Assembly: GCA_018267825.1 (NCBI GenBank)
Contig: JAFDXR010000008.1
Location: forward strand, 248,001 to 312,000
Source: Bacteroidota bacterium
GTDB lineage: Bacteria; Bacteroidota; Bacteroidia; B-17B0; Aurantibacillaceae
Direction: 5' to 3'
Length of the DNA: 64,000 nt
Positions 1 to 64,000 of the stretch are shown in pieces. The first letter of the stretch is position 1; every line of letters begins with the position of its first letter. A model generated the notes under the pieces. That model saw nothing but the letters and a program-made list of their open reading frames with translations, was not told the origin of the DNA and made no database searches. The translations under genes were made by a program, and so were the position numbers.

Positions 1-222
1 TGGACGATCGTAATAAAAACGACCGCTTAATTCGGCTGCCAGGTGCTGAGAATCGGCAGCACTGCCGCCATTGCCACACCACAGTACTTTTCCGTCCTGC
101 TGATAGCTGGAAACAATATCGTTTACTACCTGCTCAACAGCCTTTAGAATAGCCTGGTTGGAGAGCAACGAGGTTTTAAGATCAACCGAAGTTTGAATCT
201 TTGATTTGATAAAATCGATCAT
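1..222 (-). CDS. gmhA: Phosphoheptose isomerase GmhA (N-terminal part, cut by window edge)
   Basis: Only the first 74 codons are inside the window; the gene runs off the left edge. I read the start as ATG at 222. The visible part ends with the SIS-domain motif CGNGGSAADSQHLAAE (residues 49-64), which in GmhA binds sedoheptulose 7-phosphate. GmhA isomerises that sugar to D-glycero-D-manno-heptose 7-phosphate in the cytoplasm, the first step of heptose synthesis for surface glycans. The gene directly upstream, 24 bp away on the same strand, is a heptose-7-phosphate kinase, the next enzyme in the GDP-heptose route, which supports the call. The related DiaA and other SIS proteins share the motif, so the neighbour decides. 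Confidence 0.85.
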   Translation of the reverse strand, partial: MIDFIKSKIQTSVDLKTSLLSNQAILKAVEQVVNDIVSSYQQDGKVLWCGNGGSAADSQHLAAELSGRFYYDRP

Positions 223-246
223 GAAAACGAAGATACAAAAAATGGA

Positions 247-1272
247 TCAATGAATCGTCCAGGTTGTGAGACCGCCTGTAGTCAGTTTAAATGACTGAAC
301 CCGGCCACCCAGGTTTTCGATAGAGCGTGCCACTTTCATTTTGGTAACGCCCGGGCAGAAAAAGAACATGAATCCGCCGCCGCCAGCGCCTGATATTTTG
401 CCTCCTGTGGCGCCGTTCTGCATAGCAGTTTCATAGGTTTTATCGATCAGGTCGTTGGAAATCGAGTGCGCCATGCGCTTCTTATTTTCCCAGCCAAAAT
501 GCAGAATCTTTCCAATCTCCTGCAGATCGCCACGCAACAGGCAGTCTTTCATCTGCAAAGCCTGCTCCTTGAGGTTGTGCATGGCTTCAATGGATTTCTC
601 ATTATTCTCTTTCACGTTTTTTACCTGCTCATTAATGATCGTAGCCGATAAGCGTTGCGTAGCCGTGAAATACAGGAGGAGATTGAACTCCAGCTCATTT
701 ACAATTTCTTCTTTCAGGTTCAAAGGATTAACGATCACACGGTCGTTCGACAGAAACTCCATGAAGTTGATCCCCCCGAATGTAGCCGAATACTGGTCCT
801 GCTTACCTCCCGACATAGCCAGATCCTGGCGTTCGATTTCAAAAGCGAGGTGTGCAATATCGTATTTACCCAATGGTAATTTGAGCCACTCTACAAATGC
901 GCCGATCAGCGATACCACAATGGTAGAGGACGTTCCAAGACCGGAACCCTGTGGAGCCTCGATATATGATGTGAGGCGGAATGATAAGGGGCCGAGATCA
1001 AACTGTTTTACCAGGCGGTTATACACCCCGATAAACAATTCGAAACCCTCTGTAACAGGCAGCTGTGCAGCCGAATCCATGAAAAGGCAATTGCTGGTGC
1101 CATCGATACAAAATTCGATTTTCCCGTTGTCTAACGGTTCGAGGCTTGCATACGCATACAGATCAATGGTGGCATTGAGAATGGCGCCACCGTAAATATC
1201 CGAATACGGCGACACGTCTGTGCCTCCTCCGGCCAATCCTATACGTAACGGGGCTTTACTGCGAATGATCAT
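247..1272 (-). CDS. hddA: GHMP-family D-glycero-D-manno-heptose 7-phosphate kinase
   Basis: A 341-residue GHMP kinase. It carries the N-terminal substrate motif (PLRIGLAGGGTD, residues 8-19), the ATP-binding loop EAPQGSGLGTSS (105-116) and the glycine-rich C-terminal motif GGKISGAGGGGF (about 289-300). Length and motifs fit HddA, which phosphorylates heptose 7-phosphate at the anomeric position for GDP-D-alpha-D-heptose. It overlaps the upstream glycosyltransferase by 4 bp and is followed after 24 bp by gmhA, so the three are likely one transcript. A related sugar kinase such as L-fucokinase-like GHMP cannot be fully excluded, but the gmhA neighbour favours heptose. Confidence 0.85.
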   Translation of the reverse strand: MIIRSKAPLRIGLAGGGTDVSPYSDIYGGAILNATIDLYAYASLEPLDNGKIEFCIDGTSNCLFMDSAAQLPVTEGFELFIGVYNRLVKQFDLGPLSFRLTSYIEAPQGSGLGTSSTIVVSLIGAFVEWLKLPLGKYDIAHLAFEIERQDLAMSGGKQDQYSATFGGINFMEFLSNDRVIVNPLNLKEEIVNELEFNLLLYFTATQRLSATIINEQVKNVKENNEKSIEAMHNLKEQALQMKDCLLRGDLQEIGKILHFGWENKKRMAHSISNDLIDKTYETAMQNGATGGKISGAGGGGFMFFFCPGVTKMKVARSIENLGGRVQSFKLTTGGLTTWTIH

Positions 1273-2408
1273 ACTTTCAGTTTGCTATATAAATCTAATA
1301 CATTTTCCACAAAAATGCTCCAGTCGTATTTTTGTTTTTCATGGATCATGCCTTGTGTATACAACTCTTCGCGATTATTTTCATAAAAATCAACAATGGC
1401 ATTGGCTACCTCAGCCTTATCGAACTCCACCACATAGCCGCATTGACCATGCGGTATAATTTCGCCAAGCCCGCCCACATTGGTTACCAGCACCGGTTTT
1501 TCGAAGTGAAAGGCCACCTGGGTAACACCGCTTTGTGTGGCACTGCGGTAAGTCAGGGTCACGAGATCGGTGGCCGAAAAATAATATTTTACATCTTCGT
1601 TGGCCACAAAACCTGCATGCAGAATAATCTGTTCTTCGAGTTTATGGCGTTTTATAATATCATCGTAATACGAACGGTCTTCGTAAAACTCGCCGGCTAT
1701 AAGCAGTTTAATCCCCAGCTTGCGGATCCGCTCATCGGCCATGGCCTCCAGCAATACATCGAGCCCTTTGTATTTCCGAATAAGTCCGAAAAACAAAATA
1801 ATTTTCTCGTTTGCGGCAATGCCAAGTTTTTCACGCGCTGCAGCCTTCGTCAGTTTCTCACCGAAAGACGTATATAAGGGGTGTAATAAAAATCGCTTGT
1901 GTGAAGTGTCTGTAAACTGCCCCAATTCTGTCAACACGGCCTGACTCATGGTAATGAAACCGTCGCAGGATTTAATGAAGTATTTTGTGAAAGCAACATC
2001 ACCGGGTCTTTTTTCATGTGGGATTACATTGTCAGTAATTGCCATCACTTTGATCCCCGCTTTGCGTGCACGGCGGGCAATGGTTCCCAGAGCCGGCCCC
2101 ATGAACGGAATCCAGTAGCGGAAAATGATCAGGTCGGGTTTCTGTTGTTTGATGAAACGGGCCGTTTTAAGCCACGACAGTGGATTCACCGAATTGATGA
2201 GTGTATGAATGGTGATTCCCTGCGGCGGTTTTCCGCTGGTATCAAATTGTGTAGATCCCGGGAACAGAAAATCAGGATACTGCAGGCTATATGAAATAAT
2301 TTCGCAGTCGTGACCCTGTGCCTTAAAGGCACGGCAAAACAGCTCATCGAATGTAGCCAATCCACCACGCAGCGGATAAGCCGGACCTATTATGAAAATT
2401 TTGCTCAA
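1269..2408 (-). CDS. Glycosyltransferase family 4 (GT-B fold)
   Basis: A 379-residue GT-B glycosyltransferase. The N-terminal acceptor domain begins with the glycine loop GGLATFDELF (residues 15-24). The C-terminal donor domain has the typical strand IILFFGLIRKYKGLDVLLEA and a late acidic motif around FEKPVLVTNVGGLGE. There is no signal peptide, so it acts at the cytoplasmic face of the inner membrane, probably adding a sugar to a lipid-linked glycan. The 4-bp overlap with hddA and the nearby gmhA suggest that heptose could be its donor or part of its product; this is inference from context, not from the protein itself. Confidence 0.8.
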   Translation of the reverse strand: MSKIFIIGPAYPLRGGLATFDELFCRAFKAQGHDCEIISYSLQYPDFLFPGSTQFDTSGKPPQGITIHTLINSVNPLSWLKTARFIKQQKPDLIIFRYWIPFMGPALGTIARRARKAGIKVMAITDNVIPHEKRPGDVAFTKYFIKSCDGFITMSQAVLTELGQFTDTSHKRFLLHPLYTSFGEKLTKAAAREKLGIAANEKIILFFGLIRKYKGLDVLLEAMADERIRKLGIKLLIAGEFYEDRSYYDDIIKRHKLEEQIILHAGFVANEDVKYYFSATDLVTLTYRSATQSGVTQVAFHFEKPVLVTNVGGLGEIIPHGQCGYVVEFDKAEVANAIVDFYENNREELYTQGMIHEKQKYDWSIFVENVLDLYSKLKV

Positions 2409-2423
2409 ACTCTGTTTCTGATT

Positions 2424-3707
2424 TTATGAAGGATTTCCGGCTACACACTCAATCAGGTCTTTTTCCTGCAGGTATTTATTTGCCAGGGCTTTTATTTCTT
2501 CCGGTGTAATGGTTTTCACGGCATGGAAATAGGCATCGAAATAATCGTAGCCCAGCCCGAATTCCCAGATGGCCTTGAATTTATCGGCCAGTGCAAACGG
2601 GCCATCCACGCTGCGCAGAAACTGCCCAAGTATATAATTGCGCACGGTTTCGAGTTCCTCTTCACTCACCAGTTCTTCGCGCAGGAGCGCGATCTCTTTG
2701 TAAATTTCTTTCAGTGCATCCTTTGTCACATAAGCACCAACCTCAGCAGAAATATAGAAATAACCGGAGTTCACAAGCGATGCCAGTCCGGAACCAATGC
2801 CGTAGGTATAGCCCTTGTCCTCGCGGATATTTGCCATAAGCCTCGATCCGAAATACCCGCCAAGAATGGTATTGAGTACCTGGAATTTAAAATAGTCGGG
2901 ATGGGTTTTATTAAACAGGATCCGGCCGATGCGAATAGCCGACTGAATGGCGTCGTCTTTTTTTACGATCGTCTGACGCTGTGTTGTCGGCGTGAGGGGA
3001 GGCATCGCTTTTTCTACCTTACCGGCCTGTCCCCAGGCTTCCTGGCCAAAATGCGTATTCAGAATGTCCTGTATGTTTGGCGGCAGGCTGCCTGATACAA
3101 CAATGGTGCAGTTTCCGGAGTGATAGTATTTCTTGTAAAAAGCCAGGATCGTTTCGCGGCTTACCTTATCGAAGTCTTCGGTTTTCACATCAATGCCATA
3201 AGGATGTTTCTCGCCAAACAACAGTTCGGAAAACCGGCGGCGGGCCAGCACATTTACTTTTTGTGAATTAACCAGATACTTCTGTTTTTTGTTGGATAAA
3301 TAAATGTCCAGTTCTTCCTGCGGAAATATGGGGTTTTTAAGAATGTCTTCCACAAAATGGAGGCTTTCGCTGAGATAACGGTTCAGGCTGAAAAGCGCTA
3401 TAGAGGCATAATCCTGCCCTACAGAACATTCGAAAAAGGAACCATAATAATCGATCTGATCCGATAACTGATTGGCGGTGTATGTTTTGGTTCCGGCTTC
3501 CAGCAGGTTATTCGTAGCAGATGCCACAAGCGCCTGGTCCTGATAGAACATACCGGCTTTAAAAATCAATTCGATTTTTGTGATCTCCTGCGATCCGCTG
3601 TTTACCGAATATACAGGGATACCGTTGTTGAGTTTCGAAGAATTTGCCTGCAATACTTCGATCGACTCGATCGTTTTAAATTCAGGCGGAAGCGTTCTGT
3701 TTAGCAT
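2424..3707 (-). CDS. M16 peptidase-family protein lacking the zinc motif (non-catalytic subunit type)
   Basis: A 427-residue two-domain M16 (pitrilysin/insulinase) protein. Catalytic members have HxxEH near residue 65; here the equivalent stretch reads NNLLEAG (66-72) with no histidine. The second-domain signature SRLMANIREDKGYTYG (about 293-308), with the conserved Arg and Tyr that complete the partner's active site, is intact. This is the pattern of the C-type subunit that pairs with a zinc-bearing M16 protein. No such partner lies next to it in this window. No signal peptide is visible, so it is predicted cytoplasmic. A terminator separates it from the small gene upstream, and 15 bp separate it from the glycosyltransferase downstream. 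Confidence 0.85.
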   Translation of the reverse strand: MLNRTLPPEFKTIESIEVLQANSSKLNNGIPVYSVNSGSQEITKIELIFKAGMFYQDQALVASATNNLLEAGTKTYTANQLSDQIDYYGSFFECSVGQDYASIALFSLNRYLSESLHFVEDILKNPIFPQEELDIYLSNKKQKYLVNSQKVNVLARRRFSELLFGEKHPYGIDVKTEDFDKVSRETILAFYKKYYHSGNCTIVVSGSLPPNIQDILNTHFGQEAWGQAGKVEKAMPPLTPTTQRQTIVKKDDAIQSAIRIGRILFNKTHPDYFKFQVLNTILGGYFGSRLMANIREDKGYTYGIGSGLASLVNSGYFYISAEVGAYVTKDALKEIYKEIALLREELVSEEELETVRNYILGQFLRSVDGPFALADKFKAIWEFGLGYDYFDAYFHAVKTITPEEIKALANKYLQEKDLIECVAGNPS

Positions 3708-3744
3708 AGATCGCTAAGTTACGCATTCGGTTCTATAAAATAAA

Positions 3745-3766
3745 AACCCGCGCCAAGGCGCGGGTT
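3745..3766 (-). terminator. Rho-independent terminator
   Basis: A perfect 10-bp GC-rich stem (3745-3754 with 3757-3766) has a two-base centre and is followed on the minus strand by TTTTATTTTA. It ends the transcript of the small gene at 3793-3990, so the M16 gene starts from its own promoter. Confidence 0.85.
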
Positions 3767-3792
3767 CCCCCTTAGTTATAACCCGCAACAGG

Positions 3793-3990
3793 TTATTTTA
3801 AAAATGTATCGATTGATACAATGTTCTCAACCGGAATGCGCTCTACCAGGTTACTGTAACTTTCCAGGGTCCGGAATGTATTTTCTGTGCCCGGAATAAA
3901 CTGTATATCCTCTGAATGGTCGTTGTTCAGGATGAACCCGTATTTTCTTGCGCCGTTTTTTAATACGATAATGGCTTGTGTTGCATTCAT
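3793..3990 (-). CDS. Small conserved-looking cytoplasmic protein, function unknown
   Basis: A 65-residue protein, mostly beta-strand by pattern, with NGARKYGFILNND near its N-terminus and a charged, hydrophobic-alternating C-terminal half. It has no signal peptide, membrane segment or metal motif. It is monocistronic: it has its own -7 element upstream (4029-4036) and a strong terminator after it. The KNGxRxxGxI pattern recalls small Sm-like or SH3-like barrels, but I cannot assign a family. The gene looks real because it is flanked by matching signals. Confidence 0.7.
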   Translation of the reverse strand: MNATQAIIVLKNGARKYGFILNNDHSEDIQFIPGTENTFRTLESYSNLVERIPVENIVSIDTFLK

Positions 3991-4028
3991 AATCTTCTCG
4001 CTTTAATCGTTTACTTGAGTAATTTTTT

Positions 4029-4036
4029 CAAACATA
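4029..4036 (-). promoter_or_regulatory. -7 promoter element of the small gene 3793-3990
   Basis: The minus strand reads TATGTTTG, matching the Bacteroidota -7 consensus TAnnTTTG, 39 bp before the ATG. No clear -33 TTTG was found at the usual 19-20 bp distance. Confidence 0.55.
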
Positions 4037-4183
4037 GTGCCAAAACATGAGGATGGCTTTAAGCCTGAGTTAACTTACCGTGAAATCCAGCGAAAAGCCC
4101 TTATTTGTGTGTCAAATATCGATTTAACAATTCGGTAAAACTGGCTTTAAGTTTAGTTTATGCCCCGGTAAGATCTTTAGAAT

Positions 4184-4492
4184 ATGAAAACACTTGTATT
4201 ATCAGTCCTTTTTACATGGATTTCATGGGGTGCAATCGCCGGTGAAAACCCTACAAAAGCCGTATCCGGTAAGGTTTACGACAAAAACACCCACGAAGTG
4301 CTGGCCGGTGTAAAAGTTACTCTCGAAAATTCAAACCAGTCGGTTTACACCGATCTCAACGGCCAGTTCACCCTTTTGGTCAATAGCCAGGAACCTGCAA
4401 CACTTAAATTCAGCGGAGTGGGCTATTCTGACGAAAAAACAACCGTAACAGGCTCACTATCAGAAGTTAACATCCAACTGAGCGAATTATAA
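4184..4492 (+). CDS. Exported single-domain CarboxypepD_reg-like protein
   Basis: A 102-residue protein with a signal peptide (residues 1-20, cleavage near AIAGE). It is followed by one carboxypeptidase-regulatory-like beta-sandwich: VSGKVYDKNTHEVLAGVKVTL, then a DLNGQFTL turn and a C-terminal FSGVGYSDEK strand. This domain normally forms the N-terminus of SusC/TonB-dependent receptors or is found in surface proteins; here it stands alone. It is predicted periplasmic or cell-surface. No enzymatic residues are visible. There is no partner gene next to it, and its role is unknown. Confidence 0.8.
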   Translation: MKTLVLSVLFTWISWGAIAGENPTKAVSGKVYDKNTHEVLAGVKVTLENSNQSVYTDLNGQFTLLVNSQEPATLKFSGVGYSDEKTTVTGSLSEVNIQLSEL

Positions 4493-4502
4493 GCTTTACA
4501 TT

Positions 4503-4519
4503 TGTAAAGTTAATGTTAA
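4503..4519 (-). promoter_or_regulatory. Pho-box-like direct repeat (third copy, one mismatch)
   Basis: On the minus strand this reads TTAACATTAACTTTACA, two TTAACA-type hexamers 11 bp apart. It differs by one base from the box before the PiT transporter at 8051-8067. It lies just after the CarboxypepD_reg gene and 112 bp before the MORN-repeat gene, in inverted orientation relative to that gene. It partly overlaps a 7-bp inverted repeat (4494-4500 with 4503-4509). Function is uncertain. Confidence 0.35.
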
Positions 4520-4599
4520 CCCAATGGGCAAAAAAGTTTACCTGAATGCGAATTTGAGGTAAAATTTCAATAACCCGTTTCTCCATTAAGCGTATAATT

Positions 4600-4630
4600 G
4601 TGTAAAGATTTTCATTTTAAATTTTTACAC
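4600..4630 (+). other. Inverted repeat directly before the MORN gene start
   Basis: GTGTAAA (4600-4606) pairs with TTTACAC (4624-4630), one base before the ATG at 4632. If transcribed, the hairpin would hold the ribosome-entry region; if not, it is an AT-rich palindromic operator candidate. Confidence 0.35.
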
Positions 4631-4631
4631 T

Positions 4632-5096
4632 ATGAAAAAGTTAATCCTCATTGCCTGCTTCGCTCTCGGAACCCTGACCCAGGCTCAAAACATTACAATG
4701 GTAGATGGCCTTTACAAAGAGGACGGTAAATTATATACCGGACCTGTAACGAGCTATAATGAGAACGGTGCAAAAAAGTCTGAAGCATATGCTAAAGACG
4801 GCTTACTCGAAGGCAAAGTGATTTATTTTTATGACAATGGCCGGATCATGGAGGAAGGTACATATACTGCGGGTTTGAAAGCCGGTTTATGGACTCGTTT
4901 CAATAATGCCGGCATCAAAATAGGTGAAGCCGGTTATGATCATGGCAAGAAAAACGGTACCTGGATGGTATACGACGATAACGGTCAGAAACGCTTCCAG
5001 ATGTCGTACAAGGACGGTGAAAAAACCGGAACCTGGCTTCAATGGGACGAACGCGGCGAAGTCATTAAAAGCACCGCTTACAATACGATGAATTAA
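4632..5096 (+). CDS. Exported MORN-repeat (YwqK-type) protein
   Basis: A 154-residue protein with a signal peptide (residues 1-18, cleavage near TQAQ). It is followed by about five MORN_2-type repeats of some 23 residues, each built around a G-x-W/F-x-x-Y/F-x-x-x-G pattern (for example GKVIYFYDNG, GLWTRFNNAG, GTWMVYDDNG, GTWLQWDERG). Databases often label such proteins toxin-antitoxin YwqK-family antitoxins, but no toxin gene is beside it, so I do not adopt that function. It is predicted periplasmic or surface-exposed, and the repeats suggest a binding scaffold. It ends at a strong terminator and appears monocistronic. Confidence 0.8.
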   Translation: MKKLILIACFALGTLTQAQNITMVDGLYKEDGKLYTGPVTSYNENGAKKSEAYAKDGLLEGKVIYFYDNGRIMEEGTYTAGLKAGLWTRFNNAGIKIGEAGYDHGKKNGTWMVYDDNGQKRFQMSYKDGEKTGTWLQWDERGEVIKSTAYNTMN

Positions 5097-5103
5097 TTTT
5101 CAG

Positions 5104-5129
5104 AAAGGCAGCCTCCGGTTGCCTTTTTT
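5104..5129 (+). terminator. Rho-independent terminator after the MORN gene
   Basis: AAAGGCA (5104-5110) pairs with TGCCTTT (5120-5126), with extra G-C pairing inside the loop, followed by a run of T. It has no U-run on the minus side, so it serves the plus strand. Confidence 0.8.
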
Positions 5130-5131
5130 GT

Positions 5132-6319
5132 TTATTCGACTTCGTAACCAAACAACATCACGTCGTCGGTTTGTTCGGCCTCTCCTTTCCACATATTGAA
5201 AATAGACTCGAGTTCCAGCTGCTGTACCTGTATGGGGAAAGGCTGCATGGAAACAAGTGTGCTCTTAAGTCGTTTGGTCAGAAATTTCTTTCCGCTTTTT
5301 CCAAACTGATCAGCAAATCCATCTGTTTTCAGGTAAATGCGGTCCTTTCGCTGCAACTGCAAACGGTGTGTTTTAAATGTTTTGTCGCGCTCCAGCTGAA
5401 ACCCGCCAATAGGATAACGCATGCCTTTATATTCCTGTAAGGTGTTATTGCTTACCAGCCACAGGTTATGCAGGGCACCTGCAAACTGGGCCTGTTTTTG
5501 CTTGCGGTCAATAATCATCAGGCCTATATCCATGCCCTCATACATGCGTTCGGTATGTGTCTGGTTGTTGAGGGCATTCACCATCATCATGTTCAGCTCT
5601 TTGAGTATGGTACCCGCATCCATAATGCGCTTATCGAATACAAGCTGATTGAGAAACATGTTGCCCATAATCGACGTAAGTGCGCCGGGAACACCGTGGC
5701 CCGTGCAGTCGGCCACTGCCACAAATAAACTATCGTAGCATTCGGCATACCAGAAGAAATCGCCACTCACGACATCCTTTGGTTTATTGAAGATGAATGA
5801 TGTATTGTACTTATTGAGAAAATAATTCTGGCTGGGCAGCACGGCGCTTTGAATCCGCTTGGCACTCTTGAGGCTGTCGAGATGATCGTGATGTTTCTGA
5901 TCAACCTGTTTGAAATCTTCCTTGAGCAACAGGTGCTGATCTTTATCAACCTGATTAAGCCGCTTATGCACGCGTGCCACAAGTTCCTTGAGTTTAAAGG
6001 GCTTGGTGAGGTAATCGTCGGCTCCGTTATTCAGGGCATCGGTAATAAAACGGGATGTATTATGGCAAGTGACCATAATAAAAGGAATGAGTTTGTAACG
6101 GATGTTTGCTTTGAGCAGTTTCAATAAATCGAAACCACTCATGCCGGGCAACATCCAGTCGCAAATAATGAGATCGGGCAAAGTCCTGCTCTGAAAGCCT
6201 TCCAGGGCCGATTCGCAATCGCTGTATACCGACACCTGGAAGCCCTCTTTGTCAAGATTATATTTAATGATGTCGAGAACGTCGTTTTCGTCGTCTATGA
6301 CTGCTATCTGAACGGGCAT
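5132..6319 (-). CDS. Response-regulator receiver fused to SpoIIE-type PP2C phosphatase
   Basis: A receiver domain comes first (acidic pair DDE, phospho-acceptor D54 in ICDWMLPG, Lys in YLTKPF). A helical linker with SAKRIQSAVLPS follows, then a PP2C_SIG/SpoIIE phosphatase. The phosphatase metal residues are visible in SGDFFW, VADCTGHGVPGA, KTDGFADQFG and QTDDVMLF. Such proteins dephosphorylate serine/threonine on anti-sigma-antagonist-like partners when the receiver is phosphorylated. No STAS or serine-kinase partner lies nearby. I chose ATG at 6319; an in-frame ATG at 6346 adds nine residues, but then little room remains for a leader below the palindrome at 6350-6366. Two more phosphatases of this class occur in the window. 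Confidence 0.9.
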   Translation of the reverse strand: MPVQIAVIDDENDVLDIIKYNLDKEGFQVSVYSDCESALEGFQSRTLPDLIICDWMLPGMSGFDLLKLLKANIRYKLIPFIMVTCHNTSRFITDALNNGADDYLTKPFKLKELVARVHKRLNQVDKDQHLLLKEDFKQVDQKHHDHLDSLKSAKRIQSAVLPSQNYFLNKYNTSFIFNKPKDVVSGDFFWYAECYDSLFVAVADCTGHGVPGALTSIMGNMFLNQLVFDKRIMDAGTILKELNMMMVNALNNQTHTERMYEGMDIGLMIIDRKQKQAQFAGALHNLWLVSNNTLQEYKGMRYPIGGFQLERDKTFKTHRLQLQRKDRIYLKTDGFADQFGKSGKKFLTKRLKSTLVSMQPFPIQVQQLELESIFNMWKGEAEQTDDVMLFGYEVE

Positions 6320-6349
6320 GGCGCAAATTACGCCACACAGCATCACTAT

Positions 6350-6366
6350 AACCTAAACTTTAGGTT
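6350..6366. promoter_or_regulatory. 17-bp palindrome upstream of the REC-PP2C gene
   Basis: AACCTAAACTTTAGGTT is a perfect palindrome around one central base. It lies about 30 bp before the chosen start and overlaps a weak -7-like TAAAGTTTA on the minus strand. This would fit a dimeric repressor or autoregulatory site. Confidence 0.4.
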
Positions 6367-6433
6367 AAGGCTTGGGAAAGTTTACAAAGCTCCGTATTAA
6401 CACCTATGATCAGGCGACTCTTTTTCAGCCCGC

Positions 6434-7810
6434 TTAAAAGGCGAGCTGATACTGCAATACGTATGAGCCTTTGCGTGTTTGCTGATGTACATCGCCGAAC
6501 GCATCTTCAAAAAAGCAGGGTCTGTTCTGGTAGTTGAGCGTAAACTTGGAGTTATGTCCTTTAATAAGCCAGTTGATTCCTGCATCGAATACCACCATTG
6601 GGTCTTTGAGGCGTGTGTAATCGGCATACTGGCAATCGCCATACACCTGCAGTGTTCCCTGGTTGCCAAGGAGATTGTTCTTGAATTTATAAGCCGTTTG
6701 GATATAGTATACATTACCGGTTCCCAGGTAAGGAAATGCATTTCCGTAGCTGGCTTTGTTGAATAGGGTTGGGGTTTTAAGGCTGGTTGAACTGGCCGGA
6801 TTGTCAGGGCCAGATACTTTAATGAATTTTGAACCATAATTGTAATTCGAGTAGCAGGCATATACATTGAATGCTGTTCCGCGATCTTTATTTACAGGCG
6901 TATCATAAAACACATCGAGGGCTGCGAGCATAATGTCCTGTTGCACGGTATCTTTCTGTGTCAATGAAACCTGGTGGAACATGGCGTTTTTCTGATAGAA
7001 AAATCCGCCGCCGATATTGAATACACGTTTGTTTCCGAGGTAGGTTCCTGCTGTGCCAGGTCCGGCGTTACTTTCCTGGTCGAGGAATTGGTACATGAGG
7101 TATCCCTGGTATACCAGGTTTGGCGGCAATGTAGAGAATGTAGAGTTGGTATTGATCGGATCTACCGTGGTGGTCTGTATCACAAAGGGCTTGGCGGCCG
7201 ACAGGCGGTAATCGAGTTTGCCGAGTTTACCTTTGGCATAAACACCCAAACGACGCACAAAAATATCGTAGGTATCGTTGGTTACTTCCTGATAACCCGG
7301 AGGATCGAGCACCATAATGCTGCCTACCGATGTGTTGGAAAAACGCGAAGGTCCGTTCCAGCCATTGAGACCAAAGCCCAGGGAAAATTTCTTTTTAATG
7401 ACGGCATAATCCGCCGTAACATCGTGAAAGAAGCTTCCGGCCTTGCGGGCGGCGAGGTAGTTCAGGTTATTTTGTCCGAACTGTACAAAAAACGAGATAC
7501 GATCGCTGAGTTGTCCGCTTAATACAAAACGGATGCGTCGGATGCTGGCATCGGTGGTATAATCCTGTGGAGTACCCTGTACGGCACTGTTCGGGTTATT
7601 TTCGTTGTAGCGTAACCAGATCTGGCTGCACATGTTAAGTTTAATGAATAAAGAACTGTCTTTGCTATCGATATAATACCGAAGGCCGTCTTTTAATTTG
7701 AATCCGCTTTGAGCATGCAGGGAAACAGTGGCTCCCAGGCTCATGATGACAGCCGCTGTCCATATACGGAGGGCTTTTTTGGTAGTAGATGCTGATAACA
7801 TAAGTTTCAA
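6434..7810 (-). CDS. Outer-membrane porin, OprP/OprO-like, probable phosphate porin
   Basis: A 458-residue protein with a signal peptide (residues 1-34, cleavage after SLHAQ) and a long series of alternating aromatic beta-strands ending in the outer-membrane signal YVLQYQLAF. The overall pattern (GFKLKDGLRYYIDS, RRIRFVLSGQLSDRISFFVQFG) fits phosphate-selective porins O/P. It is divergent from a PiT phosphate transporter, and both genes carry Pho-box-like repeats, so phosphate uptake is the likely job. It would act as the outer-membrane step feeding the inner-membrane carrier. The substrate is inferred from context; the porin family also handles other anions. Confidence 0.75.
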   Translation of the reverse strand: MKLMLSASTTKKALRIWTAAVIMSLGATVSLHAQSGFKLKDGLRYYIDSKDSSLFIKLNMCSQIWLRYNENNPNSAVQGTPQDYTTDASIRRIRFVLSGQLSDRISFFVQFGQNNLNYLAARKAGSFFHDVTADYAVIKKKFSLGFGLNGWNGPSRFSNTSVGSIMVLDPPGYQEVTNDTYDIFVRRLGVYAKGKLGKLDYRLSAAKPFVIQTTTVDPINTNSTFSTLPPNLVYQGYLMYQFLDQESNAGPGTAGTYLGNKRVFNIGGGFFYQKNAMFHQVSLTQKDTVQQDIMLAALDVFYDTPVNKDRGTAFNVYACYSNYNYGSKFIKVSGPDNPASSTSLKTPTLFNKASYGNAFPYLGTGNVYYIQTAYKFKNNLLGNQGTLQVYGDCQYADYTRLKDPMVVFDAGINWLIKGHNSKFTLNYQNRPCFFEDAFGDVHQQTRKGSYVLQYQLAF

Positions 7811-7876
7811 TGTATTTTTTAGGTTACAAAATAATTAAGCAAAAGCTTACATTATGTTTCCATAAACTATCTATAA

Positions 7877-7893
7877 TGTTAAGCTAATGTTAA
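7877..7893 (-). promoter_or_regulatory. Pho-box-like direct repeat facing the porin
   Basis: The minus strand reads TTAACATTAGCTTAACA: two perfect TTAACA hexamers separated by 5 bp (11-bp period), 66 bp before the porin start. This is the arrangement known for PhoP boxes in Bacillus and resembles PhoB-type 11-bp repeats. The regulator itself is not in the window. Confidence 0.6.
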
Positions 7894-8050
7894 TTTTAAA
7901 CGGGACTGATTTGGCTACTAAACGCTTTAGATACCATTCAACTGATAATTAACCGGATAGCTGTTTCGGGATTTTATGCCGGAAACTGCCTTAAATGGGG
8001 GGATTATGCATATAGCTTAACATTGGGATACATTAAGCTTTAAATCTAAT

Positions 8051-8067
8051 TTAACATTAACTTAACA
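8051..8067 (+). promoter_or_regulatory. Pho-box-like direct repeat facing the PiT transporter
   Basis: TTAACATTAACTTAACA, two perfect TTAACA hexamers 11 bp apart, ends 20 bp before the -7 element at 8088. This is where a PhoB/PhoP-type activator would sit in place of a -33 element. It matches the porin-side box at 16 of 17 positions. Confidence 0.65.
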
Positions 8068-8087
8068 TGTTGGACGGGTAATCAGCC

Positions 8088-8095
8088 TACTTTTG
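8088..8095 (+). promoter_or_regulatory. -7 element of the PiT transporter gene
   Basis: TACTTTTG matches TAnnTTTG and lies 22 bp before the ATG. No good -33 motif is present at 19-20 bp, in keeping with activator dependence through the adjacent Pho-like box. Confidence 0.55.
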
Positions 8096-8117
8096 CCCAA
8101 GTAAAAATTTAAAAATT

Positions 8118-9521
8118 ATGTTTGGACTAACAACAGGACTAGCGATCTTACTGGTTATATGCTTATTATTAGCATTCTTCTTTGAATTCATTAACGGGTT
8201 TCACGATACAGCCAATGCCGTGGCCACCGTTATCTATACAAACACATTAAAACCTACTGTAGCGGTTGTATTCAGTGGTTTATTAAACTTTACAGGTGTT
8301 ATGCTGGGTGGTATCACAGTAGCCATGGGTATTGTGAACCTCCTCCCGATGGAAGCCCTGGTTGATGCCAATGTATACCACAGTGTGGCACTGGTCATGG
8401 CACTTCTGTTAAGTGCAATTATCTGGAACTTCGGTACCTGGTATTTCGGAATTCCTGCATCGAGCTCACACACGGTTATCGGAGCTGTGCTCGGGATCGG
8501 GTTTGCATTCTATTGCATATCTGACTACAACGGACCGGATCCCGTAAACTGGAAAAAAGCACAGGATACCCTGCTTTTCTTATTTGTATCGCCACTGGTT
8601 GGTTTCGCCCTCTCCATTGTAATTATGTATGTATTCAAAAGGCTCGTGAAAAACGATTATATCTACAAAGAGCCTATTCCTGGTAAAAAACCACCGCTGT
8701 GGATCCGCGCCCTGCTTACATTGACCTGCGGTACAGTAAGTTTTGTTCACGGGCAGAACGACGGACAAAAAGGGGTTGGTCTCGTGATGCTCATCCTCAT
8801 TGCCATTCTGCCGGGTTATTTCGCCATCAAATCAGACCACGATCTTTCGGTAACGACAGCCAACATCAATAAGATCGAGTTCCTGATGCATAAAACGGAT
8901 ACAACCTTATTATCTGAAAAAGAATATCACATGTGGAAGGATATTGAAACGAATAACGCTTCTTTAACCGCCATGTTTGCCGGCAAGAAAACAGCTGAAG
9001 AGATTGATGTAAAAGAGCGTTTCGGTATCCGCAAAAGTATTATCAAAATCACCAAAGGTGCTGAAAAGCTGATCGAAGGTGGTAACCTTTCATTAAGCCA
9101 GAATGAAATCGGTGAAGTTCAGAAAGAAGTAAAAGTGGCTAAGAAATTTATTGAATATGCGCCACAGTGGGTTATTATCGGTATTTCCATTGCACTGGGT
9201 CTTGGTACCATGGTGGGCTGGAAACGTATTGTAAAAACCATTGGTGAAAAAATCGGTAAACAGCACATGAGCTATGCACAGGGTGCCAGTGCCGAGATCA
9301 CCGCCAGTATCCTTATTGGTGTAGCTACCTGGTCGAGTAAACCCATCAGTACCACACACTCCCTGAGTAGTGGTATAGCGGGTGCCATGGTGGCCAAAAA
9401 AGGTCTGAAAAATCTCCAGAAGAAAACCGTGAAGAGCATTATCCTGGCCTGGGTACTTACATTGCCTGTAACCATCGTGCTTTCGGGATCATTATTCTTA
9501 TTGTTCCGCTGGTTACTGTAA
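8118..9521 (+). CDS. Inorganic phosphate transporter, PiT family
   Basis: A 467-residue inner-membrane carrier with about ten membrane segments. The two inverted PiT signatures are present: GFHDTANAVAT (residues 27-37) and a second copy near the C-terminus around GASAEITASILIG and SKPISTTHSLSSG. A further VHGQNDGQKGVG motif lies mid-protein. A hydrophilic central loop of about 110 residues (roughly 235-345) separates the halves. PiT proteins import phosphate, usually as metal phosphate, with protons or sodium. The divergent porin and shared Pho-like boxes support a phosphate-starvation role, although PiT genes are constitutive in some bacteria. Confidence 0.93.
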   Translation: MFGLTTGLAILLVICLLLAFFFEFINGFHDTANAVATVIYTNTLKPTVAVVFSGLLNFTGVMLGGITVAMGIVNLLPMEALVDANVYHSVALVMALLLSAIIWNFGTWYFGIPASSSHTVIGAVLGIGFAFYCISDYNGPDPVNWKKAQDTLLFLFVSPLVGFALSIVIMYVFKRLVKNDYIYKEPIPGKKPPLWIRALLTLTCGTVSFVHGQNDGQKGVGLVMLILIAILPGYFAIKSDHDLSVTTANINKIEFLMHKTDTTLLSEKEYHMWKDIETNNASLTAMFAGKKTAEEIDVKERFGIRKSIIKITKGAEKLIEGGNLSLSQNEIGEVQKEVKVAKKFIEYAPQWVIIGISIALGLGTMVGWKRIVKTIGEKIGKQHMSYAQGASAEITASILIGVATWSSKPISTTHSLSSGIAGAMVAKKGLKNLQKKTVKSIILAWVLTLPVTIVLSGSLFLLFRWLL

Positions 9522-9547
9522 GGAGAAGCCCTGTTTGTTTATATAAT

Positions 9548-9578
9548 AAAAGACCCCGGTTACTGACCGGGGTCTTTT
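9548..9578. terminator. Bidirectional terminator between convergent genes
   Basis: A perfect 13-bp stem (9548-9560 with 9566-9578) surrounds a five-base loop, with A-rich and T-rich sides. It can end both the plus-strand PiT transcript and the minus-strand gene at 9584. Confidence 0.9.
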
Positions 9579-9583
9579 ATTTT

Positions 9584-9853
9584 CTAGTGCCTTCTTTTAT
9601 TGGGTTTCTTTTCTGTTTTTTTCTCTTCGGGCTTTGTATCGCCTTTGGTGTCTCCTTCGAGTTGTTGTTGTTTTCCGGTTGTAGCCGTTTTATTCGGGAG
9701 GGCTTTCTCGTTAATAGAACGATTCTGGCCTTCCGATTCAGGGGCCGGTGCCGAGGCTTTTTTATCGGCTTTTTTCGTTTCTTTTGGGTTGTCCTGGGCC
9801 GACAAAGCGCCGACTACAAGCAGGCATGCGATAGATAGAATAAGTTTTTTCAT
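9584..9853 (-). CDS. Small exported Lys/Glu-rich low-complexity protein
   Basis: An 89-residue protein with a clear signal peptide (residues 1-19, cleavage after LSAQ). The mature part is hydrophilic and rich in Lys, Glu, Thr and Pro, without hydrophobic strands, and is probably disordered. No family is recognised. It is followed by the shared terminator and preceded by a 92-bp gap, so it is transcribed separately from, or at the end of, the TSP3/SPOR operon upstream. Confidence 0.65.
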   Translation of the reverse strand: MKKLILSIACLLVVGALSAQDNPKETKKADKKASAPAPESEGQNRSINEKALPNKTATTGKQQQLEGDTKGDTKPEEKKTEKKPNKRRH

Positions 9854-9945
9854 AGTTATATAGTTTTAACCGGGACGTTTTGGTTCTGTAAAATTACCAT
9901 TATTATGCCAGAATTAATACCGGCTTCGATAACGGGTAGACGACC

Positions 9946-12165
9946 TTATTTCAGGAGATCAAGGGCTTCCTGGATGGAAATAACCTCTCCCTTGAAGATG
10001 GCGATGACAAACGCCTCGCTATAGCCCTTGTTGTTGAGCTCTTCGCGGAGTTTATCGGCCTGGGAGTAGTCTTTGAACTCGCCTGTAGTATAGCGTAACA
10101 TACCATTGGCTGTTGCCTGTTTTTCCACTCCCTGTATTTCTTTGGTTTTTTCTTCGAAGTCGTTATCTCCGGCTTTGCGTAATGCACCAAGCTGAACTTT
10201 AAAACTGATGAGTTCTTTATTCACGGAACTGAATACCACTTTTTCGTCGAGGTTTTCTTTCTCGGTTGTTTCCATGGTCGCCGCCGTTTTATTCATTGGT
10301 ATACGTTTGCCATCCTGGTAGGCTGTAATAAAGGCATCGGTATATCCGTCGACCACCAGGTCGGCTTTGAGAGCTGCGGCTCCATTGATGGTTTTGAAAC
10401 CTTTGGTGACATAGCGGTAAATGCCTTCTTCTGTCTGCAACTCGATGATATTTCCGGCATTTCGGAATACTTCTTTGGAAATACGGTGTTTGTAGGCCCC
10501 AAGCTGTACACGGTAAACGATCGTTCCTTTTTCAAAGATATCGTCGTTGCTGGTGCCGGCACTTGTTGAGGTTGTATTGGTTACGGCCGATTCGGTGCCT
10601 GTGCCAGCGGCAGTAGTACCTGTGTTTGCTGCATTACCAATAAGCTTATTGATCTCGTCGTCGCTCAGGGTTACCATGTCGTCATTCTTGAAATAGCCTA
10701 CCTGTGCATTTTTATAGCCATCGGTCCGATATTCTTCGCGTTTTTTGAGGGCGGTTCCTATTTCATTATAGGATCCGGAGGTATATACGACTGTTGTGTT
10801 ATCTGATAGTATAGCCGATTTAACATCGCCGATACTCAGGAGCTTCGTCATTTCGTCGGTTGGAACAGCACCCTGGTAACGGGCCAGTTCAACAGTATAA
10901 ACGGTTTCGTTGGATGTTGCTTTCCTTATAGAATCCTGTTTTTGTTTTTCGGCCTGTGCATAGAAATTCTCAACCACTTCTTTTTTGCTGAACTCTCCTG
11001 TACTATCCATATAATGGTTGAACCAGTCCTGCCAGTATTCGTCTGTGAGTGCTACACCATCCATGTTCACTTCGCTGCCTGCAGGTGTCTGTAGTTCTTT
11101 ATCGGCATAGTTCGGAACATGGTCGAGGTCATCGTCGTACGGACAGCCGCTCGAATCTACCGGAACACCTTTTGGTGTGCCGTGACACTTGTCCCTGAAA
11201 TCGTTTACACCATCCTGGTCGTAGTCGCCATTATCAATGGCCAGCCAGTCGATATCATCGTAGTAATTATCCGGTAATGTATCAAGTCCTTTGCGCTTTA
11301 TAACGAGGTCATACTGCAGTGCGAAGGATGTATAAACGAATCGGTCGTTCTGACGGTTACCGGCGCGATTGCCCACGCTTTTACTGGTTATACCATCAAT
11401 ATAATCGGTTGTGGTGAAATAATACTGAACGCCCATTTTAAAATCAACGCGGTCGGTTACCTTCATGATGGCGCCGAACCCGATGGGGAATGCCCAGGCA
11501 CGCTCCGGATATTTTCCGAAGCCATCGGCATTGAGTTCGCGAATATCGGTTTCGTAACGGTAATCGCGTACAAGGTTCACTGCATTTTGTGAGCCCGGCG
11601 ATCCTTCGGGCATATTCTTGATAGACCCGTCGCTCCAGTAGTAGTATTTGTTTCCTTTATTGTCGTACATGTCTGTTTTAGACAGGAACTCAAATGATGA
11701 AACACCGGCAGAGATCCATGGCCGGATTTTATAGCGATCCGGGATCAGGTTGCCGAAATCGTAGGTAAGGCTGATGCCTCCGGAACGGATTTCCGATTGA
11801 AAGTTCTGCTGGCGATTGTCGAGCCACTCGTTGGCCCCCAGTTTTCCGAAAAGAACATTGAAATTAAGTTGAAACGAACGGCTCAGGCTTTGAGATACAT
11901 TGAGGTCGAAGGCATAGCGGCCTGTCCATGGTGCCTGGTAGTGTTTGTTGTAGAGGTCGCCATAGAACGACATCATACCGGTACCGAGGGAGATTTTAGG
12001 TTTAAAAACCTCGCCGATAACGGGTGGCTGAATTTCTGTTTTTTGTTTTTTACTGCTTACAGAATCCTGCGCCGGCGCCATTGATTTCGAGGAAACACTG
12101 TCGGTTTGTGCAAATGGTGTAAAGAAGCTGAAGATAAGGAGTATGGTGACAGCGATACGAATCAT
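9946..12165 (-). CDS. Outer-membrane beta-barrel with TSP type-3 repeat and tandem SPOR-like domains
   Basis: A 739-residue protein. A signal peptide (1-19) is followed by a roughly 250-residue porin-like barrel domain containing the landmark YYYWSDGSIKN. Next comes a calcium-type thrombospondin-3 segment (NGDYDQDGVNDFRDKC, then DDDLDHVPNYADKE). The C-terminal half holds two SPOR-type repeats (YRVQLGAYKH about residue 553, FKVQLGALRK about 660) and a weaker one before them (YTVELARYQG about 425). SPOR domains bind denuded peptidoglycan glycan, so the protein may tie an outer-membrane barrel to the cell wall. It is last of a three-gene operon (39-bp gap) and is paralogous to the first gene at 13609-14880. 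Confidence 0.75.
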   Translation of the reverse strand: MIRIAVTILLIFSFFTPFAQTDSVSSKSMAPAQDSVSSKKQKTEIQPPVIGEVFKPKISLGTGMMSFYGDLYNKHYQAPWTGRYAFDLNVSQSLSRSFQLNFNVLFGKLGANEWLDNRQQNFQSEIRSGGISLTYDFGNLIPDRYKIRPWISAGVSSFEFLSKTDMYDNKGNKYYYWSDGSIKNMPEGSPGSQNAVNLVRDYRYETDIRELNADGFGKYPERAWAFPIGFGAIMKVTDRVDFKMGVQYYFTTTDYIDGITSKSVGNRAGNRQNDRFVYTSFALQYDLVIKRKGLDTLPDNYYDDIDWLAIDNGDYDQDGVNDFRDKCHGTPKGVPVDSSGCPYDDDLDHVPNYADKELQTPAGSEVNMDGVALTDEYWQDWFNHYMDSTGEFSKKEVVENFYAQAEKQKQDSIRKATSNETVYTVELARYQGAVPTDEMTKLLSIGDVKSAILSDNTTVVYTSGSYNEIGTALKKREEYRTDGYKNAQVGYFKNDDMVTLSDDEINKLIGNAANTGTTAAGTGTESAVTNTTSTSAGTSNDDIFEKGTIVYRVQLGAYKHRISKEVFRNAGNIIELQTEEGIYRYVTKGFKTINGAAALKADLVVDGYTDAFITAYQDGKRIPMNKTAATMETTEKENLDEKVVFSSVNKELISFKVQLGALRKAGDNDFEEKTKEIQGVEKQATANGMLRYTTGEFKDYSQADKLREELNNKGYSEAFVIAIFKGEVISIQEALDLLK

Positions 12166-12204
12166 AAAATCATTTTGCTTATACGCAATCTGTTGGAAAG
12201 GGTT

Positions 12205-13584
12205 CTATTTATACCATTTTTGACTGGTTATCATGAGGGCTTCCTGTACGGTGATGCGCTTTGGTCCGTTGTATGCAGCCACAAATGCACTCGCACAACC
12301 TTTCTGTTTCATTTCTTCTCGATGATCACGTGCGCCTTTATACTCGTTGAAATTACCAACCATAAACTTATTGAATCCTTCAGCCATTTCGCTGCGGATG
12401 TTAGCGCTTACGTTAAATTTGCGGGCCAATACCTCTGAACCGATGGCATTACGGAAAGCACCAATCTGAACGCAATAAGACACATTTCCTTCTTTTTTGG
12501 AGATCGGCGAAGTGGTTTCTGTTTTAACCGGTGTGTTATTATCTGCAACAGCTGCTGTTGTATTGGTGTTTGTCGCGGTGTTATTGTCCGCTTGTTTTTC
12601 AGTTGTTGTGGTTTCCGTAGGAACTGTTTTTGTATTGTTAGATGCTACAGCACTGTTGGATGAAATGAATGTTCCCGGGATTTTGATTTTTTTGGTCTGA
12701 TCATTTTCCAGGTAAGAAAACTCCCCTTCCAGTTTGGCGTCGGGAGAAGCAGTTGGGCTTTTTTCGAGAATATAGTTCACCACCATTTCATCTTCGGCCG
12801 GCAGTGATACCCAAACAAATTTGGCTTTTCCATCGGCTACAGAGAATGAGCTGCCCGAGTTTTTGGTACCGGCTTTAGCGGTATATCCTTCCGGAATAAG
12901 GTCCTGGTATTTGGCAAATCCCTTGATTCCCGGTTTTTTGATTTTAACCTCGATATTGTATTCCCCGGCATTGGCTCCATCTGTAATGGTGCGGATACAG
13001 GCCACATTGCTGGCTGGCTCGGCCGGTGTTTCAAAAGAAGATGGGGTTGTGGTAGGGCTTGTTGTAACCGGCGTCGTATTTTCGACCGGGGTAGTTGTAG
13101 TAACAGGTTCTGTGGCGGTGGTTGGTGTGGTTGTAGCCGCTACAGGTTCTCCTCCTTCGCCAACCACAATTTCAACCGGGCTCATTTCAATAACTTCTTT
13201 CGCATTGTTGTTTACAAACGAATATTTTGCTGCAATCGTTTTGGTACCGGAAGCCGACGCATCAAGAGCCACTGTAAATTTCACTGTAAACTCCGGATCC
13301 GATGGTGCCGAAGTCCAGATGTACTTGGCCATATTGTTTTCGAAGGTGAAATTAGCGCCTTTGCTATCAGACTCTTTTATTGTAAAACCCTGTGGGACTT
13401 CGATCTGCAATTTGGCAAAACCACCCACACTTCCCTTTTTGATGAGGATTTCTGCTGCAAATTCGGTTCCTGGTTTTGCGTTTTTCGGAAAATTACCGGT
13501 CAGTGAGCCGGGGCCATCGCCAAAGAAAAAGCCAAATATAAACAGGATGACTGAATGAAAGCAGATAACGAGTGGTTTTATCAT
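12205..13584 (-). CDS. Exported protein with duplicated unknown beta domain, Thr-rich linkers and C-terminal SPOR
   Basis: A 459-residue protein. After an N-terminal hydrophobic segment (about 1-22) come two related beta domains. Domain one (about 40-140) has GFAKLQIEVPQGFT and AKYIWTSAP; domain two (about 205-305) has GFAKYQDLIPEGYT and AKFVWVSLP, so this is an internal duplication. Thr/Pro-rich linkers (148-190 and 310-362) follow each. A SPOR domain ends the protein (YCVQIGAFRN at 370-379 to AFVAAYNG at 433-440). It is the middle gene of the operon, 24 bp after the upstream barrel gene. The duplicated domain is unassigned; a cohesin- or Ig-like fold is a guess. Confidence 0.7.
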   Translation of the reverse strand: MIKPLVICFHSVILFIFGFFFGDGPGSLTGNFPKNAKPGTEFAAEILIKKGSVGGFAKLQIEVPQGFTIKESDSKGANFTFENNMAKYIWTSAPSDPEFTVKFTVALDASASGTKTIAAKYSFVNNNAKEVIEMSPVEIVVGEGGEPVAATTTPTTATEPVTTTTPVENTTPVTTSPTTTPSSFETPAEPASNVACIRTITDGANAGEYNIEVKIKKPGIKGFAKYQDLIPEGYTAKAGTKNSGSSFSVADGKAKFVWVSLPAEDEMVVNYILEKSPTASPDAKLEGEFSYLENDQTKKIKIPGTFISSNSAVASNNTKTVPTETTTTEKQADNNTATNTNTTAAVADNNTPVKTETTSPISKKEGNVSYCVQIGAFRNAIGSEVLARKFNVSANIRSEMAEGFNKFMVGNFNEYKGARDHREEMKQKGCASAFVAAYNGPKRITVQEALMITSQKWYK

Positions 13585-13608
13585 ATGTGGTATGTATGTG
13601 TATTCGCG

Positions 13609-14880
13609 CTATTGTTCGAAGAAGAAGTCTATGAGCTTGTTGATTTTCTCAACTGTAAATGAACTTTCTCCTTCAAAGAATCCGTCAATGGTTTTGGTAA
13701 TTTCATCTGCCGAAATGTAGCCGTCTTTATTCAGGTCGGCCGCTTCAAATTCTGCAGGAATTTTAGAGCCCTTACCTGTTTTATTAACCTGTTTCGACTG
13801 GTTTTCTACTTCTTTCAGGTATGTTAAACTTGGCGCATTGTTAAATCCTTCACTACGTTCGGCTGCCAGTGAATCCCACATGAGCTGGCGCTTGGCATAT
13901 TCATCTTCGTTGATGGTAACGCCGTTACCGTCTACTTTAGCTCCTTTTTTCGTGTTCAATTCCTTATCCATGTAGTCGTAAACACCGTCCTCATCCTTAT
14001 CTTCCGGGCAGCCGTTGTTGTCTACTTTTACCCCTTTAGGCGTTCCGAGACATCTGTCGGCAAGGTCTTTTACACCATCGCCATCACTGTCTGTTTTATC
14101 CACATCTTTAAAGTTTACGTCTTCGTATCCGTTTTTCGGTTTTTTACCAAAATGAACGTTGAGGCCAACCTGTGCCTGTACCCAGCTGTCGTTTCCGCCG
14201 CTTTTGTAATTATCGAGATAATCGCTCATGCAGAGGTTGTAGATAACACCCACGCGGATGCTGGTTCTGAAGCCCATCTGGAATTTAGCCCCAACTCCCA
14301 GCGGTATGTAAAGTGTGCCACGGGAATAATTATGAGCTGAATCTTTCAGCTGGGTTTCGTAGGTATAATCGCGCTTAATGATCTGCGCAACCGGTTCATT
14401 GGCTGAACTTTCGGTGAGGTTGCGGATAGATCCATCGGACCAGTAGTTGTAAACTGTGCCGTTTTTATCGCGTAAATCGCCATAGGGGTCAAATTTCAGA
14501 TAACCAATACCTGCCTGCAGATAGGGGGCTACCGGGCGGTCTTTTCCGCCGATTTTATCAAAAAATGCAAAGATATTGAGGGCTCCGCCATAAATATTGC
14601 TCTGGAAATTGCGGTGTGATGACTTATCGTTGTCCGTTCCGGCCAGCTTACCGTATAATCCGTCGATGCCTATTCCGAGTATATTCCCGATACGGTATTC
14701 CACTCCAAGGCCATAGCCCAGGCGGGAATCACTGAAAAAGTTTGCATTATTCTTACGACCAACATCACCGGTAAATCTGAGCCCGTTCACATTTCCTGTT
14801 ACGCTTAACTGGGAGAAAACCGTCGTAGTAAAAAACAAGCTTAGTAATAGGAACCCAATCTTTGTTATTATTTTGTTCAT
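13609..14880 (-). CDS. Outer-membrane beta-barrel with TSP type-3 repeat and EF-hand
   Basis: A 423-residue protein. A signal peptide (1-23) is followed by a barrel-like domain (about 25-245) that shares YNYWSDGSIRNL and RDYTYET with the paralogue at 9946-12165. A thrombospondin-3 calcium segment follows (DSDGDGVKDLADRC, then DKDEDGVYDYMDKE), and an EF-hand loop DLNKDGYISADEI lies near residue 387. Unlike its paralogue it has no SPOR domain. It is first of the three-gene operon, with a -7 element at 14932-14939. It is predicted to sit in the outer membrane with calcium-stiffened periplasmic or surface parts. Confidence 0.75.
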   Translation of the reverse strand: MNKIITKIGFLLLSLFFTTTVFSQLSVTGNVNGLRFTGDVGRKNNANFFSDSRLGYGLGVEYRIGNILGIGIDGLYGKLAGTDNDKSSHRNFQSNIYGGALNIFAFFDKIGGKDRPVAPYLQAGIGYLKFDPYGDLRDKNGTVYNYWSDGSIRNLTESSANEPVAQIIKRDYTYETQLKDSAHNYSRGTLYIPLGVGAKFQMGFRTSIRVGVIYNLCMSDYLDNYKSGGNDSWVQAQVGLNVHFGKKPKNGYEDVNFKDVDKTDSDGDGVKDLADRCLGTPKGVKVDNNGCPEDKDEDGVYDYMDKELNTKKGAKVDGNGVTINEDEYAKRQLMWDSLAAERSEGFNNAPSLTYLKEVENQSKQVNKTGKGSKIPAEFEAADLNKDGYISADEITKTIDGFFEGESSFTVEKINKLIDFFFEQ

Positions 14881-14931
14881 AAAAACAGGTATAAAAATTT
14901 CCGATTAAATTAGTTGTTTTTTCTTAATAAG

Positions 14932-14939
14932 CAAAACTA
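14932..14939 (-). promoter_or_regulatory. -7 element of the TSP3/SPOR operon
   Basis: The minus strand reads TAGTTTTG (TAnnTTTG), 51 bp before the ATG at 14880. No clear -33 motif was seen. Confidence 0.5.
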
Positions 14940-14999
14940 TTCTAAAAATAATATAGCCCTGCTTATAATCCCTTTACTTTTAAACAGTTAAATGTTAAT

Positions 15000-15788
15000 T
15001 TACAGGCAGCCTGTGCGGCCTCCGTCGACCGGTAAATTGATCCCGTTGATATAGGATGCTGCCGGAGAAGCCAGGAATGCTACGGCATTGGCGATTTCGG
15101 ACGCTTCCCCGAAACGACCCATCGGAATCTCATGCAGCATCTCCTGCTGAACACTTTCGGTGGCATGTCCGGTTTTGCTGGCCTTGTTCTCGATAATGCT
15201 TTTGAGTCGCTGGGTGGCTGTTGCCCCCGGGAGCACATTGTTGACCGTGATATTGTATTTTCCAAGCTCATTGGCCATGGTTTTGGCCCAGTTGCCAACA
15301 GCGGCCCTTATGGTGTTGGAAACCCCCAGGTTGGGCAGAGGCTGTTTGACAGAGGTTGAAATAATATTGACAATGCGGCCATAGCGGGCATTTTTCATGC
15401 CTTCGATACAGGCCTGGGCCAGAATGTGGTTGCAGATAAGATGACTGTTGAAGGCCGCCAGGAAATCTTCCGTTTTGGCTGTGTGCGCCGGTCCGGCAGG
15501 AGGTCCACCGGTGTTATTCACCAGGATATGAACAATGCCCTGACGCTGCATATAAGCATCCATAAGGGTTTTCAGGTTTTCAGGATTCGAGAAATCGACG
15601 CAGAGGTAAGAGTGTATCTGTCCGGCCGCTGTGCTGAGTTCCTGTTTTACTTCCTTAAGGGCCTGTTCATTACGCGCTACAAGTGTAACACTGGCTCCAA
15701 GGCTGGCAAGTTCGAGCGCCACGGCTTTGCCAATTCCCTGAGTGCTGCCACACACCAGCGCCTGTTTATGTTTAAGATCTAAATTCAT
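15000..15788 (-). CDS. Short-chain dehydrogenase/reductase lacking the usual YxxxK pair
   Basis: A 262-residue SDR with a Rossmann fold. The cofactor motif GSTQGIG (14-20), NNTGG (91-95) and the catalytic-region serine (IISTSV, about 142-147) are present. At the YxxxK position the protein reads SNTIR (157-161), so the general base Tyr and the Lys are replaced. A beta-ketoacyl-reductase-like SDR subgroup with this loss is known, with unclear activity. I chose ATG at 15788, giving the normal family N-terminus; an in-frame ATG at 15821 adds eleven residues. No neighbour reveals a substrate. Confidence 0.85.
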   Translation of the reverse strand: MNLDLKHKQALVCGSTQGIGKAVALELASLGASVTLVARNEQALKEVKQELSTAAGQIHSYLCVDFSNPENLKTLMDAYMQRQGIVHILVNNTGGPPAGPAHTAKTEDFLAAFNSHLICNHILAQACIEGMKNARYGRIVNIISTSVKQPLPNLGVSNTIRAAVGNWAKTMANELGKYNITVNNVLPGATATQRLKSIIENKASKTGHATESVQQEMLHEIPMGRFGEASEIANAVAFLASPAASYINGINLPVDGGRTGCL

Positions 15789-15844
15789 GGATATGCTTAC
15801 AATTTGAGTACGAATATACAAAAAGTGCGCATTGGCAGCGGCTT

Positions 15845-16339
15845 TTAATCCTCTGTATCTTCCTCCGGTTTCAGGAGGTCCATCGCCAGATCGCGTTCAA
15901 ATCCGCGACTCATGGCATACTGCACCAGCTTATACTGCAGTTTTACCGGATGCGGCTCTTTTACCTGTTTGCGGCGGGTAGCTATCACCTGGCGGAGGGT
16001 TTTCAGGTACTCATCATCATCAATTTCTTTCATGGCCTGGCGAATCGAATAATCGCTTACCTTCCTGCGTTTGAGTTCGATCTTGATTTTCTGCTTTCCC
16101 CATTTTTTAATCCTGAATTTACCACGGGCAAAACTTCTGGCAAAACGCTCTTCGTTCAGGAAATTATCCTGGATGAGCTGTGCTATAAGCGATTCAACCG
16201 CATCGGGCCACAAACCAAACTCATACAGCTTGTCGCGCACCTCCTGCTGGCAGCGTTCCTGGTAGGCACACCAGTTGCTTATTTTCTGGTAAGCCAGTAC
16301 GGGATCGGTTATTTTTTTTGCTGCTTTTTCGGGTTGCAT
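15845..16339 (-). CDS. recX: Regulatory protein RecX
   Basis: A 164-residue all-helical basic protein of three RecX-type three-helix repeats. Recognisable pieces are CAYQERCQQEVRDKLYEFG (27-45), FLNEERFARSFARGKFRIKKWG (61-82) and the later IKIELKRRKVS. RecX binds RecA filaments and limits recombination and SOS activity. recA is not adjacent, which is common in Bacteroidota. It is divergent from the rRNA methyltransferase gene, 40 bp away. Confidence 0.88.
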   Translation of the reverse strand: MQPEKAAKKITDPVLAYQKISNWCAYQERCQQEVRDKLYEFGLWPDAVESLIAQLIQDNFLNEERFARSFARGKFRIKKWGKQKIKIELKRRKVSDYSIRQAMKEIDDDEYLKTLRQVIATRRKQVKEPHPVKLQYKLVQYAMSRGFERDLAMDLLKPEEDTED

Positions 16340-16366
16340 GTAACAAATTTAGCAATTGCTTTTTAT

Positions 16367-16374
16367 TACCTTTG
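16367..16374 (+). promoter_or_regulatory. -7 element placing the start codon at the transcript end
   Basis: TACCTTTG (TAnnTTTG) ends only five bases before the ATG at 16380. With the usual short gap from the -7 element to +1, the mRNA would be leaderless or nearly so. The same octamer occurs before pbpC and the 53899 gene. Confidence 0.55.
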
Positions 16375-16379
16375 GAACG

Positions 16380-17738
16380 ATGCCTGAGCTTCCAAAGGAA
16401 TTTTTACAGTCGATTGCATGCTGCGCCGGATACGATGAAACCGCGTTTATTCATGCACATCAGCAGGATATTCCGGTGAGCATCCGCCTGAATCCGTTCA
16501 AACCTGCGGACATACCACACCTTGTAAAAGCCCCGGTATCCTGGTGTCAGCAGGCATTTTACCTGGAACAACGTCCGAATTTTACGCGCGATCTTTCTTT
16601 CCAGGCAGGCTGTTATTATGTGCAGGAAGCTGGTTCCATGTTCCTGGATCATGTATTACGCAGCCAGGGCGCTTCGGAAAAAGCATTGACGGTGCTTGAT
16701 TTGTGCGCCGCGCCTGGCGGAAAGAGCACACTTGCACTTTCGGCCATGCACCCCGATGGTGTATTGGTGAGTAATGAAGTGATTAAACCACGCGCAGAGA
16801 TTCTGAGCCAGAACCTCAGCAAATGGGGTATCTGTAACAGCATTGTGACAAATGCTGATCCCCGCGATTTTTCAGAACTTCAGGCTACGTTTGATATTAT
16901 ACTGGTAGATGCACCCTGTAGCGGATCGGGCCTGTTCAGAAAACAGGAAGATGCCATTGAGGAATGGAGCAGCGATTTGGTGAACCTCTGCAGCCAGCGC
17001 CAGAAAAGGATTCTGAGCGATGTGTTGCCGGCACTGAAGCCCGGTGGATTATTGATCTACTCGACCTGCTCCTACTCGACCGAAGAAAACGAAGCTGTGG
17101 CCGACTGGCTCGTTTCAGAATATCCACTCCACTCCGAGCGCATTGAATTGCAAAGCGAATGGGGTATTGTAGAAAGCCAATCGGATCGACAAAAGGCTCA
17201 TGGTTACAGGTTTTATCCCAACCGCACGGTGTCGGAAGGCTTCTATTGCGCGGTGTTTCGCCTTGACGGGAACAGCTCTGAAAACAACCATCAGCAACGA
17301 TCCAAAAAAAACAAGACTGAGCTTGCTTCTAAAAAAGAGCTGGCCGTTATTGAGCATTATGTGAATTGTACGGACGATCATCCTGTAGTTAAATTCAAGG
17401 AAGATTTTTTGCTGATGAATCCCGCCACGATGGAGTTTATGACAAGCCATCCCAGGCTTTACATGAAAAAAGCGGGGACACGTATCGGCAGTATTATACG
17501 CGATGAGTTGGTGCCCAACCACGACCTGGCACTTAGTATCCATGTATCGCAACGGGTAAACCGCATAGAGGCCGATGAAGAAACGCTGATCCGGTTTATG
17601 AAAAAGGAACTATTTACCGCCGATGGTGCCAAAGGCTGGAATCTCATGACCCATAAGGGATACGGACTTGGATGGATAAAACACCTGGGCAATCGTATTA
17701 ATAATTACCTGCCCAATGAGTTCAGGATTTTAAATTAA
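16380..17738 (+). CDS. RsmF/RsmB-family RNA cytosine-C5 methyltransferase with C-terminal RNA-binding domain
   Basis: A 452-residue SAM-dependent m5C methyltransferase. The SAM motif LDLCAAPGGKS (106-116) and the two catalytic cysteines, C180 in VDAPCSGSG and C230 in YSTCSYS, are intact. The C-terminal 150 residues resemble the RNA-binding extension of RsmF-type enzymes, which methylate 16S rRNA. I chose ATG at 16380, directly behind a -7 element, rather than an in-frame ATG at 16356 that would lie upstream of the predicted transcript. It is monocistronic and divergent from recX. A second m5C methyltransferase of the RsmB type is at 44943-46130. Confidence 0.85.
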   Translation: MPELPKEFLQSIACCAGYDETAFIHAHQQDIPVSIRLNPFKPADIPHLVKAPVSWCQQAFYLEQRPNFTRDLSFQAGCYYVQEAGSMFLDHVLRSQGASEKALTVLDLCAAPGGKSTLALSAMHPDGVLVSNEVIKPRAEILSQNLSKWGICNSIVTNADPRDFSELQATFDIILVDAPCSGSGLFRKQEDAIEEWSSDLVNLCSQRQKRILSDVLPALKPGGLLIYSTCSYSTEENEAVADWLVSEYPLHSERIELQSEWGIVESQSDRQKAHGYRFYPNRTVSEGFYCAVFRLDGNSSENNHQQRSKKNKTELASKKELAVIEHYVNCTDDHPVVKFKEDFLLMNPATMEFMTSHPRLYMKKAGTRIGSIIRDELVPNHDLALSIHVSQRVNRIEADEETLIRFMKKELFTADGAKGWNLMTHKGYGLGWIKHLGNRINNYLPNEFRILN

Positions 17739-17917
17739 CCATGGCCTCGTTCATAAGGAAAATAAACCCTGCTATTGTATTGCCATGGGGGTTGTATACG
17801 CAAGTTTTTTGTAGTAGCGGGTTATTCAAAGACTGATTGCATCAGAAAAACACTGGCACATTTCAGGCTTTCCGGTTTTAAGTAGTATCTTTAAATATCT
17901 TCCAAACACTACCGTCT

Positions 17918-18964
17918 ATGATCAATCCTAAAAACATCCGATGGTTATTCATTTTGTCAGCGATTGCTCTGAGCGGGTTTGTTGTGGCCCAATCCGGAGA
18001 GCTGAAACAGCATTTGACTTTTTACGATACTTTTTTCGGCAATGAACAGGACTACCAGGTATGCTATCCGAAAGATCATAAAAACTTCTTTTATTCCATT
18101 ATCCTGTCTTCTGCCACAGCCTTATTCCTGCTTGGTTTCATTATATACTACAAATCGAAAAACAACAAGCTGTTGCAATCGAAAAACGATGTGATCCAGC
18201 AAAAAAACCAGGAGTTGCTCGACAGCATTACCTATGCACGTCGTATACAACAAGCACTTTTGCCAGAGCCTTCGGTGATGACACACCTGGGCGTAAACTG
18301 CCAGGTATTATACAAACCCCGCGATATCGTAAGCGGCGATTTTTACTGGGTTTACGAAGACACAGAACACATATATGCTGCCGTGATCGATTGCACAGGA
18401 CATGGGGTCCCGGGTGCTTTTTTATCGTTACTGGCACACAACGCCATTAACAAAGCCGTGATTGAACTTGAGATAAAAACACCGGCAGAAGTGTTGCATA
18501 GCATGAATGATTATGTGAAAGCCGTACTGAAACAATCGCAGGGGCAGGAACTGAAAGACGGCATGGAGGTTGGCCTTTGTATTATTCATAAACAAACCCA
18601 CCGGGTAGAATATGCCGGCGCAGGCATCAAACTGTATTATCTCAGCGGACAGCATTTCCAGGAAATAAAAGCAGCCAAATGCTCGGTAGGCTCCGTGCAG
18701 CCGCATGTGGTTCAGATCCCTGAAAATGTGATGCTGCAACTGGCAAAAGGTGCACGCCTGTATATGCATAGCGACGGGATCGTGGATCAGTTTGGCGGTG
18801 AGAATGCAAAAAAATTCTCAACCCGGCAGTTAAAGCAGTTTATTACAGACACCGGCGCCCTGAGCCTGGAGCAACAGATGGCCCGGCTGGAAGAAACATT
18901 CGATTTATGGAAAGGTCCGCTCGAACAAACGGATGATGTATTATTTTTGTCGATAGAATTATAA
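17918..18964 (+). CDS. Membrane-anchored SpoIIE-type PP2C phosphatase
   Basis: A 348-residue protein. It has an N-terminal signal-like segment (9-25), a short extracytoplasmic stretch of about 35 residues, a membrane helix (about 60-80), a short coiled coil and the linker DSITYARRIQQALLP. The SpoIIE/PP2C domain carries its metal residues in SGDFYW, VIDCTGHGVPGA, SDGIVDQFGG and QTDDVLFL. The small outside loop is too short for a classic sensor and may bind a partner. The gene is followed after 3 bp by ybaB, so it heads a short operon. The targets of the phosphatase are not in the window. Confidence 0.87.
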   Translation: MINPKNIRWLFILSAIALSGFVVAQSGELKQHLTFYDTFFGNEQDYQVCYPKDHKNFFYSIILSSATALFLLGFIIYYKSKNNKLLQSKNDVIQQKNQELLDSITYARRIQQALLPEPSVMTHLGVNCQVLYKPRDIVSGDFYWVYEDTEHIYAAVIDCTGHGVPGAFLSLLAHNAINKAVIELEIKTPAEVLHSMNDYVKAVLKQSQGQELKDGMEVGLCIIHKQTHRVEYAGAGIKLYYLSGQHFQEIKAAKCSVGSVQPHVVQIPENVMLQLAKGARLYMHSDGIVDQFGGENAKKFSTRQLKQFITDTGALSLEQQMARLEETFDLWKGPLEQTDDVLFLSIEL

Positions 18965-18967
18965 GCT

Positions 18968-19276
18968 ATGTTCGATAAGTTTAAAGATATGATGGGACAG
19001 CTGCAACTGATGCAGCAAAAAGCAGAAGAAGTAAAAGCTGCATTGGATAACCTGACCGTAAGCGAAAGCGGTGCCGGCGGCGACATAAAAATAACCATGA
19101 CCGGTAATCGCCGTGTGGTATCCCTGAGCATTGATCCGGCACTGCAGCACGGTGATAAGGAAGAGCTTGAAGAACAGCTCACTGTGACCCTAAACCGTGC
19201 CATTGCCAAGGCAGATGCCCTGAACGAGTCTGAAATGAAGAAAGTAGCCGGCGGCATGATGCCTGGACTTTTCTGA
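18968..19276 (+). CDS. Nucleoid-associated protein, YbaB/EbfC family
   Basis: A 102-residue protein with the family layout: a charged N-terminal helix (FDKFKDMMGQLQLMQQKAEE), a central beta hairpin (GDIKITMTGNRRVVSLSID) and a C-terminal helix ending in AGGMMPGLF. YbaB proteins form dimers that bind DNA and affect nucleoid structure. It usually sits with dnaX and recR; here it follows a PP2C phosphatase by 3 bp and precedes clpX by about 90 bp. A small GC hairpin (19310-19326) lies in that gap without a T-run. Confidence 0.9.
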   Translation: MFDKFKDMMGQLQLMQQKAEEVKAALDNLTVSESGAGGDIKITMTGNRRVVSLSIDPALQHGDKEELEEQLTVTLNRAIAKADALNESEMKKVAGGMMPGLF

Positions 19277-19346
19277 GTGACCGTTATCATACTACCAATG
19301 GCCTTACAGAGCCCCTGAATGGGGCTGCAAATCGGCAAATAATCCG

Positions 19347-19354
19347 TAATTTTG
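19347..19354 (+). promoter_or_regulatory. -7 element of clpX
   Basis: TAATTTTG (TAnnTTTG) lies 15 bp before the ATG at 19370, giving a leader of ten bases or fewer. No -33 motif was seen at the normal spacing. Confidence 0.5.
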
Positions 19355-19369
19355 TATAAATTTTTTGCG

Positions 19370-20608
19370 ATGCCAAAGACAGGACCTATTACGTGCTCAT
19401 TTTGCGGACGTGATAAAAAAGAAGCGAAGATGCTAATTGCCGGCCTTTCGGGCCATATTTGCGATAACTGCATTTCGCAGGCTTATAAAATTGTGAACGA
19501 GGAAGCCGGGGCTTCCAACAACAAACAGGTGCAACAGGCACTGACTCTGCTGAAACCCACTGCCATTAAGGAACACCTGGATGAATATATTATCGGGCAG
19601 GACGATGCAAAGAAAGTGCTGAGTGTCGCTGTATACAACCACTTTAAGCGTATTGCCAATGCGCCCAACTCCAAAGATGAAATTGAGATTGAAAAATCGA
19701 ATGTAATCCTGGTTGGTGAAACCGGTACCGGTAAAACACTGCTGGCCAGAACCATTGCCAAATTGCTGAACGTGCCGTTCTGTATTGCCGATGCCACCGT
19801 ATTTACAGAGGCCGGTTATGTGGGCGAAGACGTAGAGAGCATTATTACACGCCTGCTGCAGGCCGCCGATTATGATGTAGCAGCTGCCGAACGCGGTATT
19901 GTATTTATTGATGAGATCGATAAAATTTCGCGCAAAGGCGATAACCCATCATTGACCCGCGACATTAAAGAAGGTACTCAACAAGCCCTGCTCAAACTCC
20001 TGGAAGACTCTATTGCCAATGTACCACCGCAGGGCGGGCGTAAACACCCGGACGCGAAAATGATCCAGGTGAACACCAAAAATATTCTATTTATCTGTGG
20101 CGGTGCCTTCGATGGCATTGAGAAAAAAATTGCACAGCGCCTCAACACGCAGGCTGTAGGTTATTCGGCTTCTGTAAACACCGAAGAAATTGACAAAGCC
20201 AATCTCCTGCAATATGTATCGCCGCAGGATCTCAAAAGCTTTGGTCTCATTCCGGAACTGATCGGCCGCTTACCGGTACTTACTTACCTGAAGCCGCTGG
20301 ATAAAGCCACACTCCGCCAGATCCTGACCGAACCAAAAAATGCACTGATCAAACAATACAAGCACCTCTTCAAAGCCGATGGGGTTAAACTGGAGTTTGA
20401 TGAAGAAGCCCTGGAACTTATTGTCGACAAGGCTATTGAATTCAGGCTTGGTGCCCGGGGCTTACGCGGTATCTGCGAAGCCATTATGATCGATGCCATG
20501 TTTGAGATTCCGGGGAATGAAAAAGCATCGAAAACCCTGCGCATTACCTACGATTATGCACTCGAGAAATTAAAAGGTGCGCGTCTGAGCAGGCTTCATG
20601 TAGCCTGA
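19370..20608 (+). CDS. clpX: ATP-dependent Clp protease unfoldase subunit ClpX
   Basis: A 412-residue AAA+ unfoldase. The N-terminal zinc-binding domain has C9, C12, C31 and C34. The AAA+ core shows Walker A GETGTGKT (116-123), the pore loop GYVGED, Walker B VFIDEIDK and the sensor region FGLIPELIGRLP. ClpX feeds tagged or regulated proteins into ClpP. The ClpP-docking loop that reads IGF in E. coli aligns with VGY here. I chose ATG at 19370 over an in-frame TTG at 19352 because it gives the exact family start and follows the -7 element. clpP and tig are not adjacent. Confidence 0.95.
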   Translation: MPKTGPITCSFCGRDKKEAKMLIAGLSGHICDNCISQAYKIVNEEAGASNNKQVQQALTLLKPTAIKEHLDEYIIGQDDAKKVLSVAVYNHFKRIANAPNSKDEIEIEKSNVILVGETGTGKTLLARTIAKLLNVPFCIADATVFTEAGYVGEDVESIITRLLQAADYDVAAAERGIVFIDEIDKISRKGDNPSLTRDIKEGTQQALLKLLEDSIANVPPQGGRKHPDAKMIQVNTKNILFICGGAFDGIEKKIAQRLNTQAVGYSASVNTEEIDKANLLQYVSPQDLKSFGLIPELIGRLPVLTYLKPLDKATLRQILTEPKNALIKQYKHLFKADGVKLEFDEEALELIVDKAIEFRLGARGLRGICEAIMIDAMFEIPGNEKASKTLRITYDYALEKLKGARLSRLHVA

Positions 20609-20631
20609 TCGCATCCTCTTTTATTCAATTA

Positions 20632-21303
20632 TCAAAGTAAATCCGGGCGGCGGAGTTTTGTGCGTTCGAGTGATTGCTGATGCCTCCACTCCTCTATGTT
20701 TTTTGCATGTCCGCTCAGTAAAATGTCGGGCACTTTCCAGCCATTGTAATCTGCCGGGCGTGTGTATACCGGTGGCGATAAAAGGTTGTCCTGGAAAGAA
20801 TCGGTAAGTGCCGATGTTTCATCGCCCAGCACACCAGGAATTAAACGGATAATAGCGTCGCACATCACCGCGGCCGGAAGTTCGCCACCACTGAGAACAT
20901 AATCGCCGATTGAAATCTCCTTGGTAATCACGTGTTCACGCAGGCGTTCGTCAATGCCTTTGTAATGGCCGCAAAGCACAATGATGTTTTCGAGTGTGGA
21001 GAAATGATTGCAGTGTTTCTGCTTCAGTGTCTCACCATCAGGCGTCATGTAAATAATCTCGTCGTAACGGCGTTTTGCCTTCAGATCATTGATACAATTC
21101 ATAATCGGCTCAATCATCATCACCATACCTGCTCCACCTCCAAATGCATAATCGTCGACCTGCTTATGCCTGTCGATACCATAATCGCGAAGGTCTATCA
21201 CATTCACCTCCACCAGCTTTTTTTCCACAGCGCGTTTCAGGATGCTGTGTGAAAAAGGGCTTTCGAGCAAGGGGGGGTGAACCGTTATAATATCTATTGT
21301 CAT
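20632..21303 (-). CDS. trmD: tRNA (guanine-N1)-methyltransferase TrmD
   Basis: A 223-residue SPOUT methyltransferase that makes m1G37 in tRNA. The N-terminus [10 protein letters not shown], the trefoil-knot SAM pocket ([26 protein letters not shown]) and the catalytic C-terminal region [17 protein letters not shown] are all intact. In many bacteria trmD sits with rpsP, rimM and rplS; here it is convergent with clpX (23-bp gap) and 27 bp downstream of the yqgE gene, which is probably cotranscribed. Confidence 0.95.
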
Positions 21304-21330
21304 GCTTTATCAGGTTTTGAAAGGCCGGGA

Positions 21331-21879
21331 TCAGTTGAGGGACGGATCGTGAGAAAAATCACTGAAAGCCCTGTAACCGGGATTCAGCTTGGTAAGTTCT
21401 GTACCCCATAGTTCCGTAGGCTTTACCTGGATCAGTTCGTCATACACCGACGGCTGCAGAAACCATGTGTTTCCAATGAGTTCTTCGTCCAGTTGATTGG
21501 CTTCCCAACCGCTATAGCCCACAAAAAAACGAACCTGGCCCGAACGTATTTTCCCATGTTCGATCAGGTGGGCGAGTTCAAAAAAATTGCCACCCCAGTA
21601 TACACCTTTTGTGATTTCGAGACTGTCGCTGAGTTTTTCGCCCAGGGTGTGAATATAATAGAGTTGGTTCGACGACACAGGGCCGCCTTCAAACACAGGG
21701 AAGTTCCCGTTTTTGATATGTGGAAACACGTCGCGGAGCAGAAGCCCCTGGGGGCGGTTCATAATAAAACCCAGGCTTCCATGCTCGGTATGTTCGCACA
21801 GGTAAATCACCGAACGTTTAAAATAACCGTCCTGCAAAAAGGGCTGTGCAATCAATATGCTTCCTTGCGTAATATCCAT
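21331..21879 (-). CDS. YqgE/AlgH family protein
   Basis: A 182-residue protein with the family's ordered blocks: GSILIAQPFLQDGYFKRSVI, GSLGFIMNRP, FEGGPVSSNQLYYIHTL, VRFFVGYSGWEANQLDEEL and the closing WGTELTKL. The function of the family is not established; AlgH was first linked to alginate regulation. I chose ATG at 21879, the normal family start, rather than an in-frame ATG at 21924, which lies inside the divergent pdxH gene. It precedes trmD by 27 bp on the same strand. Confidence 0.9.
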   Translation of the reverse strand: MDITQGSILIAQPFLQDGYFKRSVIYLCEHTEHGSLGFIMNRPQGLLLRDVFPHIKNGNFPVFEGGPVSSNQLYYIHTLGEKLSDSLEITKGVYWGGNFFELAHLIEHGKIRSGQVRFFVGYSGWEANQLDEELIGNTWFLQPSVYDELIQVKPTELWGTELTKLNPGYRAFSDFSHDPSLN

Positions 21880-21890
21880 TATCTTTACGG

Positions 21891-21898
21891 CAAATTTA
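21891..21898 (-). promoter_or_regulatory. -7 element of the yqgE-trmD transcript
   Basis: The minus strand reads TAAATTTG, 11 bp before the ATG at 21879. It sits inside the 24-bp gap to divergent pdxH, so the two promoters must overlap. Confidence 0.5.
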
Positions 21899-21903
21899 GC
21901 ATA

Positions 21904-22551
21904 ATGGGCGAAGTTAGCCAACATATCTATCAGCTGCGCGAAGATTTTATGAAAGGGGTTTTATCAGAGCATGATGTATTTCCTGTTCCTTCGCTGCAGT
22001 TTGAAAAATGGATGAAAGAAGCCGTCGATGCCCGTATCCCGGAGGCTCAGGCTTTTCACCTGGGAACGGTTTCGGCCGAGCATAAGCCTTCATCACGCAT
22101 TGTGTACCTGCGTGAGTTTGATGATGATCAGTTTTATTTCTACACCAATTACCAATCGCGGAAGGGCCACGATATAGAAGCCAACAGCCATGTAAGCATG
22201 TGTTTTTTCTGGCCGGAGCTGGAGCGCCAGGTACGCCTCGAAGGAACCGTTCAAAAGGCGGAAGCTCTGAAAAGCGATACATACTTCAGCGTAAGGCCTG
22301 CAGAATCGAAAATCGGCGCCTGGAGTTCTCCTCAAAGCCAGGTGTTGAAAGATCGCGAAGCATTGGAATCACTGGTGAAAGAGAATACCGCTAAATTCAC
22401 AGGCGATATTCCGCGGCCCGAATTCTGGGGCGGTTATGTGATCACCGCAAGTTATTATGAATTCTGGCAGGGGCGCAAAAGCCGCCTGCACGACAGAATC
22501 AGTTACAAAAACCATAACGGGCAATGGCTCATTGAGCGCCTTGCTCCATAA
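21904..22551 (+). CDS. pdxH: Pyridoxamine 5'-phosphate oxidase
   Basis: A 215-residue FMN-dependent oxidase that makes pyridoxal 5'-phosphate. FMN/PLP contact regions are visible: SSRIVYLREFD, FYTNYQSRKG, FFWPELERQVRLEG and the C-terminal FWQGRKSRLHDRI, with the terminal ERLAP. The long upstream open frame is not coding; ATG at 21904 gives the exact family N-terminus (MGEVSQHIYQLREDF). It is divergent from yqgE and followed after 15 bp by an arginase-family gene. Confidence 0.95.
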   Translation: MGEVSQHIYQLREDFMKGVLSEHDVFPVPSLQFEKWMKEAVDARIPEAQAFHLGTVSAEHKPSSRIVYLREFDDDQFYFYTNYQSRKGHDIEANSHVSMCFFWPELERQVRLEGTVQKAEALKSDTYFSVRPAESKIGAWSSPQSQVLKDREALESLVKENTAKFTGDIPRPEFWGGYVITASYYEFWQGRKSRLHDRISYKNHNGQWLIERLAP

Positions 22552-22566
22552 ACAATATACCTATTT

Positions 22567-23637
22567 ATGATCTCTAAACAACAAAAAATCAATTCGTATG
22601 ATCCCAATGGTTTGGGACAGGTAGATTCAGGCATGTACGGGCTTCCGTTTGATGAAGCGGAATGTGAAATTGTGATTGTTCCTGTGCCATGGGAAGTAAC
22701 CGTTAGCTATGGCGGTGGTACTGCCGAAGGGCCGGGTGCCGTGTTCGAAGCTTCTTACCAGGTCGACCTGTATGATCCGGTGGTGAAAGATGCGTGGAAA
22801 TACGGAATTCATTTTGATGAGACCAATACCGAGATCCGTGAAAAAAGTGTTCAGCTGCGCGAAAAAGCAGAGGCCTGTATCGCCCTGCTGGCAGGTGAAG
22901 ACACCTATCTCACACAATCGGATGCCGATATTTTCATGATGGAAATATACGAGAACTGTCTCTGGCTGAACGACTGGGTAAAAAACCGCTGCCTGCATTT
23001 CCTGAGACAAAATAAAACACTGGGACTGCTCGGGGGCGATCACTCTACACCACTGGGGATGATGCAGGCCCTGGCGGAGCATGTCGGAAAATTCGGCATT
23101 CTGCAAATTGATGCGCATGCCGATCTGCGCGATGCCTACGAAGGTTTTCATTTTTCGCATGCATCCATTATGTATAACGCTTTGAAAATAGAACAGGTTG
23201 AAAAGCTGGTGCAGGTTGGAATCCGCGACTACTGCCAGGAAGAGCTCGATGTGATCACCGGATCGAACGGCCGTGTAAAAACATTCTTTGACCGTGATCT
23301 CAAACATGCGGCTTATAGCGGTGAAACCTGGGCTGAGAGTTGTGATAGAATTATTGCCGAATTACCTCAACATATTTACCTGAGTTTTGATATTGATGGG
23401 CTTGATCCGAAACTCTGCCCAAATACCGGTACCCCGGTTGCGGGTGGTTTTGAAGCGGAACAGATTTTATTCCTGATCGAGAAGATTGTAAAGAGCGGTA
23501 AAAAAATCGTGGCTTTCGATATCAATGAAATTGCTCCCGACAAAAACGGAGACAATGACTGGGATGCCAATGTTGGGGCACGTTTGCTGTACCGCATTGC
23601 CAACATGGTAGCCATGAGTCAGGGCAAAACCGTTTAA
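22567..23637 (+). CDS. Arginase/agmatinase/formiminoglutamase family hydrolase
   Basis: A 356-residue ureohydrolase-fold protein. All metal ligands are present: GGDHS (156-160), DAHAD (182-186) and SFDIDGLDP (about 269-277), which bind the two-manganese centre. An inserted helical stretch (about 85-150) makes it longer than classic arginase. The substrate cannot be settled from sequence; agmatine, formiminoglutamate or guanidino compounds are possible. It probably shares a transcript with pdxH, 15 bp upstream. Confidence 0.85.
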   Translation: MISKQQKINSYDPNGLGQVDSGMYGLPFDEAECEIVIVPVPWEVTVSYGGGTAEGPGAVFEASYQVDLYDPVVKDAWKYGIHFDETNTEIREKSVQLREKAEACIALLAGEDTYLTQSDADIFMMEIYENCLWLNDWVKNRCLHFLRQNKTLGLLGGDHSTPLGMMQALAEHVGKFGILQIDAHADLRDAYEGFHFSHASIMYNALKIEQVEKLVQVGIRDYCQEELDVITGSNGRVKTFFDRDLKHAAYSGETWAESCDRIIAELPQHIYLSFDIDGLDPKLCPNTGTPVAGGFEAEQILFLIEKIVKSGKKIVAFDINEIAPDKNGDNDWDANVGARLLYRIANMVAMSQGKTV

Positions 23638-23730
23638 GCCTCTGATTTACTAAACTTACTTGAATAGGTATAGGTGTAAAATCACTTTCTGGTTATATTT
23701 ACCAATGCCGTATGCAACTGTTATGCGGTT

Positions 23731-24414
23731 TTGATTGATATAAACTTGAAAGGTAATTACAATATCTATCTGTTTCTGTTGCGTTACCTGAGCTACTATA
23801 ACAGGAAACTGGCATTAGGCCTTGTCGTGCTTATTACATTGCAAACCTCTTACGGACAATCCTATAAATACCTTGATGCAGGCGTTGGGTTACCCACTTC
23901 GTATAATAGTCGTATTCCATGCTTTCCAACAATATCGCCTTTTATATCATGCGGCGTAAAGCGACATCAATTCGAGTGCGGGCTTGATATATATACTTAT
24001 ACAATCATACGTAAAATCTATGGTGCACGTCTCAATTACAGGTATCTATTATCAGATGAAAGAAAAAAATTCAATGTGTTTGGGGAGTTAAATTTACAGT
24101 ACTCTCAATATGGCTCAGGATTAACGCTCAGTGTTCCTTATAATTATCTTCCTGCCGACTGGCCACGAAGCCAGTTAAATTTAATTCAAACCCGATCGCT
24201 TATCAGTACTTTAGGGATTGGCGTCGTCAGAACATATTTTAAAAGGATTTCTTTTCTTTTTGTTATAGGCGTGGGTGGTAATTATTATAAATCTAATTTT
24301 GCCCCTACAAACGTTACACATGATGGGATATATAGATTTGATGCTAATGAAACGACGAAACCTATTCCTTATGGCAGACTTAGCTTATCATTCAGGATAT
24401 TCAAAAACAGTTGA
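23731..24414 (+). CDS. Hypothetical exported beta-rich (barrel-like) protein, TTG start
   Basis: A frame of 227 residues with a hydrophobic export segment (about 27-43, ending SYGQ) and a beta-strand-rich body with many aromatic residues (for example LNYRYLL, GELNLQYSQYGSG, GVGGNYYKSNF). It ends in LSLSFRIFKNS, as outer-membrane barrels often do. No ATG fits: TTG at 23731 opens the frame and TTG at 23746 is an alternative. Its codons are visibly more AT-rich than those of its neighbours, suggesting later arrival. It runs up to the 3' end of the convergent RemB-like gene. No family is recognised. Confidence 0.55.
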   Translation: MIDINLKGNYNIYLFLLRYLSYYNRKLALGLVVLITLQTSYGQSYKYLDAGVGLPTSYNSRIPCFPTISPFISCGVKRHQFECGLDIYTYTIIRKIYGARLNYRYLLSDERKKFNVFGELNLQYSQYGSGLTLSVPYNYLPADWPRSQLNLIQTRSLISTLGIGVVRTYFKRISFLFVIGVGGNYYKSNFAPTNVTHDGIYRFDANETTKPIPYGRLSLSFRIFKNS

Positions 24415-24427
24415 GTACAATAGCCAT

Positions 24428-26023
24428 TTAAAAATCCCTGTAAAAATTCCAGATGCTGGTTTTTATACCCAGGTAGAAATACGGTGACTGGAGTTCATAG
24501 CCCAGCTGGTCTTTTTCGCTACGCTGAATATAGCCTGCCTCCAGCCTCAGATTCATTTGCGGAATCATGTAATAGGTAAAACGGATATCGCTTTGCATTA
24601 ATGTAAATTTATTTCCCTGCGTGGTTTTGTGTCCATAGTCGTAAGGGCGTGTGGTATACGACAAAAAGATGTTGGAGCCCAGGTTCACATTGTTGGTGTC
24701 CTTACCAATAATGGCATACATGCCCTGCACACTGATCATCCAGCGCTTGGCCCGATAACTCAGGAAACCGAGGTATTCGCGGAAATTGGCGCCAAGCGGG
24801 TGAGCCAGGGCCTGCCCGTAATTCGCATAGTTTTGCTGCGTGCTTCCGTGCGAATAGGTATACGGGCGCACTTCATTGTATTCCGCCTGCAGGGTAAGTC
24901 CTTTTACTTTAAACGCATTGATGTATTTCGCCCCAAACTGCCAGCCCTGTTTATTGGCCCACCAGCCTCTATGCGCTTTTATTTCTTTAAAATAAAATTC
25001 ATCGGCCGCAGCCTGTGCATATAGTTTCACACACTTAAATAATCTGGCCGAAAGGTTGAGCCCCATAAAGGCATTGTCGGGCGAGCCCACAGAATACTCC
25101 TGCGGCCGGTAAAACACAATCGGGTTCAGGTAGTTCACATCGAAGGTGCGTACACGGTTGGTGTCTGTTCCCTGCCAGATGACATTTTCGAAAAAGGAAA
25201 TGCTGAACTCCTTGGCAGCATTGAAACTCAGGTAATGAAAGGTGCCGAATTTATTCTGCAGGCTTTTCTGGGTGCCATCGAAGCGCGACATATCCTGCAT
25301 CCACGAATACCACACATTATACTGAATCCGCCAGATATTGGCATTGATCGCAAAATATGGGTTGTTGTTGGAATTGTCGGACATGAGCAACGAACGATAC
25401 CCGTCACCAATGAAATGTTTGTCTTTACCCAACTGAAAATTAAATGTCCTGTTCGGGCTGTATGACAGGTAACCGGTCAGGTTTGAAAAATTATAACTTC
25501 CGTCTTTATTGCGATAAGCGAGCCCAAGTCCCGGAATGAGTTTGGCGTCTTTCACAAAGGTGTCGGTAAATGTAGGATATGCCACACGGCCGCCAATAGC
25601 AGTCAGGGCAAATGTAAAATCGTTGTTAATGTTCAGTTTTACATGCGCACCTCCACTGGTTTCAGTCACCACTTTTTTATTGAGCATGTCGTAGCCCGCC
25701 TGCAGATCAACAATAGGCAAAACCTGCACATTGTACTGATTGTGCTTGTCGGGGCCTTCGTTGAATGTTTTACTCATAAAAAAACTCCGGATGGCATAAT
25801 GCGAAAAGTGCACCATGGTGTCATCGAAATTGCGGAGGGTACTGATCAGGTAAGGACGAAACGACGAATGAAATTCAATGTCCGGATGGCGGATATTCCA
25901 ATCATCAATCACCTGCTGGGTTTCGGCGTTGATGAAAATGTTACGCGCCAGAGGCTCGTATTGGGCTTTTGCACCCCATACAGCAAAACAAAAAATAACT
26001 ATGATCCGGATTCTATTCAGCAA
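24428..26023 (-). CDS. RemB/Wzi-like outer-membrane capsule or gliding protein (copy 1)
   Basis: A 531-residue protein with a signal peptide (1-20, cleavage after AKAQ) and a large outer-membrane barrel. The landmark is FNFQLGKDKHFIGDGYRSLLM, shared with the paralogue at 27111-28673 and with the capsule-assembly Wzi/RemB group. Wzi proteins anchor capsule at the cell surface; RemB is a mobile surface protein in gliding flavobacteria. The C-terminus ends in alternating aromatic residues. It overlaps the WecA/TagO-like gene upstream by 11 bp and closes a polysaccharide operon, so a role in display of a surface glycan is likely. Confidence 0.8.
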   Translation of the reverse strand: MLNRIRIIVIFCFAVWGAKAQYEPLARNIFINAETQQVIDDWNIRHPDIEFHSSFRPYLISTLRNFDDTMVHFSHYAIRSFFMSKTFNEGPDKHNQYNVQVLPIVDLQAGYDMLNKKVVTETSGGAHVKLNINNDFTFALTAIGGRVAYPTFTDTFVKDAKLIPGLGLAYRNKDGSYNFSNLTGYLSYSPNRTFNFQLGKDKHFIGDGYRSLLMSDNSNNNPYFAINANIWRIQYNVWYSWMQDMSRFDGTQKSLQNKFGTFHYLSFNAAKEFSISFFENVIWQGTDTNRVRTFDVNYLNPIVFYRPQEYSVGSPDNAFMGLNLSARLFKCVKLYAQAAADEFYFKEIKAHRGWWANKQGWQFGAKYINAFKVKGLTLQAEYNEVRPYTYSHGSTQQNYANYGQALAHPLGANFREYLGFLSYRAKRWMISVQGMYAIIGKDTNNVNLGSNIFLSYTTRPYDYGHKTTQGNKFTLMQSDIRFTYYMIPQMNLRLEAGYIQRSEKDQLGYELQSPYFYLGIKTSIWNFYRDF

Positions 26024-27107
26024 GTCTGGATTGTTTGATAGCCTGGTTGTATTTGTAATTGATGCCTAAAATAAATAAACCCGCACAGGCCACTACTGTA
26101 AATAATGACAGTGTAGGACCGATGAAATAACTCAACAATGAAACACCTACCGTAATGATACTAAAGGCATAAATAATGATCACGGTTTTACGATGGCTGA
26201 ATCCGCAGTCGAGCAGGCGGTGGTGCAGGTGATTGCGATCGGCTGCAAACGGCGATTGTCCCTTGGCAGCACGGATGATGAAAATACGCAGGGTATCGGT
26301 AAGCGGATAGATCAGCGCTGCTACAGCCAATACCGGATTCGAAATGTGGATCCAGAAATTATCGATCCGCGCAGCAGGGTACTCAATCATTTTAATACTC
26401 AGCACGCACAGAAACATGCCGATGATGAGGGAGCCACTGTCGCCCATAAATATTTTCGCCGGAGAAAAATTGAAAATCAGAAAGCCCATCAGCGATCCGC
26501 CCAGTGCAAAGGATAAAGAGGCGAGTGTATATTCATTGGCAAAAATAAACCAGGTGCCAAACACACAGGAAGCGATAAGCCCCACACCCGCGGCAAGACC
26601 ATCCACACCATCGATCAGGTTCATGGCATTGACCACAACAATGTAGGTAAACAGCGATAAAAATATACTTCCCCATTGCGGAATAAAATCCACCATGAAC
26701 ACGCCGTGAAGTCCCGTAATCCTGATATCGCCCATGAGCACAAGAATGAGGCCCACCAGGATATTGGCAAACAATTTTTTGACAGGTGATGTCCCGATGA
26801 TATCATCTTTAACCCCCACAAAAAACAAAACGATACTGGTAGCCACCAGGATTTTAAACTCTTTTACCGATTCATAAATAATATCGTACTCATGCAGATC
26901 GTCGATGTTGAACCAGAGCGAAAAAGAAAATAAAGTAGAGGCATAGATAATGATGCCACCAATGGTAGGAATAGCCCGCTTATGAATTTTGCGGTCTTCG
27001 CTAGGCATATCAATAAGCCGCTTGAGAACTGCTACTTTAATGAGCGCTGGTGTGGCATATAGAACCACGGCAAACGCTGTAATGAAAACTAATACCAATA
27101 TGATCAT
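26013..27107 (-). CDS. Undecaprenyl-phosphate sugar-1-phosphate transferase (WecA/TagO/MraY-like)
   Basis: A 364-residue polytopic protein of the PNPT family, about ten or eleven membrane segments. Conserved loops are visible: HKRAIPTIGG (43-52), the catalytic GVKDDIIG, NLIDGVDGLAAG, KIFMGDSGSL and the UDP-sugar loop DRNHLHHRLLDCGFSHR. The His-rich last motif fits WecA/TagO-type GlcNAc-1-phosphate transferases rather than MraY. It starts a lipid-linked glycan on undecaprenyl phosphate. It lies 3 bp after one RemB/Wzi-like gene and overlaps the other, in one operon with gmd and fcl. Confidence 0.9.
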   Translation of the reverse strand: MIILVLVFITAFAVVLYATPALIKVAVLKRLIDMPSEDRKIHKRAIPTIGGIIIYASTLFSFSLWFNIDDLHEYDIIYESVKEFKILVATSIVLFFVGVKDDIIGTSPVKKLFANILVGLILVLMGDIRITGLHGVFMVDFIPQWGSIFLSLFTYIVVVNAMNLIDGVDGLAAGVGLIASCVFGTWFIFANEYTLASLSFALGGSLMGFLIFNFSPAKIFMGDSGSLIIGMFLCVLSIKMIEYPAARIDNFWIHISNPVLAVAALIYPLTDTLRIFIIRAAKGQSPFAADRNHLHHRLLDCGFSHRKTVIIIYAFSIITVGVSLLSYFIGPTLSLFTVVACAGLFILGINYKYNQAIKQSRLAE

Positions 27108-27110
27108 AAT

Positions 27111-28673
27111 CTAAAAGTCGTAATACGTGTTATACAATGCTGTTTTGAGGGATATGGAAAAAAAACTGGTTGTATTGTTGGATAGAGGAAATGATAAGAA
27201 ATCCTGCTTCCTGTAATTATAAGTCAGTGCAATATGAAGGTTGTATGCCGGGTTGATCGTATAACCTACCTTAAACTGGCCAAGCAGGTTATTGTAGAGA
27301 GCATAATTGGATGTGGTGAGATGCTGGTAATTTCCTTTCACATTGAAAAACACACGATGGTATTTATAGTCTGCAATAAAAACAAACTCCTTGCCATAAC
27401 CCGGTGTATATGCCAGGTTTTGCCCGTAATGCGAATAACTCTGGTTGCTGTAGGCCGTGAGCGGACTGTTGTAAGAACTTTCAGTAACGTCGTTGTACTC
27501 GGCCTGCAGAGAGAAGTTGTGAATTTTAAAGGCTTCGTAATAATGCGCCCCGACCTGGTAACCCACGCCATTACCGGTGCTTTGTGTGTTGCTCAGATCA
27601 TCGGCCATGAACTGACCATACAGGCTGATGTTGTGTGTGAGCTTTACCTGGAGATTGGCTCCGATCAGAATATTATTTTTATTGTTGAGGCCATAGGACG
27701 CGAGGTTAGTATAGATCACCGGATTGAAGTATTGCCACTGCAGGTGCTGGCGGTTCATGCTATCGGCCGCTTGCCAGATCATTCCCTGGAATAATCCAAC
27801 CTGGATACGTTTGGTGGCCTGGATACTGACGTACTGAAATGATGCTGCTTTTTTCTGAAACAGGGGCTCGGTATTCGGTGGCTGGGCTGCTCCGCCCGTA
27901 GAGAGGTTCATCATCACCGCATATATATTGGTGTATTGGATGCGACCTTTCCAGAACCCGGAAGTAATACGTGCATAAGGATAGTTAAATGCGTTGTCGC
28001 TCAGCAGCAGTGAACGGTAGCCATTACCGATCTCTTGTTTGCCATGCCCTACCTGGATATTTACCTGCTTTATGGGCTGGTAAGAAACAAAGCCGGATGA
28101 AAACGCATAATCGTAACCATTGGACTTGAAATTTTTCCAGCGCCCCTGCCCGGGCACTATCTTGGTTTGATTATTAAACTGCATAATATACGCCGGAAAG
28201 ATTGCCTGGTTTTCGGCAAACATGGTTTCAAAATAAAAATCCTTGCCGATGGTGCCGGAAGCAATAAACCCACGCGTGTTCACAGAGATGTGCTGCGACG
28301 AAGTTGTGTCATAAAAGGCCCGGCCTCCTTCAAAGTTAAGCAGCGGATCAACCCGAAACTCAAAGCGCTTATTACGGCGGTCGCGGATATGGATAAGATC
28401 ATCAGCGATGACTTTTTCGAGAAAAGGATCGTCGGTGATGTATTTGAAAATGCGGAACGTGTCGGCTACAAAACGGTATGCCGGATTGAAAAACGGGATA
28501 GCAGGCTGAATAGAATTATGCAGCGGAATACTGTCGATACGGGCCATCCGCCGTTGTGCCAGGGTATTGTAGATGTAGTCGTTCGGGAGATTATAAAACT
28601 GGGCTTTCAGAGAATCAGCCATAACGCATAACAGTATACATGAGAAACAGATATGCAGTATTTGCTTTTTCAA
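27111..28673 (-). CDS. RemB/Wzi-like outer-membrane capsule or gliding protein (copy 2)
   Basis: A 520-residue outer-membrane protein with a signal peptide (1-24, cleavage after LKAQ). It contains VNIQVGHGKQEIGNGYRSLLL, matching the copy-1 motif, and the same order of blocks: an N-terminal tail on NxIQPAIPFFNP, the barrel, and an aromatic C-terminus ending LYNTYYDF, like copy 1's IWNFYRDF. The two copies are clearly paralogous but far diverged. It precedes the WecA/TagO-like gene by 3 bp and follows fcl by 28 bp. Function as for copy 1. Confidence 0.8.
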   Translation of the reverse strand: MKKQILHICFSCILLCVMADSLKAQFYNLPNDYIYNTLAQRRMARIDSIPLHNSIQPAIPFFNPAYRFVADTFRIFKYITDDPFLEKVIADDLIHIRDRRNKRFEFRVDPLLNFEGGRAFYDTTSSQHISVNTRGFIASGTIGKDFYFETMFAENQAIFPAYIMQFNNQTKIVPGQGRWKNFKSNGYDYAFSSGFVSYQPIKQVNIQVGHGKQEIGNGYRSLLLSDNAFNYPYARITSGFWKGRIQYTNIYAVMMNLSTGGAAQPPNTEPLFQKKAASFQYVSIQATKRIQVGLFQGMIWQAADSMNRQHLQWQYFNPVIYTNLASYGLNNKNNILIGANLQVKLTHNISLYGQFMADDLSNTQSTGNGVGYQVGAHYYEAFKIHNFSLQAEYNDVTESSYNSPLTAYSNQSYSHYGQNLAYTPGYGKEFVFIADYKYHRVFFNVKGNYQHLTTSNYALYNNLLGQFKVGYTINPAYNLHIALTYNYRKQDFLSFPLSNNTTSFFSISLKTALYNTYYDF

Positions 28674-28701
28674 ATCCGGTTTTGTTCGTTGGGGGTTGCA
28701 C

Positions 28702-29643
28702 TTACCAAACCTTTACGCCTTCTTTCTTTTTAAAGTCTTCATATACCATGCGAATGCCATCTTTCAGTTCAATGCTGTGTTTCCAGCCGAGGCTGTGCAG
28801 GTACGATACATCCATTAATTTTCTCGGGGTTCCGTCAGGTTTGGTCAGGTCGTGTCTAATGTCGCCGGTGTATCCGACAATGTCTTTAATCAAAAGGGCG
28901 AGGTCTTTGATGGTAAGGTCAACCCCGGTTCCAATGTTGACGAGCTTCTCGCCGTTATAGTTTTGCATAAGGTAATGACAGGCATCGGCCAGGTCGTCGG
29001 CATGCAGAAATTCGCGCATGGGTGTTCCGGTGCCCCACATTTCCACAAAAGGCAGGTTGCTTTCTTTTGCATCATGGAACTTACGGATCAATGCGGGAAG
29101 CACGTGTGAGTTATTGAGGTTGTAATTATCGTTTGGTCCATAGAGGTTGGTTGGCATCACCGAAATAAAATTACAACCGTACTGGCGTTTGTAGCTTTCG
29201 CAGGTTTTGATGCCTGCAATTTTTGCAATGGCATAAGGTTCGTTAGTATCTTCAAGCAGACCTGTGAGGAGGTAATCTTCTTTCAATGGCTGCGGTGCCA
29301 ACTTCGGGTATATACAGGAGGAACCGAGAAACATCAGTTTTTTGGCCCGATGAACATACGCTGCATGAATCACATTATTCTGAATCATGAGGTTTTCATA
29401 AATAAAATCGGCCCTGTAAATATTGTTTGCCTGGATGCCACCCACTTTCGCTGCGGCCAGAAATACATACTCGGGTTTTTCGGCAGCAAAAAAATCATCG
29501 ACCTGTTGCTGGTTACGCAGATCAAGTTCTGCGGATGTTCTCAACACGAAGTTGGTATAGCCTTTCTTCTGCAGGTTCCGGTGAATGGCCGATCCCACCA
29601 TTCCGCGGTGGCCGGCGATATATATTTTTGAGTGAAGTTCCAT
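28702..29643 (-). CDS. fcl: GDP-L-fucose synthase
   Basis: A 313-residue extended SDR. It shows the NADP motif GHRGMVG (12-18), the SSCIYP serine (about 109-114), the catalytic YAIAK (YxxxK, about 137-141) and AAKVGGI. It is the epimerase/reductase that turns GDP-4-keto-6-deoxymannose into GDP-L-fucose. Its partner gmd is upstream on the same strand, separated by the four-helix-bundle cassette. L-fucose or a close deoxysugar is thus likely part of the surface glycan made by this operon. Confidence 0.95.
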
Positions 29644-29664
29644 GTTTTACATTATCCCTTTTTA

Positions 29665-29726
29665 CATTTTACTTTTTCATTTATCGCTATTACTTTTTCA
29701 GCAAGGATAAATTATAAATGAAAAAT
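29665..29726. repeat. Left flank of the four-helix cassette: AT-rich hairpin repeat
   Basis: TTTTTCATTTAT (29673-29684) is the exact reverse complement of ATAAATGAAAAA (29714-29725). The left part CATTTTACTTTTTCATT and the right part TATAAATGAAAAAT recur in the same order on the other side of the gene (30122-30192), giving imperfect direct repeats around the cassette. Confidence 0.6.
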
Positions 29727-30136
29727 TAAGATCTATTGTTGCGATTCTCTGATGCTGTTTTTGCTGATTTTGTAAAAATATTAACTAGTTCAACATTTTC
29801 ATTTATTACCTTTTCCAGCCTGATGAGATCTTTATTTGCATAGCCCCTTCTTTTTATAATTGCAAGGCAGATCTTTGTTTCATTAAGCTCCTTCAGGCAA
29901 ATTTTCAGTTTATGAATGAAATCATTTCGTGATTCCGCATAAAAGGCTTCACCATAGTTCAACGCTGGAGATGTCCCTGATCTTATCAATTGACCATTCA
30001 AGTGGTTACACGCTCTTGAATCAGGCAACATCTCTGACACCTCCAGAACAGAAACTGCAAAATTGATCAATCTTTCCTCCAGATCATTTTTCTTTTTTGC
30101 CTTTTCCTCTTTTGGCTCCATCATTTTACTTTTCAT
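29726..30136 (-). CDS. Four-helix-bundle protein of the 23S rRNA intervening-sequence (S23) family
   Basis: A 136-residue, strongly charged all-helical protein. The typical core is visible: LEERLINFAVSVLEVSEMLP (20-39), the LIRSGTSPALNYGEAFYAES block (51-70) and KLKICLKELNETKICLAII (76-94). Relatives are encoded inside 23S rRNA intervening sequences and as lone genes in polysaccharide loci; their role is unknown. Here it separates gmd from fcl, normally adjacent partners, and is flanked by AT-rich repeats, as if inserted. The start is ATG at 30136; a second ATG (M5 or M6) is nearby. Confidence 0.85.
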   Translation of the reverse strand: MKSKMMEPKEEKAKKKNDLEERLINFAVSVLEVSEMLPDSRACNHLNGQLIRSGTSPALNYGEAFYAESRNDFIHKLKICLKELNETKICLAIIKRRGYANKDLIRLEKVINENVELVNIFTKSAKTASENRNNRS

Positions 30137-30192
30137 TCGTCATTTTTACTTTCAGGTCAGGAGCAATCAATTAATAAGTATAAATGAAAAAT
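30122..30192. repeat. Right flank of the four-helix cassette: matching AT-rich repeat
   Basis: CATTTTACTTTTCATT (30122-30137, overlapping the gene start) and TATAAATGAAAAAT (30179-30192) repeat the two parts of the left flank in the same order. The pieces can also pair with each other (TTTTCATT with AATGAAAA). Confidence 0.55.
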
Positions 30193-30212
30193 GATAATTT
30201 AAAATTTAAATA

Positions 30213-31301
30213 CTACTCGTGTTGGTTCAAAATACTATGTCCTCCTTCTATGAGGTATTTGTCGCGCTTGAATATTTCGAGGTCAGAGGCGATCATATCT
30301 TTACATAGCTCTTCTACGCTGCGCTTAGCTTCCCATCCGAGCTTTGCTTTCGCTTTACTGGCATCACCGACCAGGAGCTCTACTTCAGCCGGACGGAAAT
30401 AACGCGGATCGATTTCCACAATCACTTTTCCGGTGGCTTTGTTGTACCCTTTTTCATCAACTCCACTTCCTTTCCATTCGATAGCGATGCCCAGTTCGCC
30501 AAAAGACATTTCGATGAAACGGCGCACTGTTATTTTTTTTCCGGTGGCGAGTACGAAATCATCCGGTTCGTCCTGTTGCAGCATAAGCCACATACCTTCT
30601 ACATAATCCTGAGCATGACCCCAGTCACGCTCTGCATCCAGGTTCCCCATAAACAGTTTTTCCTGGAGCCCCAGGCTGATTTTGGCTGCGGCACGTGTAA
30701 TTTTACGGGTTACGAATGTTTCGCCGCGAAGCGGACTTTCATGGTTAAATAATATACCGTTGCACGCAAACATGCCGTATGCTTCACGGTAGTTTTTAGT
30801 AATCCAGAATGCGTAGAGTTTGGCAACACCATAAGGGCTGCGTGGGTAAAACGGCGTGGTTTCTTTTTGCGGCACTTCCTGCACCAGGCCATAAAGTTCT
30901 GATGTGGATGCCTGGTAAAAACGTGTTTTCTTTTCGAGACGCAAAATACGAATGGCTTCCAGGATACGTAGTGTTCCGAGAGCGTCGGAGTTTGCTGTAT
31001 ATTCGGGTGTTTCAAAGCTTACCTTCACGTGGCTTTGCGCGGCGAGGTTATAAATCTCGTCGGGCTGTACTTCCTGTATAATGCGGATCAGGTTGGTGCT
31101 GTCGGTCAGATCGCCATAATGCAATTTGAAATTGACTTTCTTTTCATGCTGATCCTGGTATAAATGATCAATGCGGTCGGTATTGAATAAAGAGCTTCTG
31201 CGTTTCACTCCATGCACTTCATAGCCCTTGCTGAGTAAGAGTTCCGATAAATAGGCACCGTCTTGCCCGGTAACCCCTGTAATTAATGCGACTTTTCCCA
31301 T
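30213..31301 (-). CDS. gmd: GDP-mannose 4,6-dehydratase
   Basis: A 362-residue extended SDR that makes GDP-4-keto-6-deoxy-D-mannose. Visible are the NADP motif GVTGQDG (9-15), the RR pair in GVKRRSS, the catalytic Thr/Glu in STSELYG and YxxxK in YGVAK, plus the [14 protein letters not shown] block. I chose ATG at 31301, which gives the standard MGKVALITG start; the frame is open upstream to 31448 but that part has no homology. A -7 element lies just before it. It heads the operon that continues with the four-helix gene and fcl. Confidence 0.95.
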
Positions 31302-31310
31302 ATTTCGTTT

Positions 31311-31318
31311 CAAAAGTA
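31311..31318 (-). promoter_or_regulatory. -7 element of gmd
   Basis: The minus strand reads TACTTTTG, nine bases before the ATG at 31301, giving a very short leader. No -33 motif was found at 19-20 bp. Confidence 0.5.
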
Positions 31319-31424
31319 GAATAGCAATATTACGAAAAATTAACGGAAAACCACCTGTTTTTAATGGCCTTAAGTTGTTGTAAAACAAAGTTTTTTGATA
31401 GATTTGTGATTCTAAATTTTGCGC

Positions 31425-31661
31425 ATGAAAACAACTTTCGGTAAACAAAACTACATGATCCTGATTGCCGGGATTGCATTGGTAATATTAGGCTATGTGC
31501 TGATGATCGGTGGTGGCAGTGACGACCCCAACAAATTCAACCCTGCTATTTTCGATACACAACGCATTACCATTGCCCCGATTGTTTGCCTGATAGGCTT
31601 CGTGACGGTGATTGCGGCCATTATGTGGCGACCGAAAAACACCTCAACCGACGCAAAATAA
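31425..31661 (+). CDS. DUF3098 small membrane protein
   Basis: A 78-residue protein with two membrane helices (about 12-29 and 49-67) joined by a short loop with [20 protein letters not shown]. This is the DUF3098 pattern, a Bacteroidota family of unknown function that commonly precedes uppP. I use ATG at 31425; the frame also opens with TTG at 31419. The stop lies 7 bp before uppP, so they are cotranscribed. A link to undecaprenyl recycling is inferred from this recurrent neighbour only. Confidence 0.85.
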
Positions 31662-31668
31662 GTCCTGC

Positions 31669-32463
31669 ATGAGCTATATTGAAGCCCTGATCATTGCCAT
31701 TATTGAAGGCCTTACGGAGTTTTTACCTGTATCCAGCACCGGCCACATGATGATTGGCACGGCCCTTCTGGGCATGGAAAGTACGCCTTTTCTCAAATTA
31801 TTTACAGTAGCCATACAGCTGGGGGCGATTCTTTCCGTGGTGGTGCTTTATTTCAAACGCTTTTTCAAATCGTTCGATTTTTACATCAAGCTTTTTGTAG
31901 CCTTTATTCCGGCAGCTATTGCCGGGGTATTGCTTGGCGATTACATTGATGCTGCTCTCGAAAATGTATTCGGCGTAGCTGTTTCACTGTTACTTGGCGG
32001 AATCATTCTCCTGTTTGTAGACAGTTGGTTCAAAAACAACCGCCTCGAAGGCGAAGAACATATTACCTACCTGAAAGCCCTGAAAATAGGTGCGTTTCAA
32101 TGTATCGCCCTCTTCCCGGGCATTAGCCGGAGTGGGGCCACCATTGTGGGTGGTATGACCCAAAAACTGACCCGCCAGACTGCTGCCGAGTTTTCGTTTT
32201 TCCTCGCTGTGCCTACCATGTTTGCCGCAACCGTAAAAAAACTATATGATTTTCATAAACAGGGACTTGTACTCGATAAACAGGAAATCAACCTGCTGAT
32301 TTTCGGAAACATCATTGCCTTTATCGTTGCCCTGCTGGCCATTAAGTCGTTCATAGGCTTTTTAAATAAGCATGGCTTCAAAGGTTTTGGCTGGTACCGC
32401 ATTGTGGTAGGGCTTATCATCATTGGCCTCTACCTGCTTCATATTCCTTTAAACATTGTTTAA
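31669..32463 (+). CDS. uppP: Undecaprenyl-diphosphatase
   Basis: A 264-residue BacA/UppP-type membrane phosphatase with about eight membrane segments. The two catalytic blocks are present: [14 protein letters not shown] (13-26) and [14 protein letters not shown] in the second half. It removes one phosphate from undecaprenyl diphosphate so the lipid carrier can be reused for peptidoglycan and for the glycan made by the WecA/TagO-like enzyme nearby. ATG at 31669 gives the family start; an earlier in-frame start at 31612 would overlap the DUF3098 gene by 50 bp. truB follows after 9 bp. Confidence 0.95.
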
Positions 32464-32472
32464 TTCCTGATT

Positions 32473-33174
32473 GTGCTGAACCTTTATGCCGGCGAAATAT
32501 TACTGGTGAATAAACCGTATACCTGGACTTCTTTCCAGGCCGTAAACAAGCTTAAGCATGGTTTCAAAAAACACCCTTCGCTGTGGCTTGATAATAAGTT
32601 CGTGCACCTGAAAATAGGACATGCAGGCACGCTGGATCCACTGGCAACAGGGCTCCTGATCGTATGCACCGGAAAAAAAACGAAATCCATTGATACATTT
32701 CAGGCACTGCCAAAGGAATATACGGGCACATTTTTCCTGGGCGCTACAACGCCCTGTTACGACCTGGAAAAAGATATTGATGCAACATTTCCCATCAGCC
32801 ACATTACCACTGACATGATCCTTGAAACCGCCAAAAGCTTTGTTGGCAAGCAATTGCAGACACCGCCTATATTCAGTGCGGTGATGGTAAACGGCGAAAG
32901 AGCCTATGACCTGGCGCGGGCCGGAAAAGACGTAGAGCTTAAATCGAAACCCATTGAACTTTACGAATTTGAGATAACGTCCTGCGACTTGCCGCATGTT
33001 GGTTTCAGAATACGGTGTTCCAAAGGAACCTATATCCGGAGCATTGCCCGCGATTTCGGACTGGCGCTTCAAAGCGGCGCACACTTAACAGCACTGTGCC
33101 GCACCAGAATCGGAGATTATACTATAACAGATGCCCTGAGCCCCGAGGAAATCCTGTCGGCAAACCCTTTTTAA
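32473..33174 (+). CDS. truB: tRNA pseudouridine(55) synthase TruB
   Basis: A 233-residue pseudouridine synthase. The catalytic aspartate is D55 in HAGTLDPLATG; the other conserved blocks (FSAVMVNGERAYDLAR and CSKGTYIRSIARDFG) are intact. The start is GTG at 32473, with no ATG at the right place. It makes pseudouridine 55 in tRNA. It ends exactly where the next gene begins, so it sits in the DUF3098-uppP-truB-ykgJ operon. The C-terminal extension found in longer TruB proteins is absent, as is usual in this phylum. Confidence 0.95.
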   Translation: MLNLYAGEILLVNKPYTWTSFQAVNKLKHGFKKHPSLWLDNKFVHLKIGHAGTLDPLATGLLIVCTGKKTKSIDTFQALPKEYTGTFFLGATTPCYDLEKDIDATFPISHITTDMILETAKSFVGKQLQTPPIFSAVMVNGERAYDLARAGKDVELKSKPIELYEFEITSCDLPHVGFRIRCSKGTYIRSIARDFGLALQSGAHLTALCRTRIGDYTITDALSPEEILSANPF

Positions 33175-33660
33175 ATGGATCTCGCAAAACATAATCAGCT
33201 GGCTCAAACCCGGAAAAAGGAAAATCAGGCCTTTTACCAGAAGCTGAAGCGCAGCAAACCAAAAAAACTGGATGATGTGTTTCATGCGGTGCACGACGAA
33301 GTGTTTGAGGAGGTTGATTGCCTGAGCTGTGCCAATTGCTGCAAAACCACTTCTCCCATTTTCTATCAGCGCGATATAGAACGTGTGGCAAAAAGACTAC
33401 GCATGAAACCCGGAGATTTCATCGACATGTATTTACGGATCGATGAAGATAAAGACTATGTGCTTAAAACCGCGCCATGTCCATTTCTTGGCGCCGACAA
33501 CTACTGCAGTGTGTACGAAGATCGCCCCACGGCCTGTCGTGAATATCCGCACACCGATCGTAAAAAAATGGAGCAAATCCTTGATCTGACATATCGTAAC
33601 ACACTGGTGTGCCCGGCTGTGCTGGAAATGACAGAACGAATCAAAAAAATTCTGGGGTAA
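33175..33660 (+). CDS. YkgJ-type cysteine-cluster protein
   Basis: A 161-residue cytoplasmic protein whose ATG directly follows the truB stop codon. Two cysteine groups, CLSCANCCKTT (50-60) and CPFLGADNYC with TACREYP, match the YkgJ/CxxCxxCC family thought to bind a zinc or iron-sulfur centre. The last Cys (VCPAVLEM) may add a ligand. No function is established for the family. It ends the operon; the next gene is convergent kup. Confidence 0.85.
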   Translation: MDLAKHNQLAQTRKKENQAFYQKLKRSKPKKLDDVFHAVHDEVFEEVDCLSCANCCKTTSPIFYQRDIERVAKRLRMKPGDFIDMYLRIDEDKDYVLKTAPCPFLGADNYCSVYEDRPTACREYPHTDRKKMEQILDLTYRNTLVCPAVLEMTERIKKILG

Positions 33661-33721
33661 TTTACTTTCCGTCACTACTTTTCGCAATCTGCCGGATCCA
33701 CGAATTCAGTATTCAGAACAG

Positions 33722-33749
33722 AGATTCCCCTGCTCCGGCCGGAATGACA
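33722..33749. repeat. Degenerate dispersed intergenic repeat copy
   Basis: The stretch reads, on the minus strand, like the widespread GTCATTCC...GGAATCT repeats, with a CCGGCCGG centre. It lies between the convergent ykgJ and kup genes. Identification is by recall of such repeats, not by a search. Confidence 0.3.
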
Positions 33750-33755
33750 AAGGGA

Positions 33756-35702
33756 TTAATAAATCCGGTGCAGATTCAGGTCTTTGGCCGGGCTGATGAT
33801 CATTGGGAATTGTTCAACCTTCACAGAGCTACTGTCGAGTCCGAAAGCCCTTGCTTCACTCAAACTGAGGTGTTTCAACACTTCGTACGAGTTCAGAATT
33901 ACCTTCTGGAAGAATGGCAGTTCATTATCGAACGACAGGAATTTTTCGATTACCACAAATTTGAAATCACCGATTATATTATTCTTGTTGAGTGATTCGT
34001 AACGGCTGGTGATATCCACTTCTCCGTTTTTCACAAGATCTTCCACCACCTTACGGAACATGAGGTTCACGCGTGGAGCCACCCTGAACCCAAGTCTGAA
34101 ATCGACACGGATAATATCGTCGGGAACAATGTGTTTCACCTTATAATCCATGCGATAAGGCTCATCCATTACATCCACGTGCACAAACCAGTATATATCC
34201 GCACGTTTCGGACGTTTCTGTAAAATAGAATAAAGTACTTTTTGCTCGATCTCGTTCGGGTTATTGGCCGAAGTCATGTAAATGAGGTGGGTCGCATATT
34301 TCGGAATGGACTCGTCGTGACTCAGATCAACCAGTTTTTGCTGATGGTCGGCCAGGTTCACTACATCCACATAGCGGTTGCGGATACGTTTAGCCAGGAA
34401 CCAGATGGTCATAATCGCCATTAGGCCCGAAGCAATCAATAAGGTAATCCAGCCACCGTGCGTGAATTTACTCAGGTTGGCGATCATAAACGACAACTCA
34501 ATAATCAGGTATACGGTGATGGTGATATAGATAAAGAGTTTGTTATAGCGCTTCATGTGCATATAGAAATTCAGCAGTGTGGTGGTCATGAGCATACAAA
34601 GCACAATGGCCAGACCGTAAGCTGCTTCCATATTCGATGATTCCCTGAAATAAAGTACCACACCAATACAACCTGCGAGCAGAAACCAGTTCAGTGAAGG
34701 GATATAAAGTTGTCCTTTGAGATCGGTCGGGTATTTAACGCGAACCTTTGGCCAGAGATTGAGGCGCATGGCCTCGTTGATGAGGGTGAATGAACCGCTG
34801 ATGAGGGCCTGCGATGCGATGATGGCTGCGCTGGTTGCAATGATCACACCGACAATCACGAAGCTTGTAGGCATTATCGAATAGAATGGGTTTCCGCCAT
34901 CCAGTTTCTGTCCTTCGTGGGCTATGAGCCAGGCACCCTGACCGAAATAGTTTAATACAAGCATGGCTTTTACGAAGATCCAGGATACGCGGATGTTTTG
35001 CTTACCACAATGCCCCAGGTCCGAATAAAGCGCTTCGGCTCCCGTTGTGCAAAGGAATACGGCACCGAGAATAAAAATCCCCTCCTTATGATTCAATACC
35101 AGGTTAATGGCATAGTAGGGGTTGAGAGCCTTTAACACACACAGGTTTCCAAAGAGATTTGCCACACCGAGAATACCGAGCATCAGGAACCAGATGAGCA
35201 TAATGGGGCCGAAAAATTTACCGAGAAACTTGGTGCCGAACTGTTGCATAACAAACAGTGCAAAAATGATGGCAATTACAATGGGTACTGTATTAAGTTC
35301 TGCGTTAAATACCTTTAATCCCTCAACCGCCGCAGATACTGAAATGGGTGGCGTAATAATACCATCGGCAAGCAGAGCGCTACCCCCTATAATAGCCGGT
35401 ACAAGCAGCCACTTAAACTTCGTGCGGCGCACGAGTGTGTACAACGAGAAAATTCCACCCTCGCCCTTGTTATCGGCCCGCAGGGTCAGAATCACATATT
35501 TAATGGTGGTTTGTAAAGTAAGTGTCCAGAATATGGCTGATATCCCGCCCAACACGTTTGTAGAGTCAATTGGGGCATCGCCCACAATAGCCTTCATTAC
35601 ATAGAGGGGAGACGTACCGATATCGCCGTAAATAATACCAAGGGTAACTAAAAGGCCGCCGAGCGTAACTTTGTTCAAATGGCCATTGTGATGACTGCTC
35701 AT
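33756..35702 (-). CDS. kup: Low-affinity potassium uptake transporter Kup
   Basis: A 648-residue KUP/HAK potassium-proton symporter. The N-terminal signature is clear: GGLLVTLGIIYGDIGTSPLY (15-34), then ADNKGEGGIFSLYTL. About twelve membrane segments occupy residues 10-440, followed by a cytoplasmic C-terminal domain of about 200 residues. It is monocistronic with its own -7 element upstream and is convergent with the truB operon. Confidence 0.95.
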   Translation of the reverse strand: MSSHHNGHLNKVTLGGLLVTLGIIYGDIGTSPLYVMKAIVGDAPIDSTNVLGGISAIFWTLTLQTTIKYVILTLRADNKGEGGIFSLYTLVRRTKFKWLLVPAIIGGSALLADGIITPPISVSAAVEGLKVFNAELNTVPIVIAIIFALFVMQQFGTKFLGKFFGPIMLIWFLMLGILGVANLFGNLCVLKALNPYYAINLVLNHKEGIFILGAVFLCTTGAEALYSDLGHCGKQNIRVSWIFVKAMLVLNYFGQGAWLIAHEGQKLDGGNPFYSIMPTSFVIVGVIIATSAAIIASQALISGSFTLINEAMRLNLWPKVRVKYPTDLKGQLYIPSLNWFLLAGCIGVVLYFRESSNMEAAYGLAIVLCMLMTTTLLNFYMHMKRYNKLFIYITITVYLIIELSFMIANLSKFTHGGWITLLIASGLMAIMTIWFLAKRIRNRYVDVVNLADHQQKLVDLSHDESIPKYATHLIYMTSANNPNEIEQKVLYSILQKRPKRADIYWFVHVDVMDEPYRMDYKVKHIVPDDIIRVDFRLGFRVAPRVNLMFRKVVEDLVKNGEVDITSRYESLNKNNIIGDFKFVVIEKFLSFDNELPFFQKVILNSYEVLKHLSLSEARAFGLDSSSVKVEQFPMIISPAKDLNLHRIY

Positions 35703-35726
35703 TTAGTCGAATGAAAAATTAAGCTA

Positions 35727-35734
35727 CAAAATTA
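35727..35734 (-). promoter_or_regulatory. -7 element of kup
   Basis: The minus strand reads TAATTTTG, 24 bp before the ATG at 35702. Confidence 0.5.
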
Positions 35735-35851
35735 GACATTAAAAAATGCCCCACCCATGCGGAACGTAATATTTATGAAAATATTCCCGTTAAAAAGATT
35801 GATTTTCTCATGTAAATACTGTTTTATTGCAAAAATCCTCCCCCGCATGGA

Positions 35852-35882
35852 TTTGACTGTATTTTTCGTACCTTTAGTTTTG
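35852..35882 (+). promoter_or_regulatory. Full Bacteroidota promoter of the T9SS-exported protein gene
   Basis: TTTG (35852-35855), 19 bp, then TAGTTTTG (35875-35882): an exact match to TTTG-N19-TAnnTTTG for the primary sigma factor. It predicts a leader of about 40 bases before the ATG at 35931. Confidence 0.75.
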
Positions 35883-35930
35883 CCATAATCCGTCCCTCAG
35901 GACTGTGCCGGCCGACCTTTTTTAGAATTC

Positions 35931-38633
35931 ATGCTGAGACATAAATTTTATATTGCCTTTCTGCTCTCTCTGCTGAGCCTGTATGCCCATGCCACACATA
36001 ACCGCGCCGGAGAAATAACCTACCGCTGGCTTTTTGGTTATACTTACGAAGTAAAAATCATTACCTATACCAACACCAATATTATCGGGGGTCAGCAACC
36101 GGCCGACCGCTGCGAGGATACGCTTTATTTCGGGGATGGTAGTCGTGCTGTGGTTCCCCGCAGTAACGGGACTACATTTTCCCTGTGCGGATCAGGCATT
36201 CCGGATGGTGAAATTATTGCTTCGGGGATCAAGAAAAACATTCATATAACCACGCATACTTATCCTGGTCCCGGCACCTATCGCATCTATATGTTCGATC
36301 CCAACCGGAATGCGGGCATCATTAATATCCCGAACTCCGTGAATCAGCCTTTCTATATTGAGTCTTCGCTGACCATTTCTACATTTCTCGGTCAGAACTC
36401 ATCGCCTATACTCACAATACCTCCCATCGACAATGGCTGCGTATTCAAGTGTTTTGTGCATAATCCCGGTGCCTATGATCCCGACGGCGACAGCCTTTCG
36501 TATGAGCTTACCACCTGCCGTACCTTTGGCGGACAAACAGTACCCGGTTACAGTTACCCGAGCACGGGCGGCGGTTTTGTGTCGGTAGATGCACATAACG
36601 GAAACCTGACCTGGTGTACCCCGCAGATGCAGGGAGAATATAACCTGGCTATGATCATACGCGAGTGGCGTAAAAATGCCGATGGCGATTGGGTAAGCAT
36701 CGGCTATGTGCTCCGCGATCTCCAGGTAGATATTGGCTCCTGCCAGAATGAACCACCCGCCATCCGTCAGCCACACGATACCTGTGTGGTAGCCGGAACA
36801 CTCCTGAGTATGACTATTTACGCAGCCGACACCATGCAGGCCAATCAGCCCGATGTGGTAACACTTACAGCCAATGGGGGGCCTTTTGTGGGTCCGTCTC
36901 CGATAGCATCCTTTGCTTCCGTACCTTCGCTTGGCACCGTGCAGGGTGCATTCAGCTGGCAAACCCAGTGTGTGCATATCCGTAAAGCGCCTTACCAGGT
37001 TACCGTAAAAGCGGAGGATAATGATCCTGATGTACACCTCGTGGATTTCAAAACCTTTAACATTACGGTTGTAGCGCCACCACCACTTAACCTCGTGGGA
37101 ACACCGCTCGGAACATACGTTAGTCTGAAATGGAACAAACCAGGCTGCCATCTGACCACAGGAAATAAAATTGCCCGTTATCTCATTTACCGCAAAAGCG
37201 ATTGCAACACCTGGGTGCATGCCCCGTGCGAGGTTGGTGTTCCGGCATATACAGGCTTTGTATACATCGGGCAAACCGCCAGCATGAACGACACCACGTT
37301 TATTGACACCAATGGCGGAAACGGGTTAACCCAGGGTGTTAACTACAGTTATATTGTGGTAGCTGAATACGATGACGGCGCGCTCAGTTATGCCTCCAAC
37401 CAGACCTGTGTGCAGCTCAAACGCGATGTGCCAATCCTGGTGAATGTGGATGTGCAAACAACTGATCCTGCTACCGGAAGTATTTTTGTACGTTGGATAA
37501 AACCATTACTGTCTGCCGGAAACCTTGATACAACCAGCGTCACAGGGCCTTATGAATTCAGGCTGATGCATTACGACGGTTTTGCGGGTAGCACCTACAC
37601 ACAGGTGTACTCTGTTACCAAACCGTATTTTGCCGGCTTCAACCAGTTAAGTGATACAACCTTTATTCATAGTGGCATTAACACCCTTTCATTTGCACAT
37701 ACCTATAAAATTGAGTTTTATGCAAACGGACAATTTGTTGGCAACGGCCAAAAAGCTTCGTCGGTATTTCTGAGTCTGACGCCAGGCGACAACAACATGC
37801 AACTCAGCTGGCAACACCAGGTTCCGTGGGGCAATTACAAATACTACATCTATCGCAAAGCCCCATCGCAGAGCAGCTTTACGTTGCACGACAGCACCGC
37901 GCAAATGACTTACCTGGACACAGGGCTTGTTAATGGCGCCAGCTATTGCTACAAAGTACAATCAAAAGGGCAGTATTCAGATCCTACCATTTACAGACCA
38001 CTCCTTAATTTCTCAGAAGAGGTTTGTGCCAAACCTGTTGATCTTATTCCGCCATGCTCACCGACTCTTGCTATTACATCGGACTGCAAGGTTCCTACAG
38101 CCACCTTACGCTGGAATAATCCAAACCATGTGTGCTGCGACGATGCCGTGAAATACAACATTTATTATACCGACATCCAGGATACGCCGCTGCAATTGAT
38201 CGACTCCGTTAAAATCATGCATGATACCATCCTGGTATTCGATAACCTGACCTCCATTGCCGGATGCTATGCCATTACCGCTGTGGACTCGTTTGGTAAT
38301 GAAAGTGCTCAAAGCGAAATCATGTGTATCGACAACTGTCCGGAATATGAACTACCCAATGTGATCACGGTCAATGGCGATGGTGTTAATGATTTCTTCA
38401 AGGCCATTAAGAATCGTTTTGTGAAAGACATAGACCTGAAGGTTTACAACCGCTGGGGACAGCTGGTTTATGAAACGACGGACCCTGCGTTTAACTGGGA
38501 TGGGAAGGTTATTCAAACCAGGCAGCTGTGCAGCGAAGGAACGTATTTCTACGTATGCCAGGTCAATGAGATTCGTGTCAAAGGCATCACGCCGCGTTAT
38601 CTCCGTGGTTTTGTCCAGGTTTTCCATAAATAA
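35931..38633 (+). CDS. Large exported FN3-type protein with T9SS type-B (gliding-associated) sorting domain
   Basis: A 900-residue protein with a signal peptide (1-21, cleavage after AHA). A beta-rich N-terminal region contains THNRAGEITYRW and a PKD/cadherin-like part with PGAYDPDGDSLSYELTTC. Several FN3-like modules follow (about 385-800). The last 85 residues are the gliding motility-associated/CHU_C sorting domain (ITVNGDGVNDFF, DLKVYNRWGQLVYET, WDGK, GTYFYV), which directs export by the type IX system and surface attachment. No catalytic residues are seen; it could be an adhesin. It has its own strong promoter. Confidence 0.9.
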   Translation: MLRHKFYIAFLLSLLSLYAHATHNRAGEITYRWLFGYTYEVKIITYTNTNIIGGQQPADRCEDTLYFGDGSRAVVPRSNGTTFSLCGSGIPDGEIIASGIKKNIHITTHTYPGPGTYRIYMFDPNRNAGIINIPNSVNQPFYIESSLTISTFLGQNSSPILTIPPIDNGCVFKCFVHNPGAYDPDGDSLSYELTTCRTFGGQTVPGYSYPSTGGGFVSVDAHNGNLTWCTPQMQGEYNLAMIIREWRKNADGDWVSIGYVLRDLQVDIGSCQNEPPAIRQPHDTCVVAGTLLSMTIYAADTMQANQPDVVTLTANGGPFVGPSPIASFASVPSLGTVQGAFSWQTQCVHIRKAPYQVTVKAEDNDPDVHLVDFKTFNITVVAPPPLNLVGTPLGTYVSLKWNKPGCHLTTGNKIARYLIYRKSDCNTWVHAPCEVGVPAYTGFVYIGQTASMNDTTFIDTNGGNGLTQGVNYSYIVVAEYDDGALSYASNQTCVQLKRDVPILVNVDVQTTDPATGSIFVRWIKPLLSAGNLDTTSVTGPYEFRLMHYDGFAGSTYTQVYSVTKPYFAGFNQLSDTTFIHSGINTLSFAHTYKIEFYANGQFVGNGQKASSVFLSLTPGDNNMQLSWQHQVPWGNYKYYIYRKAPSQSSFTLHDSTAQMTYLDTGLVNGASYCYKVQSKGQYSDPTIYRPLLNFSEEVCAKPVDLIPPCSPTLAITSDCKVPTATLRWNNPNHVCCDDAVKYNIYYTDIQDTPLQLIDSVKIMHDTILVFDNLTSIAGCYAITAVDSFGNESAQSEIMCIDNCPEYELPNVITVNGDGVNDFFKAIKNRFVKDIDLKVYNRWGQLVYETTDPAFNWDGKVIQTRQLCSEGTYFYVCQVNEIRVKGITPRYLRGFVQVFHK

Positions 38634-38686
38634 ATCCGGTACACCTTACAAAATGATGCCTCTTCATTTAAATATAACCCGGCTTT

Positions 38687-39646
38687 ATGCATAAACGTTT
38701 TGGGTTCATATTTTTATTCCTGGTAGGATATATCATTATTCAGTTTCTCTGGTGGGAAACACTGCTGGTGAAGCAGAGCAACGATATTATCCGTGAAAAA
38801 CAGAAACTGGTAGCTCTGAACAGCAGCAATCCCGGGGCCATGCACCATGAGATCGATGAACTGGAACACCGGCGCATGATGAAGGTGTATATGTTTGCCG
38901 GTGAAGGAACAGTCTTCCTCCTGATCTTATTATATGGTGCCTATAAGGTGCGGCAGGCAATGCGGAAAGAATCTGAACTAACCGGTCAGCAAAAAAATTT
39001 CATTCTGAGTGTGTCGCATGAGTTAAAGACCCCAATTGCCGCCACCAAGCTGCAACTGCAGACACTCCTCCGGCATGAGCTCGATCGTGATAAGCAAAAA
39101 CAGTTGCTCAACAATGCCCTCCAGGAAACAAATCGTCTGAACAAACTCATTGAAGACGTTCTTCTGGCAAACCAGATTGAAAACAGCAATCTTTCCATTC
39201 ACAAGGAGACGTTCGACTTCAGTGAAACCACGCAACAGCAACTTCATAATTATTTCGGCCCATACCTCGATAAGGGCGAATTAACCATGGCTGTACAACC
39301 CGGAATTACAGTGCTTGGCGATAAAACACTCCTGCCTTCCGTGCTCATAAACCTCGTGGAAAATGCCATTAAATACTCTTTCGATCACATCCGCGTGCAT
39401 GTGTCGCTCACCAAAGAGGCACAAGCGATTGTACTCCAGGTAAAAGATAACGGTTCCGGAATTAACGCACCGGATAAAGACAAAATCTTTGAGAAATTTT
39501 TCCGCAGTGGTCACGAGGATACACGACGGACAAAAGGTACCGGGCTGGGCCTGTATATTGTAAAACAGGTTGTAACAGCCCACAATGGCAGGATTACAGT
39601 AGATTCAAACCATCCCTCAGGAAGCATATTTACAGTATATTTGTAG
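38687..39646 (+). CDS. Sensor histidine kinase (HisKA/HATPase), orphan
   Basis: A 319-residue membrane kinase. Two membrane helices (about 6-23 and 68-87) flank a 45-residue outside loop. HisKA carries H111 in SVSHELKTP; the ATPase domain has NLVENAIKYSF (N box), VKDNGSGI (G1) and GTGLGLYIVKQV (G2). No response regulator adjoins it; the nearest are at 43830 and 57975. Three bases separate it from the BtuF-like lipoprotein gene, so they are cotranscribed. Its signal is unknown. Confidence 0.9.
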   Translation: MHKRFGFIFLFLVGYIIIQFLWWETLLVKQSNDIIREKQKLVALNSSNPGAMHHEIDELEHRRMMKVYMFAGEGTVFLLILLYGAYKVRQAMRKESELTGQQKNFILSVSHELKTPIAATKLQLQTLLRHELDRDKQKQLLNNALQETNRLNKLIEDVLLANQIENSNLSIHKETFDFSETTQQQLHNYFGPYLDKGELTMAVQPGITVLGDKTLLPSVLINLVENAIKYSFDHIRVHVSLTKEAQAIVLQVKDNGSGINAPDKDKIFEKFFRSGHEDTRRTKGTGLGLYIVKQVVTAHNGRITVDSNHPSGSIFTVYL

Positions 39647-39649
39647 CCC

Positions 39650-40810
39650 ATGCTGCGTTTTATAAATTCTGCCCTGCTGCTACTTTGCTGCATCTCCTGG
39701 ATGAGTTGCCATACCGACGCTCCAGTCTCAGATCATCCCTCCAAAGCAGACACCATTTCCTCGCCTGTGCGACGCGTGAAATATGCACGAGGTTTCAGTA
39801 TAGAAGAAGGTTCCGCATACAAAACACTGAAAATTTATGGCGACCGCCACAGCGCTCGGGCCACCGCAACATTTATCCTGTACCCGCGCAGCGCTTCAAA
39901 ACCGAATGCAGGGACTGACGCATACTATATACAGGTACCCGTAGAACGCGTTGCGAGCATGAGTACTATTTATACAACCATGCTGGATATGCTGGGGCTC
40001 CGCAACCGGATCGTGGCCATTGAAAATGCCGACTACTACAACAATCCTTTTATTGCTGAACAGGTGAAGCAAGGTAAAATCCATGAACTATCCAAAGGCC
40101 CGGCTATGGATGTGGAGCAAACCCTTGCCCTGAAGCCAGATCTCATTTTTACCTTTGGGATGGGAAACCCAAAATCGGATGTGAACCCGAAAATATCTGC
40201 CGCCGGAATTCCCGTGGCGATAAGCCTTGACCACCTTGAAGAAACGCCACTGGCACGGGCGGAATGGATTAAATTTATTGCTGCATTTTTTGACCGCGAC
40301 CACCTGGCCGATTCATTATTCGCTGGACGTGAAACGGCATATAACCAACTGCTCCGCATGACAGATACAATTTCCAAACGGCCAACTGTATTAACAGAGC
40401 TGAAATACGGTGATGCCTGGTATGTGCCCGGTGGTGAAAGCTATATGGCACATCTGCTCAGGGATGCCGGAGCAGATTACCTCTGGAAAGAAGAAAAAAA
40501 AGCAGGAAGTGTTCCTCTGACGTTCGAGACGGTTTACACTAAAGCCAACCATTGCGATTTCTGGCTCAACCTGTTCATGGTAAACAGCAAACAGGAAATG
40601 CTTAATTATGACGAGCGATACGCTTTGTTTGATGCTTTTAAAAAGGGAAATCTGTACAACAATAATTTACAGCACAACGACAAAGGTTATAGCATTTACT
40701 GGGAGTCGGGCATGTGCTGTCCGGATGAAGTACTGAAGGACCTAGTGTCTATTTTCCACCCGGAACTGTTGCCGGGCCATCAGCTTAAGTATTACAAAAG
40801 ACTGGAGTAA
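39650..40810 (+). CDS. Periplasmic binding lipoprotein, BtuF/FepB-like (helical backbone) family
   Basis: A 386-residue lipoprotein: the signal ends in the lipobox WMSC (about 17-20). The mature protein has the helical-backbone metal-receptor fold typical of cobalamin and siderophore ABC systems, with VPVERVASMSTIYTTMLDMLG, LALKPDLIFTFG and a C-terminal WESGMCCPDEVLKDLVSIFHPEL. The N-terminal region GFSIEEGSAYKTLKI is common in putative ABC substrate-binding proteins of Bacteroidota. No permease or ATPase gene is adjacent, so the system's other parts lie elsewhere. Corrinoid or haem/siderophore is the likely ligand; the choice is open. It follows the histidine kinase by 3 bp. Confidence 0.82.
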   Translation: MLRFINSALLLLCCISWMSCHTDAPVSDHPSKADTISSPVRRVKYARGFSIEEGSAYKTLKIYGDRHSARATATFILYPRSASKPNAGTDAYYIQVPVERVASMSTIYTTMLDMLGLRNRIVAIENADYYNNPFIAEQVKQGKIHELSKGPAMDVEQTLALKPDLIFTFGMGNPKSDVNPKISAAGIPVAISLDHLEETPLARAEWIKFIAAFFDRDHLADSLFAGRETAYNQLLRMTDTISKRPTVLTELKYGDAWYVPGGESYMAHLLRDAGADYLWKEEKKAGSVPLTFETVYTKANHCDFWLNLFMVNSKQEMLNYDERYALFDAFKKGNLYNNNLQHNDKGYSIYWESGMCCPDEVLKDLVSIFHPELLPGHQLKYYKRLE

Positions 40811-40843
40811 GCGCGGGGTTTGAACGCAGAGGGTGCAGAGGCA

Positions 40844-40889
40844 CGCAGATCAGCATCTCCCGTCATGGCGAGCGAAGCAATCTCAGTCC
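40844..40889. repeat. Imperfect direct repeat, copy A
   Basis: About 46 bp starting CGCAGATCAGC and containing GGCGAGCGAAGCAATCTCAG. Copy B at 40941-40990 differs by a few substitutions, one deletion and a small insertion. The core resembles widespread dispersed GTCAT-GCGAGCGAAGCAATC repeats. Confidence 0.65.
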
Positions 40890-40940
40890 TCTTTCCCTTT
40901 TTTCACGCAGATGCGCGCGGATTGAGAACACGCAGATTCC

Positions 40941-40990
40941 CGCAGATCAGCACCTCCCGCATGGCGAGCGGAGCGAAGCAATTTCAGTCC
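40941..40990. repeat. Imperfect direct repeat, copy B
   Basis: About 50 bp matching copy A at 40844-40889, with GAGCGGAGCGAAGCAATTTC in place of the shorter copy-A core. Confidence 0.65.
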
Positions 40991-41140
40991 CAGCTTCTAT
41001 TCCTTGAGCGCAGAAGGCGCGGATTTCATCACTGCCGGCAGAGTCCCCTCTTTCAAAAAGCCCTGTAGCCGGCACTGAAATACCCGGTTAAAAAAGCTTA
41101 ATACCGCCTTTAAATCCACTCATTTGTGTAATTTTATCCC

Positions 41141-41764
41141 ATGAAAAAATACCTTGCCCTTTTTCTGCTGATGAGTATCGTTGGTTTTTCACAAACCTTT
41201 AAACAGGTGAAAGATACGACGGCACTCAAACAAAAAATCGAATCCATGAGTAAGAGCACTGTTACCATTGAAAGTGATTTTACCCAGGAGAAAAACCTCA
41301 GCGCGCTTACAGAAAAAATTACCAGCAAAGGGCATTTTACATTCAAAAAAGATAACCTGCTTCGCTGGGAATATAATACTCCCTACAAATACCTCATCGT
41401 TATTAATAAAGACAAAATCTGGATTAAGGACGATAAAAAAACCAGCAAGTATGATATGAACAGCAATAAGGTTTTCAAGGAAATCAACGATATTATGCTG
41501 AGTGCCGTACAGGGCACGGTATTCAAGTCGAACAAATTCAAAACGGCGTATTTTGAAAGCGAGAAATTTTACAAACTGGAGCTCTGGCCGCTGGATAAGA
41601 ACATGAAACAAACTTTCAAAAAAATAAACCTCTTTTTTGATAAAAGCGTAACTTCGGTGATGAAAATGGAGATGGTCGAGAACAATGATGATGCAACCAC
41701 CCTTGAGTTCTCCAATAAAAAACTGAATGCCCCGGTTTCCGACGCGATATTTACTGCTAAGTAG
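41141..41764 (+). CDS. LolA-like outer-membrane lipoprotein carrier
   Basis: A 207-residue protein with a signal peptide (1-17, cleavage after GFSQ). The rest follows the LolA fold pattern: IESDFTQEKNLSALTEKITSKG, FTFKKDNLLRWEYNTPYKYLIVINKDKIWI and a late NNDDATTLEFSNKKLNAPVSDAIF. LolA shuttles lipoproteins through the periplasm; LolA-like copies also occur in aryl-polyene and flexirubin pigment clusters. It overlaps the next gene (lipoprotein) by 38 bp, and a FabZ-like dehydratase follows, so this may be a specialised copy rather than the housekeeping carrier. Confidence 0.85.
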   Translation: MKKYLALFLLMSIVGFSQTFKQVKDTTALKQKIESMSKSTVTIESDFTQEKNLSALTEKITSKGHFTFKKDNLLRWEYNTPYKYLIVINKDKIWIKDDKKTSKYDMNSNKVFKEINDIMLSAVQGTVFKSNKFKTAYFESEKFYKLELWPLDKNMKQTFKKINLFFDKSVTSVMKMEMVENNDDATTLEFSNKKLNAPVSDAIFTAK

Positions 41765-42371
41765 CATTCTCATTCTGTTTGCCGGCTGTGCTTATCACCG
41801 TTATGCACACCCGCATACTTCCCAGCCCCTTGTTATTACAAACGATGTTATTTCTCCCCTGATCCCGCAGGATGGCAAGAGCGTAAAGTATAAGGCTTCC
41901 ATTGATGTGTTGAATAAACATTTCTCAGGCATCATCCTGCTTAAACAAATGGATAGTGTGAAACATTTTGTGTTCATCACGGAGCTCGGCATGAAAATGT
42001 TTGACTTTGAAATGAAAAACAATCGTTTTACTCCCGTCTATGTATTTGAACCGCTCAATAATCCAAAACTCATCGGAGCGCTGACACACGATTTTGAAAC
42101 CCTGCTTCTGCTCGATTTATATGGCAAATCGGGCGAATACAATACCTGCCTGAATGGACGTGATTTTCTGAGAATAAAAGAAGGCGACCTGGTAAGTATT
42201 GTGGAGCGTGAAGGAACCGTTGCCGAGAAAAGAACCAGCTTTGTGAAAAAGCGGAAAGATACACAAACAACATATACCAGCAGCGATAAAGGGCCTTATG
42301 AGCACATAGCGCTGAAACAATACGGCCTGGTAAAAATATACATAGATCTAACCAAACTGAATGATGAATAA
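41727..42371 (+). CDS. Lipoprotein of unknown function
   Basis: A 214-residue protein with a lipobox LFAGC (17-21) and a mature part containing VKYKASIDVLNKHFSGIILLKQ and HFVFITELGMKMFDFE. This looks like a beta-sheet related to LolA/LolB-type folds, although I cannot assign a family. Its start overlaps the LolA-like gene by 38 bp in another frame; the signal peptide begins inside the overlap, so the overlap is real. The end overlaps the dehydratase gene by 11 bp. A LolB-like receptor or a pigment-linked lipoprotein is possible. Confidence 0.75.
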   Translation: MPRFPTRYLLLSSILILFAGCAYHRYAHPHTSQPLVITNDVISPLIPQDGKSVKYKASIDVLNKHFSGIILLKQMDSVKHFVFITELGMKMFDFEMKNNRFTPVYVFEPLNNPKLIGALTHDFETLLLLDLYGKSGEYNTCLNGRDFLRIKEGDLVSIVEREGTVAEKRTSFVKKRKDTQTTYTSSDKGPYEHIALKQYGLVKIYIDLTKLNDE

Positions 42372-42741
42372 GCTTTTATTGAACGATTTCTTTACCGTTG
42401 AAACCAAAACACCCCTGGCAGAAAACAGTTTTCGCTGTGAAGTGGCTTTAAACGCGGCTCACCCTGTTTTCAAGGGTCATTTTGAGCAGATGCCTGTTGT
42501 GCCGGGCGTATGCCAGTGCCAGATGATTATGGAGCTTTTACAGGAAGAAACCGGTAAGTCCCTGTGGATGCCGGAAGGCGACAATATTAAGTTCACGGGC
42601 ATGATCGTGCCAACGCAGCACCCCCGTGTATTTGTGGATATAAGCTATAAAACAGCCGAAAACGACCTATTGACGGAGGCTAAAATTTACCTTGAAAGCA
42701 CTATCTTTACAAAGTTTAAAGGCGTCTTCAAAACTATCTGA
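42361..42741 (+). CDS. FabZ-like 3-hydroxyacyl-ACP dehydratase (hotdog fold)
   Basis: A 126-residue hotdog-fold protein. The active-site block AHPVFKGHFEQMPVVPGV (33-50) has the FabZ histidine and glycine pattern, though the later FabZ catalytic glutamate region is not clear (QCQMIMELLQEE). It is shorter than housekeeping FabZ. Two ATG codons at 42361 and 42364 are possible, overlapping the lipoprotein gene. It is probably part of a polyene, flexirubin-like or modified fatty-acyl route together with the LolA-like and lipoprotein genes; no ketosynthase or carrier protein is present in the window. Confidence 0.82.
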   Translation: MMNKLLLNDFFTVETKTPLAENSFRCEVALNAAHPVFKGHFEQMPVVPGVCQCQMIMELLQEETGKSLWMPEGDNIKFTGMIVPTQHPRVFVDISYKTAENDLLTEAKIYLESTIFTKFKGVFKTI

Positions 42742-42742
42742 C

Positions 42743-43342
42743 ATGGAAGCAACCAACTCCCTTGAAAAAAGCAACGATAAAATCGTATTCCGCATCGTAA
42801 CGGCAGCCACTGTTCTGGTATGCGTGCTCGTTGTTTTATTGAATATGAAGATTTTTCCGGTGCCGGATTCATTCCCTGCATTTATCTATAAACTTCCTAT
42901 GCTCAATGCCTTTATCAATGGCACCTGCAGCGTTCTTCTCCTGGTATCGCTCTGGGCTATTAAACGGGGGAATATTGCGCTTCATAAAAAACTGAACCTG
43001 ACGGCATTTTTCCTGTCTGTGATTTTCCTGCTCTCTTATGTAACTGCCCATTATTTTATCCCCGACACCATGTATGGCGATCTCGATCATAACCATGTGA
43101 TGAGTGATGATGAGAAAGCCCTTGTATCGGGCATTAAGCCGTTTTACCTGACTATTTTATTATCGCACATCATCCTGGCTGCTGTTGTATTGCCGCTCGT
43201 GTTATTGTCTTTTTATTTCGGGTTAAAAGACGATCGTGTGAAGCATCGCCGTATTACGCGCTACAGCTACCCCATCTGGCTGTATGTAACCGTTACCGGC
43301 GTTATTGTATACATGATGATCTCTCCCTATTATAACTATTGA
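42743..43342 (+). CDS. DUF420 (CtaM-like) membrane protein
   Basis: A 199-residue protein with five or six membrane helices and the DUF420 layout (LPMLNAFINGTCSVLLLVSLWAIKRGNIALHKKLNLTAFFLSVIF, HLDHN-type His residues near the middle, and HRRITRYSYPIWLYVTVTGVIVYMM). The Staphylococcus relative CtaM is needed for terminal oxidase assembly. ATG at 42743 follows the dehydratase stop by one base; the frame opens further upstream, but that part lies in the previous gene. The next gene (CxxC small protein) is a frequent partner in oxidase clusters. Confidence 0.85.
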   Translation: MEATNSLEKSNDKIVFRIVTAATVLVCVLVVLLNMKIFPVPDSFPAFIYKLPMLNAFINGTCSVLLLVSLWAIKRGNIALHKKLNLTAFFLSVIFLLSYVTAHYFIPDTMYGDLDHNHVMSDDEKALVSGIKPFYLTILLSHIILAAVVLPLVLLSFYFGLKDDRVKHRRITRYSYPIWLYVTVTGVIVYMMISPYYNY

Positions 43343-43344
43343 CC

Positions 43345-43626
43345 ATGAAATCGTTTTCTATTCATCAGCGCATTTATATCCTGGCAGGCATTTGCCTTCT
43401 TTTTATGCTCCTACCCCAGATCAGCGAAGCACAGTGTGCAATGTGTAAGGCCGCTGTAGAAAGTAATGTGAAGAGCGACCCGAACTCTGTGGCCAAAGGA
43501 ATCAATAAAGGCATCTTATACCTGATGGCTGTTCCATACCTGCTTCTGATGTTCATTTTCCGTAAACAGATTGCCACGGTCTGGCGCAAACTCCGGAAAA
43601 AAGACGTTACCGTTTCCGAAAAATAA
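43345..43626 (+). CDS. Small membrane protein with N-terminal CxxC after a signal peptide
   Basis: A 93-residue protein. A signal-like segment (8-29, ending SEA) is followed by QCAMCKAAVESN, a CxxC pair, then a second membrane helix (about 57-73) and a basic tail. ATG at 43345 lies two bases after the DUF420 stop. Proteins with this AQCAMC pattern sit beside DUF420 and oxidase genes in Bacteroidota. The CxxC could bind copper or haem or serve thiol chemistry; this is inference. The oxidase subunits themselves are not in the window. Confidence 0.75.
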   Translation: MKSFSIHQRIYILAGICLLFMLLPQISEAQCAMCKAAVESNVKSDPNSVAKGINKGILYLMAVPYLLLMFIFRKQIATVWRKLRKKDVTVSEK

Positions 43627-43770
43627 TCCCGTTCCGGTTACATTCCGTTCGCTGAAAACAAGATACGTATAACCACGTATCCCTTTAATACCAATCAAAT
43701 CAATAGCTACAGACACTTTATACTAAACAGATGTAGTAAATAGGTATTTCTACGGATTGTTTACTCCCAT

Positions 43771-43778
43771 TAAATTTG
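43771..43778 (+). promoter_or_regulatory. -7 element upstream of the response regulator gene
   Basis: TAAATTTG (TAnnTTTG) is 51 bp before the ATG at 43830, so a leader of roughly 45 bases is predicted. No -33 motif was seen at the normal spacing. Confidence 0.45.
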
Positions 43779-43829
43779 TAACTTGTTCGGGCAAACTGCT
43801 CCTTTTTATTTTTCGTTTGCACCCGCATC

Positions 43830-44480
43830 ATGAAAACGATCCTGGTTATAGACGACAATACCGACATCCGCGAAAACATAGCGGAACTTCTGGAATTGGA
43901 GCAATACGAAGTGCACACAGCTCCCGACGGGGAGACTGGCGTTATACTGGCCAGGGAAAAGTTGCCAGATCTTGTTTTGTGTGACATTATGATGCCGGGG
44001 CTTGACGGCCCGGGTGTGTTCATGGAGCTGAACCAATCGATTGAAACAGCCGGGATCCCCTTTATTTTTCTTACCGCCAAAAATGAAATATCTACAAAAA
44101 GAAACGCTGAAAACCTTGCCGGTGATGAGTATATCATCAAACCCTTTGACCCCGAGCACTTGCTGGAAGCGCTGCGCGCAAAGCTCGACGAGCATGAGCG
44201 CACGCGTGTCGAAATTCTGGATTATCTGAAGAAAAACGCCGTGCTCTATAAAACAGGGTCCATTGGTGGCGACGCCCATACGGAAATGCCGCTCTGTGCC
44301 TGCCTGGGTCTGCTACACCTGTTAAAAAAACCTCATCTCGAAAATGAATCCCTGGAACACAAAATCAAGGAACATGTGCCGCATATTAATGCGCCTCATC
44401 TCTTTTCGGGAAAACTCCGGCAGGCATTGGAAGATGTTAAACAGAAAAAAATAGACGCTCTGTCGATCGAAGGATTTTAA
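43830..44480 (+). CDS. Response regulator with uncharacterised C-terminal domain
   Basis: A 216-residue protein. The receiver domain (1-125) has DD (8-9), the phospho-acceptor D52 in LVLCDIMMPG, Thr in FLTAK and Lys in IIKPF. The remaining 90 residues are helical (LDEHERTRVEILDYLKKN, then LCACLGLLHLLKKPH) and match no DNA-binding domain I know; two cysteines sit close together in LCACLG. It is not beside a histidine kinase. Its output may be protein interaction. Confidence 0.88.
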   Translation: MKTILVIDDNTDIRENIAELLELEQYEVHTAPDGETGVILAREKLPDLVLCDIMMPGLDGPGVFMELNQSIETAGIPFIFLTAKNEISTKRNAENLAGDEYIIKPFDPEHLLEALRAKLDEHERTRVEILDYLKKNAVLYKTGSIGGDAHTEMPLCACLGLLHLLKKPHLENESLEHKIKEHVPHINAPHLFSGKLRQALEDVKQKKIDALSIEGF

Positions 44481-44487
44481 ACATTTC

Positions 44488-44874
44488 CTACTTTTTCAAC
44501 TCCACCTCAAACCCTTTTTTCTTCCAGTCATCGAAGCCCTTCGCCAGGTTCACCACATGCTTAAAGCCTTGTTTCTCCATAAATTCGGCACAGTCACCGC
44601 TACGACCACCGCCGGCACAGTAGATCAGGTATGTTTTGTTTTTGTCGAGTTTTAAGATGGTTGCCTCTGCATTTTTATCCAGAAAGTCGATTTGAACAGC
44701 GCCTTTGATCATGCCTTTATTTTTGATCTCATCGGTTGTGCGCAGATCAATGAGTTCGCCGCTTTTGGCATCAATGAATTTCTTGAATGCAGGTGCGTCT
44801 ACATTTTCGATTTTGGTTTGCCCGAATATAAAGGTGCTTATGGCCAGGCAAAAAATGGTGATTAGTGTTTTCAT
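44488..44874 (-). CDS. Periplasmic single-domain rhodanese-like protein
   Basis: A 128-residue protein with a signal peptide (1-18, cleavage after IFGQ) and one rhodanese domain. The active-site loop is YCAGGGRSG, with the catalytic Cys after the strand NKTYLIY and the domain start GELIDLRTTDEIKNKG. It should handle sulfane sulfur or thiol exchange in the periplasm. It is monocistronic with its own -7 element and is convergent with the response regulator (8-bp gap). Confidence 0.88.
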   Translation of the reverse strand: MKTLITIFCLAISTFIFGQTKIENVDAPAFKKFIDAKSGELIDLRTTDEIKNKGMIKGAVQIDFLDKNAEATILKLDKNKTYLIYCAGGGRSGDCAEFMEKQGFKHVVNLAKGFDDWKKKGFEVELKK

Positions 44875-44894
44875 GATTTTGTTATTTCTCTTTT

Positions 44895-44902
44895 CAAAGT
44901 TA
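44895..44902 (-). promoter_or_regulatory. -7 element of the rhodanese gene
   Basis: The minus strand reads TAACTTTG, 20 bp before the ATG at 44874. Confidence 0.5.
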
Positions 44903-44942
44903 CCGAATTTTTAATGGTAATACCTGATCTGTATCAAGGCTG

Positions 44943-46130
44943 TTAGTGCCGTTTGAGAAGCGCCATGTAAAACCCATCAAAGCCTTCGCTCGGTAAAATG
45001 GAATGGTCTTTCAGCAACTCGAAATGGGAACGGTCCTTTAAAAATGTATCCACCTGCTGCCTGTTTTCGCCCGGTAAAATGCTGCAGGTCGAATACACCA
45101 TCAGTCCGCCCGGTTTAAGCATGGCTGAATATTCTGTCAGGATGGTCTGCTGCAGGGTCTTTGTTTTCTCAATGAATTCGGCACTTAGTTTCCATTTGGC
45201 ATCGGGATTCCGTTTTATAACCCCAAGTCCGCTGCAGGGTACGTCGAGGAGCAGGCGATCCGCTTTGCCATCCAAGCGCTTGATTGTTTTCTGATCTTCG
45301 ATAAGACGGGGTTCTATATTAAAGGCGCCGGCGCGTTTGGCGCGGGTTTTCAGGTTATCCAGTTTCCAGGCTTCCACATCCATGGCTATGATCCGCCCTT
45401 TGTTCTGCATGATGGCCGCGAGGTGAAGTGCTTTACCGCCGCCGCCACTACAGGCATCTATCACCTGCATGCCTGGTTCTGCCTGCAGAAACTCGCTGAT
45501 GGCCTGTGATCCGGCATCCTGTATTTCAAATAAGCCGTCGCGAAAAAGGGCAGACCCAAAAATGTTCTGACGCTTCTTCAGCATCAGTGCCTGCTCGTAT
45601 CCGTCAACCGGCGCGGTCTCAATTCCGGCTTCCGCCAGTTTCTCAGCCAGTTTACTTCGTGTTGTCTTAAGGGTATTGACCCGCAGAATAACTTCTGCCT
45701 GTTCATTCATGGCATGTGCTTCCTGCCACCAGCGCTCTTCGCCAAGCTCCCCGATGCAAAGTTTACAAAGCCAGTCGGGGTATGATTCAAAAACAGCTGG
45801 TTTATCCTGAAAGCTATTCCTGGTTTTTCTGACACTCTCCGGATTTATGGTTTTAAAATCGGGAATATGACTGATGTCTATGTCCTGCAGGGCGAGCCAC
45901 GAACCCGTGATGATCCAGAAGTTTTTTGGCGATTGAGTGATCTCTGAGAGCAGCCTGTAATTCCGCACAATATCGTAGACATTCTCTGCAATAAACCGCC
46001 GGTCGCGGCTTCCGAACTGTGCGTTTTGTTTAAACGTCTTTTCAAGTACCTTATCGGTATACTTATTATCGGAGAACACCTGCTGTAGGCTGTTCACAAT
46101 GGCTTGCACCAGGGGTTTATGTAGTTTCAC
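44943..46130 (-). CDS. RsmB/NOP-family RNA cytosine-C5 methyltransferase
   Basis: An about 395-residue enzyme. An N-terminal NusB-like helical part (RDRRFIAENVYDIVRNYRLL) precedes the SAM domain, which has IDACSGGGGKALHLAA and two cysteines in LLDVPCSGLGV and VYSTCSILPGEN, the m5C methyltransferase pattern. Relatives act on 16S rRNA position C967. The start is ambiguous: GTG at 46130 gives the family-like MKLHKPLVQ; another GTG at 46154 adds eight residues but lies within the 46148-46162 palindrome. It is divergent from the selenouridine genes. Confidence 0.85.
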   Translation of the reverse strand: MKLHKPLVQAIVNSLQQVFSDNKYTDKVLEKTFKQNAQFGSRDRRFIAENVYDIVRNYRLLSEITQSPKNFWIITGSWLALQDIDISHIPDFKTINPESVRKTRNSFQDKPAVFESYPDWLCKLCIGELGEERWWQEAHAMNEQAEVILRVNTLKTTRSKLAEKLAEAGIETAPVDGYEQALMLKKRQNIFGSALFRDGLFEIQDAGSQAISEFLQAEPGMQVIDACSGGGGKALHLAAIMQNKGRIIAMDVEAWKLDNLKTRAKRAGAFNIEPRLIEDQKTIKRLDGKADRLLLDVPCSGLGVIKRNPDAKWKLSAEFIEKTKTLQQTILTEYSAMLKPGGLMVYSTCSILPGENRQQVDTFLKDRSHFELLKDHSILPSEGFDGFYMALLKRH

Positions 46131-46147
46131 AATCTGTAAAGTTAATA

Positions 46148-46162
46148 AAAGCACTGTGCTTT
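46148..46162. promoter_or_regulatory. Palindrome between divergent rsmB-like and mnmH genes
   Basis: AAAGCACTGTGCTTT, 7-bp arms around one central base, lies 17 bp before the RsmB-like start and 37 bp before mnmH. It could be an operator shared by both promoters. Confidence 0.35.
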
Positions 46163-46199
46163 ATACATACAAAACACGATATTTGTTGGTGTACATTGT

Positions 46200-47252
46200 A
46201 TGCCTAAAGCGCTTAACATATCTATCGATGCCGATTTCGAGCTGATGAGCCGATTACCACTCATTGATGTCCGAAGCCCCGGCGAGTATGCAAAAGGCCG
46301 GATTCCGGGCGCCGTGAATGTACCCTTGTTCAATGATGAAGAGCGTGCTGTTGTGGGAACACTCTACAAACAAAAAGGAAAGCAAGCCGCGATTACAAAA
46401 GGCCTCGACATCGTTGGTCCAAAAATGACACAAATCGCGCGCGATATTTTAGCGCTTGCCAATAATGGCCCCGTTGTTATTCACTGCTGGCGTGGCGGCA
46501 TGCGGAGCGGCAGTGTGGCCTGGCTGATGGAAGTATACGGATTAACGGTATATACAGTCAGAGCCGGATACAAAGCCTTCCGAAATCTCAGCACACAGGT
46601 GTATGCACACAAGCCCTGGCAAGCATTAATTCTTGGTGGTAAAACAGGATCGGCTAAAACACTGGTACTTGAACAATTGCAGGCAAACGGTCAGCAGGTT
46701 CTGAATCTCGAAAAGCTGGCCTGCCACAAGGGTTCTGCATTTGGCTCCCTGGGCGAAAAAGCACAACCTACACAGGAACAATTTGAAAATGAACTGATCT
46801 GGTGGTGGAAAAAAGCGGATGCCGGTAAACCCATCTGGCTCGAAGATGAAAGCCGCATGATTGGCAACAAGGTTATTCCGGAAGGCTTGTGGAACCTGAT
46901 GCGACAGGCACATTTAATTCATGTGGATCTTCCATTGCAGGAACGTATCGACTACCTCACCAAAGAATATGGTGCCTTTGAGCCACACGAATTACAGCAG
47001 GCCATTGAACGTATTGGCAAACGGCTTGGCCCTCAACACATGAAAGAAGCCATCAGCAGTCTGCAAAACGGTAATCTGCGCCGTACCTGCGAAATATGCC
47101 TGGTCTATTACGATAAGTCCTACGGCTATGGTGTAGCGCAGCGTCCGCCTGAAACTGTACAGCATATTCATTTCGAAAAAATCGACCCGCTCTACATGGC
47201 CAGCGAACTGGTTCATGCTTCCAGACACCTATTGAAAGATGGAAACGATTAA
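46200..47252 (+). CDS. mnmH: tRNA 2-selenouridine synthase
   Basis: A 350-residue two-part protein. The N-terminal rhodanese domain has the active-site loop IHCWRGGMRSGS with C96; the C-terminal part has a P-loop, GGKTGSAKT (146-154). Together these define MnmH/SelU (YbbB), which converts 2-thiouridine at the wobble position of some tRNAs to 2-selenouridine by way of a geranylated intermediate. It overlaps selD, which supplies selenophosphate, by 14 bp, so the pair forms a tight operon. Confidence 0.95.
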   Translation: MPKALNISIDADFELMSRLPLIDVRSPGEYAKGRIPGAVNVPLFNDEERAVVGTLYKQKGKQAAITKGLDIVGPKMTQIARDILALANNGPVVIHCWRGGMRSGSVAWLMEVYGLTVYTVRAGYKAFRNLSTQVYAHKPWQALILGGKTGSAKTLVLEQLQANGQQVLNLEKLACHKGSAFGSLGEKAQPTQEQFENELIWWWKKADAGKPIWLEDESRMIGNKVIPEGLWNLMRQAHLIHVDLPLQERIDYLTKEYGAFEPHELQQAIERIGKRLGPQHMKEAISSLQNGNLRRTCEICLVYYDKSYGYGVAQRPPETVQHIHFEKIDPLYMASELVHASRHLLKDGND

Positions 47253-48285
47253 GCTTACAAAATACAGCCATGGCTCGGGCTGCGGCTGCAAGATTGCACC
47301 ACAGGCCCTTGAAACTATTTTACGCAGTGACATGCCGCAATGGAGCGATCCCAAACTTCTTGTTGGTAACAATACCCGTGATGATGCCGCCGTGTATGAT
47401 CTCGGAAATAATATGGCACTGATCAACACGGTTGATTTTTTTATGCCTATTGTTGATGATGCTTTCGATTTTGGACGCATTGCATCGGCCAACGCCATCA
47501 GCGATGTGTACGCCATGGGAGGCAAGCCTTTGCTGGCAACAGCGATATTGGGCTGGCCTGTAGACAAGCTTCCTGCCGAACTTGCACAACGTGTGCTGGA
47601 TGGTGCACGCACCATTTGTGCAGAAGCCGGCATTCCTCTGGCAGGCGGGCACAGCATCGACAGCCTGGAGCCTATGTTCGGACTCTGTGTCAATGGCCTT
47701 GTACCAATCACCGGCATCAAAAAAAATGCCGGCGCGAAAGCCGGCGATTATATTTATATCACCAAGCCACTAGGCATCGGTATTTTGTCGACGGCACAGA
47801 AACGCGATGTGCTTAAACCAGAACATCTCGGTGTTTTTATACAACAGTTGACGCAATTGAATGCTATTGGCGAAAAATTCGGACAGCTGAATTATGTACA
47901 TGCCATGACTGATATTACAGGATTTGGCCTGCTTGGTCATCTGGTTGAAATGTGTGAAGGTGCCGGTGTGTCGGCTGAAATTGATTACCCTGCAGTGCCA
48001 CTGATTGAAGGAATTCAGTCATATATCGCCGCCATGATTATTCCGGATAATACCTACCGCAACTGGAACAGCTACGAAAAAAAAATACAGGGTATTGGGA
48101 TGGAGTCATTGTATACCCTGTGTGATCCTCAAACAAATGGAGGACTGATGGTGGCGGTATCACCCGAACATAAATCCGAGTTTGAAAGCTTCCTTGCCGA
48201 CCATCAGCTGAGTGCTTTTGCAACACCTGTGGCACGTATCCTTGAAAAACAGGATTACGCCGTTCAAATTCTGAAGGCGCGTTGA
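47239..48285 (+). CDS. selD: Selenide, water dikinase (selenophosphate synthase)
   Basis: A 348-residue protein of the PurM-like family. The N-terminal SHGSGCGCK has C15, C17 and K18; C15 and K18 align with the E. coli catalytic Cys17 and Lys20. It is a Cys-type enzyme rather than a selenoprotein. The nucleotide-binding block (NNTRDDAAVYDLGNNMALINTVDFF) and ITGFGLLGHLVEM follow. It makes selenophosphate for MnmH. selA, selB and selC are not in the window, so selenouridine may be the only use of selenium here. Confidence 0.96.
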   Translation: METIKLTKYSHGSGCGCKIAPQALETILRSDMPQWSDPKLLVGNNTRDDAAVYDLGNNMALINTVDFFMPIVDDAFDFGRIASANAISDVYAMGGKPLLATAILGWPVDKLPAELAQRVLDGARTICAEAGIPLAGGHSIDSLEPMFGLCVNGLVPITGIKKNAGAKAGDYIYITKPLGIGILSTAQKRDVLKPEHLGVFIQQLTQLNAIGEKFGQLNYVHAMTDITGFGLLGHLVEMCEGAGVSAEIDYPAVPLIEGIQSYIAAMIIPDNTYRNWNSYEKKIQGIGMESLYTLCDPQTNGGLMVAVSPEHKSEFESFLADHQLSAFATPVARILEKQDYAVQILKAR

Positions 48286-48369
48286 TGTCGTTTCCTCTTT
48301 TCTTTTTCAGAATGCTTTTGTACTTTTAAAATACAAGGGCTCTTTGCTTTTGTACAAACCCGCTGAAAC

Positions 48370-49116
48370 ATGACAAAAATTAACTGGTCACTCGCCATAA
48401 AGCCCCTGCTGAGGCAGTATAAGGGCCGTAAGCATCCACTGGAATATAAAAACCTTTATCAACTGCTGGTGATGGTGGTGTTGTCTGCACAGGACTCCGA
48501 CAGGCATATCAACAGCCTGGCACCTGATCTGTTCAACGCTTTTCCGAATATGAAAGCCTTGGCTGCTACAAACCCCGAAAGCCTCTTTCCCTATGTTTCC
48601 AGGATTCGGAATTTTGGTAATAAGACCAAATGGTTGCTTGAAATTGCGCGTCAGTTAAAAACCGATAAGGGTATTCCGCTAACGATGGATGCTTTAACGG
48701 CTTTACCGGGCATAGGCCGGAAATCGGCTAATGTGATTATGCGCGAAGCCGGAGCCCCTGCTGAGGGCATTGCGGTTGACCTGCATGTTTTGCGTGTAGC
48801 ACCGCGGCTTGGAATCGCTTCGGGTACCGATCCTAAAAAGATTGAAGCTCAAATGATGGATGTATTACCACAAGCCATGTGGGCAGAAGCCGGAATGGCT
48901 ATATCGTTTCTGGGCCGTGAAACCTGCAGGCCAAGCGAGCCCAAGCATCATGAGTGTATTATGAAAGCCCATTGCGCCTATTTCAAATCGCTTCATGGCA
49001 AAGCCATTCAAAAAGCGGCAGCTGCTAAAAAACCTGTCGCCGCAAAGGCAGAAACCGCTAAAAAAGCAACAAAAAAAGCAGTTGCCAAAAAGACAACTGC
49101 TTCACGTAAAAAATAA
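48370..49116 (+). CDS. Endonuclease III-like DNA glycosylase with altered Fe-S ligands and Lys/Ala-rich tail
   Basis: A 248-residue HhH-GPD glycosylase. The helix-hairpin-helix LPGIGRKSANVI carries the catalytic lysine K118, and D137 lies in VDLHVLRV. The 4Fe-4S ligands, C-x6-C-x2-C-x5-C in E. coli Nth, read C186-x6-H193-x2-C196-x5-C202, so one Cys is His. The tail (about 213-248) is a Lys/Ala repeat like histone H1. It should cut oxidised pyrimidines or AP sites; whether the cluster is intact is uncertain. Monocistronic. Confidence 0.85.
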   Translation: MTKINWSLAIKPLLRQYKGRKHPLEYKNLYQLLVMVVLSAQDSDRHINSLAPDLFNAFPNMKALAATNPESLFPYVSRIRNFGNKTKWLLEIARQLKTDKGIPLTMDALTALPGIGRKSANVIMREAGAPAEGIAVDLHVLRVAPRLGIASGTDPKKIEAQMMDVLPQAMWAEAGMAISFLGRETCRPSEPKHHECIMKAHCAYFKSLHGKAIQKAAAAKKPVAAKAETAKKATKKAVAKKTTASRKK

Positions 49117-49125
49117 AAGCTCTTT

Positions 49126-49626
49126 TTACACCTGCTCAGCTTCCAATACTGTCCAGGCTTCGCGGGTACCGATGGCATCACGGCCATTCATTTTCAGGTT
49201 AACAAACAGTTGAAGACGATATGCTGCCATCCATTTGATCGGTGCATTGATGATTGCTTTCCCCAGAATCATTTTTTCTTTGGAAGGAAGTGCCACTTCT
49301 TTTGTGAGCAGATCTTCTTCCGTGATCTCGTTCATGTATGCTCTTACCTGCTCCAGTTGTTCATCCAGGCGCTCCGGAAACGTAGCAATGGTCATGGTTT
49401 TACGGTAAGCGCGTATCTTCTCCCACGCTTCAGGAGTCAGATCGTTTTTAATCATCCAGCGGAGCATCACAGCCCCAAGGCCAGAGAGGTACTGCATCAG
49501 TTCTTCCGTGCTGCGGGCTTTCTCATAGGGTCTGAAAGCCAGGTCGCGCTCTTCGATAAGCGGAGCTATTTGTTTCAGCAGAACAATTTCACGTTCTATA
49601 TTTTCTAAAAGGTGTTGTTTGTACAT
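49126..49626 (-). CDS. DinB-like helical-bundle protein
   Basis: A 166-residue helical protein of about four helices: REIVLLKQIAPLIEERDLAFRPYEKARSTEELMQYLSGLGAVMLRWM in the first half and APIKWMAAYRLQLFVNLKMNGRDAIGTREAW at the end. This is the DinB/YfiT layout, though the usual three His metal ligands are not evident. These proteins are often metal-dependent transferases or of unknown role. It is convergent with the Nth-like gene (9-bp gap) and is predicted cytoplasmic. Confidence 0.7.
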   Translation of the reverse strand: MYKQHLLENIEREIVLLKQIAPLIEERDLAFRPYEKARSTEELMQYLSGLGAVMLRWMIKNDLTPEAWEKIRAYRKTMTIATFPERLDEQLEQVRAYMNEITEEDLLTKEVALPSKEKMILGKAIINAPIKWMAAYRLQLFVNLKMNGRDAIGTREAWTVLEAEQV

Positions 49627-49720
49627 ATAGTTTTTTTCTTAGTTCCCGAATTTACAAAGAATGCCTCAAGGCGCGCCGGGATTTTATCACATTTAATAAG
49701 ACGGTATACAGATAAAAAAA

Positions 49721-49742
49721 CAAGCCGCATAAATGCGGCTTG
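49721..49742 (-). terminator. Strong minus-strand terminator with no gene above it
   Basis: A perfect 10-bp stem (49721-49730 with 49733-49742) is followed on the minus strand by TTTTTTTATC. On the plus strand there is no T-run. It would end a minus-strand transcript starting somewhere between 49743 and 50074. Confidence 0.75.
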
Positions 49743-50004
49743 CAATGTTACGTTTGTGACCGTATCCCATCCTTGCTCATGCGTGGATGTCGGTTTGTGG
49801 TAGAAATATTATCCTTTTGGGTTCGGCCCGTTTAAGCGTTCCATGGTCAAATACAACAGCCGTTCAAAAGGTTAAACAATACTACGGCAATTTTGTTCGG
49901 CGTGTGTTACGGACACCTGTGAACAAGATTAAAAAATTGTTACGGGGGCCCGAAAAGCCCGGTATTTATTAACACGGGGAGGATGCCTGTTAATAAGTGC
50001 ATGG

Positions 50005-50036
50005 TTTGCACATCCCCTATTCTTTTTTTAAGTTTG
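50005..50036 (+). promoter_or_regulatory. Full Bacteroidota promoter of the membrane phosphatase gene
   Basis: TTTG (50005-50008), 20 bp, then TAAGTTTG (50029-50036), close to ideal TTTG-N19-TAnnTTTG. It predicts a leader of about 30-35 bases before the GTG at 50075. Confidence 0.75.
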
Positions 50037-50074
50037 TTTAGAGCCCCCACATTTAAACCAACTCCCCTTCACTC

Positions 50075-51430
50075 GTGGCCACACTTATTGAACGTATAAC
50101 AAACCTGGGTATCAACCATGATACGCCTTTTCATTTACGCAACAAACTTCGTGTTTTTAATACGGCAGTGGTCATTATTATTTGTATCAGTGCTTTCTAT
50201 GGCGGGGTGGCAGTTGTAAAACATTTTTACTACGGTATTGCCGTCACTGCATTTTCGGTCCTGTATAATATCTGTGCCCTGCTCATGGTTCGTAAACGAC
50301 ACTATCATGTAGCCTTTCATTGTACCATGTGGTATGGTTTTATTTTTCTGAGTGCCTTCAGTATTTTATTCGGGCGTGTCAATAATTCCTATTACTATTT
50401 TCTGTTCATGCCGGTGGTGTGCAATATCCTCTTCGATCAGCACAGACACACAGTGTTATACCTTGTGACCAGCTCCATTTTCATGGTGCTCAATGTCTAT
50501 TATATCGAACATTATACCCCCTATTACACCTTATCCGAATGGATGACTTACCTGAGCTACCCAAACATTGTATTTGCTGCAATACTTGTATATATGGGTG
50601 TGCGCCTGTTCAAACAGGAGAACCTGCGTTATGCCGGCCAGATCGAAGAACAGAAAAAAGTACTGGAGGAAAAGAACCACGAGATTACCGACAGCATCAA
50701 TTATGCTCGAAAAATACAAAATGCACTCATCCCTTCGGAACAGGAATTTGCCGCTCATTTCAGGGAAGCTTTTATTCTCTTCAAACCAAAAGACATTGTG
50801 AGCGGTGACTTTTATTGGATCACACGGAAAGGCAACAAGGTTTTTTACGCGACCAGCGATTGCACAGGGCATGGTGTTCCTGGTGGCTTTATGACCATGC
50901 TGGGCATTTCATTCCTGGATGAAATTATAAATGAAAAAAATATCACTCGCCCCGACCTGGTATTGAATGCCCTGCGTGAACGAATTATCCATACCTTAAA
51001 ACAAACCGGAACCGCCGGAGAAAATAAAGACGGAATGGACATTGTGCTGTGTTGCCTCGACACCAGCACCCTTCAGCTCGAATTTGCCTGTGCCAATAAT
51101 TCGCTTTTTGTTTTACGCGGGGGCGCTCTTACCGAGTACAGGGCCGACAAACAACCTTGCGGATTCTACCACGAAAACCTCCCTTTTACATACCACCAGG
51201 TTACTCTGCAGCCTGGCGACCAGGTCTATACATTCAGTGACGGATTCGCCGATCAGTTCGGTGGTCCCAAAGGAAAAAAATTCAAATACAAACAACTCCA
51301 GGAAACACTTATTGCAAACGGGACTAAAAGTCTGCATGAACAACATAAAGTACTGGACCATGTTTTTGAATCCTGGAGAGATACCCTCGAACAGATTGAT
51401 GATGTGTTGCTCATCGGGATAAAAGTATAA
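50075..51430 (+). CDS. Six-helix membrane protein fused to SpoIIE-type PP2C phosphatase
   Basis: A 451-residue protein with a GTG start. About five or six membrane helices (roughly 28-190) form the input module. A coiled coil (EEQKKVLEEKNHEITDS) leads to SINYARKIQNALIPS and the PP2C domain with SGDFYW, SDCTGHGVPGG, SDGFADQFGG and QIDDVLLIG. The input resembles the 7TM/MASE-type sensor modules of two-component proteins and would sense something within the inner membrane. It is the third phosphatase of this type in the window and has a strong promoter of its own. Confidence 0.88.
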   Translation: MATLIERITNLGINHDTPFHLRNKLRVFNTAVVIIICISAFYGGVAVVKHFYYGIAVTAFSVLYNICALLMVRKRHYHVAFHCTMWYGFIFLSAFSILFGRVNNSYYYFLFMPVVCNILFDQHRHTVLYLVTSSIFMVLNVYYIEHYTPYYTLSEWMTYLSYPNIVFAAILVYMGVRLFKQENLRYAGQIEEQKKVLEEKNHEITDSINYARKIQNALIPSEQEFAAHFREAFILFKPKDIVSGDFYWITRKGNKVFYATSDCTGHGVPGGFMTMLGISFLDEIINEKNITRPDLVLNALRERIIHTLKQTGTAGENKDGMDIVLCCLDTSTLQLEFACANNSLFVLRGGALTEYRADKQPCGFYHENLPFTYHQVTLQPGDQVYTFSDGFADQFGGPKGKKFKYKQLQETLIANGTKSLHEQHKVLDHVFESWRDTLEQIDDVLLIGIKV

Positions 51431-51434
51431 ACAC

Positions 51435-53804
51435 CTATTTGCCGGTTACCTCAAATTTGGTTGTGACGGTTATTCCATTCTCATCAACCAGTGTGAGCCT
51501 GTGTTTACCGATACCCGGGTTCAGTGCCATCTGGTGTATTTCACGCGTTTCACCCAGGTATGCGTCATCCATGTGCCAGAAAACCCTGGTTTGGATATTC
51601 CGGTGGGTGGCCTCAAAAACAACACGCCCTATGTTTCCGTCTATCTCCACGGGCACATATACCTCACTGTTTGGCTTCGGATAAAGCAATACCATGGCTC
51701 TGTCGGATACACGCGACAAACACTCCGGCTTGAAGTCGGGAAGTACTTTGTAATTCGGGTGATTGAACTTATAATATTTCTCAACAAGGGGCGGAAGCAC
51801 AAACCACTTTTCGTGTTTCATGTTAAACACATTTTCGCAATCGCTGTCGACCCTGTAGTGTCCATCCTTGCTTAGATGTACAAGCCTGTGATACGGGCAG
51901 GCAGGTGCTTCCAGGCAGGTGGCCGGCACCGGGACCTTATCTGTTTTTTCGCAGAATTCTGTGGCACGCTGCCCGCTTTCATGACATATATCTATTGTAA
52001 CCATAGAGGCAGCAGGGGTTTTGAACCAGTGTGCTGCATGTGGTAATTGCGAAAACACAGAAAATAAAACCGGCGCAGCCGCTTTTATTCCCGTAAGTCC
52101 CGGCCGGCCTTCGCCGTCGGCATTTCCGATCCATACCGATACCACATAGTCAGGCGTTACACCAATTGCCCATGCATCCCTGAAACCAAAGCTGGTTCCG
52201 GTTTTCCAGGCAATCTTCTGCGATGAGGAAAACACGCGCCAGTTCCCGTCTTCATCGGGTCGATTAACTTCTACCATGGCATCAAATGTTTTATAGATAC
52301 AGGCTTTATCCATGGGCAGTGCTGCTTTCGATGTTTTCCTCTTCCCTGTTTTTTCCTGTTCCACCAGACACACCGGTTTCTCTTTATCCAATACCAATGC
52401 CTGGGCCATGCGGGTGTAGGCCTGATTCAGGTCCCACAACCTGGCTTCTGCGCCACCCAGAATAAGCGAAAGCCCGTAATGGCTTGCCGGTTTACTGAGC
52501 GTTGTGAGACCAATGATTTTGAGGTCTCTGTGAAATTTCTCGGGGCCATATTCATTCAACAGGCGCACCATCGGAATGTTGAGGCTTCGCGAAAGGGCCT
52601 GGTTAGCCGGCACCGCACCATCGTATTGCTGGCTGAAATTTTTCGGATTAAAGCTTCCATACTGCGACGGAATGTCGGGGATGAGCATGGAAGGCGTTAT
52701 GATGCCATCCTGCAGGCAACGCTCATAAAGAAAGGGTTTCAGGATACTGCCTGTACTGCGGGGCGCCACAATACAGTCTACATGTCCGTCGTGTTCCTGG
52801 CCCGCATCGGCTGTATTTCCGACATAAGCCAGTATCTTTCCCGTTTTCACGGAGGTGATCAGAATAGCGCCGTTGTATATTCTGTTGTCCTGCAATTGTT
52901 CGCTGTGTGCTTTTAAAACAGCCAGCGTTTTCTTCTGAAGGTTTATATCAATCGTACTGTGTATCGTTTTTCCTTTGTATCCTTCTTTCATCAGGCGGGC
53001 CAGCAGATGTGGCGACAGTTGCGGCAAGGACAGTGGTTTATCGGGTAGTGGTTCCGACAGGGCCAGTTGGTAATCTGTTTCGTCGAGGCGATGAATCTCG
53101 TACAGGCGTTTCAACAAACGGTTTCGTTTCTCCAGCAGTCGTTTGTGATTTTTACCCGGGTAAATGAGGCCCGGGGCATTGGGCAAAACGGCCAGTGTAG
53201 CACTTTCGGCCCAGCTGAGTTTATCGGCACTACGCCCGAAATAACGCCAGGATGCAGCTTCCAGTCCCACAACATTATTCCCGAAGGGAGCATGGGCACT
53301 GTAAAAACCAAGGATCTCGGATTTGCTGTACCGCAGTTCCAGTCGGGTTGCCAGGATCATTTCCAGTGCTTTTTCAGGGATGGTGCGCGGGGGGTTTCTA
53401 CGCATGATGCGGGCCAGCTGCATGGTAATGGTACTACCACCGCTCACAATACGTTTATTCTGGAAATTCTGCATCACCGCACGGCCAATACCTTTCAGGC
53501 TGATGCCATAATGCGCGTGAAAATTCCTGTCTTCAAATTCGATGAGGCAGGTTTCAAATTTAGCCGGAACTTTTTGTGTGGCACTGAAACGCCACTGGCC
53601 GTCTTCGGCTATTTTGGCTCCCAGCAGGTTTCCGTCTTTATCCAGCAGCACCGTTGATGTGCTGTCGTGAAACAGCTGATCCGGCAGACAGACGGCATAC
53701 CAGGCTGCGAAAAGAATAAACCCGGATAACAGGATGCGACGACGCCAGGTTTTAATTCCGGCCCTGTTCGTTTTCCGCCATTCCCTGTACTTTTTCCAGA
53801 TCAT
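51435..53804 (-). CDS. pbpC: Penicillin-binding protein 1C
   Basis: A 789-residue bifunctional protein. One membrane helix (about 23-40) is followed by the GT51 glycosyltransferase with E91 in FEDRNFHAHYG and GGSTITMQLAR (122-132). The transpeptidase part has SxxK in STGSILKPF, SLN and the KTGTS triad. The C-terminal PBP1C domain is present. It polymerises and possibly crosslinks peptidoglycan. In E. coli pbpC is adjacent to the alpha-2-macroglobulin gene yfhM; here that gene lies 5 kb upstream on the same strand. A -7 element sits four bases before the ATG. Confidence 0.93.
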   Translation of the reverse strand: MIWKKYREWRKTNRAGIKTWRRRILLSGFILFAAWYAVCLPDQLFHDSTSTVLLDKDGNLLGAKIAEDGQWRFSATQKVPAKFETCLIEFEDRNFHAHYGISLKGIGRAVMQNFQNKRIVSGGSTITMQLARIMRRNPPRTIPEKALEMILATRLELRYSKSEILGFYSAHAPFGNNVVGLEAASWRYFGRSADKLSWAESATLAVLPNAPGLIYPGKNHKRLLEKRNRLLKRLYEIHRLDETDYQLALSEPLPDKPLSLPQLSPHLLARLMKEGYKGKTIHSTIDINLQKKTLAVLKAHSEQLQDNRIYNGAILITSVKTGKILAYVGNTADAGQEHDGHVDCIVAPRSTGSILKPFLYERCLQDGIITPSMLIPDIPSQYGSFNPKNFSQQYDGAVPANQALSRSLNIPMVRLLNEYGPEKFHRDLKIIGLTTLSKPASHYGLSLILGGAEARLWDLNQAYTRMAQALVLDKEKPVCLVEQEKTGKRKTSKAALPMDKACIYKTFDAMVEVNRPDEDGNWRVFSSSQKIAWKTGTSFGFRDAWAIGVTPDYVVSVWIGNADGEGRPGLTGIKAAAPVLFSVFSQLPHAAHWFKTPAASMVTIDICHESGQRATEFCEKTDKVPVPATCLEAPACPYHRLVHLSKDGHYRVDSDCENVFNMKHEKWFVLPPLVEKYYKFNHPNYKVLPDFKPECLSRVSDRAMVLLYPKPNSEVYVPVEIDGNIGRVVFEATHRNIQTRVFWHMDDAYLGETREIHQMALNPGIGKHRLTLVDENGITVTTKFEVTGK

Positions 53805-53808
53805 GGGT

Positions 53809-53816
53809 CAAAGGTA
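53809..53816 (-). promoter_or_regulatory. -7 element of pbpC, four bases from its start codon
   Basis: The minus strand reads TACCTTTG followed by ACCC and the ATG at 53804. This implies a leaderless or nearly leaderless message. Confidence 0.55.
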
Positions 53817-53881
53817 AAAGGGCCAACCGTGGTATTTTGAGTATTTTATTATTCGCTGTCCTTTTAATGGGAAGTGTTTTT

Positions 53882-53889
53882 TACCTTTG
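53882..53889 (+). promoter_or_regulatory. -7 element of the 53899 membrane-protein gene
   Basis: TACCTTTG is nine bases before ATG 53899. It is the same octamer as before pbpC and the 16380 gene. Confidence 0.5.
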
Positions 53890-53898
53890 ATTAATTGC

Positions 53899-54396
53899 AT
53901 GAATCATTTCTCTCAGATAAAATGGTATGAATGGCTGATCTGCGCCGGATGGTGCAGTGCCTGCATTATTCCGGTTTACGACCAGCTCGGTCACTTACTC
54001 GCCATAAAAAAAACATATAGCTTCTTACCTTCCAATGAGGGTCACGTGGTTATGTTTCAGATGATACTCAAAGCCCTTGCTTTTACGCTGGCTGCTATCG
54101 GCATGTTTCTGTATACCCTGAAATACAGGGCCGGTTGGTATATGCACCTGACAGGCCTTCTTGCCGTTATCCTTTTTATTCCCTTTGCCACGCTGTCGTC
54201 GATGCCGGCCGAAACCCGCATTGCAAACCTGTTGTTATGGGGTGTTATATCCCTGTTCCTGATATACCTCATGTTCTCCGCCGAATCCAGGGCCTGGGCC
54301 AGGCCGCGTATACTATGGATCCTTGTTTCAATGGTCGTTGCCGTATCTCTTAAACTGGTGTATACTTATGCGCTGAATTTATCACAGTTGTTTTGA
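53899..54396 (+). CDS. Integral membrane protein of unknown function
   Basis: A 165-residue protein with four or five hydrophobic helices (about 14-30, 55-74, 85-103, 113-130, 140-158) and few charged residues. I use ATG at 53899; TTG at 53887 is also in frame but would lie within the -7 element. Its stop codon overlaps the TTG start of the sensor kinase, so the two are translationally coupled and likely functional partners. No family is assigned with confidence (a DUF998-like four-helix layout is possible). Confidence 0.7.
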   Translation: MNHFSQIKWYEWLICAGWCSACIIPVYDQLGHLLAIKKTYSFLPSNEGHVVMFQMILKALAFTLAAIGMFLYTLKYRAGWYMHLTGLLAVILFIPFATLSSMPAETRIANLLLWGVISLFLIYLMFSAESRAWARPRILWILVSMVVAVSLKLVYTYALNLSQLF

Positions 54397-57300
54397 ATTT
54401 AAGAATTCATATCCTGTTATTGCTGATGTACCTGTCGGGCATACTGAACGCCCAGCAATACAACTTTCATAACTATTCCGTGAAAGAAGGTGTGGCCCAG
54501 TCGCAGGTATACAGCCTGTTGCAGGACAGCCGTGGTTATCTGTGGATGGGAACCCGCGGTGGTGGTATAACGCGTTTCGATGGTACCAGTTTCAAAACCT
54601 TTACAGTAAAAGACGGCCTGGTAAACAATTATGTATTCTGCATGAAAGAAGATGCCAGGCACAATCTCTGGATAGGCACAAACAACGGGCTGTCATACTA
54701 CAACGGAGTCGGTTTCAAAAACTATCAGCTTGCCGGCGATTCTGCACAGGTCTGGATTCAGGATATGGACATGGATCAAAAAGGCCGCCTCTGGCTGGCT
54801 ACCAATGTGGGTGTTCTTTTCCTGGACGATAAAGGAACGACGAATGTGAGCGATCTGCTCCATGAGAAAAAGACGGTCATCAATACCATTCATGTAGATA
54901 AAAGCGGCACCGTCTGGTATGGAAATGCCGATGGTTATGGTCTCTTCAGTCTGGCTGAATCCGGCGGTCACTTTGCACTGACGCGTTATGAAAGAGCACA
55001 GGGATTTATTAAAAACTCGGTGACCTGCATCCGCGAAGATCAATCCGGCAATTTATGGATCGGAACATACGGGGATGGATTATATGTATACGATCATACC
55101 CGGTTCCGCCGCATTGATGAAGGGCTTGAGCTTTACCGGCAAACGGTACTCGCCATTTATTTTGATGATCACCAGAATGCCTGGCTGGCAACACTTAACA
55201 GCGGGGTATGCCAGTATAATATGCAGGGCAAAACCTTTACATGGCTTGGGGAAAGAGAGGGATTAAGCAATAACCATGTCAGAAGCATCATACAGGATAA
55301 AAGCGGGAATTACTGGTTCGGCACATCCGGTGGCGGTGTCTGCAACTATTTCGGGAAGCAGTTCACGCACTATGACAAAAGCAACGGTCTGGCAGGGAAC
55401 TTCATCTACAGTATGTTCCGCGATAGCCGGCAGCGCCTGTGGATAGGAACGTCTGACAAAGGCCTCAGTGTATTCGACAGTGCCGGATTTACCAGTTACG
55501 GTGCATCCAACGGTTTTGCCGACGTGAAAGTAAAAGCCATTCAGGAAGACCGCTATGGTACGCTGTATTTCGGAACCGACGGGCAGGGGCTGTTTACCTA
55601 TAACGGTTCCGCATTTCAACCGGTGAGTGGTCTGGAGAAAAAATACATCCGCGCCATAGAGCCTGACAAACAAGGCGATCTGTGGGTGGCTACAGCCGGA
55701 ACCGGTTTGTACAAACTGCATTTGGAAGCAGGGAAAATATCGTTATTGAACCTTACAACGGCCGATGGCTTGCTGCACAACAGACTTACAGCCCTGCATT
55801 ACGACAAACTGGGCAACCTTTGGTATGGCACTGAAAATAACGGTGTGGGCGTTGTGAGCAATGACCGTGTGCAGAAACGCAGCTACTCTGTGAAGAACGG
55901 GCTGCCTTCCAATTCCATCCGCTGTTTTACTGAAGATCAAAGCGGCTATCTCTGGATCGGTACGGCCGGTAATGGCATTGCTTCCATGGCGCTTTACCAG
56001 GGCGATTACAGAATCCAGGCTTATGATTATAAAAATGGCCTGAGCTCTTCGAACATCTACCTGCTCACATGCGATGCAAAAAACAATGTATTTGCCGGAA
56101 GTGAAACCGGGCTGGATTACCTGGTACTCGACAAGGATCGCCGGCCGGTAGACATCCGACACTACAGTAAGGGCGAGGGGTTTCTCGGCATAGAAACCTG
56201 TCAGAATGCCGTCTTCAACGATACTGATGGTACCATCTGGTTTGGCACGATCAACGGGCTTTCCAGGTATAACCCTGCCAATCAGGTACGCAACGAACAT
56301 GAGCCGGTAACCAGTATTACCGATGCCCGCCTGTTCTATCAACCGATTTCGGAAACTACTTATAAAGCCTCCGCCGGTGACTGGAATACGTTATCGGATC
56401 TTGTGCTGCCTTATGATCAGAATCACCTGACTTTCGATTTCCTGGGCATTAATTTCAGCAACCCTGATGCTGTAAAATATAAATGGAAGCTGGAAGGTTT
56501 CGACAGAGCCTGGTCCCCATTATCGGTACAACGCACAGTGACCTACTCAAACCTCGGGCCCGGCGATTATATATTTCTGGTAATGGCCTGTAACGAAGAT
56601 GGCGTGTGGAACAAGCAGCCGGCACGTTTGAGCTTCCACATTGATCCGCCTTTCTGGCTGCGCTGGTGGTTTTTAATTGGCATGGCCATCATCCTTGTAA
56701 CGGCTGTCTATTCCGTTTTCAGGTGGCGCGTCAGCCGCATCCAGGCCAAGGCCCGCGAGGAACAACAAAAACTGCAACTCGAAAAAGAAGTGATGGAGCT
56801 CGAGCAAAAAGCCCTGAGGCTACAGATGAATCCCCATTTTATTTTCAATGCCCTCAATTCTATTCAGTCGCAGATAGGCACCGATAATGAACAGGCCGCA
56901 CGTTATTACCTCGCTAAATTCTCACGACTGATGCGCCAGATTCTCGATAATTCGAGAAACACAAGCATTACCCTTCAGGAAGAGATCAGTACGCTTGAAA
57001 ACTACCTGCTGATCGAAAAATTCTGTAACGGAGATCGTTTCGACTATGACATAAAAGTGGATGAAGCCCTGGAGACCGATTATTTAAAAATACCACCGAT
57101 GCTGCTTCAGCCTTTCGTTGAGAACGCCATTAAGCACGGTTTAAAGCACATGAACGGAAAACGCGGCATGATCCGGGTGAATTTCAAAGAAGACGGAAAT
57201 TTTCTCGAATGTTCGGTTACCGATAATGGCATTGGCCGTAAGCGCTCCGAAGAGTTGAATAAAACAAGCAAGGAAACCTACCATAAATCAACGGCACTCC

Positions 57301-57428
57301 TGGTTACCCAGGAAAGACTGGATCTCCTGAAAACAGAAACAAGCACCGCCAGTCTTGAAATCAAAGATTTATATGACGAGCAAGGTGAGGCCTGCGGAAC
57401 TACTGTTGTGGTGCGGATTCCGCTTTAG
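54393..57428 (+). CDS. Beta-propeller / Y_Y_Y sensor histidine kinase (LytS-type)
   Basis: A 1011-residue protein. A signal peptide (1-20) is followed by two-component-regulator propeller repeats (about 25-640), each with a GYLWMGTRGGG-like strand, then a Y_Y_Y domain (YKWKLEGFDRAWSP about 700). One membrane helix (WWFLIGMAIILVTAVYSVF) and a coiled coil lead to the His_kinase domain (MNPHFIFNALNSIQSQ, about 810-830) and its ATPase. The large periplasmic part senses a ligand, perhaps a glycan or a wall fragment. It starts with TTG at 54393, required to keep the signal peptide, overlapping the previous gene by 4 bp. Confidence 0.88.
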   Translation: MNLRIHILLLLMYLSGILNAQQYNFHNYSVKEGVAQSQVYSLLQDSRGYLWMGTRGGGITRFDGTSFKTFTVKDGLVNNYVFCMKEDARHNLWIGTNNGLSYYNGVGFKNYQLAGDSAQVWIQDMDMDQKGRLWLATNVGVLFLDDKGTTNVSDLLHEKKTVINTIHVDKSGTVWYGNADGYGLFSLAESGGHFALTRYERAQGFIKNSVTCIREDQSGNLWIGTYGDGLYVYDHTRFRRIDEGLELYRQTVLAIYFDDHQNAWLATLNSGVCQYNMQGKTFTWLGEREGLSNNHVRSIIQDKSGNYWFGTSGGGVCNYFGKQFTHYDKSNGLAGNFIYSMFRDSRQRLWIGTSDKGLSVFDSAGFTSYGASNGFADVKVKAIQEDRYGTLYFGTDGQGLFTYNGSAFQPVSGLEKKYIRAIEPDKQGDLWVATAGTGLYKLHLEAGKISLLNLTTADGLLHNRLTALHYDKLGNLWYGTENNGVGVVSNDRVQKRSYSVKNGLPSNSIRCFTEDQSGYLWIGTAGNGIASMALYQGDYRIQAYDYKNGLSSSNIYLLTCDAKNNVFAGSETGLDYLVLDKDRRPVDIRHYSKGEGFLGIETCQNAVFNDTDGTIWFGTINGLSRYNPANQVRNEHEPVTSITDARLFYQPISETTYKASAGDWNTLSDLVLPYDQNHLTFDFLGINFSNPDAVKYKWKLEGFDRAWSPLSVQRTVTYSNLGPGDYIFLVMACNEDGVWNKQPARLSFHIDPPFWLRWWFLIGMAIILVTAVYSVFRWRVSRIQAKAREEQQKLQLEKEVMELEQKALRLQMNPHFIFNALNSIQSQIGTDNEQAARYYLAKFSRLMRQILDNSRNTSITLQEEISTLENYLLIEKFCNGDRFDYDIKVDEALETDYLKIPPMLLQPFVENAIKHGLKHMNGKRGMIRVNFKEDGNFLECSVTDNGIGRKRSEELNKTSKETYHKSTALLVTQERLDLLKTETSTASLEIKDLYDEQGEACGTTVVVRIPL

Positions 57429-57918
57429 CAGGTGTTTCATACATTTCGTGGTCAATGAAGCTGTAAATTCTTTCCTGTTCTTTTTTATCGAAGCCTCCGG
57501 AAATAACAAACCTGCCACCGGCTATTTCTCCCTGTACCACGGGAGCCATAAGGAGGTAATTGTCGACCACAACACCGATACGCTTATCGATAGACTTCCC
57601 TGTTGCAACTTTCAAGGCCTCTGCGCCGGTTTCGTCGAGGGTAATTTCAATCTGGCAACCATATTCCATCGTTTTCCGGATCGACTCAAAATGGTCGACT
57701 GTTACAATGGCATGCGGATCCAGGTAAAAGCTCCTTTGCTCCTGATCCAGGAAACGTTTTACATGGCTTGTGTCGTCTGTTATATAATAGCAGCCAGTTA
57801 CAAGATCGGTATCAGATTCAGGGATATGCGGCTTGGTGCGAACACGGGAATCTGAACAGGAAGTGGCCAGGGCGGATATACATCCGATAATAAAAAGAAT
57901 GCGGGTTTTCAAAAACAT
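57400..57918 (-). CDS. Lipoprotein with SecD P1-head-like domain
   Basis: A 172-residue lipoprotein: the signal peptide ends in LATSC (lipobox). The mature domain contains FYLDPHAIVTVDHFESI, GCQIEITLDETGAEALKVATG, RIGVVVDNYLLMAPVVQGEIAGGRFVISGGF, which resembles the first periplasmic head subdomain of SecD standing alone. Its 3' end overlaps the kinase gene by 29 bp (convergent), and its start is 56 bp from the divergent regulator. I chose ATG at 57918; the frame opens further upstream to 57951 without homology. Function is unknown. Confidence 0.65.
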   Translation of the reverse strand: MFLKTRILFIIGCISALATSCSDSRVRTKPHIPESDTDLVTGCYYITDDTSHVKRFLDQEQRSFYLDPHAIVTVDHFESIRKTMEYGCQIEITLDETGAEALKVATGKSIDKRIGVVVDNYLLMAPVVQGEIAGGRFVISGGFDKKEQERIYSFIDHEMYETPAKAESAPQQ

Positions 57919-57974
57919 GATTTTCACCTGAAGGTAAAAAATAGAATGCATATTTTCAGTAAATTTAATGAGTT

Positions 57975-58718
57975 ATGATAAAAGCCATCATTATCGACGA
58001 TATAGAACAGGCCCGCACCACCCTGAAGAAAGACCTTGACGTTTATGCAAAAGATGTAAGCGTGATTGGTGAAGCCAGTGGTGTTGTAGAAGGTGCCAAA
58101 CTTCTGAAATCACTTCAACCCGATGTACTGTTTCTGGATATACAGATGCAGGACGGTAGCGGATTTGATCTTCTCGATATTCTGAAAGACATTCCCTTCA
58201 AAATTATTTTTATCACAGCTTCTGATGCCCACGCGATTAAAGCTTTTCGTTATGCAGCGATCGATTATCTTCTGAAACCTGTTGATCCGGATGAACTGAT
58301 TGCCGCCCTTCATAAATTCAGGCAGGAAAAACTGAATGAAAATGATAAATACCGCCTGCTGAATGATTCTTTAAAAAATCATCAGAAGCCAAACTCACGC
58401 CTGGCACTGCATACACAGGATAAAATTCACATTGTCAACATCGCCGATATTATACGATGTGAAAGCAGTGTGAATTATACGGAGTTTTATTTCAATGGCG
58501 GGAAAAAACTTTTAGTTACCAAAACACTCAAGGAGTTTGAAGATCTCCTGGAAGACCAGGGTTTTTATCGCGTACACCAGTCTCATCTCATCAACACCAA
58601 ATACATCCGCGAATTTGTAAAAACGGATGGTGGCTATATTCTCATGACTGACGGTAGCAATGTTCCTGTATCGACGCGTAAGCGCCCGGATGTGATCAGG
58701 ATGCTGGAAGAGTTGTGA
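57975..58718 (+). CDS. LytTR response regulator, partner of the propeller kinase
   Basis: A 247-residue regulator. The receiver has DD (8-9), D55 in LFLDIQMQDG and Lys in YLLKPVDP. The C-terminal LytTR DNA-binding domain has the typical LHTQDKIHIVNIADIIRCESSVNYTEFYF and the YRVHQSHLINTKYI recognition block. LytS-type kinases such as the 54393 protein pair with LytTR regulators, and only the antisense lipoprotein gene lies between them. It should bind direct repeats in target promoters; targets are not known. Confidence 0.9.
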   Translation: MIKAIIIDDIEQARTTLKKDLDVYAKDVSVIGEASGVVEGAKLLKSLQPDVLFLDIQMQDGSGFDLLDILKDIPFKIIFITASDAHAIKAFRYAAIDYLLKPVDPDELIAALHKFRQEKLNENDKYRLLNDSLKNHQKPNSRLALHTQDKIHIVNIADIIRCESSVNYTEFYFNGGKKLLVTKTLKEFEDLLEDQGFYRVHQSHLINTKYIREFVKTDGGYILMTDGSNVPVSTRKRPDVIRMLEEL

Positions 58719-58721
58719 AAG

Positions 58722-58750
58722 CCCGTCATTACAAGCGAAACAGTCTCTCT
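58722..58750. repeat. Degenerate copy of the GTCAT...GCGAA...TCTC repeat
   Basis: CCCGTCATTACAAGCGAAAC followed by AGTCTCTCT resembles, with several mismatches, the repeats at 40859-40889 and 40956-40990. It lies right after the LytTR gene. Confidence 0.35.
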
Positions 58751-58766
58751 CCTTGTCTCTATGAAT

Positions 58767-58788
58767 AAAGGGCGCTTTCGCGCCCTTT
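58767..58788. terminator. Hairpin between convergent genes
   Basis: AAAGGGCGC (58767-58775) pairs with GCGCCCTTT (58780-58788) around a four-base loop. The T-run is short on both sides, so termination may be modest. It lies between the LytTR gene and the A2M gene. Confidence 0.65.
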
Positions 58789-58824
58789 AACCCTAAAACA
58801 ATCAATCCCACTTTCCAGCTTCTT

Positions 58825-61800
58825 TTATTTATTTGCAAGCCCTGCATCCTTTACCACTTCGACCCACATGCCGGGTATTCGCGCATGGATGGTATTGTCG
58901 TACATGGCTTCGCTATATAACGTCGGCAGATAAAAGCGGCCCAGGTATGTAGCATTTAACTGAATGGTGAAAACCTTGCTGGTATTATTGCCCAGGTCGT
59001 AATAGCTGTAAACCCTGTCGTCGCGGATATCCTGGTAACGTGCGGCATTTGCTGTATTGGTACCATCCATGCGGGTGTTGTGAATTTCCCAGCCGCTCGG
59101 GAAAATCTGGTTCAGCGCCATTTCTTTGAGGAATCCTTTATCGCCGGGGTTTGAAATTTCGACCTCTGCCACAAAGTCTGTTCCCTGTATGAGTTTCGTC
59201 GGCTGGATCACTTTACCCTTCATATCCTTGTAGGTTACTTTCATATTCAGGTGACTGAAGCTTGAGGTTTTATCGCCGATCAGTGGGACACCTTCTACAA
59301 TAACTTTGGCAAACAACACCGAGCTTCCTGTATTCGTTACCGAGATCACGGCCTGTTTATCAATATCTTTTTCGGTGTAATGAACCTGGTAAATACTCTT
59401 TCCGGATGTTTGTGCCGTTTTTGCATTTCCCTGGAGTGCATAGCTGAAGCTCATTTCGCCAGTGTTGCCTTTAACTCCTGCATATTCGCACATGGCCAGA
59501 AGGCTGTAGGCCGTTTCCTGTGTACTCATCCATTGGCCGGAGTTCAGGGCATTGGCAATGTCTTTAGCCAATGGCGCGGCTTTTCCTTTTTCTTTCATGA
59601 GGCTGAGTGTCTCCAGGATCATGGCACGATCGCGCACATCGGAACCATAGCTGTAGGATAATTCGCGGTATGCTTTCACCGTTGTTGGTAATCCCTGTAT
59701 AAGGTTTGTTGCTACTTCATGCTGCCCGACCAGCTTATAGGCTGCGGCCAGTCGCCATTTTGCCGTATACGAAAGGTTTTTTTCTTCCCGGAGTCTGTTC
59801 ATGGCGCCCAGTTCGGCATTGTTGCTGAGTGCCAGCACAAACAAGCGGTAAGCCTGGATGGCTTCGTTGGTTTCTTCGCCGTGCGGGTGAGTATACATCC
59901 CACTACCCCCCGACCAGTTACGCGCCTGCTGTTGCTGGTATTTGAGCCATTTGCTCTTCAGGTTTACCGGTAAGCTGTATCCCTGGTTTTCTGCTTCGAT
60001 CATAAAATGCCCGGCATAGTTGCTTCCCCACTCATTGTCTACACCTTCGCCCGGCCAGTATGAGAAGCCTCCGTTCACTGTCTGAAAATACTGCAGGCGT
60101 TTCAATCCGGCTTTGATATTATTACTGATGGCGTTCTTTTGTGTTTCTTTCAGTTCGAGCAGGTTACTGACATACAGCTGCGGGAATACGGAAGAGGTGG
60201 TTTGCTCAATACAACCATGCGGGTATTGAATCAGGTAAGCCAGCCTGCTTTCGAGACCCAGTGAAGGAATGGCAGACAGTTCGATGGTTGCTTTATTGGT
60301 ACCGCCAATGCCTTTGAATAATACCTGTGCATCCCACGATTTGCCGGGTTCCAGCGTGATCTCTGTGGTATTCACTACTTTCGGATTCGGGGTGCGTACA
60401 TCGAGTTCAATTTCCTGAACCGCTTTTTCTTTTCCGCTTGTGGCTGTAATTTTCACGCGGGCAATCCCGGTTCTTTCAACTACTTTCAGCGAGAAGTTTA
60501 TCACATCATCGCCGGTTTGTGTAAAATGCATGCTTTGTTGTTTGCTGCCTTCCACATTCAACAATTCGTTTACTTCCACTTCTACCTTTACATCCTTTAC
60601 ATGATTCTCCATAGCGAACACATCCACCGGCAGTGATACACTTTCCGCAGGACCCAGCACGCGTGGCAGGGTAGCCAGCAACATCAGCGGTTTACGAACG
60701 GCTATGGTTTTCTCAGCATTTCCGTAGGCACCGTTTTCTTCGGCAACTACCATCACCCGCACAGAACCCACATAGTTCGGAATATCGACTGTATGCGAAG
60801 CTTCATGACCGGCTTCTACTGTAAACGGCCCCATGAATCTGACCATGGGTTTAAAGCGGTTTGCCTTTACCCCTTTGGCACCCATGCCGTCACCATCGCC
60901 ACCAAGGCTCAGGAGTTTATCGAGTTTACCTGCATAGGCCCCGATAACATTGTCGTACATGTCCCAGGTTTTTACACCCAGGGCTTCGCGGGCATAAAAT
61001 GTATTCCAGGGCTGAGGGGTTTTAAAGCGTGTGAGATCCAGTAAACCCTCATCAACCATCGCCAGTGTGTAGTTCATGCGTCGCCCGCTTTTTTCCTTCA
61101 CACGTATTTTCACCTGCGATTCCGGTTTAATAACATCGGCCATGGTAATCAAAGGGTAAAGGTGGGTAGCAGGGTCGTCTACCAGAACCGGTACAACGCC
61201 ATACATCCGGATGGGTAAATCGTTTTTAGTACTGGCGTGCGGCTGCAGCAGTGTTACGTGCAGGTAGGCATTCGGGGCCATGTCTTTGGTAGCCGGAAAT
61301 TCATAATGTGTTTCGCCTTTTCTGGTCGGAATCCAGAATTTCTTCAGAACTTTTGTTCCGCTTTCCACACTTACCAATGCTGTTCCATCGGCCGGTGAAG
61401 GGAATGACAATTTGATGTTTTCACCGGTGGTATATTTCTCTTTGTCGCAGGCAAAATTCAGCATGTTTGCATTCTCGTTGTCGCTGCGGTTGGCCCGGCT
61501 CCAATACGGCCAATCGATGTAAATCACTTTACCGGTCTGATGTCCGCCTTCCACATCCGTTACAGTAACCAGGTAGCGCCCGTATTCCGGATAATTGACC
61601 TGGAAGCGGAAATGACCACGGCCGTCTTTTACGTTTATCATGGTGTCTTTCATCACAATAGTGCCCGTGCGTGCCACATAATCGGCAAGGTCTTCCTCTT
61701 CGCGTTCATACCACCAGCGCCATTGAATTTTATAGATTTTTACATTGAGCTTGTTCGCGTTTACCAGGTTTCCCGATGCATTCACGGTAACCACATCGAA

Positions 61801-64000
61801 ATTGTAACTGTTCCCTGTTTCAAATGTATTGTCGTAGCTTTTGGTTTGAGGTGTCAACAGCCCCACATAGGTTTTATATGGTGAGTAGGATTGTGTATAG
61901 CGGTCTACGCTGAAATCGCCGCCCTCTTCAAACACCTTCGTCACGTAGGTGGCGCGAAGCATACCGGGTGCTGCGTGTCCCACATCCAGTTTTTTGTCGA
62001 CCATGGCAACCCCCTTGTCGTTGAGGACACCATCAAAAATAGTTTCCGCGTCTGAATAAAAACTCCGGATCGGTGAATCAAACACATAGGATTTAAACTT
62101 ATCGAACTGCGTGGTGCTCTGGTTCACCTTCACATCTACTTTTGCTGCCAGGTTCCTGGCTACAGCTCCGTGCAGCCATTTTACCTCGAGTTTGGCCACA
62201 CTGTCGTTGAGCTTATCCTGGTCAAAATAAATCTTGAGGCGGTTTGGTTTTACGGTTTCGATTTTGAGTTCCTGCGAAAACACGCGGTTACCAACTTTTG
62301 CATAAGCGGTGTATACACCTGTAATCGCTTCTGTGGACGTGGCTGTGCGAAAATCATACATGCCATTGATATTCTTTGTCTTGCTCACCTGGTATACAAT
62401 ATCTCCGTCAGGATCCTGCAATTCGAACTTTACCGGGTGGTTTGGAGGGAGGCGTTTTTCTTTATCTTCTATAATAAAACTGAGATACAATGAATCGCCC
62501 GGACGCCATACGCCACGTTCCCCATATATATACCCTTTAACGCCCTTCTGCACAACTTCGCCTTCCACATCAAATTTGCTCAGCGAATTTGTATACCCAT
62601 CACGAAGTTTCAGGTATCCGCGTTGTTTACCGTGTTTGGCAATCATCAGGAATGGCTTACGTTTCAGTTGCAGATCGAGCATACCATTGGCATCTGCCGT
62701 ACCCGAACCAATCAGCTGTTTGGTATAGTCGTAATACTCGATCGTGGTGCCCGGCATAGGTTTGGCGGTAATCATATTGCTTACAAAAGCATGCGACATT
62801 TTATTGTCATCCAGTTTATAGATCAGGCCAATGTCGGAAGCCAGTATATTGCGGCTCACCGCCTTACCATAGTAATAGGAGTTTTCGCAGACGGAGGCTT
62901 CATCGCCGTAATAATAATCCCAGGTTTCATATCCGCCGTCGAAACCGTAACTGTTCCAATCATTTTCGTCCCAGTTTTTATCATAGTCGCCGGATGCATC
63001 TTCGCCTGTGTTTTCCTCAGTGCTTTCTTCCGGCGGGCAATCGCATACAGCATAGGTTCTGTTAAACTTTATACTCACCCTGTAAATAGCTCCGGGGTCG
63101 GGTGTTATCAGTTTTCCCAGGTCAATCACATGTGTATTCCATTGTTTCAGATTCATTTTTTTATCATAGTCCAGCCTGATCTTTTTTTCAACGAGCACTT
63201 TACCCACGCGGGTCAATCCATCTTCTCCGTCCAGGTCGTTTACCTGCAGAAACTGGTGAACATTGTTTTCAAAAATCTTAATGATACGTACATCCACAGC
63301 TTTGAGACTGATGGCTTCGAATGGGAAAATGAGCCCGTTGGAATTCGGTAGGATACAGCCGTTGCCTTTGATTCTTACAAATGGTTTGGGTTCTTCAAAT
63401 AAGAGATTGTCGGTATAAGCCCGGTTCATTTTATAGCCTTTGAAATTTTTAATTCCGGTAGTCACGATAATCGCTTTGCTTCCAACAATACGATTCGGTA
63501 AAAACACTTTCACCACATTGGCTTCAATAGCATACGTGAGGTTTTCGACACCGGCAATGGTAATGATCCCTTTAAGATTCTGCATGGTTGAAATCGGGTC
63601 GCTGAACGTGAATTCCACATATTGATCCTCCTTATCAACAACCTTTGCTTCCGTTACTGTAAAGTCGCCCAGGGCCGGCACAATGATTTCCTGTGAGCCT
63701 TTTTGTATGGCATGAATAGGTTCTGCATTCCAGCTCACTGTAACGAGTCCCTGCTGGGTTTTTCGCTCAATGCTATCGACATAAAAATAAAACTCGTTGT
63801 TGTTGTAACTATAGCTCCATGTTACCGGCAGTTTTTTACCATTCTGCGACACAAACAATGTTTTGCGGATCATGCTGGTGTCTTCGTAATCGGCTGTATT
63901 AACAGTTCCTGTTAATTTCTGCCATTCGATATTGTAATCGTCGTAGCTCCTCAGGCCTACATCTTTGACATAGAGGCTTTGCGGATAGCTTGAGAACTGA
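58825..64000 (-). CDS. Bacterial alpha-2-macroglobulin family protein (5' end outside window)
   Basis: At least 1724 residues; the frame stays open to the right edge, so the true start is outside and the apparent ATG at 63873 is internal. Many macroglobulin beta domains lead to the A2M landmark MVDEGLLDLTRF, then a terpenoid-like helical toroid with the thioester motif YPHGCIEQTTS. These periplasmic proteins trap proteases covalently when cleaved in a bait region, protecting the cell; YfhM acts with PBP1C. pbpC lies 5 kb downstream on the same strand, separated by three plus-strand genes, a lipoprotein gene and the regulator pair. The signal peptide or lipobox is not visible here. Confidence 0.9.
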   Translation of the reverse strand, partial: QFSSYPQSLYVKDVGLRSYDDYNIEWQKLTGTVNTADYEDTSMIRKTLFVSQNGKKLPVTWSYSYNNNEFYFYVDSIERKTQQGLVTVSWNAEPIHAIQKGSQEIIVPALGDFTVTEAKVVDKEDQYVEFTFSDPISTMQNLKGIITIAGVENLTYAIEANVVKVFLPNRIVGSKAIIVTTGIKNFKGYKMNRAYTDNLLFEEPKPFVRIKGNGCILPNSNGLIFPFEAISLKAVDVRIIKIFENNVHQFLQVNDLDGEDGLTRVGKVLVEKKIRLDYDKKMNLKQWNTHVIDLGKLITPDPGAIYRVSIKFNRTYAVCDCPPEESTEENTGEDASGDYDKNWDENDWNSYGFDGGYETWDYYYGDEASVCENSYYYGKAVSRNILASDIGLIYKLDDNKMSHAFVSNMITAKPMPGTTIEYYDYTKQLIGSGTADANGMLDLQLKRKPFLMIAKHGKQRGYLKLRDGYTNSLSKFDVEGEVVQKGVKGYIYGERGVWRPGDSLYLSFIIEDKEKRLPPNHPVKFELQDPDGDIVYQVSKTKNINGMYDFRTATSTEAITGVYTAYAKVGNRVFSQELKIETVKPNRLKIYFDQDKLNDSVAKLEVKWLHGAVARNLAAKVDVKVNQSTTQFDKFKSYVFDSPIRSFYSDAETIFDGVLNDKGVAMVDKKLDVGHAAPGMLRATYVTKVFEEGGDFSVDRYTQSYSPYKTYVGLLTPQTKSYDNTFETGNSYNFDVVTVNASGNLVNANKLNVKIYKIQWRWWYEREEEDLADYVARTGTIVMKDTMINVKDGRGHFRFQVNYPEYGRYLVTVTDVEGGHQTGKVIYIDWPYWSRANRSDNENANMLNFACDKEKYTTGENIKLSFPSPADGTALVSVESGTKVLKKFWIPTRKGETHYEFPATKDMAPNAYLHVTLLQPHASTKNDLPIRMYGVVPVLVDDPATHLYPLITMADVIKPESQVKIRVKEKSGRRMNYTLAMVDEGLLDLTRFKTPQPWNTFYAREALGVKTWDMYDNVIGAYAGKLDKLLSLGGDGDGMGAKGVKANRFKPMVRFMGPFTVEAGHEASHTVDIPNYVGSVRVMVVAEENGAYGNAEKTIAVRKPLMLLATLPRVLGPAESVSLPVDVFAMENHVKDVKVEVEVNELLNVEGSKQQSMHFTQTGDDVINFSLKVVERTGIARVKITATSGKEKAVQEIELDVRTPNPKVVNTTEITLEPGKSWDAQVLFKGIGGTNKATIELSAIPSLGLESRLAYLIQYPHGCIEQTTSSVFPQLYVSNLLELKETQKNAISNNIKAGLKRLQYFQTVNGGFSYWPGEGVDNEWGSNYAGHFMIEAENQGYSLPVNLKSKWLKYQQQQARNWSGGSGMYTHPHGEETNEAIQAYRLFVLALSNNAELGAMNRLREEKNLSYTAKWRLAAAYKLVGQHEVATNLIQGLPTTVKAYRELSYSYGSDVRDRAMILETLSLMKEKGKAAPLAKDIANALNSGQWMSTQETAYSLLAMCEYAGVKGNTGEMSFSYALQGNAKTAQTSGKSIYQVHYTEKDIDKQAVISVTNTGSSVLFAKVIVEGVPLIGDKTSSFSHLNMKVTYKDMKGKVIQPTKLIQGTDFVAEVEISNPGDKGFLKEMALNQIFPSGWEIHNTRMDGTNTANAARYQDIRDDRVYSYYDLGNNTSKVFTIQLNATYLGRFYLPTLYSEAMYDNTIHARIPGMWVEVVKDAGLANK

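Follow-up and report, generated by a model that had tools for sequence, protein, structure and literature searches.

Between an outer-membrane porin gene and a divergent phosphate transporter gene lie two 17-nt direct repeats, which very probably serve as docking sites of a phosphate-starvation regulator. At a probability of roughly 0.8, we read them as PhoB-type operators which the response regulator encoded at G000:C5:65287-65976 would bind in phosphate scarcity, activating the porin, the PiT transporter, a TonB-dependent receptor and a pair of secreted proteins. The phosphate regulon so defined would be small, in bacteria most of which are without the usual high-affinity phosphate pump, and its sites recur at matching places in dozens of related genomes. 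With this prediction, much of the Bacteroidota can be searched for a defined Pho operator, and a specific regulator and a minimal set of targets are named. A further question follows: by what means do cells sense phosphate if they lack the customary Pst-PhoU sensor?

Two Pho-type boxes in the porin-PiT gap

Our analysis starts from a window of 64 kb, the whole stretch of DNA under study. A gap of 316 bp separates its minus-strand porin gene (6434..7801) from its plus-strand PiT gene (8118..9521, with the ATG at 8118). This gap holds two 17-mers: TTAACATTAGCTTAACA on the minus strand at 7893-7877 (7877..7893) in the porin promoter, and TTAACATTAACTTAACA on the plus strand at 8051-8067 in the PiT promoter. 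The initial annotation had described each of them as a direct repeat of TTAACA with an 11-bp period, oriented towards its own gene, the two being identical at 16 of 17 positions. Positions and letters proved exact, and the repeat, its orientation and the degree of identity are all seen in the sequence. Like a Pho box, both window boxes consist of two 11-nt direct-repeat units. The PiT box is preceded by an extra TTAACA at position 8018, at a distance of 33 bp (3 x 11), and the operator may extend in register.

The plus-strand product is a PiT/PitA-type inorganic phosphate transporter (PF01384, E 2.1e-85). The porin carries the Porin_O_P domain of OprO/OprP (PF07396, E 3.9e-5), with a match of 23.5 bits that is barely above the cut-off of 20.9. 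Its start is more likely the ATG at 7801 than the mechanically called TTG at 7810. A response regulator with a SpoIIE-type phosphatase output domain (5132-6346) adjoins the porin, and no box was seen at this gene.

The bare core is not enriched in the genome, contrary to what the initial annotation had expected: allowing at most one mismatch, TTAACA-N5-TTAACA occurs 47 times in 4.82 Mb and its reversed control 46 times, so the core alone is too weak as evidence. Exact cores number six, two of which are the window boxes; the other four (L001-L004) lie at unrelated or unclear genes and were set aside. The signal is carried by the extended box and its placement. With up to three mismatches, the 17-mer is found three times in the window against 0.44 expected, and across 30 genomes the full 17-mer with at most one mismatch has 45 occurrences, compared with 15 of the control.

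Conservation of the boxes in related genomes

We sampled 79 PiT loci from GTDB genomes, 78 of which had upstream DNA. A box with at most one mismatch lies within 160 nt upstream of the PiT start at 60 of these 78 loci (30 perfect) and is missing at this level from the other 18. Controls on the PiT upstream regions returned 1-4 loci for spacings other than 5 and 0-5 loci for the reversed hexamer. Relatives carry their boxes on the plus strand, and most are located between -55 and -75. A porin box with at most one mismatch is present at 31 of 34 relatives' loci. As expected of a Pho box, the sites thus stand in conserved promoters of phosphate acquisition genes (PiT and porin) across species.

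In most relatives the porin gene is directly upstream of PiT and co-directional with it, and each gene has its own box, one located about 90 nt before the porin start and the second inside the 50–120 nt gap between the genes. The domain PF07396 was matched by 29 of the 34 scanned members of the upstream-gene alignment, which took in the window porin and a few unrelated neighbours. Judged from these arrangements, the co-directional pair with twin boxes appears to be the ancestral layout and the divergent pair of the window a rearranged form; the near-identity of the window 17-mers would reflect a common operator. At several loci (L048, L054, L055, L063, L067, L071 and L083), two PiT-sized genes stand in tandem with the box at the first.

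A sequence model built only from relatives was used to scan the genome. It contained 58 of the 91 relatives' boxes, mostly degenerate ones having been dropped by eye, which gives a sharper model. Among the 150 of 2243 first-look candidates that were scored, a non-exhaustive scan, the porin and PiT boxes of the window ranked first and second (E 0.0021 and 0.0031), and the next match had an E value of 0.19. These weaker matches (E 0.19 and above) are in or beside unrelated genes, except for C5:66078, between the regulator and the TonB-dependent receptor. The weaker window sites at 4124 and 4503 were not listed among the scored candidates.

A weight matrix was trained without the window on 68 PiT boxes (of 78 loci, at most two mismatches) and 31 porin boxes (of 34 loci; L050, L069 and L079 left out). 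The four best window sites were 8051 (25.2), 7877 (24.0), 4503 (19.1) and 4124 (11.8), followed by a score of 8.3. Scores of at least 11 were reached in 36 of 410 other upstream regions, against 10 with the reversed motif, and this reversed control was also high at porins (15/38). The threshold was reached by one of eight other regulator-like genes, by none of nine PstB-like genes and by none of four PhoU genes. Since the threshold alone is loose, we relied on position and spacing. Many of the other regions that score at least 14 are neighbours sharing the porin or PiT region, which the redoxin gene set does not. This set comprises a gene for a secreted redoxin-like protein, located 4-6 kb away from PiT (L034:10409-11020, also in L035, L040, L042, L046 and L047), with a box-like upstream site scoring 14–16.5 at the six loci, two of which were covered by a Pfam scan. 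It is a possible further member of the regulon.

Fixed distance between the box and the -7 element

The Bacteroidota -7 promoter element has the consensus TAnnTTT(G). Such an element of PiT, TACTTTTG, is located at 8088..8095 on the plus strand and starts 20 nt after the end of the box. Among PiT promoters, the window included, TAnnTTT starts 19-20 nt past the box end in 42 of 71 cases, and at other distances it is at background. The -7 element of the regulator promoters starts 20–21 nt past the box end in 24 of 26, and in 23 of 31 porin promoters of relatives TnnnTTTG starts at 31 nt. The window porin has a single TnnnTTTG-type element, at an offset of 42 nt (20 + 2 x 11); this sequence, TTATTTTG (7827..7834, minus strand), is the candidate porin -7 element.

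The distances of 20, 31 and 42 nt are steps of exactly 11 bp, which is one repeat unit or one helical turn. From these distances to the -7 element, the box would replace the -33 element or sit one or two turns upstream of it. As in a Pho box, the distance to the core promoter element is fixed, at 20 nt for PiT and the regulator and at 31 nt for the porin. The activator site and the unusual Bacteroidota promoter would be held in a geometry quantised by helical turns. We infer activation; the box is placed as expected of an activator.

A PhoB-like regulator with a box at its own gene

The regulator that would bind these operators is very likely the one encoded elsewhere in the same genome, at G000:C5:65287-65976. 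It combines a receiver domain (PF00072) with an OmpR-type winged-helix DNA-binding domain (PF00486), as PhoB does, and it matches chains of the E. coli PhoB DNA-binding domain. We call it PhoB-like because it falls below the curated PhoB cut-offs (TIGR02154, 230.5 of 296.2; Bacteroidota PhoB NF053854, 209.9 of 270); the TIGR02154 cut-off was exceeded in only 2 of 14 control genomes. The genome holds 62 matches to the PhoB model, among which the C5 protein is the one clear PhoB-like regulator. It is paired with an adjacent PhoR/PnpS-like kinase (best matches PnpS and PhoR, both below cut-off), and in Flavobacterium-like genomes there are phosphate genes nearby.

Of the 30 genomes, 28 have an orthologue of the C5 regulator, at 69-87% identity; across the phylum, 111 of 296 genomes have one at E <= 1e-70. 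At 26 of 30 regulator loci, the region upstream of the regulator's own gene contains a box scoring >= 11.4, and 25 reach a shuffle p <= 0.05; the other four loci lack the box. This boxed promoter agrees with the autoregulation known for PhoB. The divergent TonB-dependent receptor is often boxed on the opposite strand, and the intergenic site C5:66078 ranks sixth in the genome scan. In Flavobacterium-like genomes, the gene order around the orthologue is glycosyltransferase-porin-kinase-regulator-receptor-lipoprotein, with pst-type genes alongside in L271; boxes are located before or beside pst-type genes in these genomes. The pst genes, glycosyltransferase and lipoprotein were identified by eye from translations. 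In G025 and G011, the regulator, the two secreted-protein genes described below, the receptor and PiT share one neighbourhood. G029 keeps a PiT box with no regulator orthologue at E 1e-60, and G001 has boxes and Pst with no C5-type orthologue at that threshold.

A second, divergent response regulator occurs in the same cluster (L168:12984-13673; L174:13701-14375) and is immediately before the boxed porin in G025. Another kinase-regulator pair, at L004 (G000:C29:329153-329190), is immediately preceded by two TTAACA-type repeats that lie on the opposite strand.

A pair of secreted proteins as predicted regulon members

Two plus-strand genes of the window are also predicted to join the regulon, which would add two conserved genes to phosphate physiology. 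The first (4184..4492) encodes a small secreted CarboxypepD_reg-like protein of 102 aa and the second (4632..5096) a secreted MORN-repeat protein of 154 aa. A weaker box, TTAACAATTCGGTAAAA, is located at 4124..4140 on the plus strand, 60 nt before the ATG at 4184, and has the fourth-best matrix score in the window. The third-best score belongs to TTAACATTAACTTTACA (4503..4519), a box in reverse orientation, on the minus strand, between the two genes.

A box about 60 nt before the start of the first gene is present at 22 of 22 relatives' loci with such a gene (shuffle p <= 0.02), the best site being on the other strand at two of them; in relatives this gene was taken as the nearest upstream frame, so its homology is not proved each time. 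The reverse box between the genes was recovered at 19 of 24 relatives' loci with a shuffle p <= 0.05. Close relatives of the MORN gene (E <= 1.8e-29) occur in 25 of 30 genomes, the own genome included, and the pair adjoins the regulator in several genomes (G011, G020 and G025).

Comparison with known phosphate regulons

The Bacillus subtilis PhoP box consists of TTAACA-like hexamers every 11 bp. The boxes described here have the same type of hexamer and the same period, and differ in phylum, sigma factor and target set. The B. subtilis site has repeat features in common with the E. coli Pho box, which is made of two 11-nt direct-repeat units, each with a conserved core, CTGTCAT, and a less conserved spacer (PMC4415409). 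Our boxes also have two 11-nt units, with (C)TTAACAT as the core instead of CTGTCAT. Unlike in E. coli, they are paired with the Bacteroidota -7 element TAnnTTTG and not with a -10 box, and PhoU and a recognisable PstB are absent from nearly all genomes tested here.

Within the phylum, DAP-seq of Riemerella anatipestifer PhoP gave 583 peaks, with TTTAACA as the most conserved nucleotides and a motif that was read as ArcA-like; this PhoP binds the upstream region of its own phoPR, and the RR-HK operon is raised by phosphate starvation (PMC9603813). The two systems have in common the phylum, the TTTAACA core of the half-site and self-binding or a self-box. Unlike the present case, the relevant passages of that report mention neither a repeat box of 11-bp period nor a porin or PiT pair (PMC9603813). 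Going by what it describes, this type of operator has an experimental precedent in the phylum, and we regard ours not as a new kind but as a box of the Pho type within a pared-down regulon.

In Flavobacterium johnsoniae, the phosphate-starvation phoBR locus Fjoh_0541-0546 has the order GT-OprP-PhoR-PhoB-TonB receptor-lipoprotein (PMC8115612), and this order recurs around orthologues of the C5 regulator. Phosphate depletion raised the receptor and the lipoprotein by 8 and 10 log2 and PhoB by 3.06 log2, and plant-associated members without Pst are described (PMC8115612). The OprP of this locus did not respond to depletion (log2 -1.3, p 0.25; PMC8115612). Together with the weak PF07396 match, this makes the earlier claim that the boxes give the porin a substrate only suggestive. 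The main text of the same report gives no binding site for the PHO regulon (PMC8115612). In the open-access PMC literature, we did not find a Bacteroidota Pho box with 11-bp repeats. Our searches of it likewise turned up no account of the full repeat box, of a core target set made up of PiT and porin, of distance classes separated by 11 bp or of the two secreted proteins.

Proposed mechanism and alternative explanations

The initial annotation predicted a PhoB/PhoP-type regulon with this motif in the lineage. Boxes before the porin, PiT and the PhoB-like regulator of relatives support this prediction, as do the phoBR gene order, the boxes at pst-type genes and the TTTAACA half-site reported in Riemerella (PMC9603813). 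In the mechanism that we propose, scarce phosphate would lead the PhoR-like kinase to phosphorylate the C5 regulator, which would then occupy the 11-bp repeats of the box in head-to-tail fashion and bring RNA polymerase to the Bacteroidota -7 element. In the PiT and regulator promoters, the box would take the -33 position, 20 nt ahead of the -7 element; in the porin promoter it would act from a position one or two helical turns more distant (31 nt in relatives, probably 42 nt in the window). The cell would make more of the porin, the route through the outer membrane, and more of PiT at the inner membrane; expression of the TonB-dependent receptor and of the two secreted proteins (4184-5096) would rise with them.

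Chance is an exceedingly improbable source of the repeats. Intergenic DNA is AT-rich and the bare core is no commoner than its reversed control (47 vs 46), but sequence, orientation and position are conserved in tens of genomes, the distance to the -7 element is fixed, and the window boxes hold the first two ranks genome-wide by the relatives' model (150 of 2243 candidates scored). We rejected a chance origin on conservation, fixed spacing and genome rank. The boxes could also be real operators of another OmpR/PhoB-family regulator, such as the second one three genes from C5 or the C29 pair, which would answer to an envelope or metal signal with phosphate being incidental. Related OmpR-family regulators recognise similar 11-bp repeats, and the 62 PhoB-model matches leave many candidates of this family. 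The regulator L168:12984-13673, which shares the cluster and in G025 directly precedes the boxed porin, the TTAACA tandems before a different kinase-regulator pair at L004, and the PiT box of G029 all point the same way. Still, it is the C5 regulator's own gene that is boxed with the fixed -7 spacing, the targets of the box are phosphate transport genes, and the orthologues stand in phoBR gene order with pst-type genes nearby, so that we regard control by another regulator as unlikely.

The direction of control is a separate matter. A PhoB-type regulator might bind the boxes and repress PiT, turning the low-affinity carrier off in starvation while activating its other targets. Repression of pit by PhoB is known in Sinorhizobium and for E. 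coli pitB, and a regulator in Pst-less genomes could have opposite outputs. The PiT box, however, is in the -33 region with 20 nt to the -7 element, as at the regulator promoter, and this is the usual activating geometry. Shutting off PiT would also make little sense with PstB above its cut-off in 1 of 10 and PhoU found in 1 of 30 genomes, yet one Na/Pi cotransporter is present. Repression of PiT seems to us quite improbable, and we favor activation of both porin and PiT by the C5 regulator.

Lack of PhoU and of a recognisable PstB, and possible phosphate sensors

Neither PhoU nor a PstB above cut-off was found in the window's genome. Many ABC ATPases matched the PstB model in the 10 genomes searched, and the cut-off was exceeded in G001 only. 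PhoU was absent from 29 of the 30 genomes G000-G029 and present only in G001, in a search that recovered 13 of 14 controls. In three extra genomes, picked for pstB-phoU-like genes flanking PiT, PhoU was found as expected. Since G000 has one Na/Pi cotransporter, with no PhoU domain detected, PiT is not its sole possible importer. At L031/L176, L052, L053 and L084, a pst-phoU operon is directly before PiT, and L031 has a porin in between and a triple half-site box. This arrangement suggests that the control of PiT and porin descends from a Pho operon with Pst genes, which other genomes have lost.

A more speculative picture, which we put forward tentatively, is that of a stripped-down Pho circuit without PstSCAB and PhoU. 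Its main outputs would be PiT, a dedicated porin and the conserved secreted pair, the latter in putative phosphate scavenging. The 11-bp-quantised distances (20, 31 and 42) could set promoter strength or threshold, and PiT or its large central insert may replace PhoU as the sensor. In other systems, PitR and NptA-type accessory proteins can sense phosphate (PMC13170248). An orphan PstS-like phosphate-binding lipoprotein (L173:10036-10968) is divergent to a PhoB-like regulator in a genome without PhoU, and could possibly be a sensor rather than a transporter. A gene of similar size is found at the matching position in L245.
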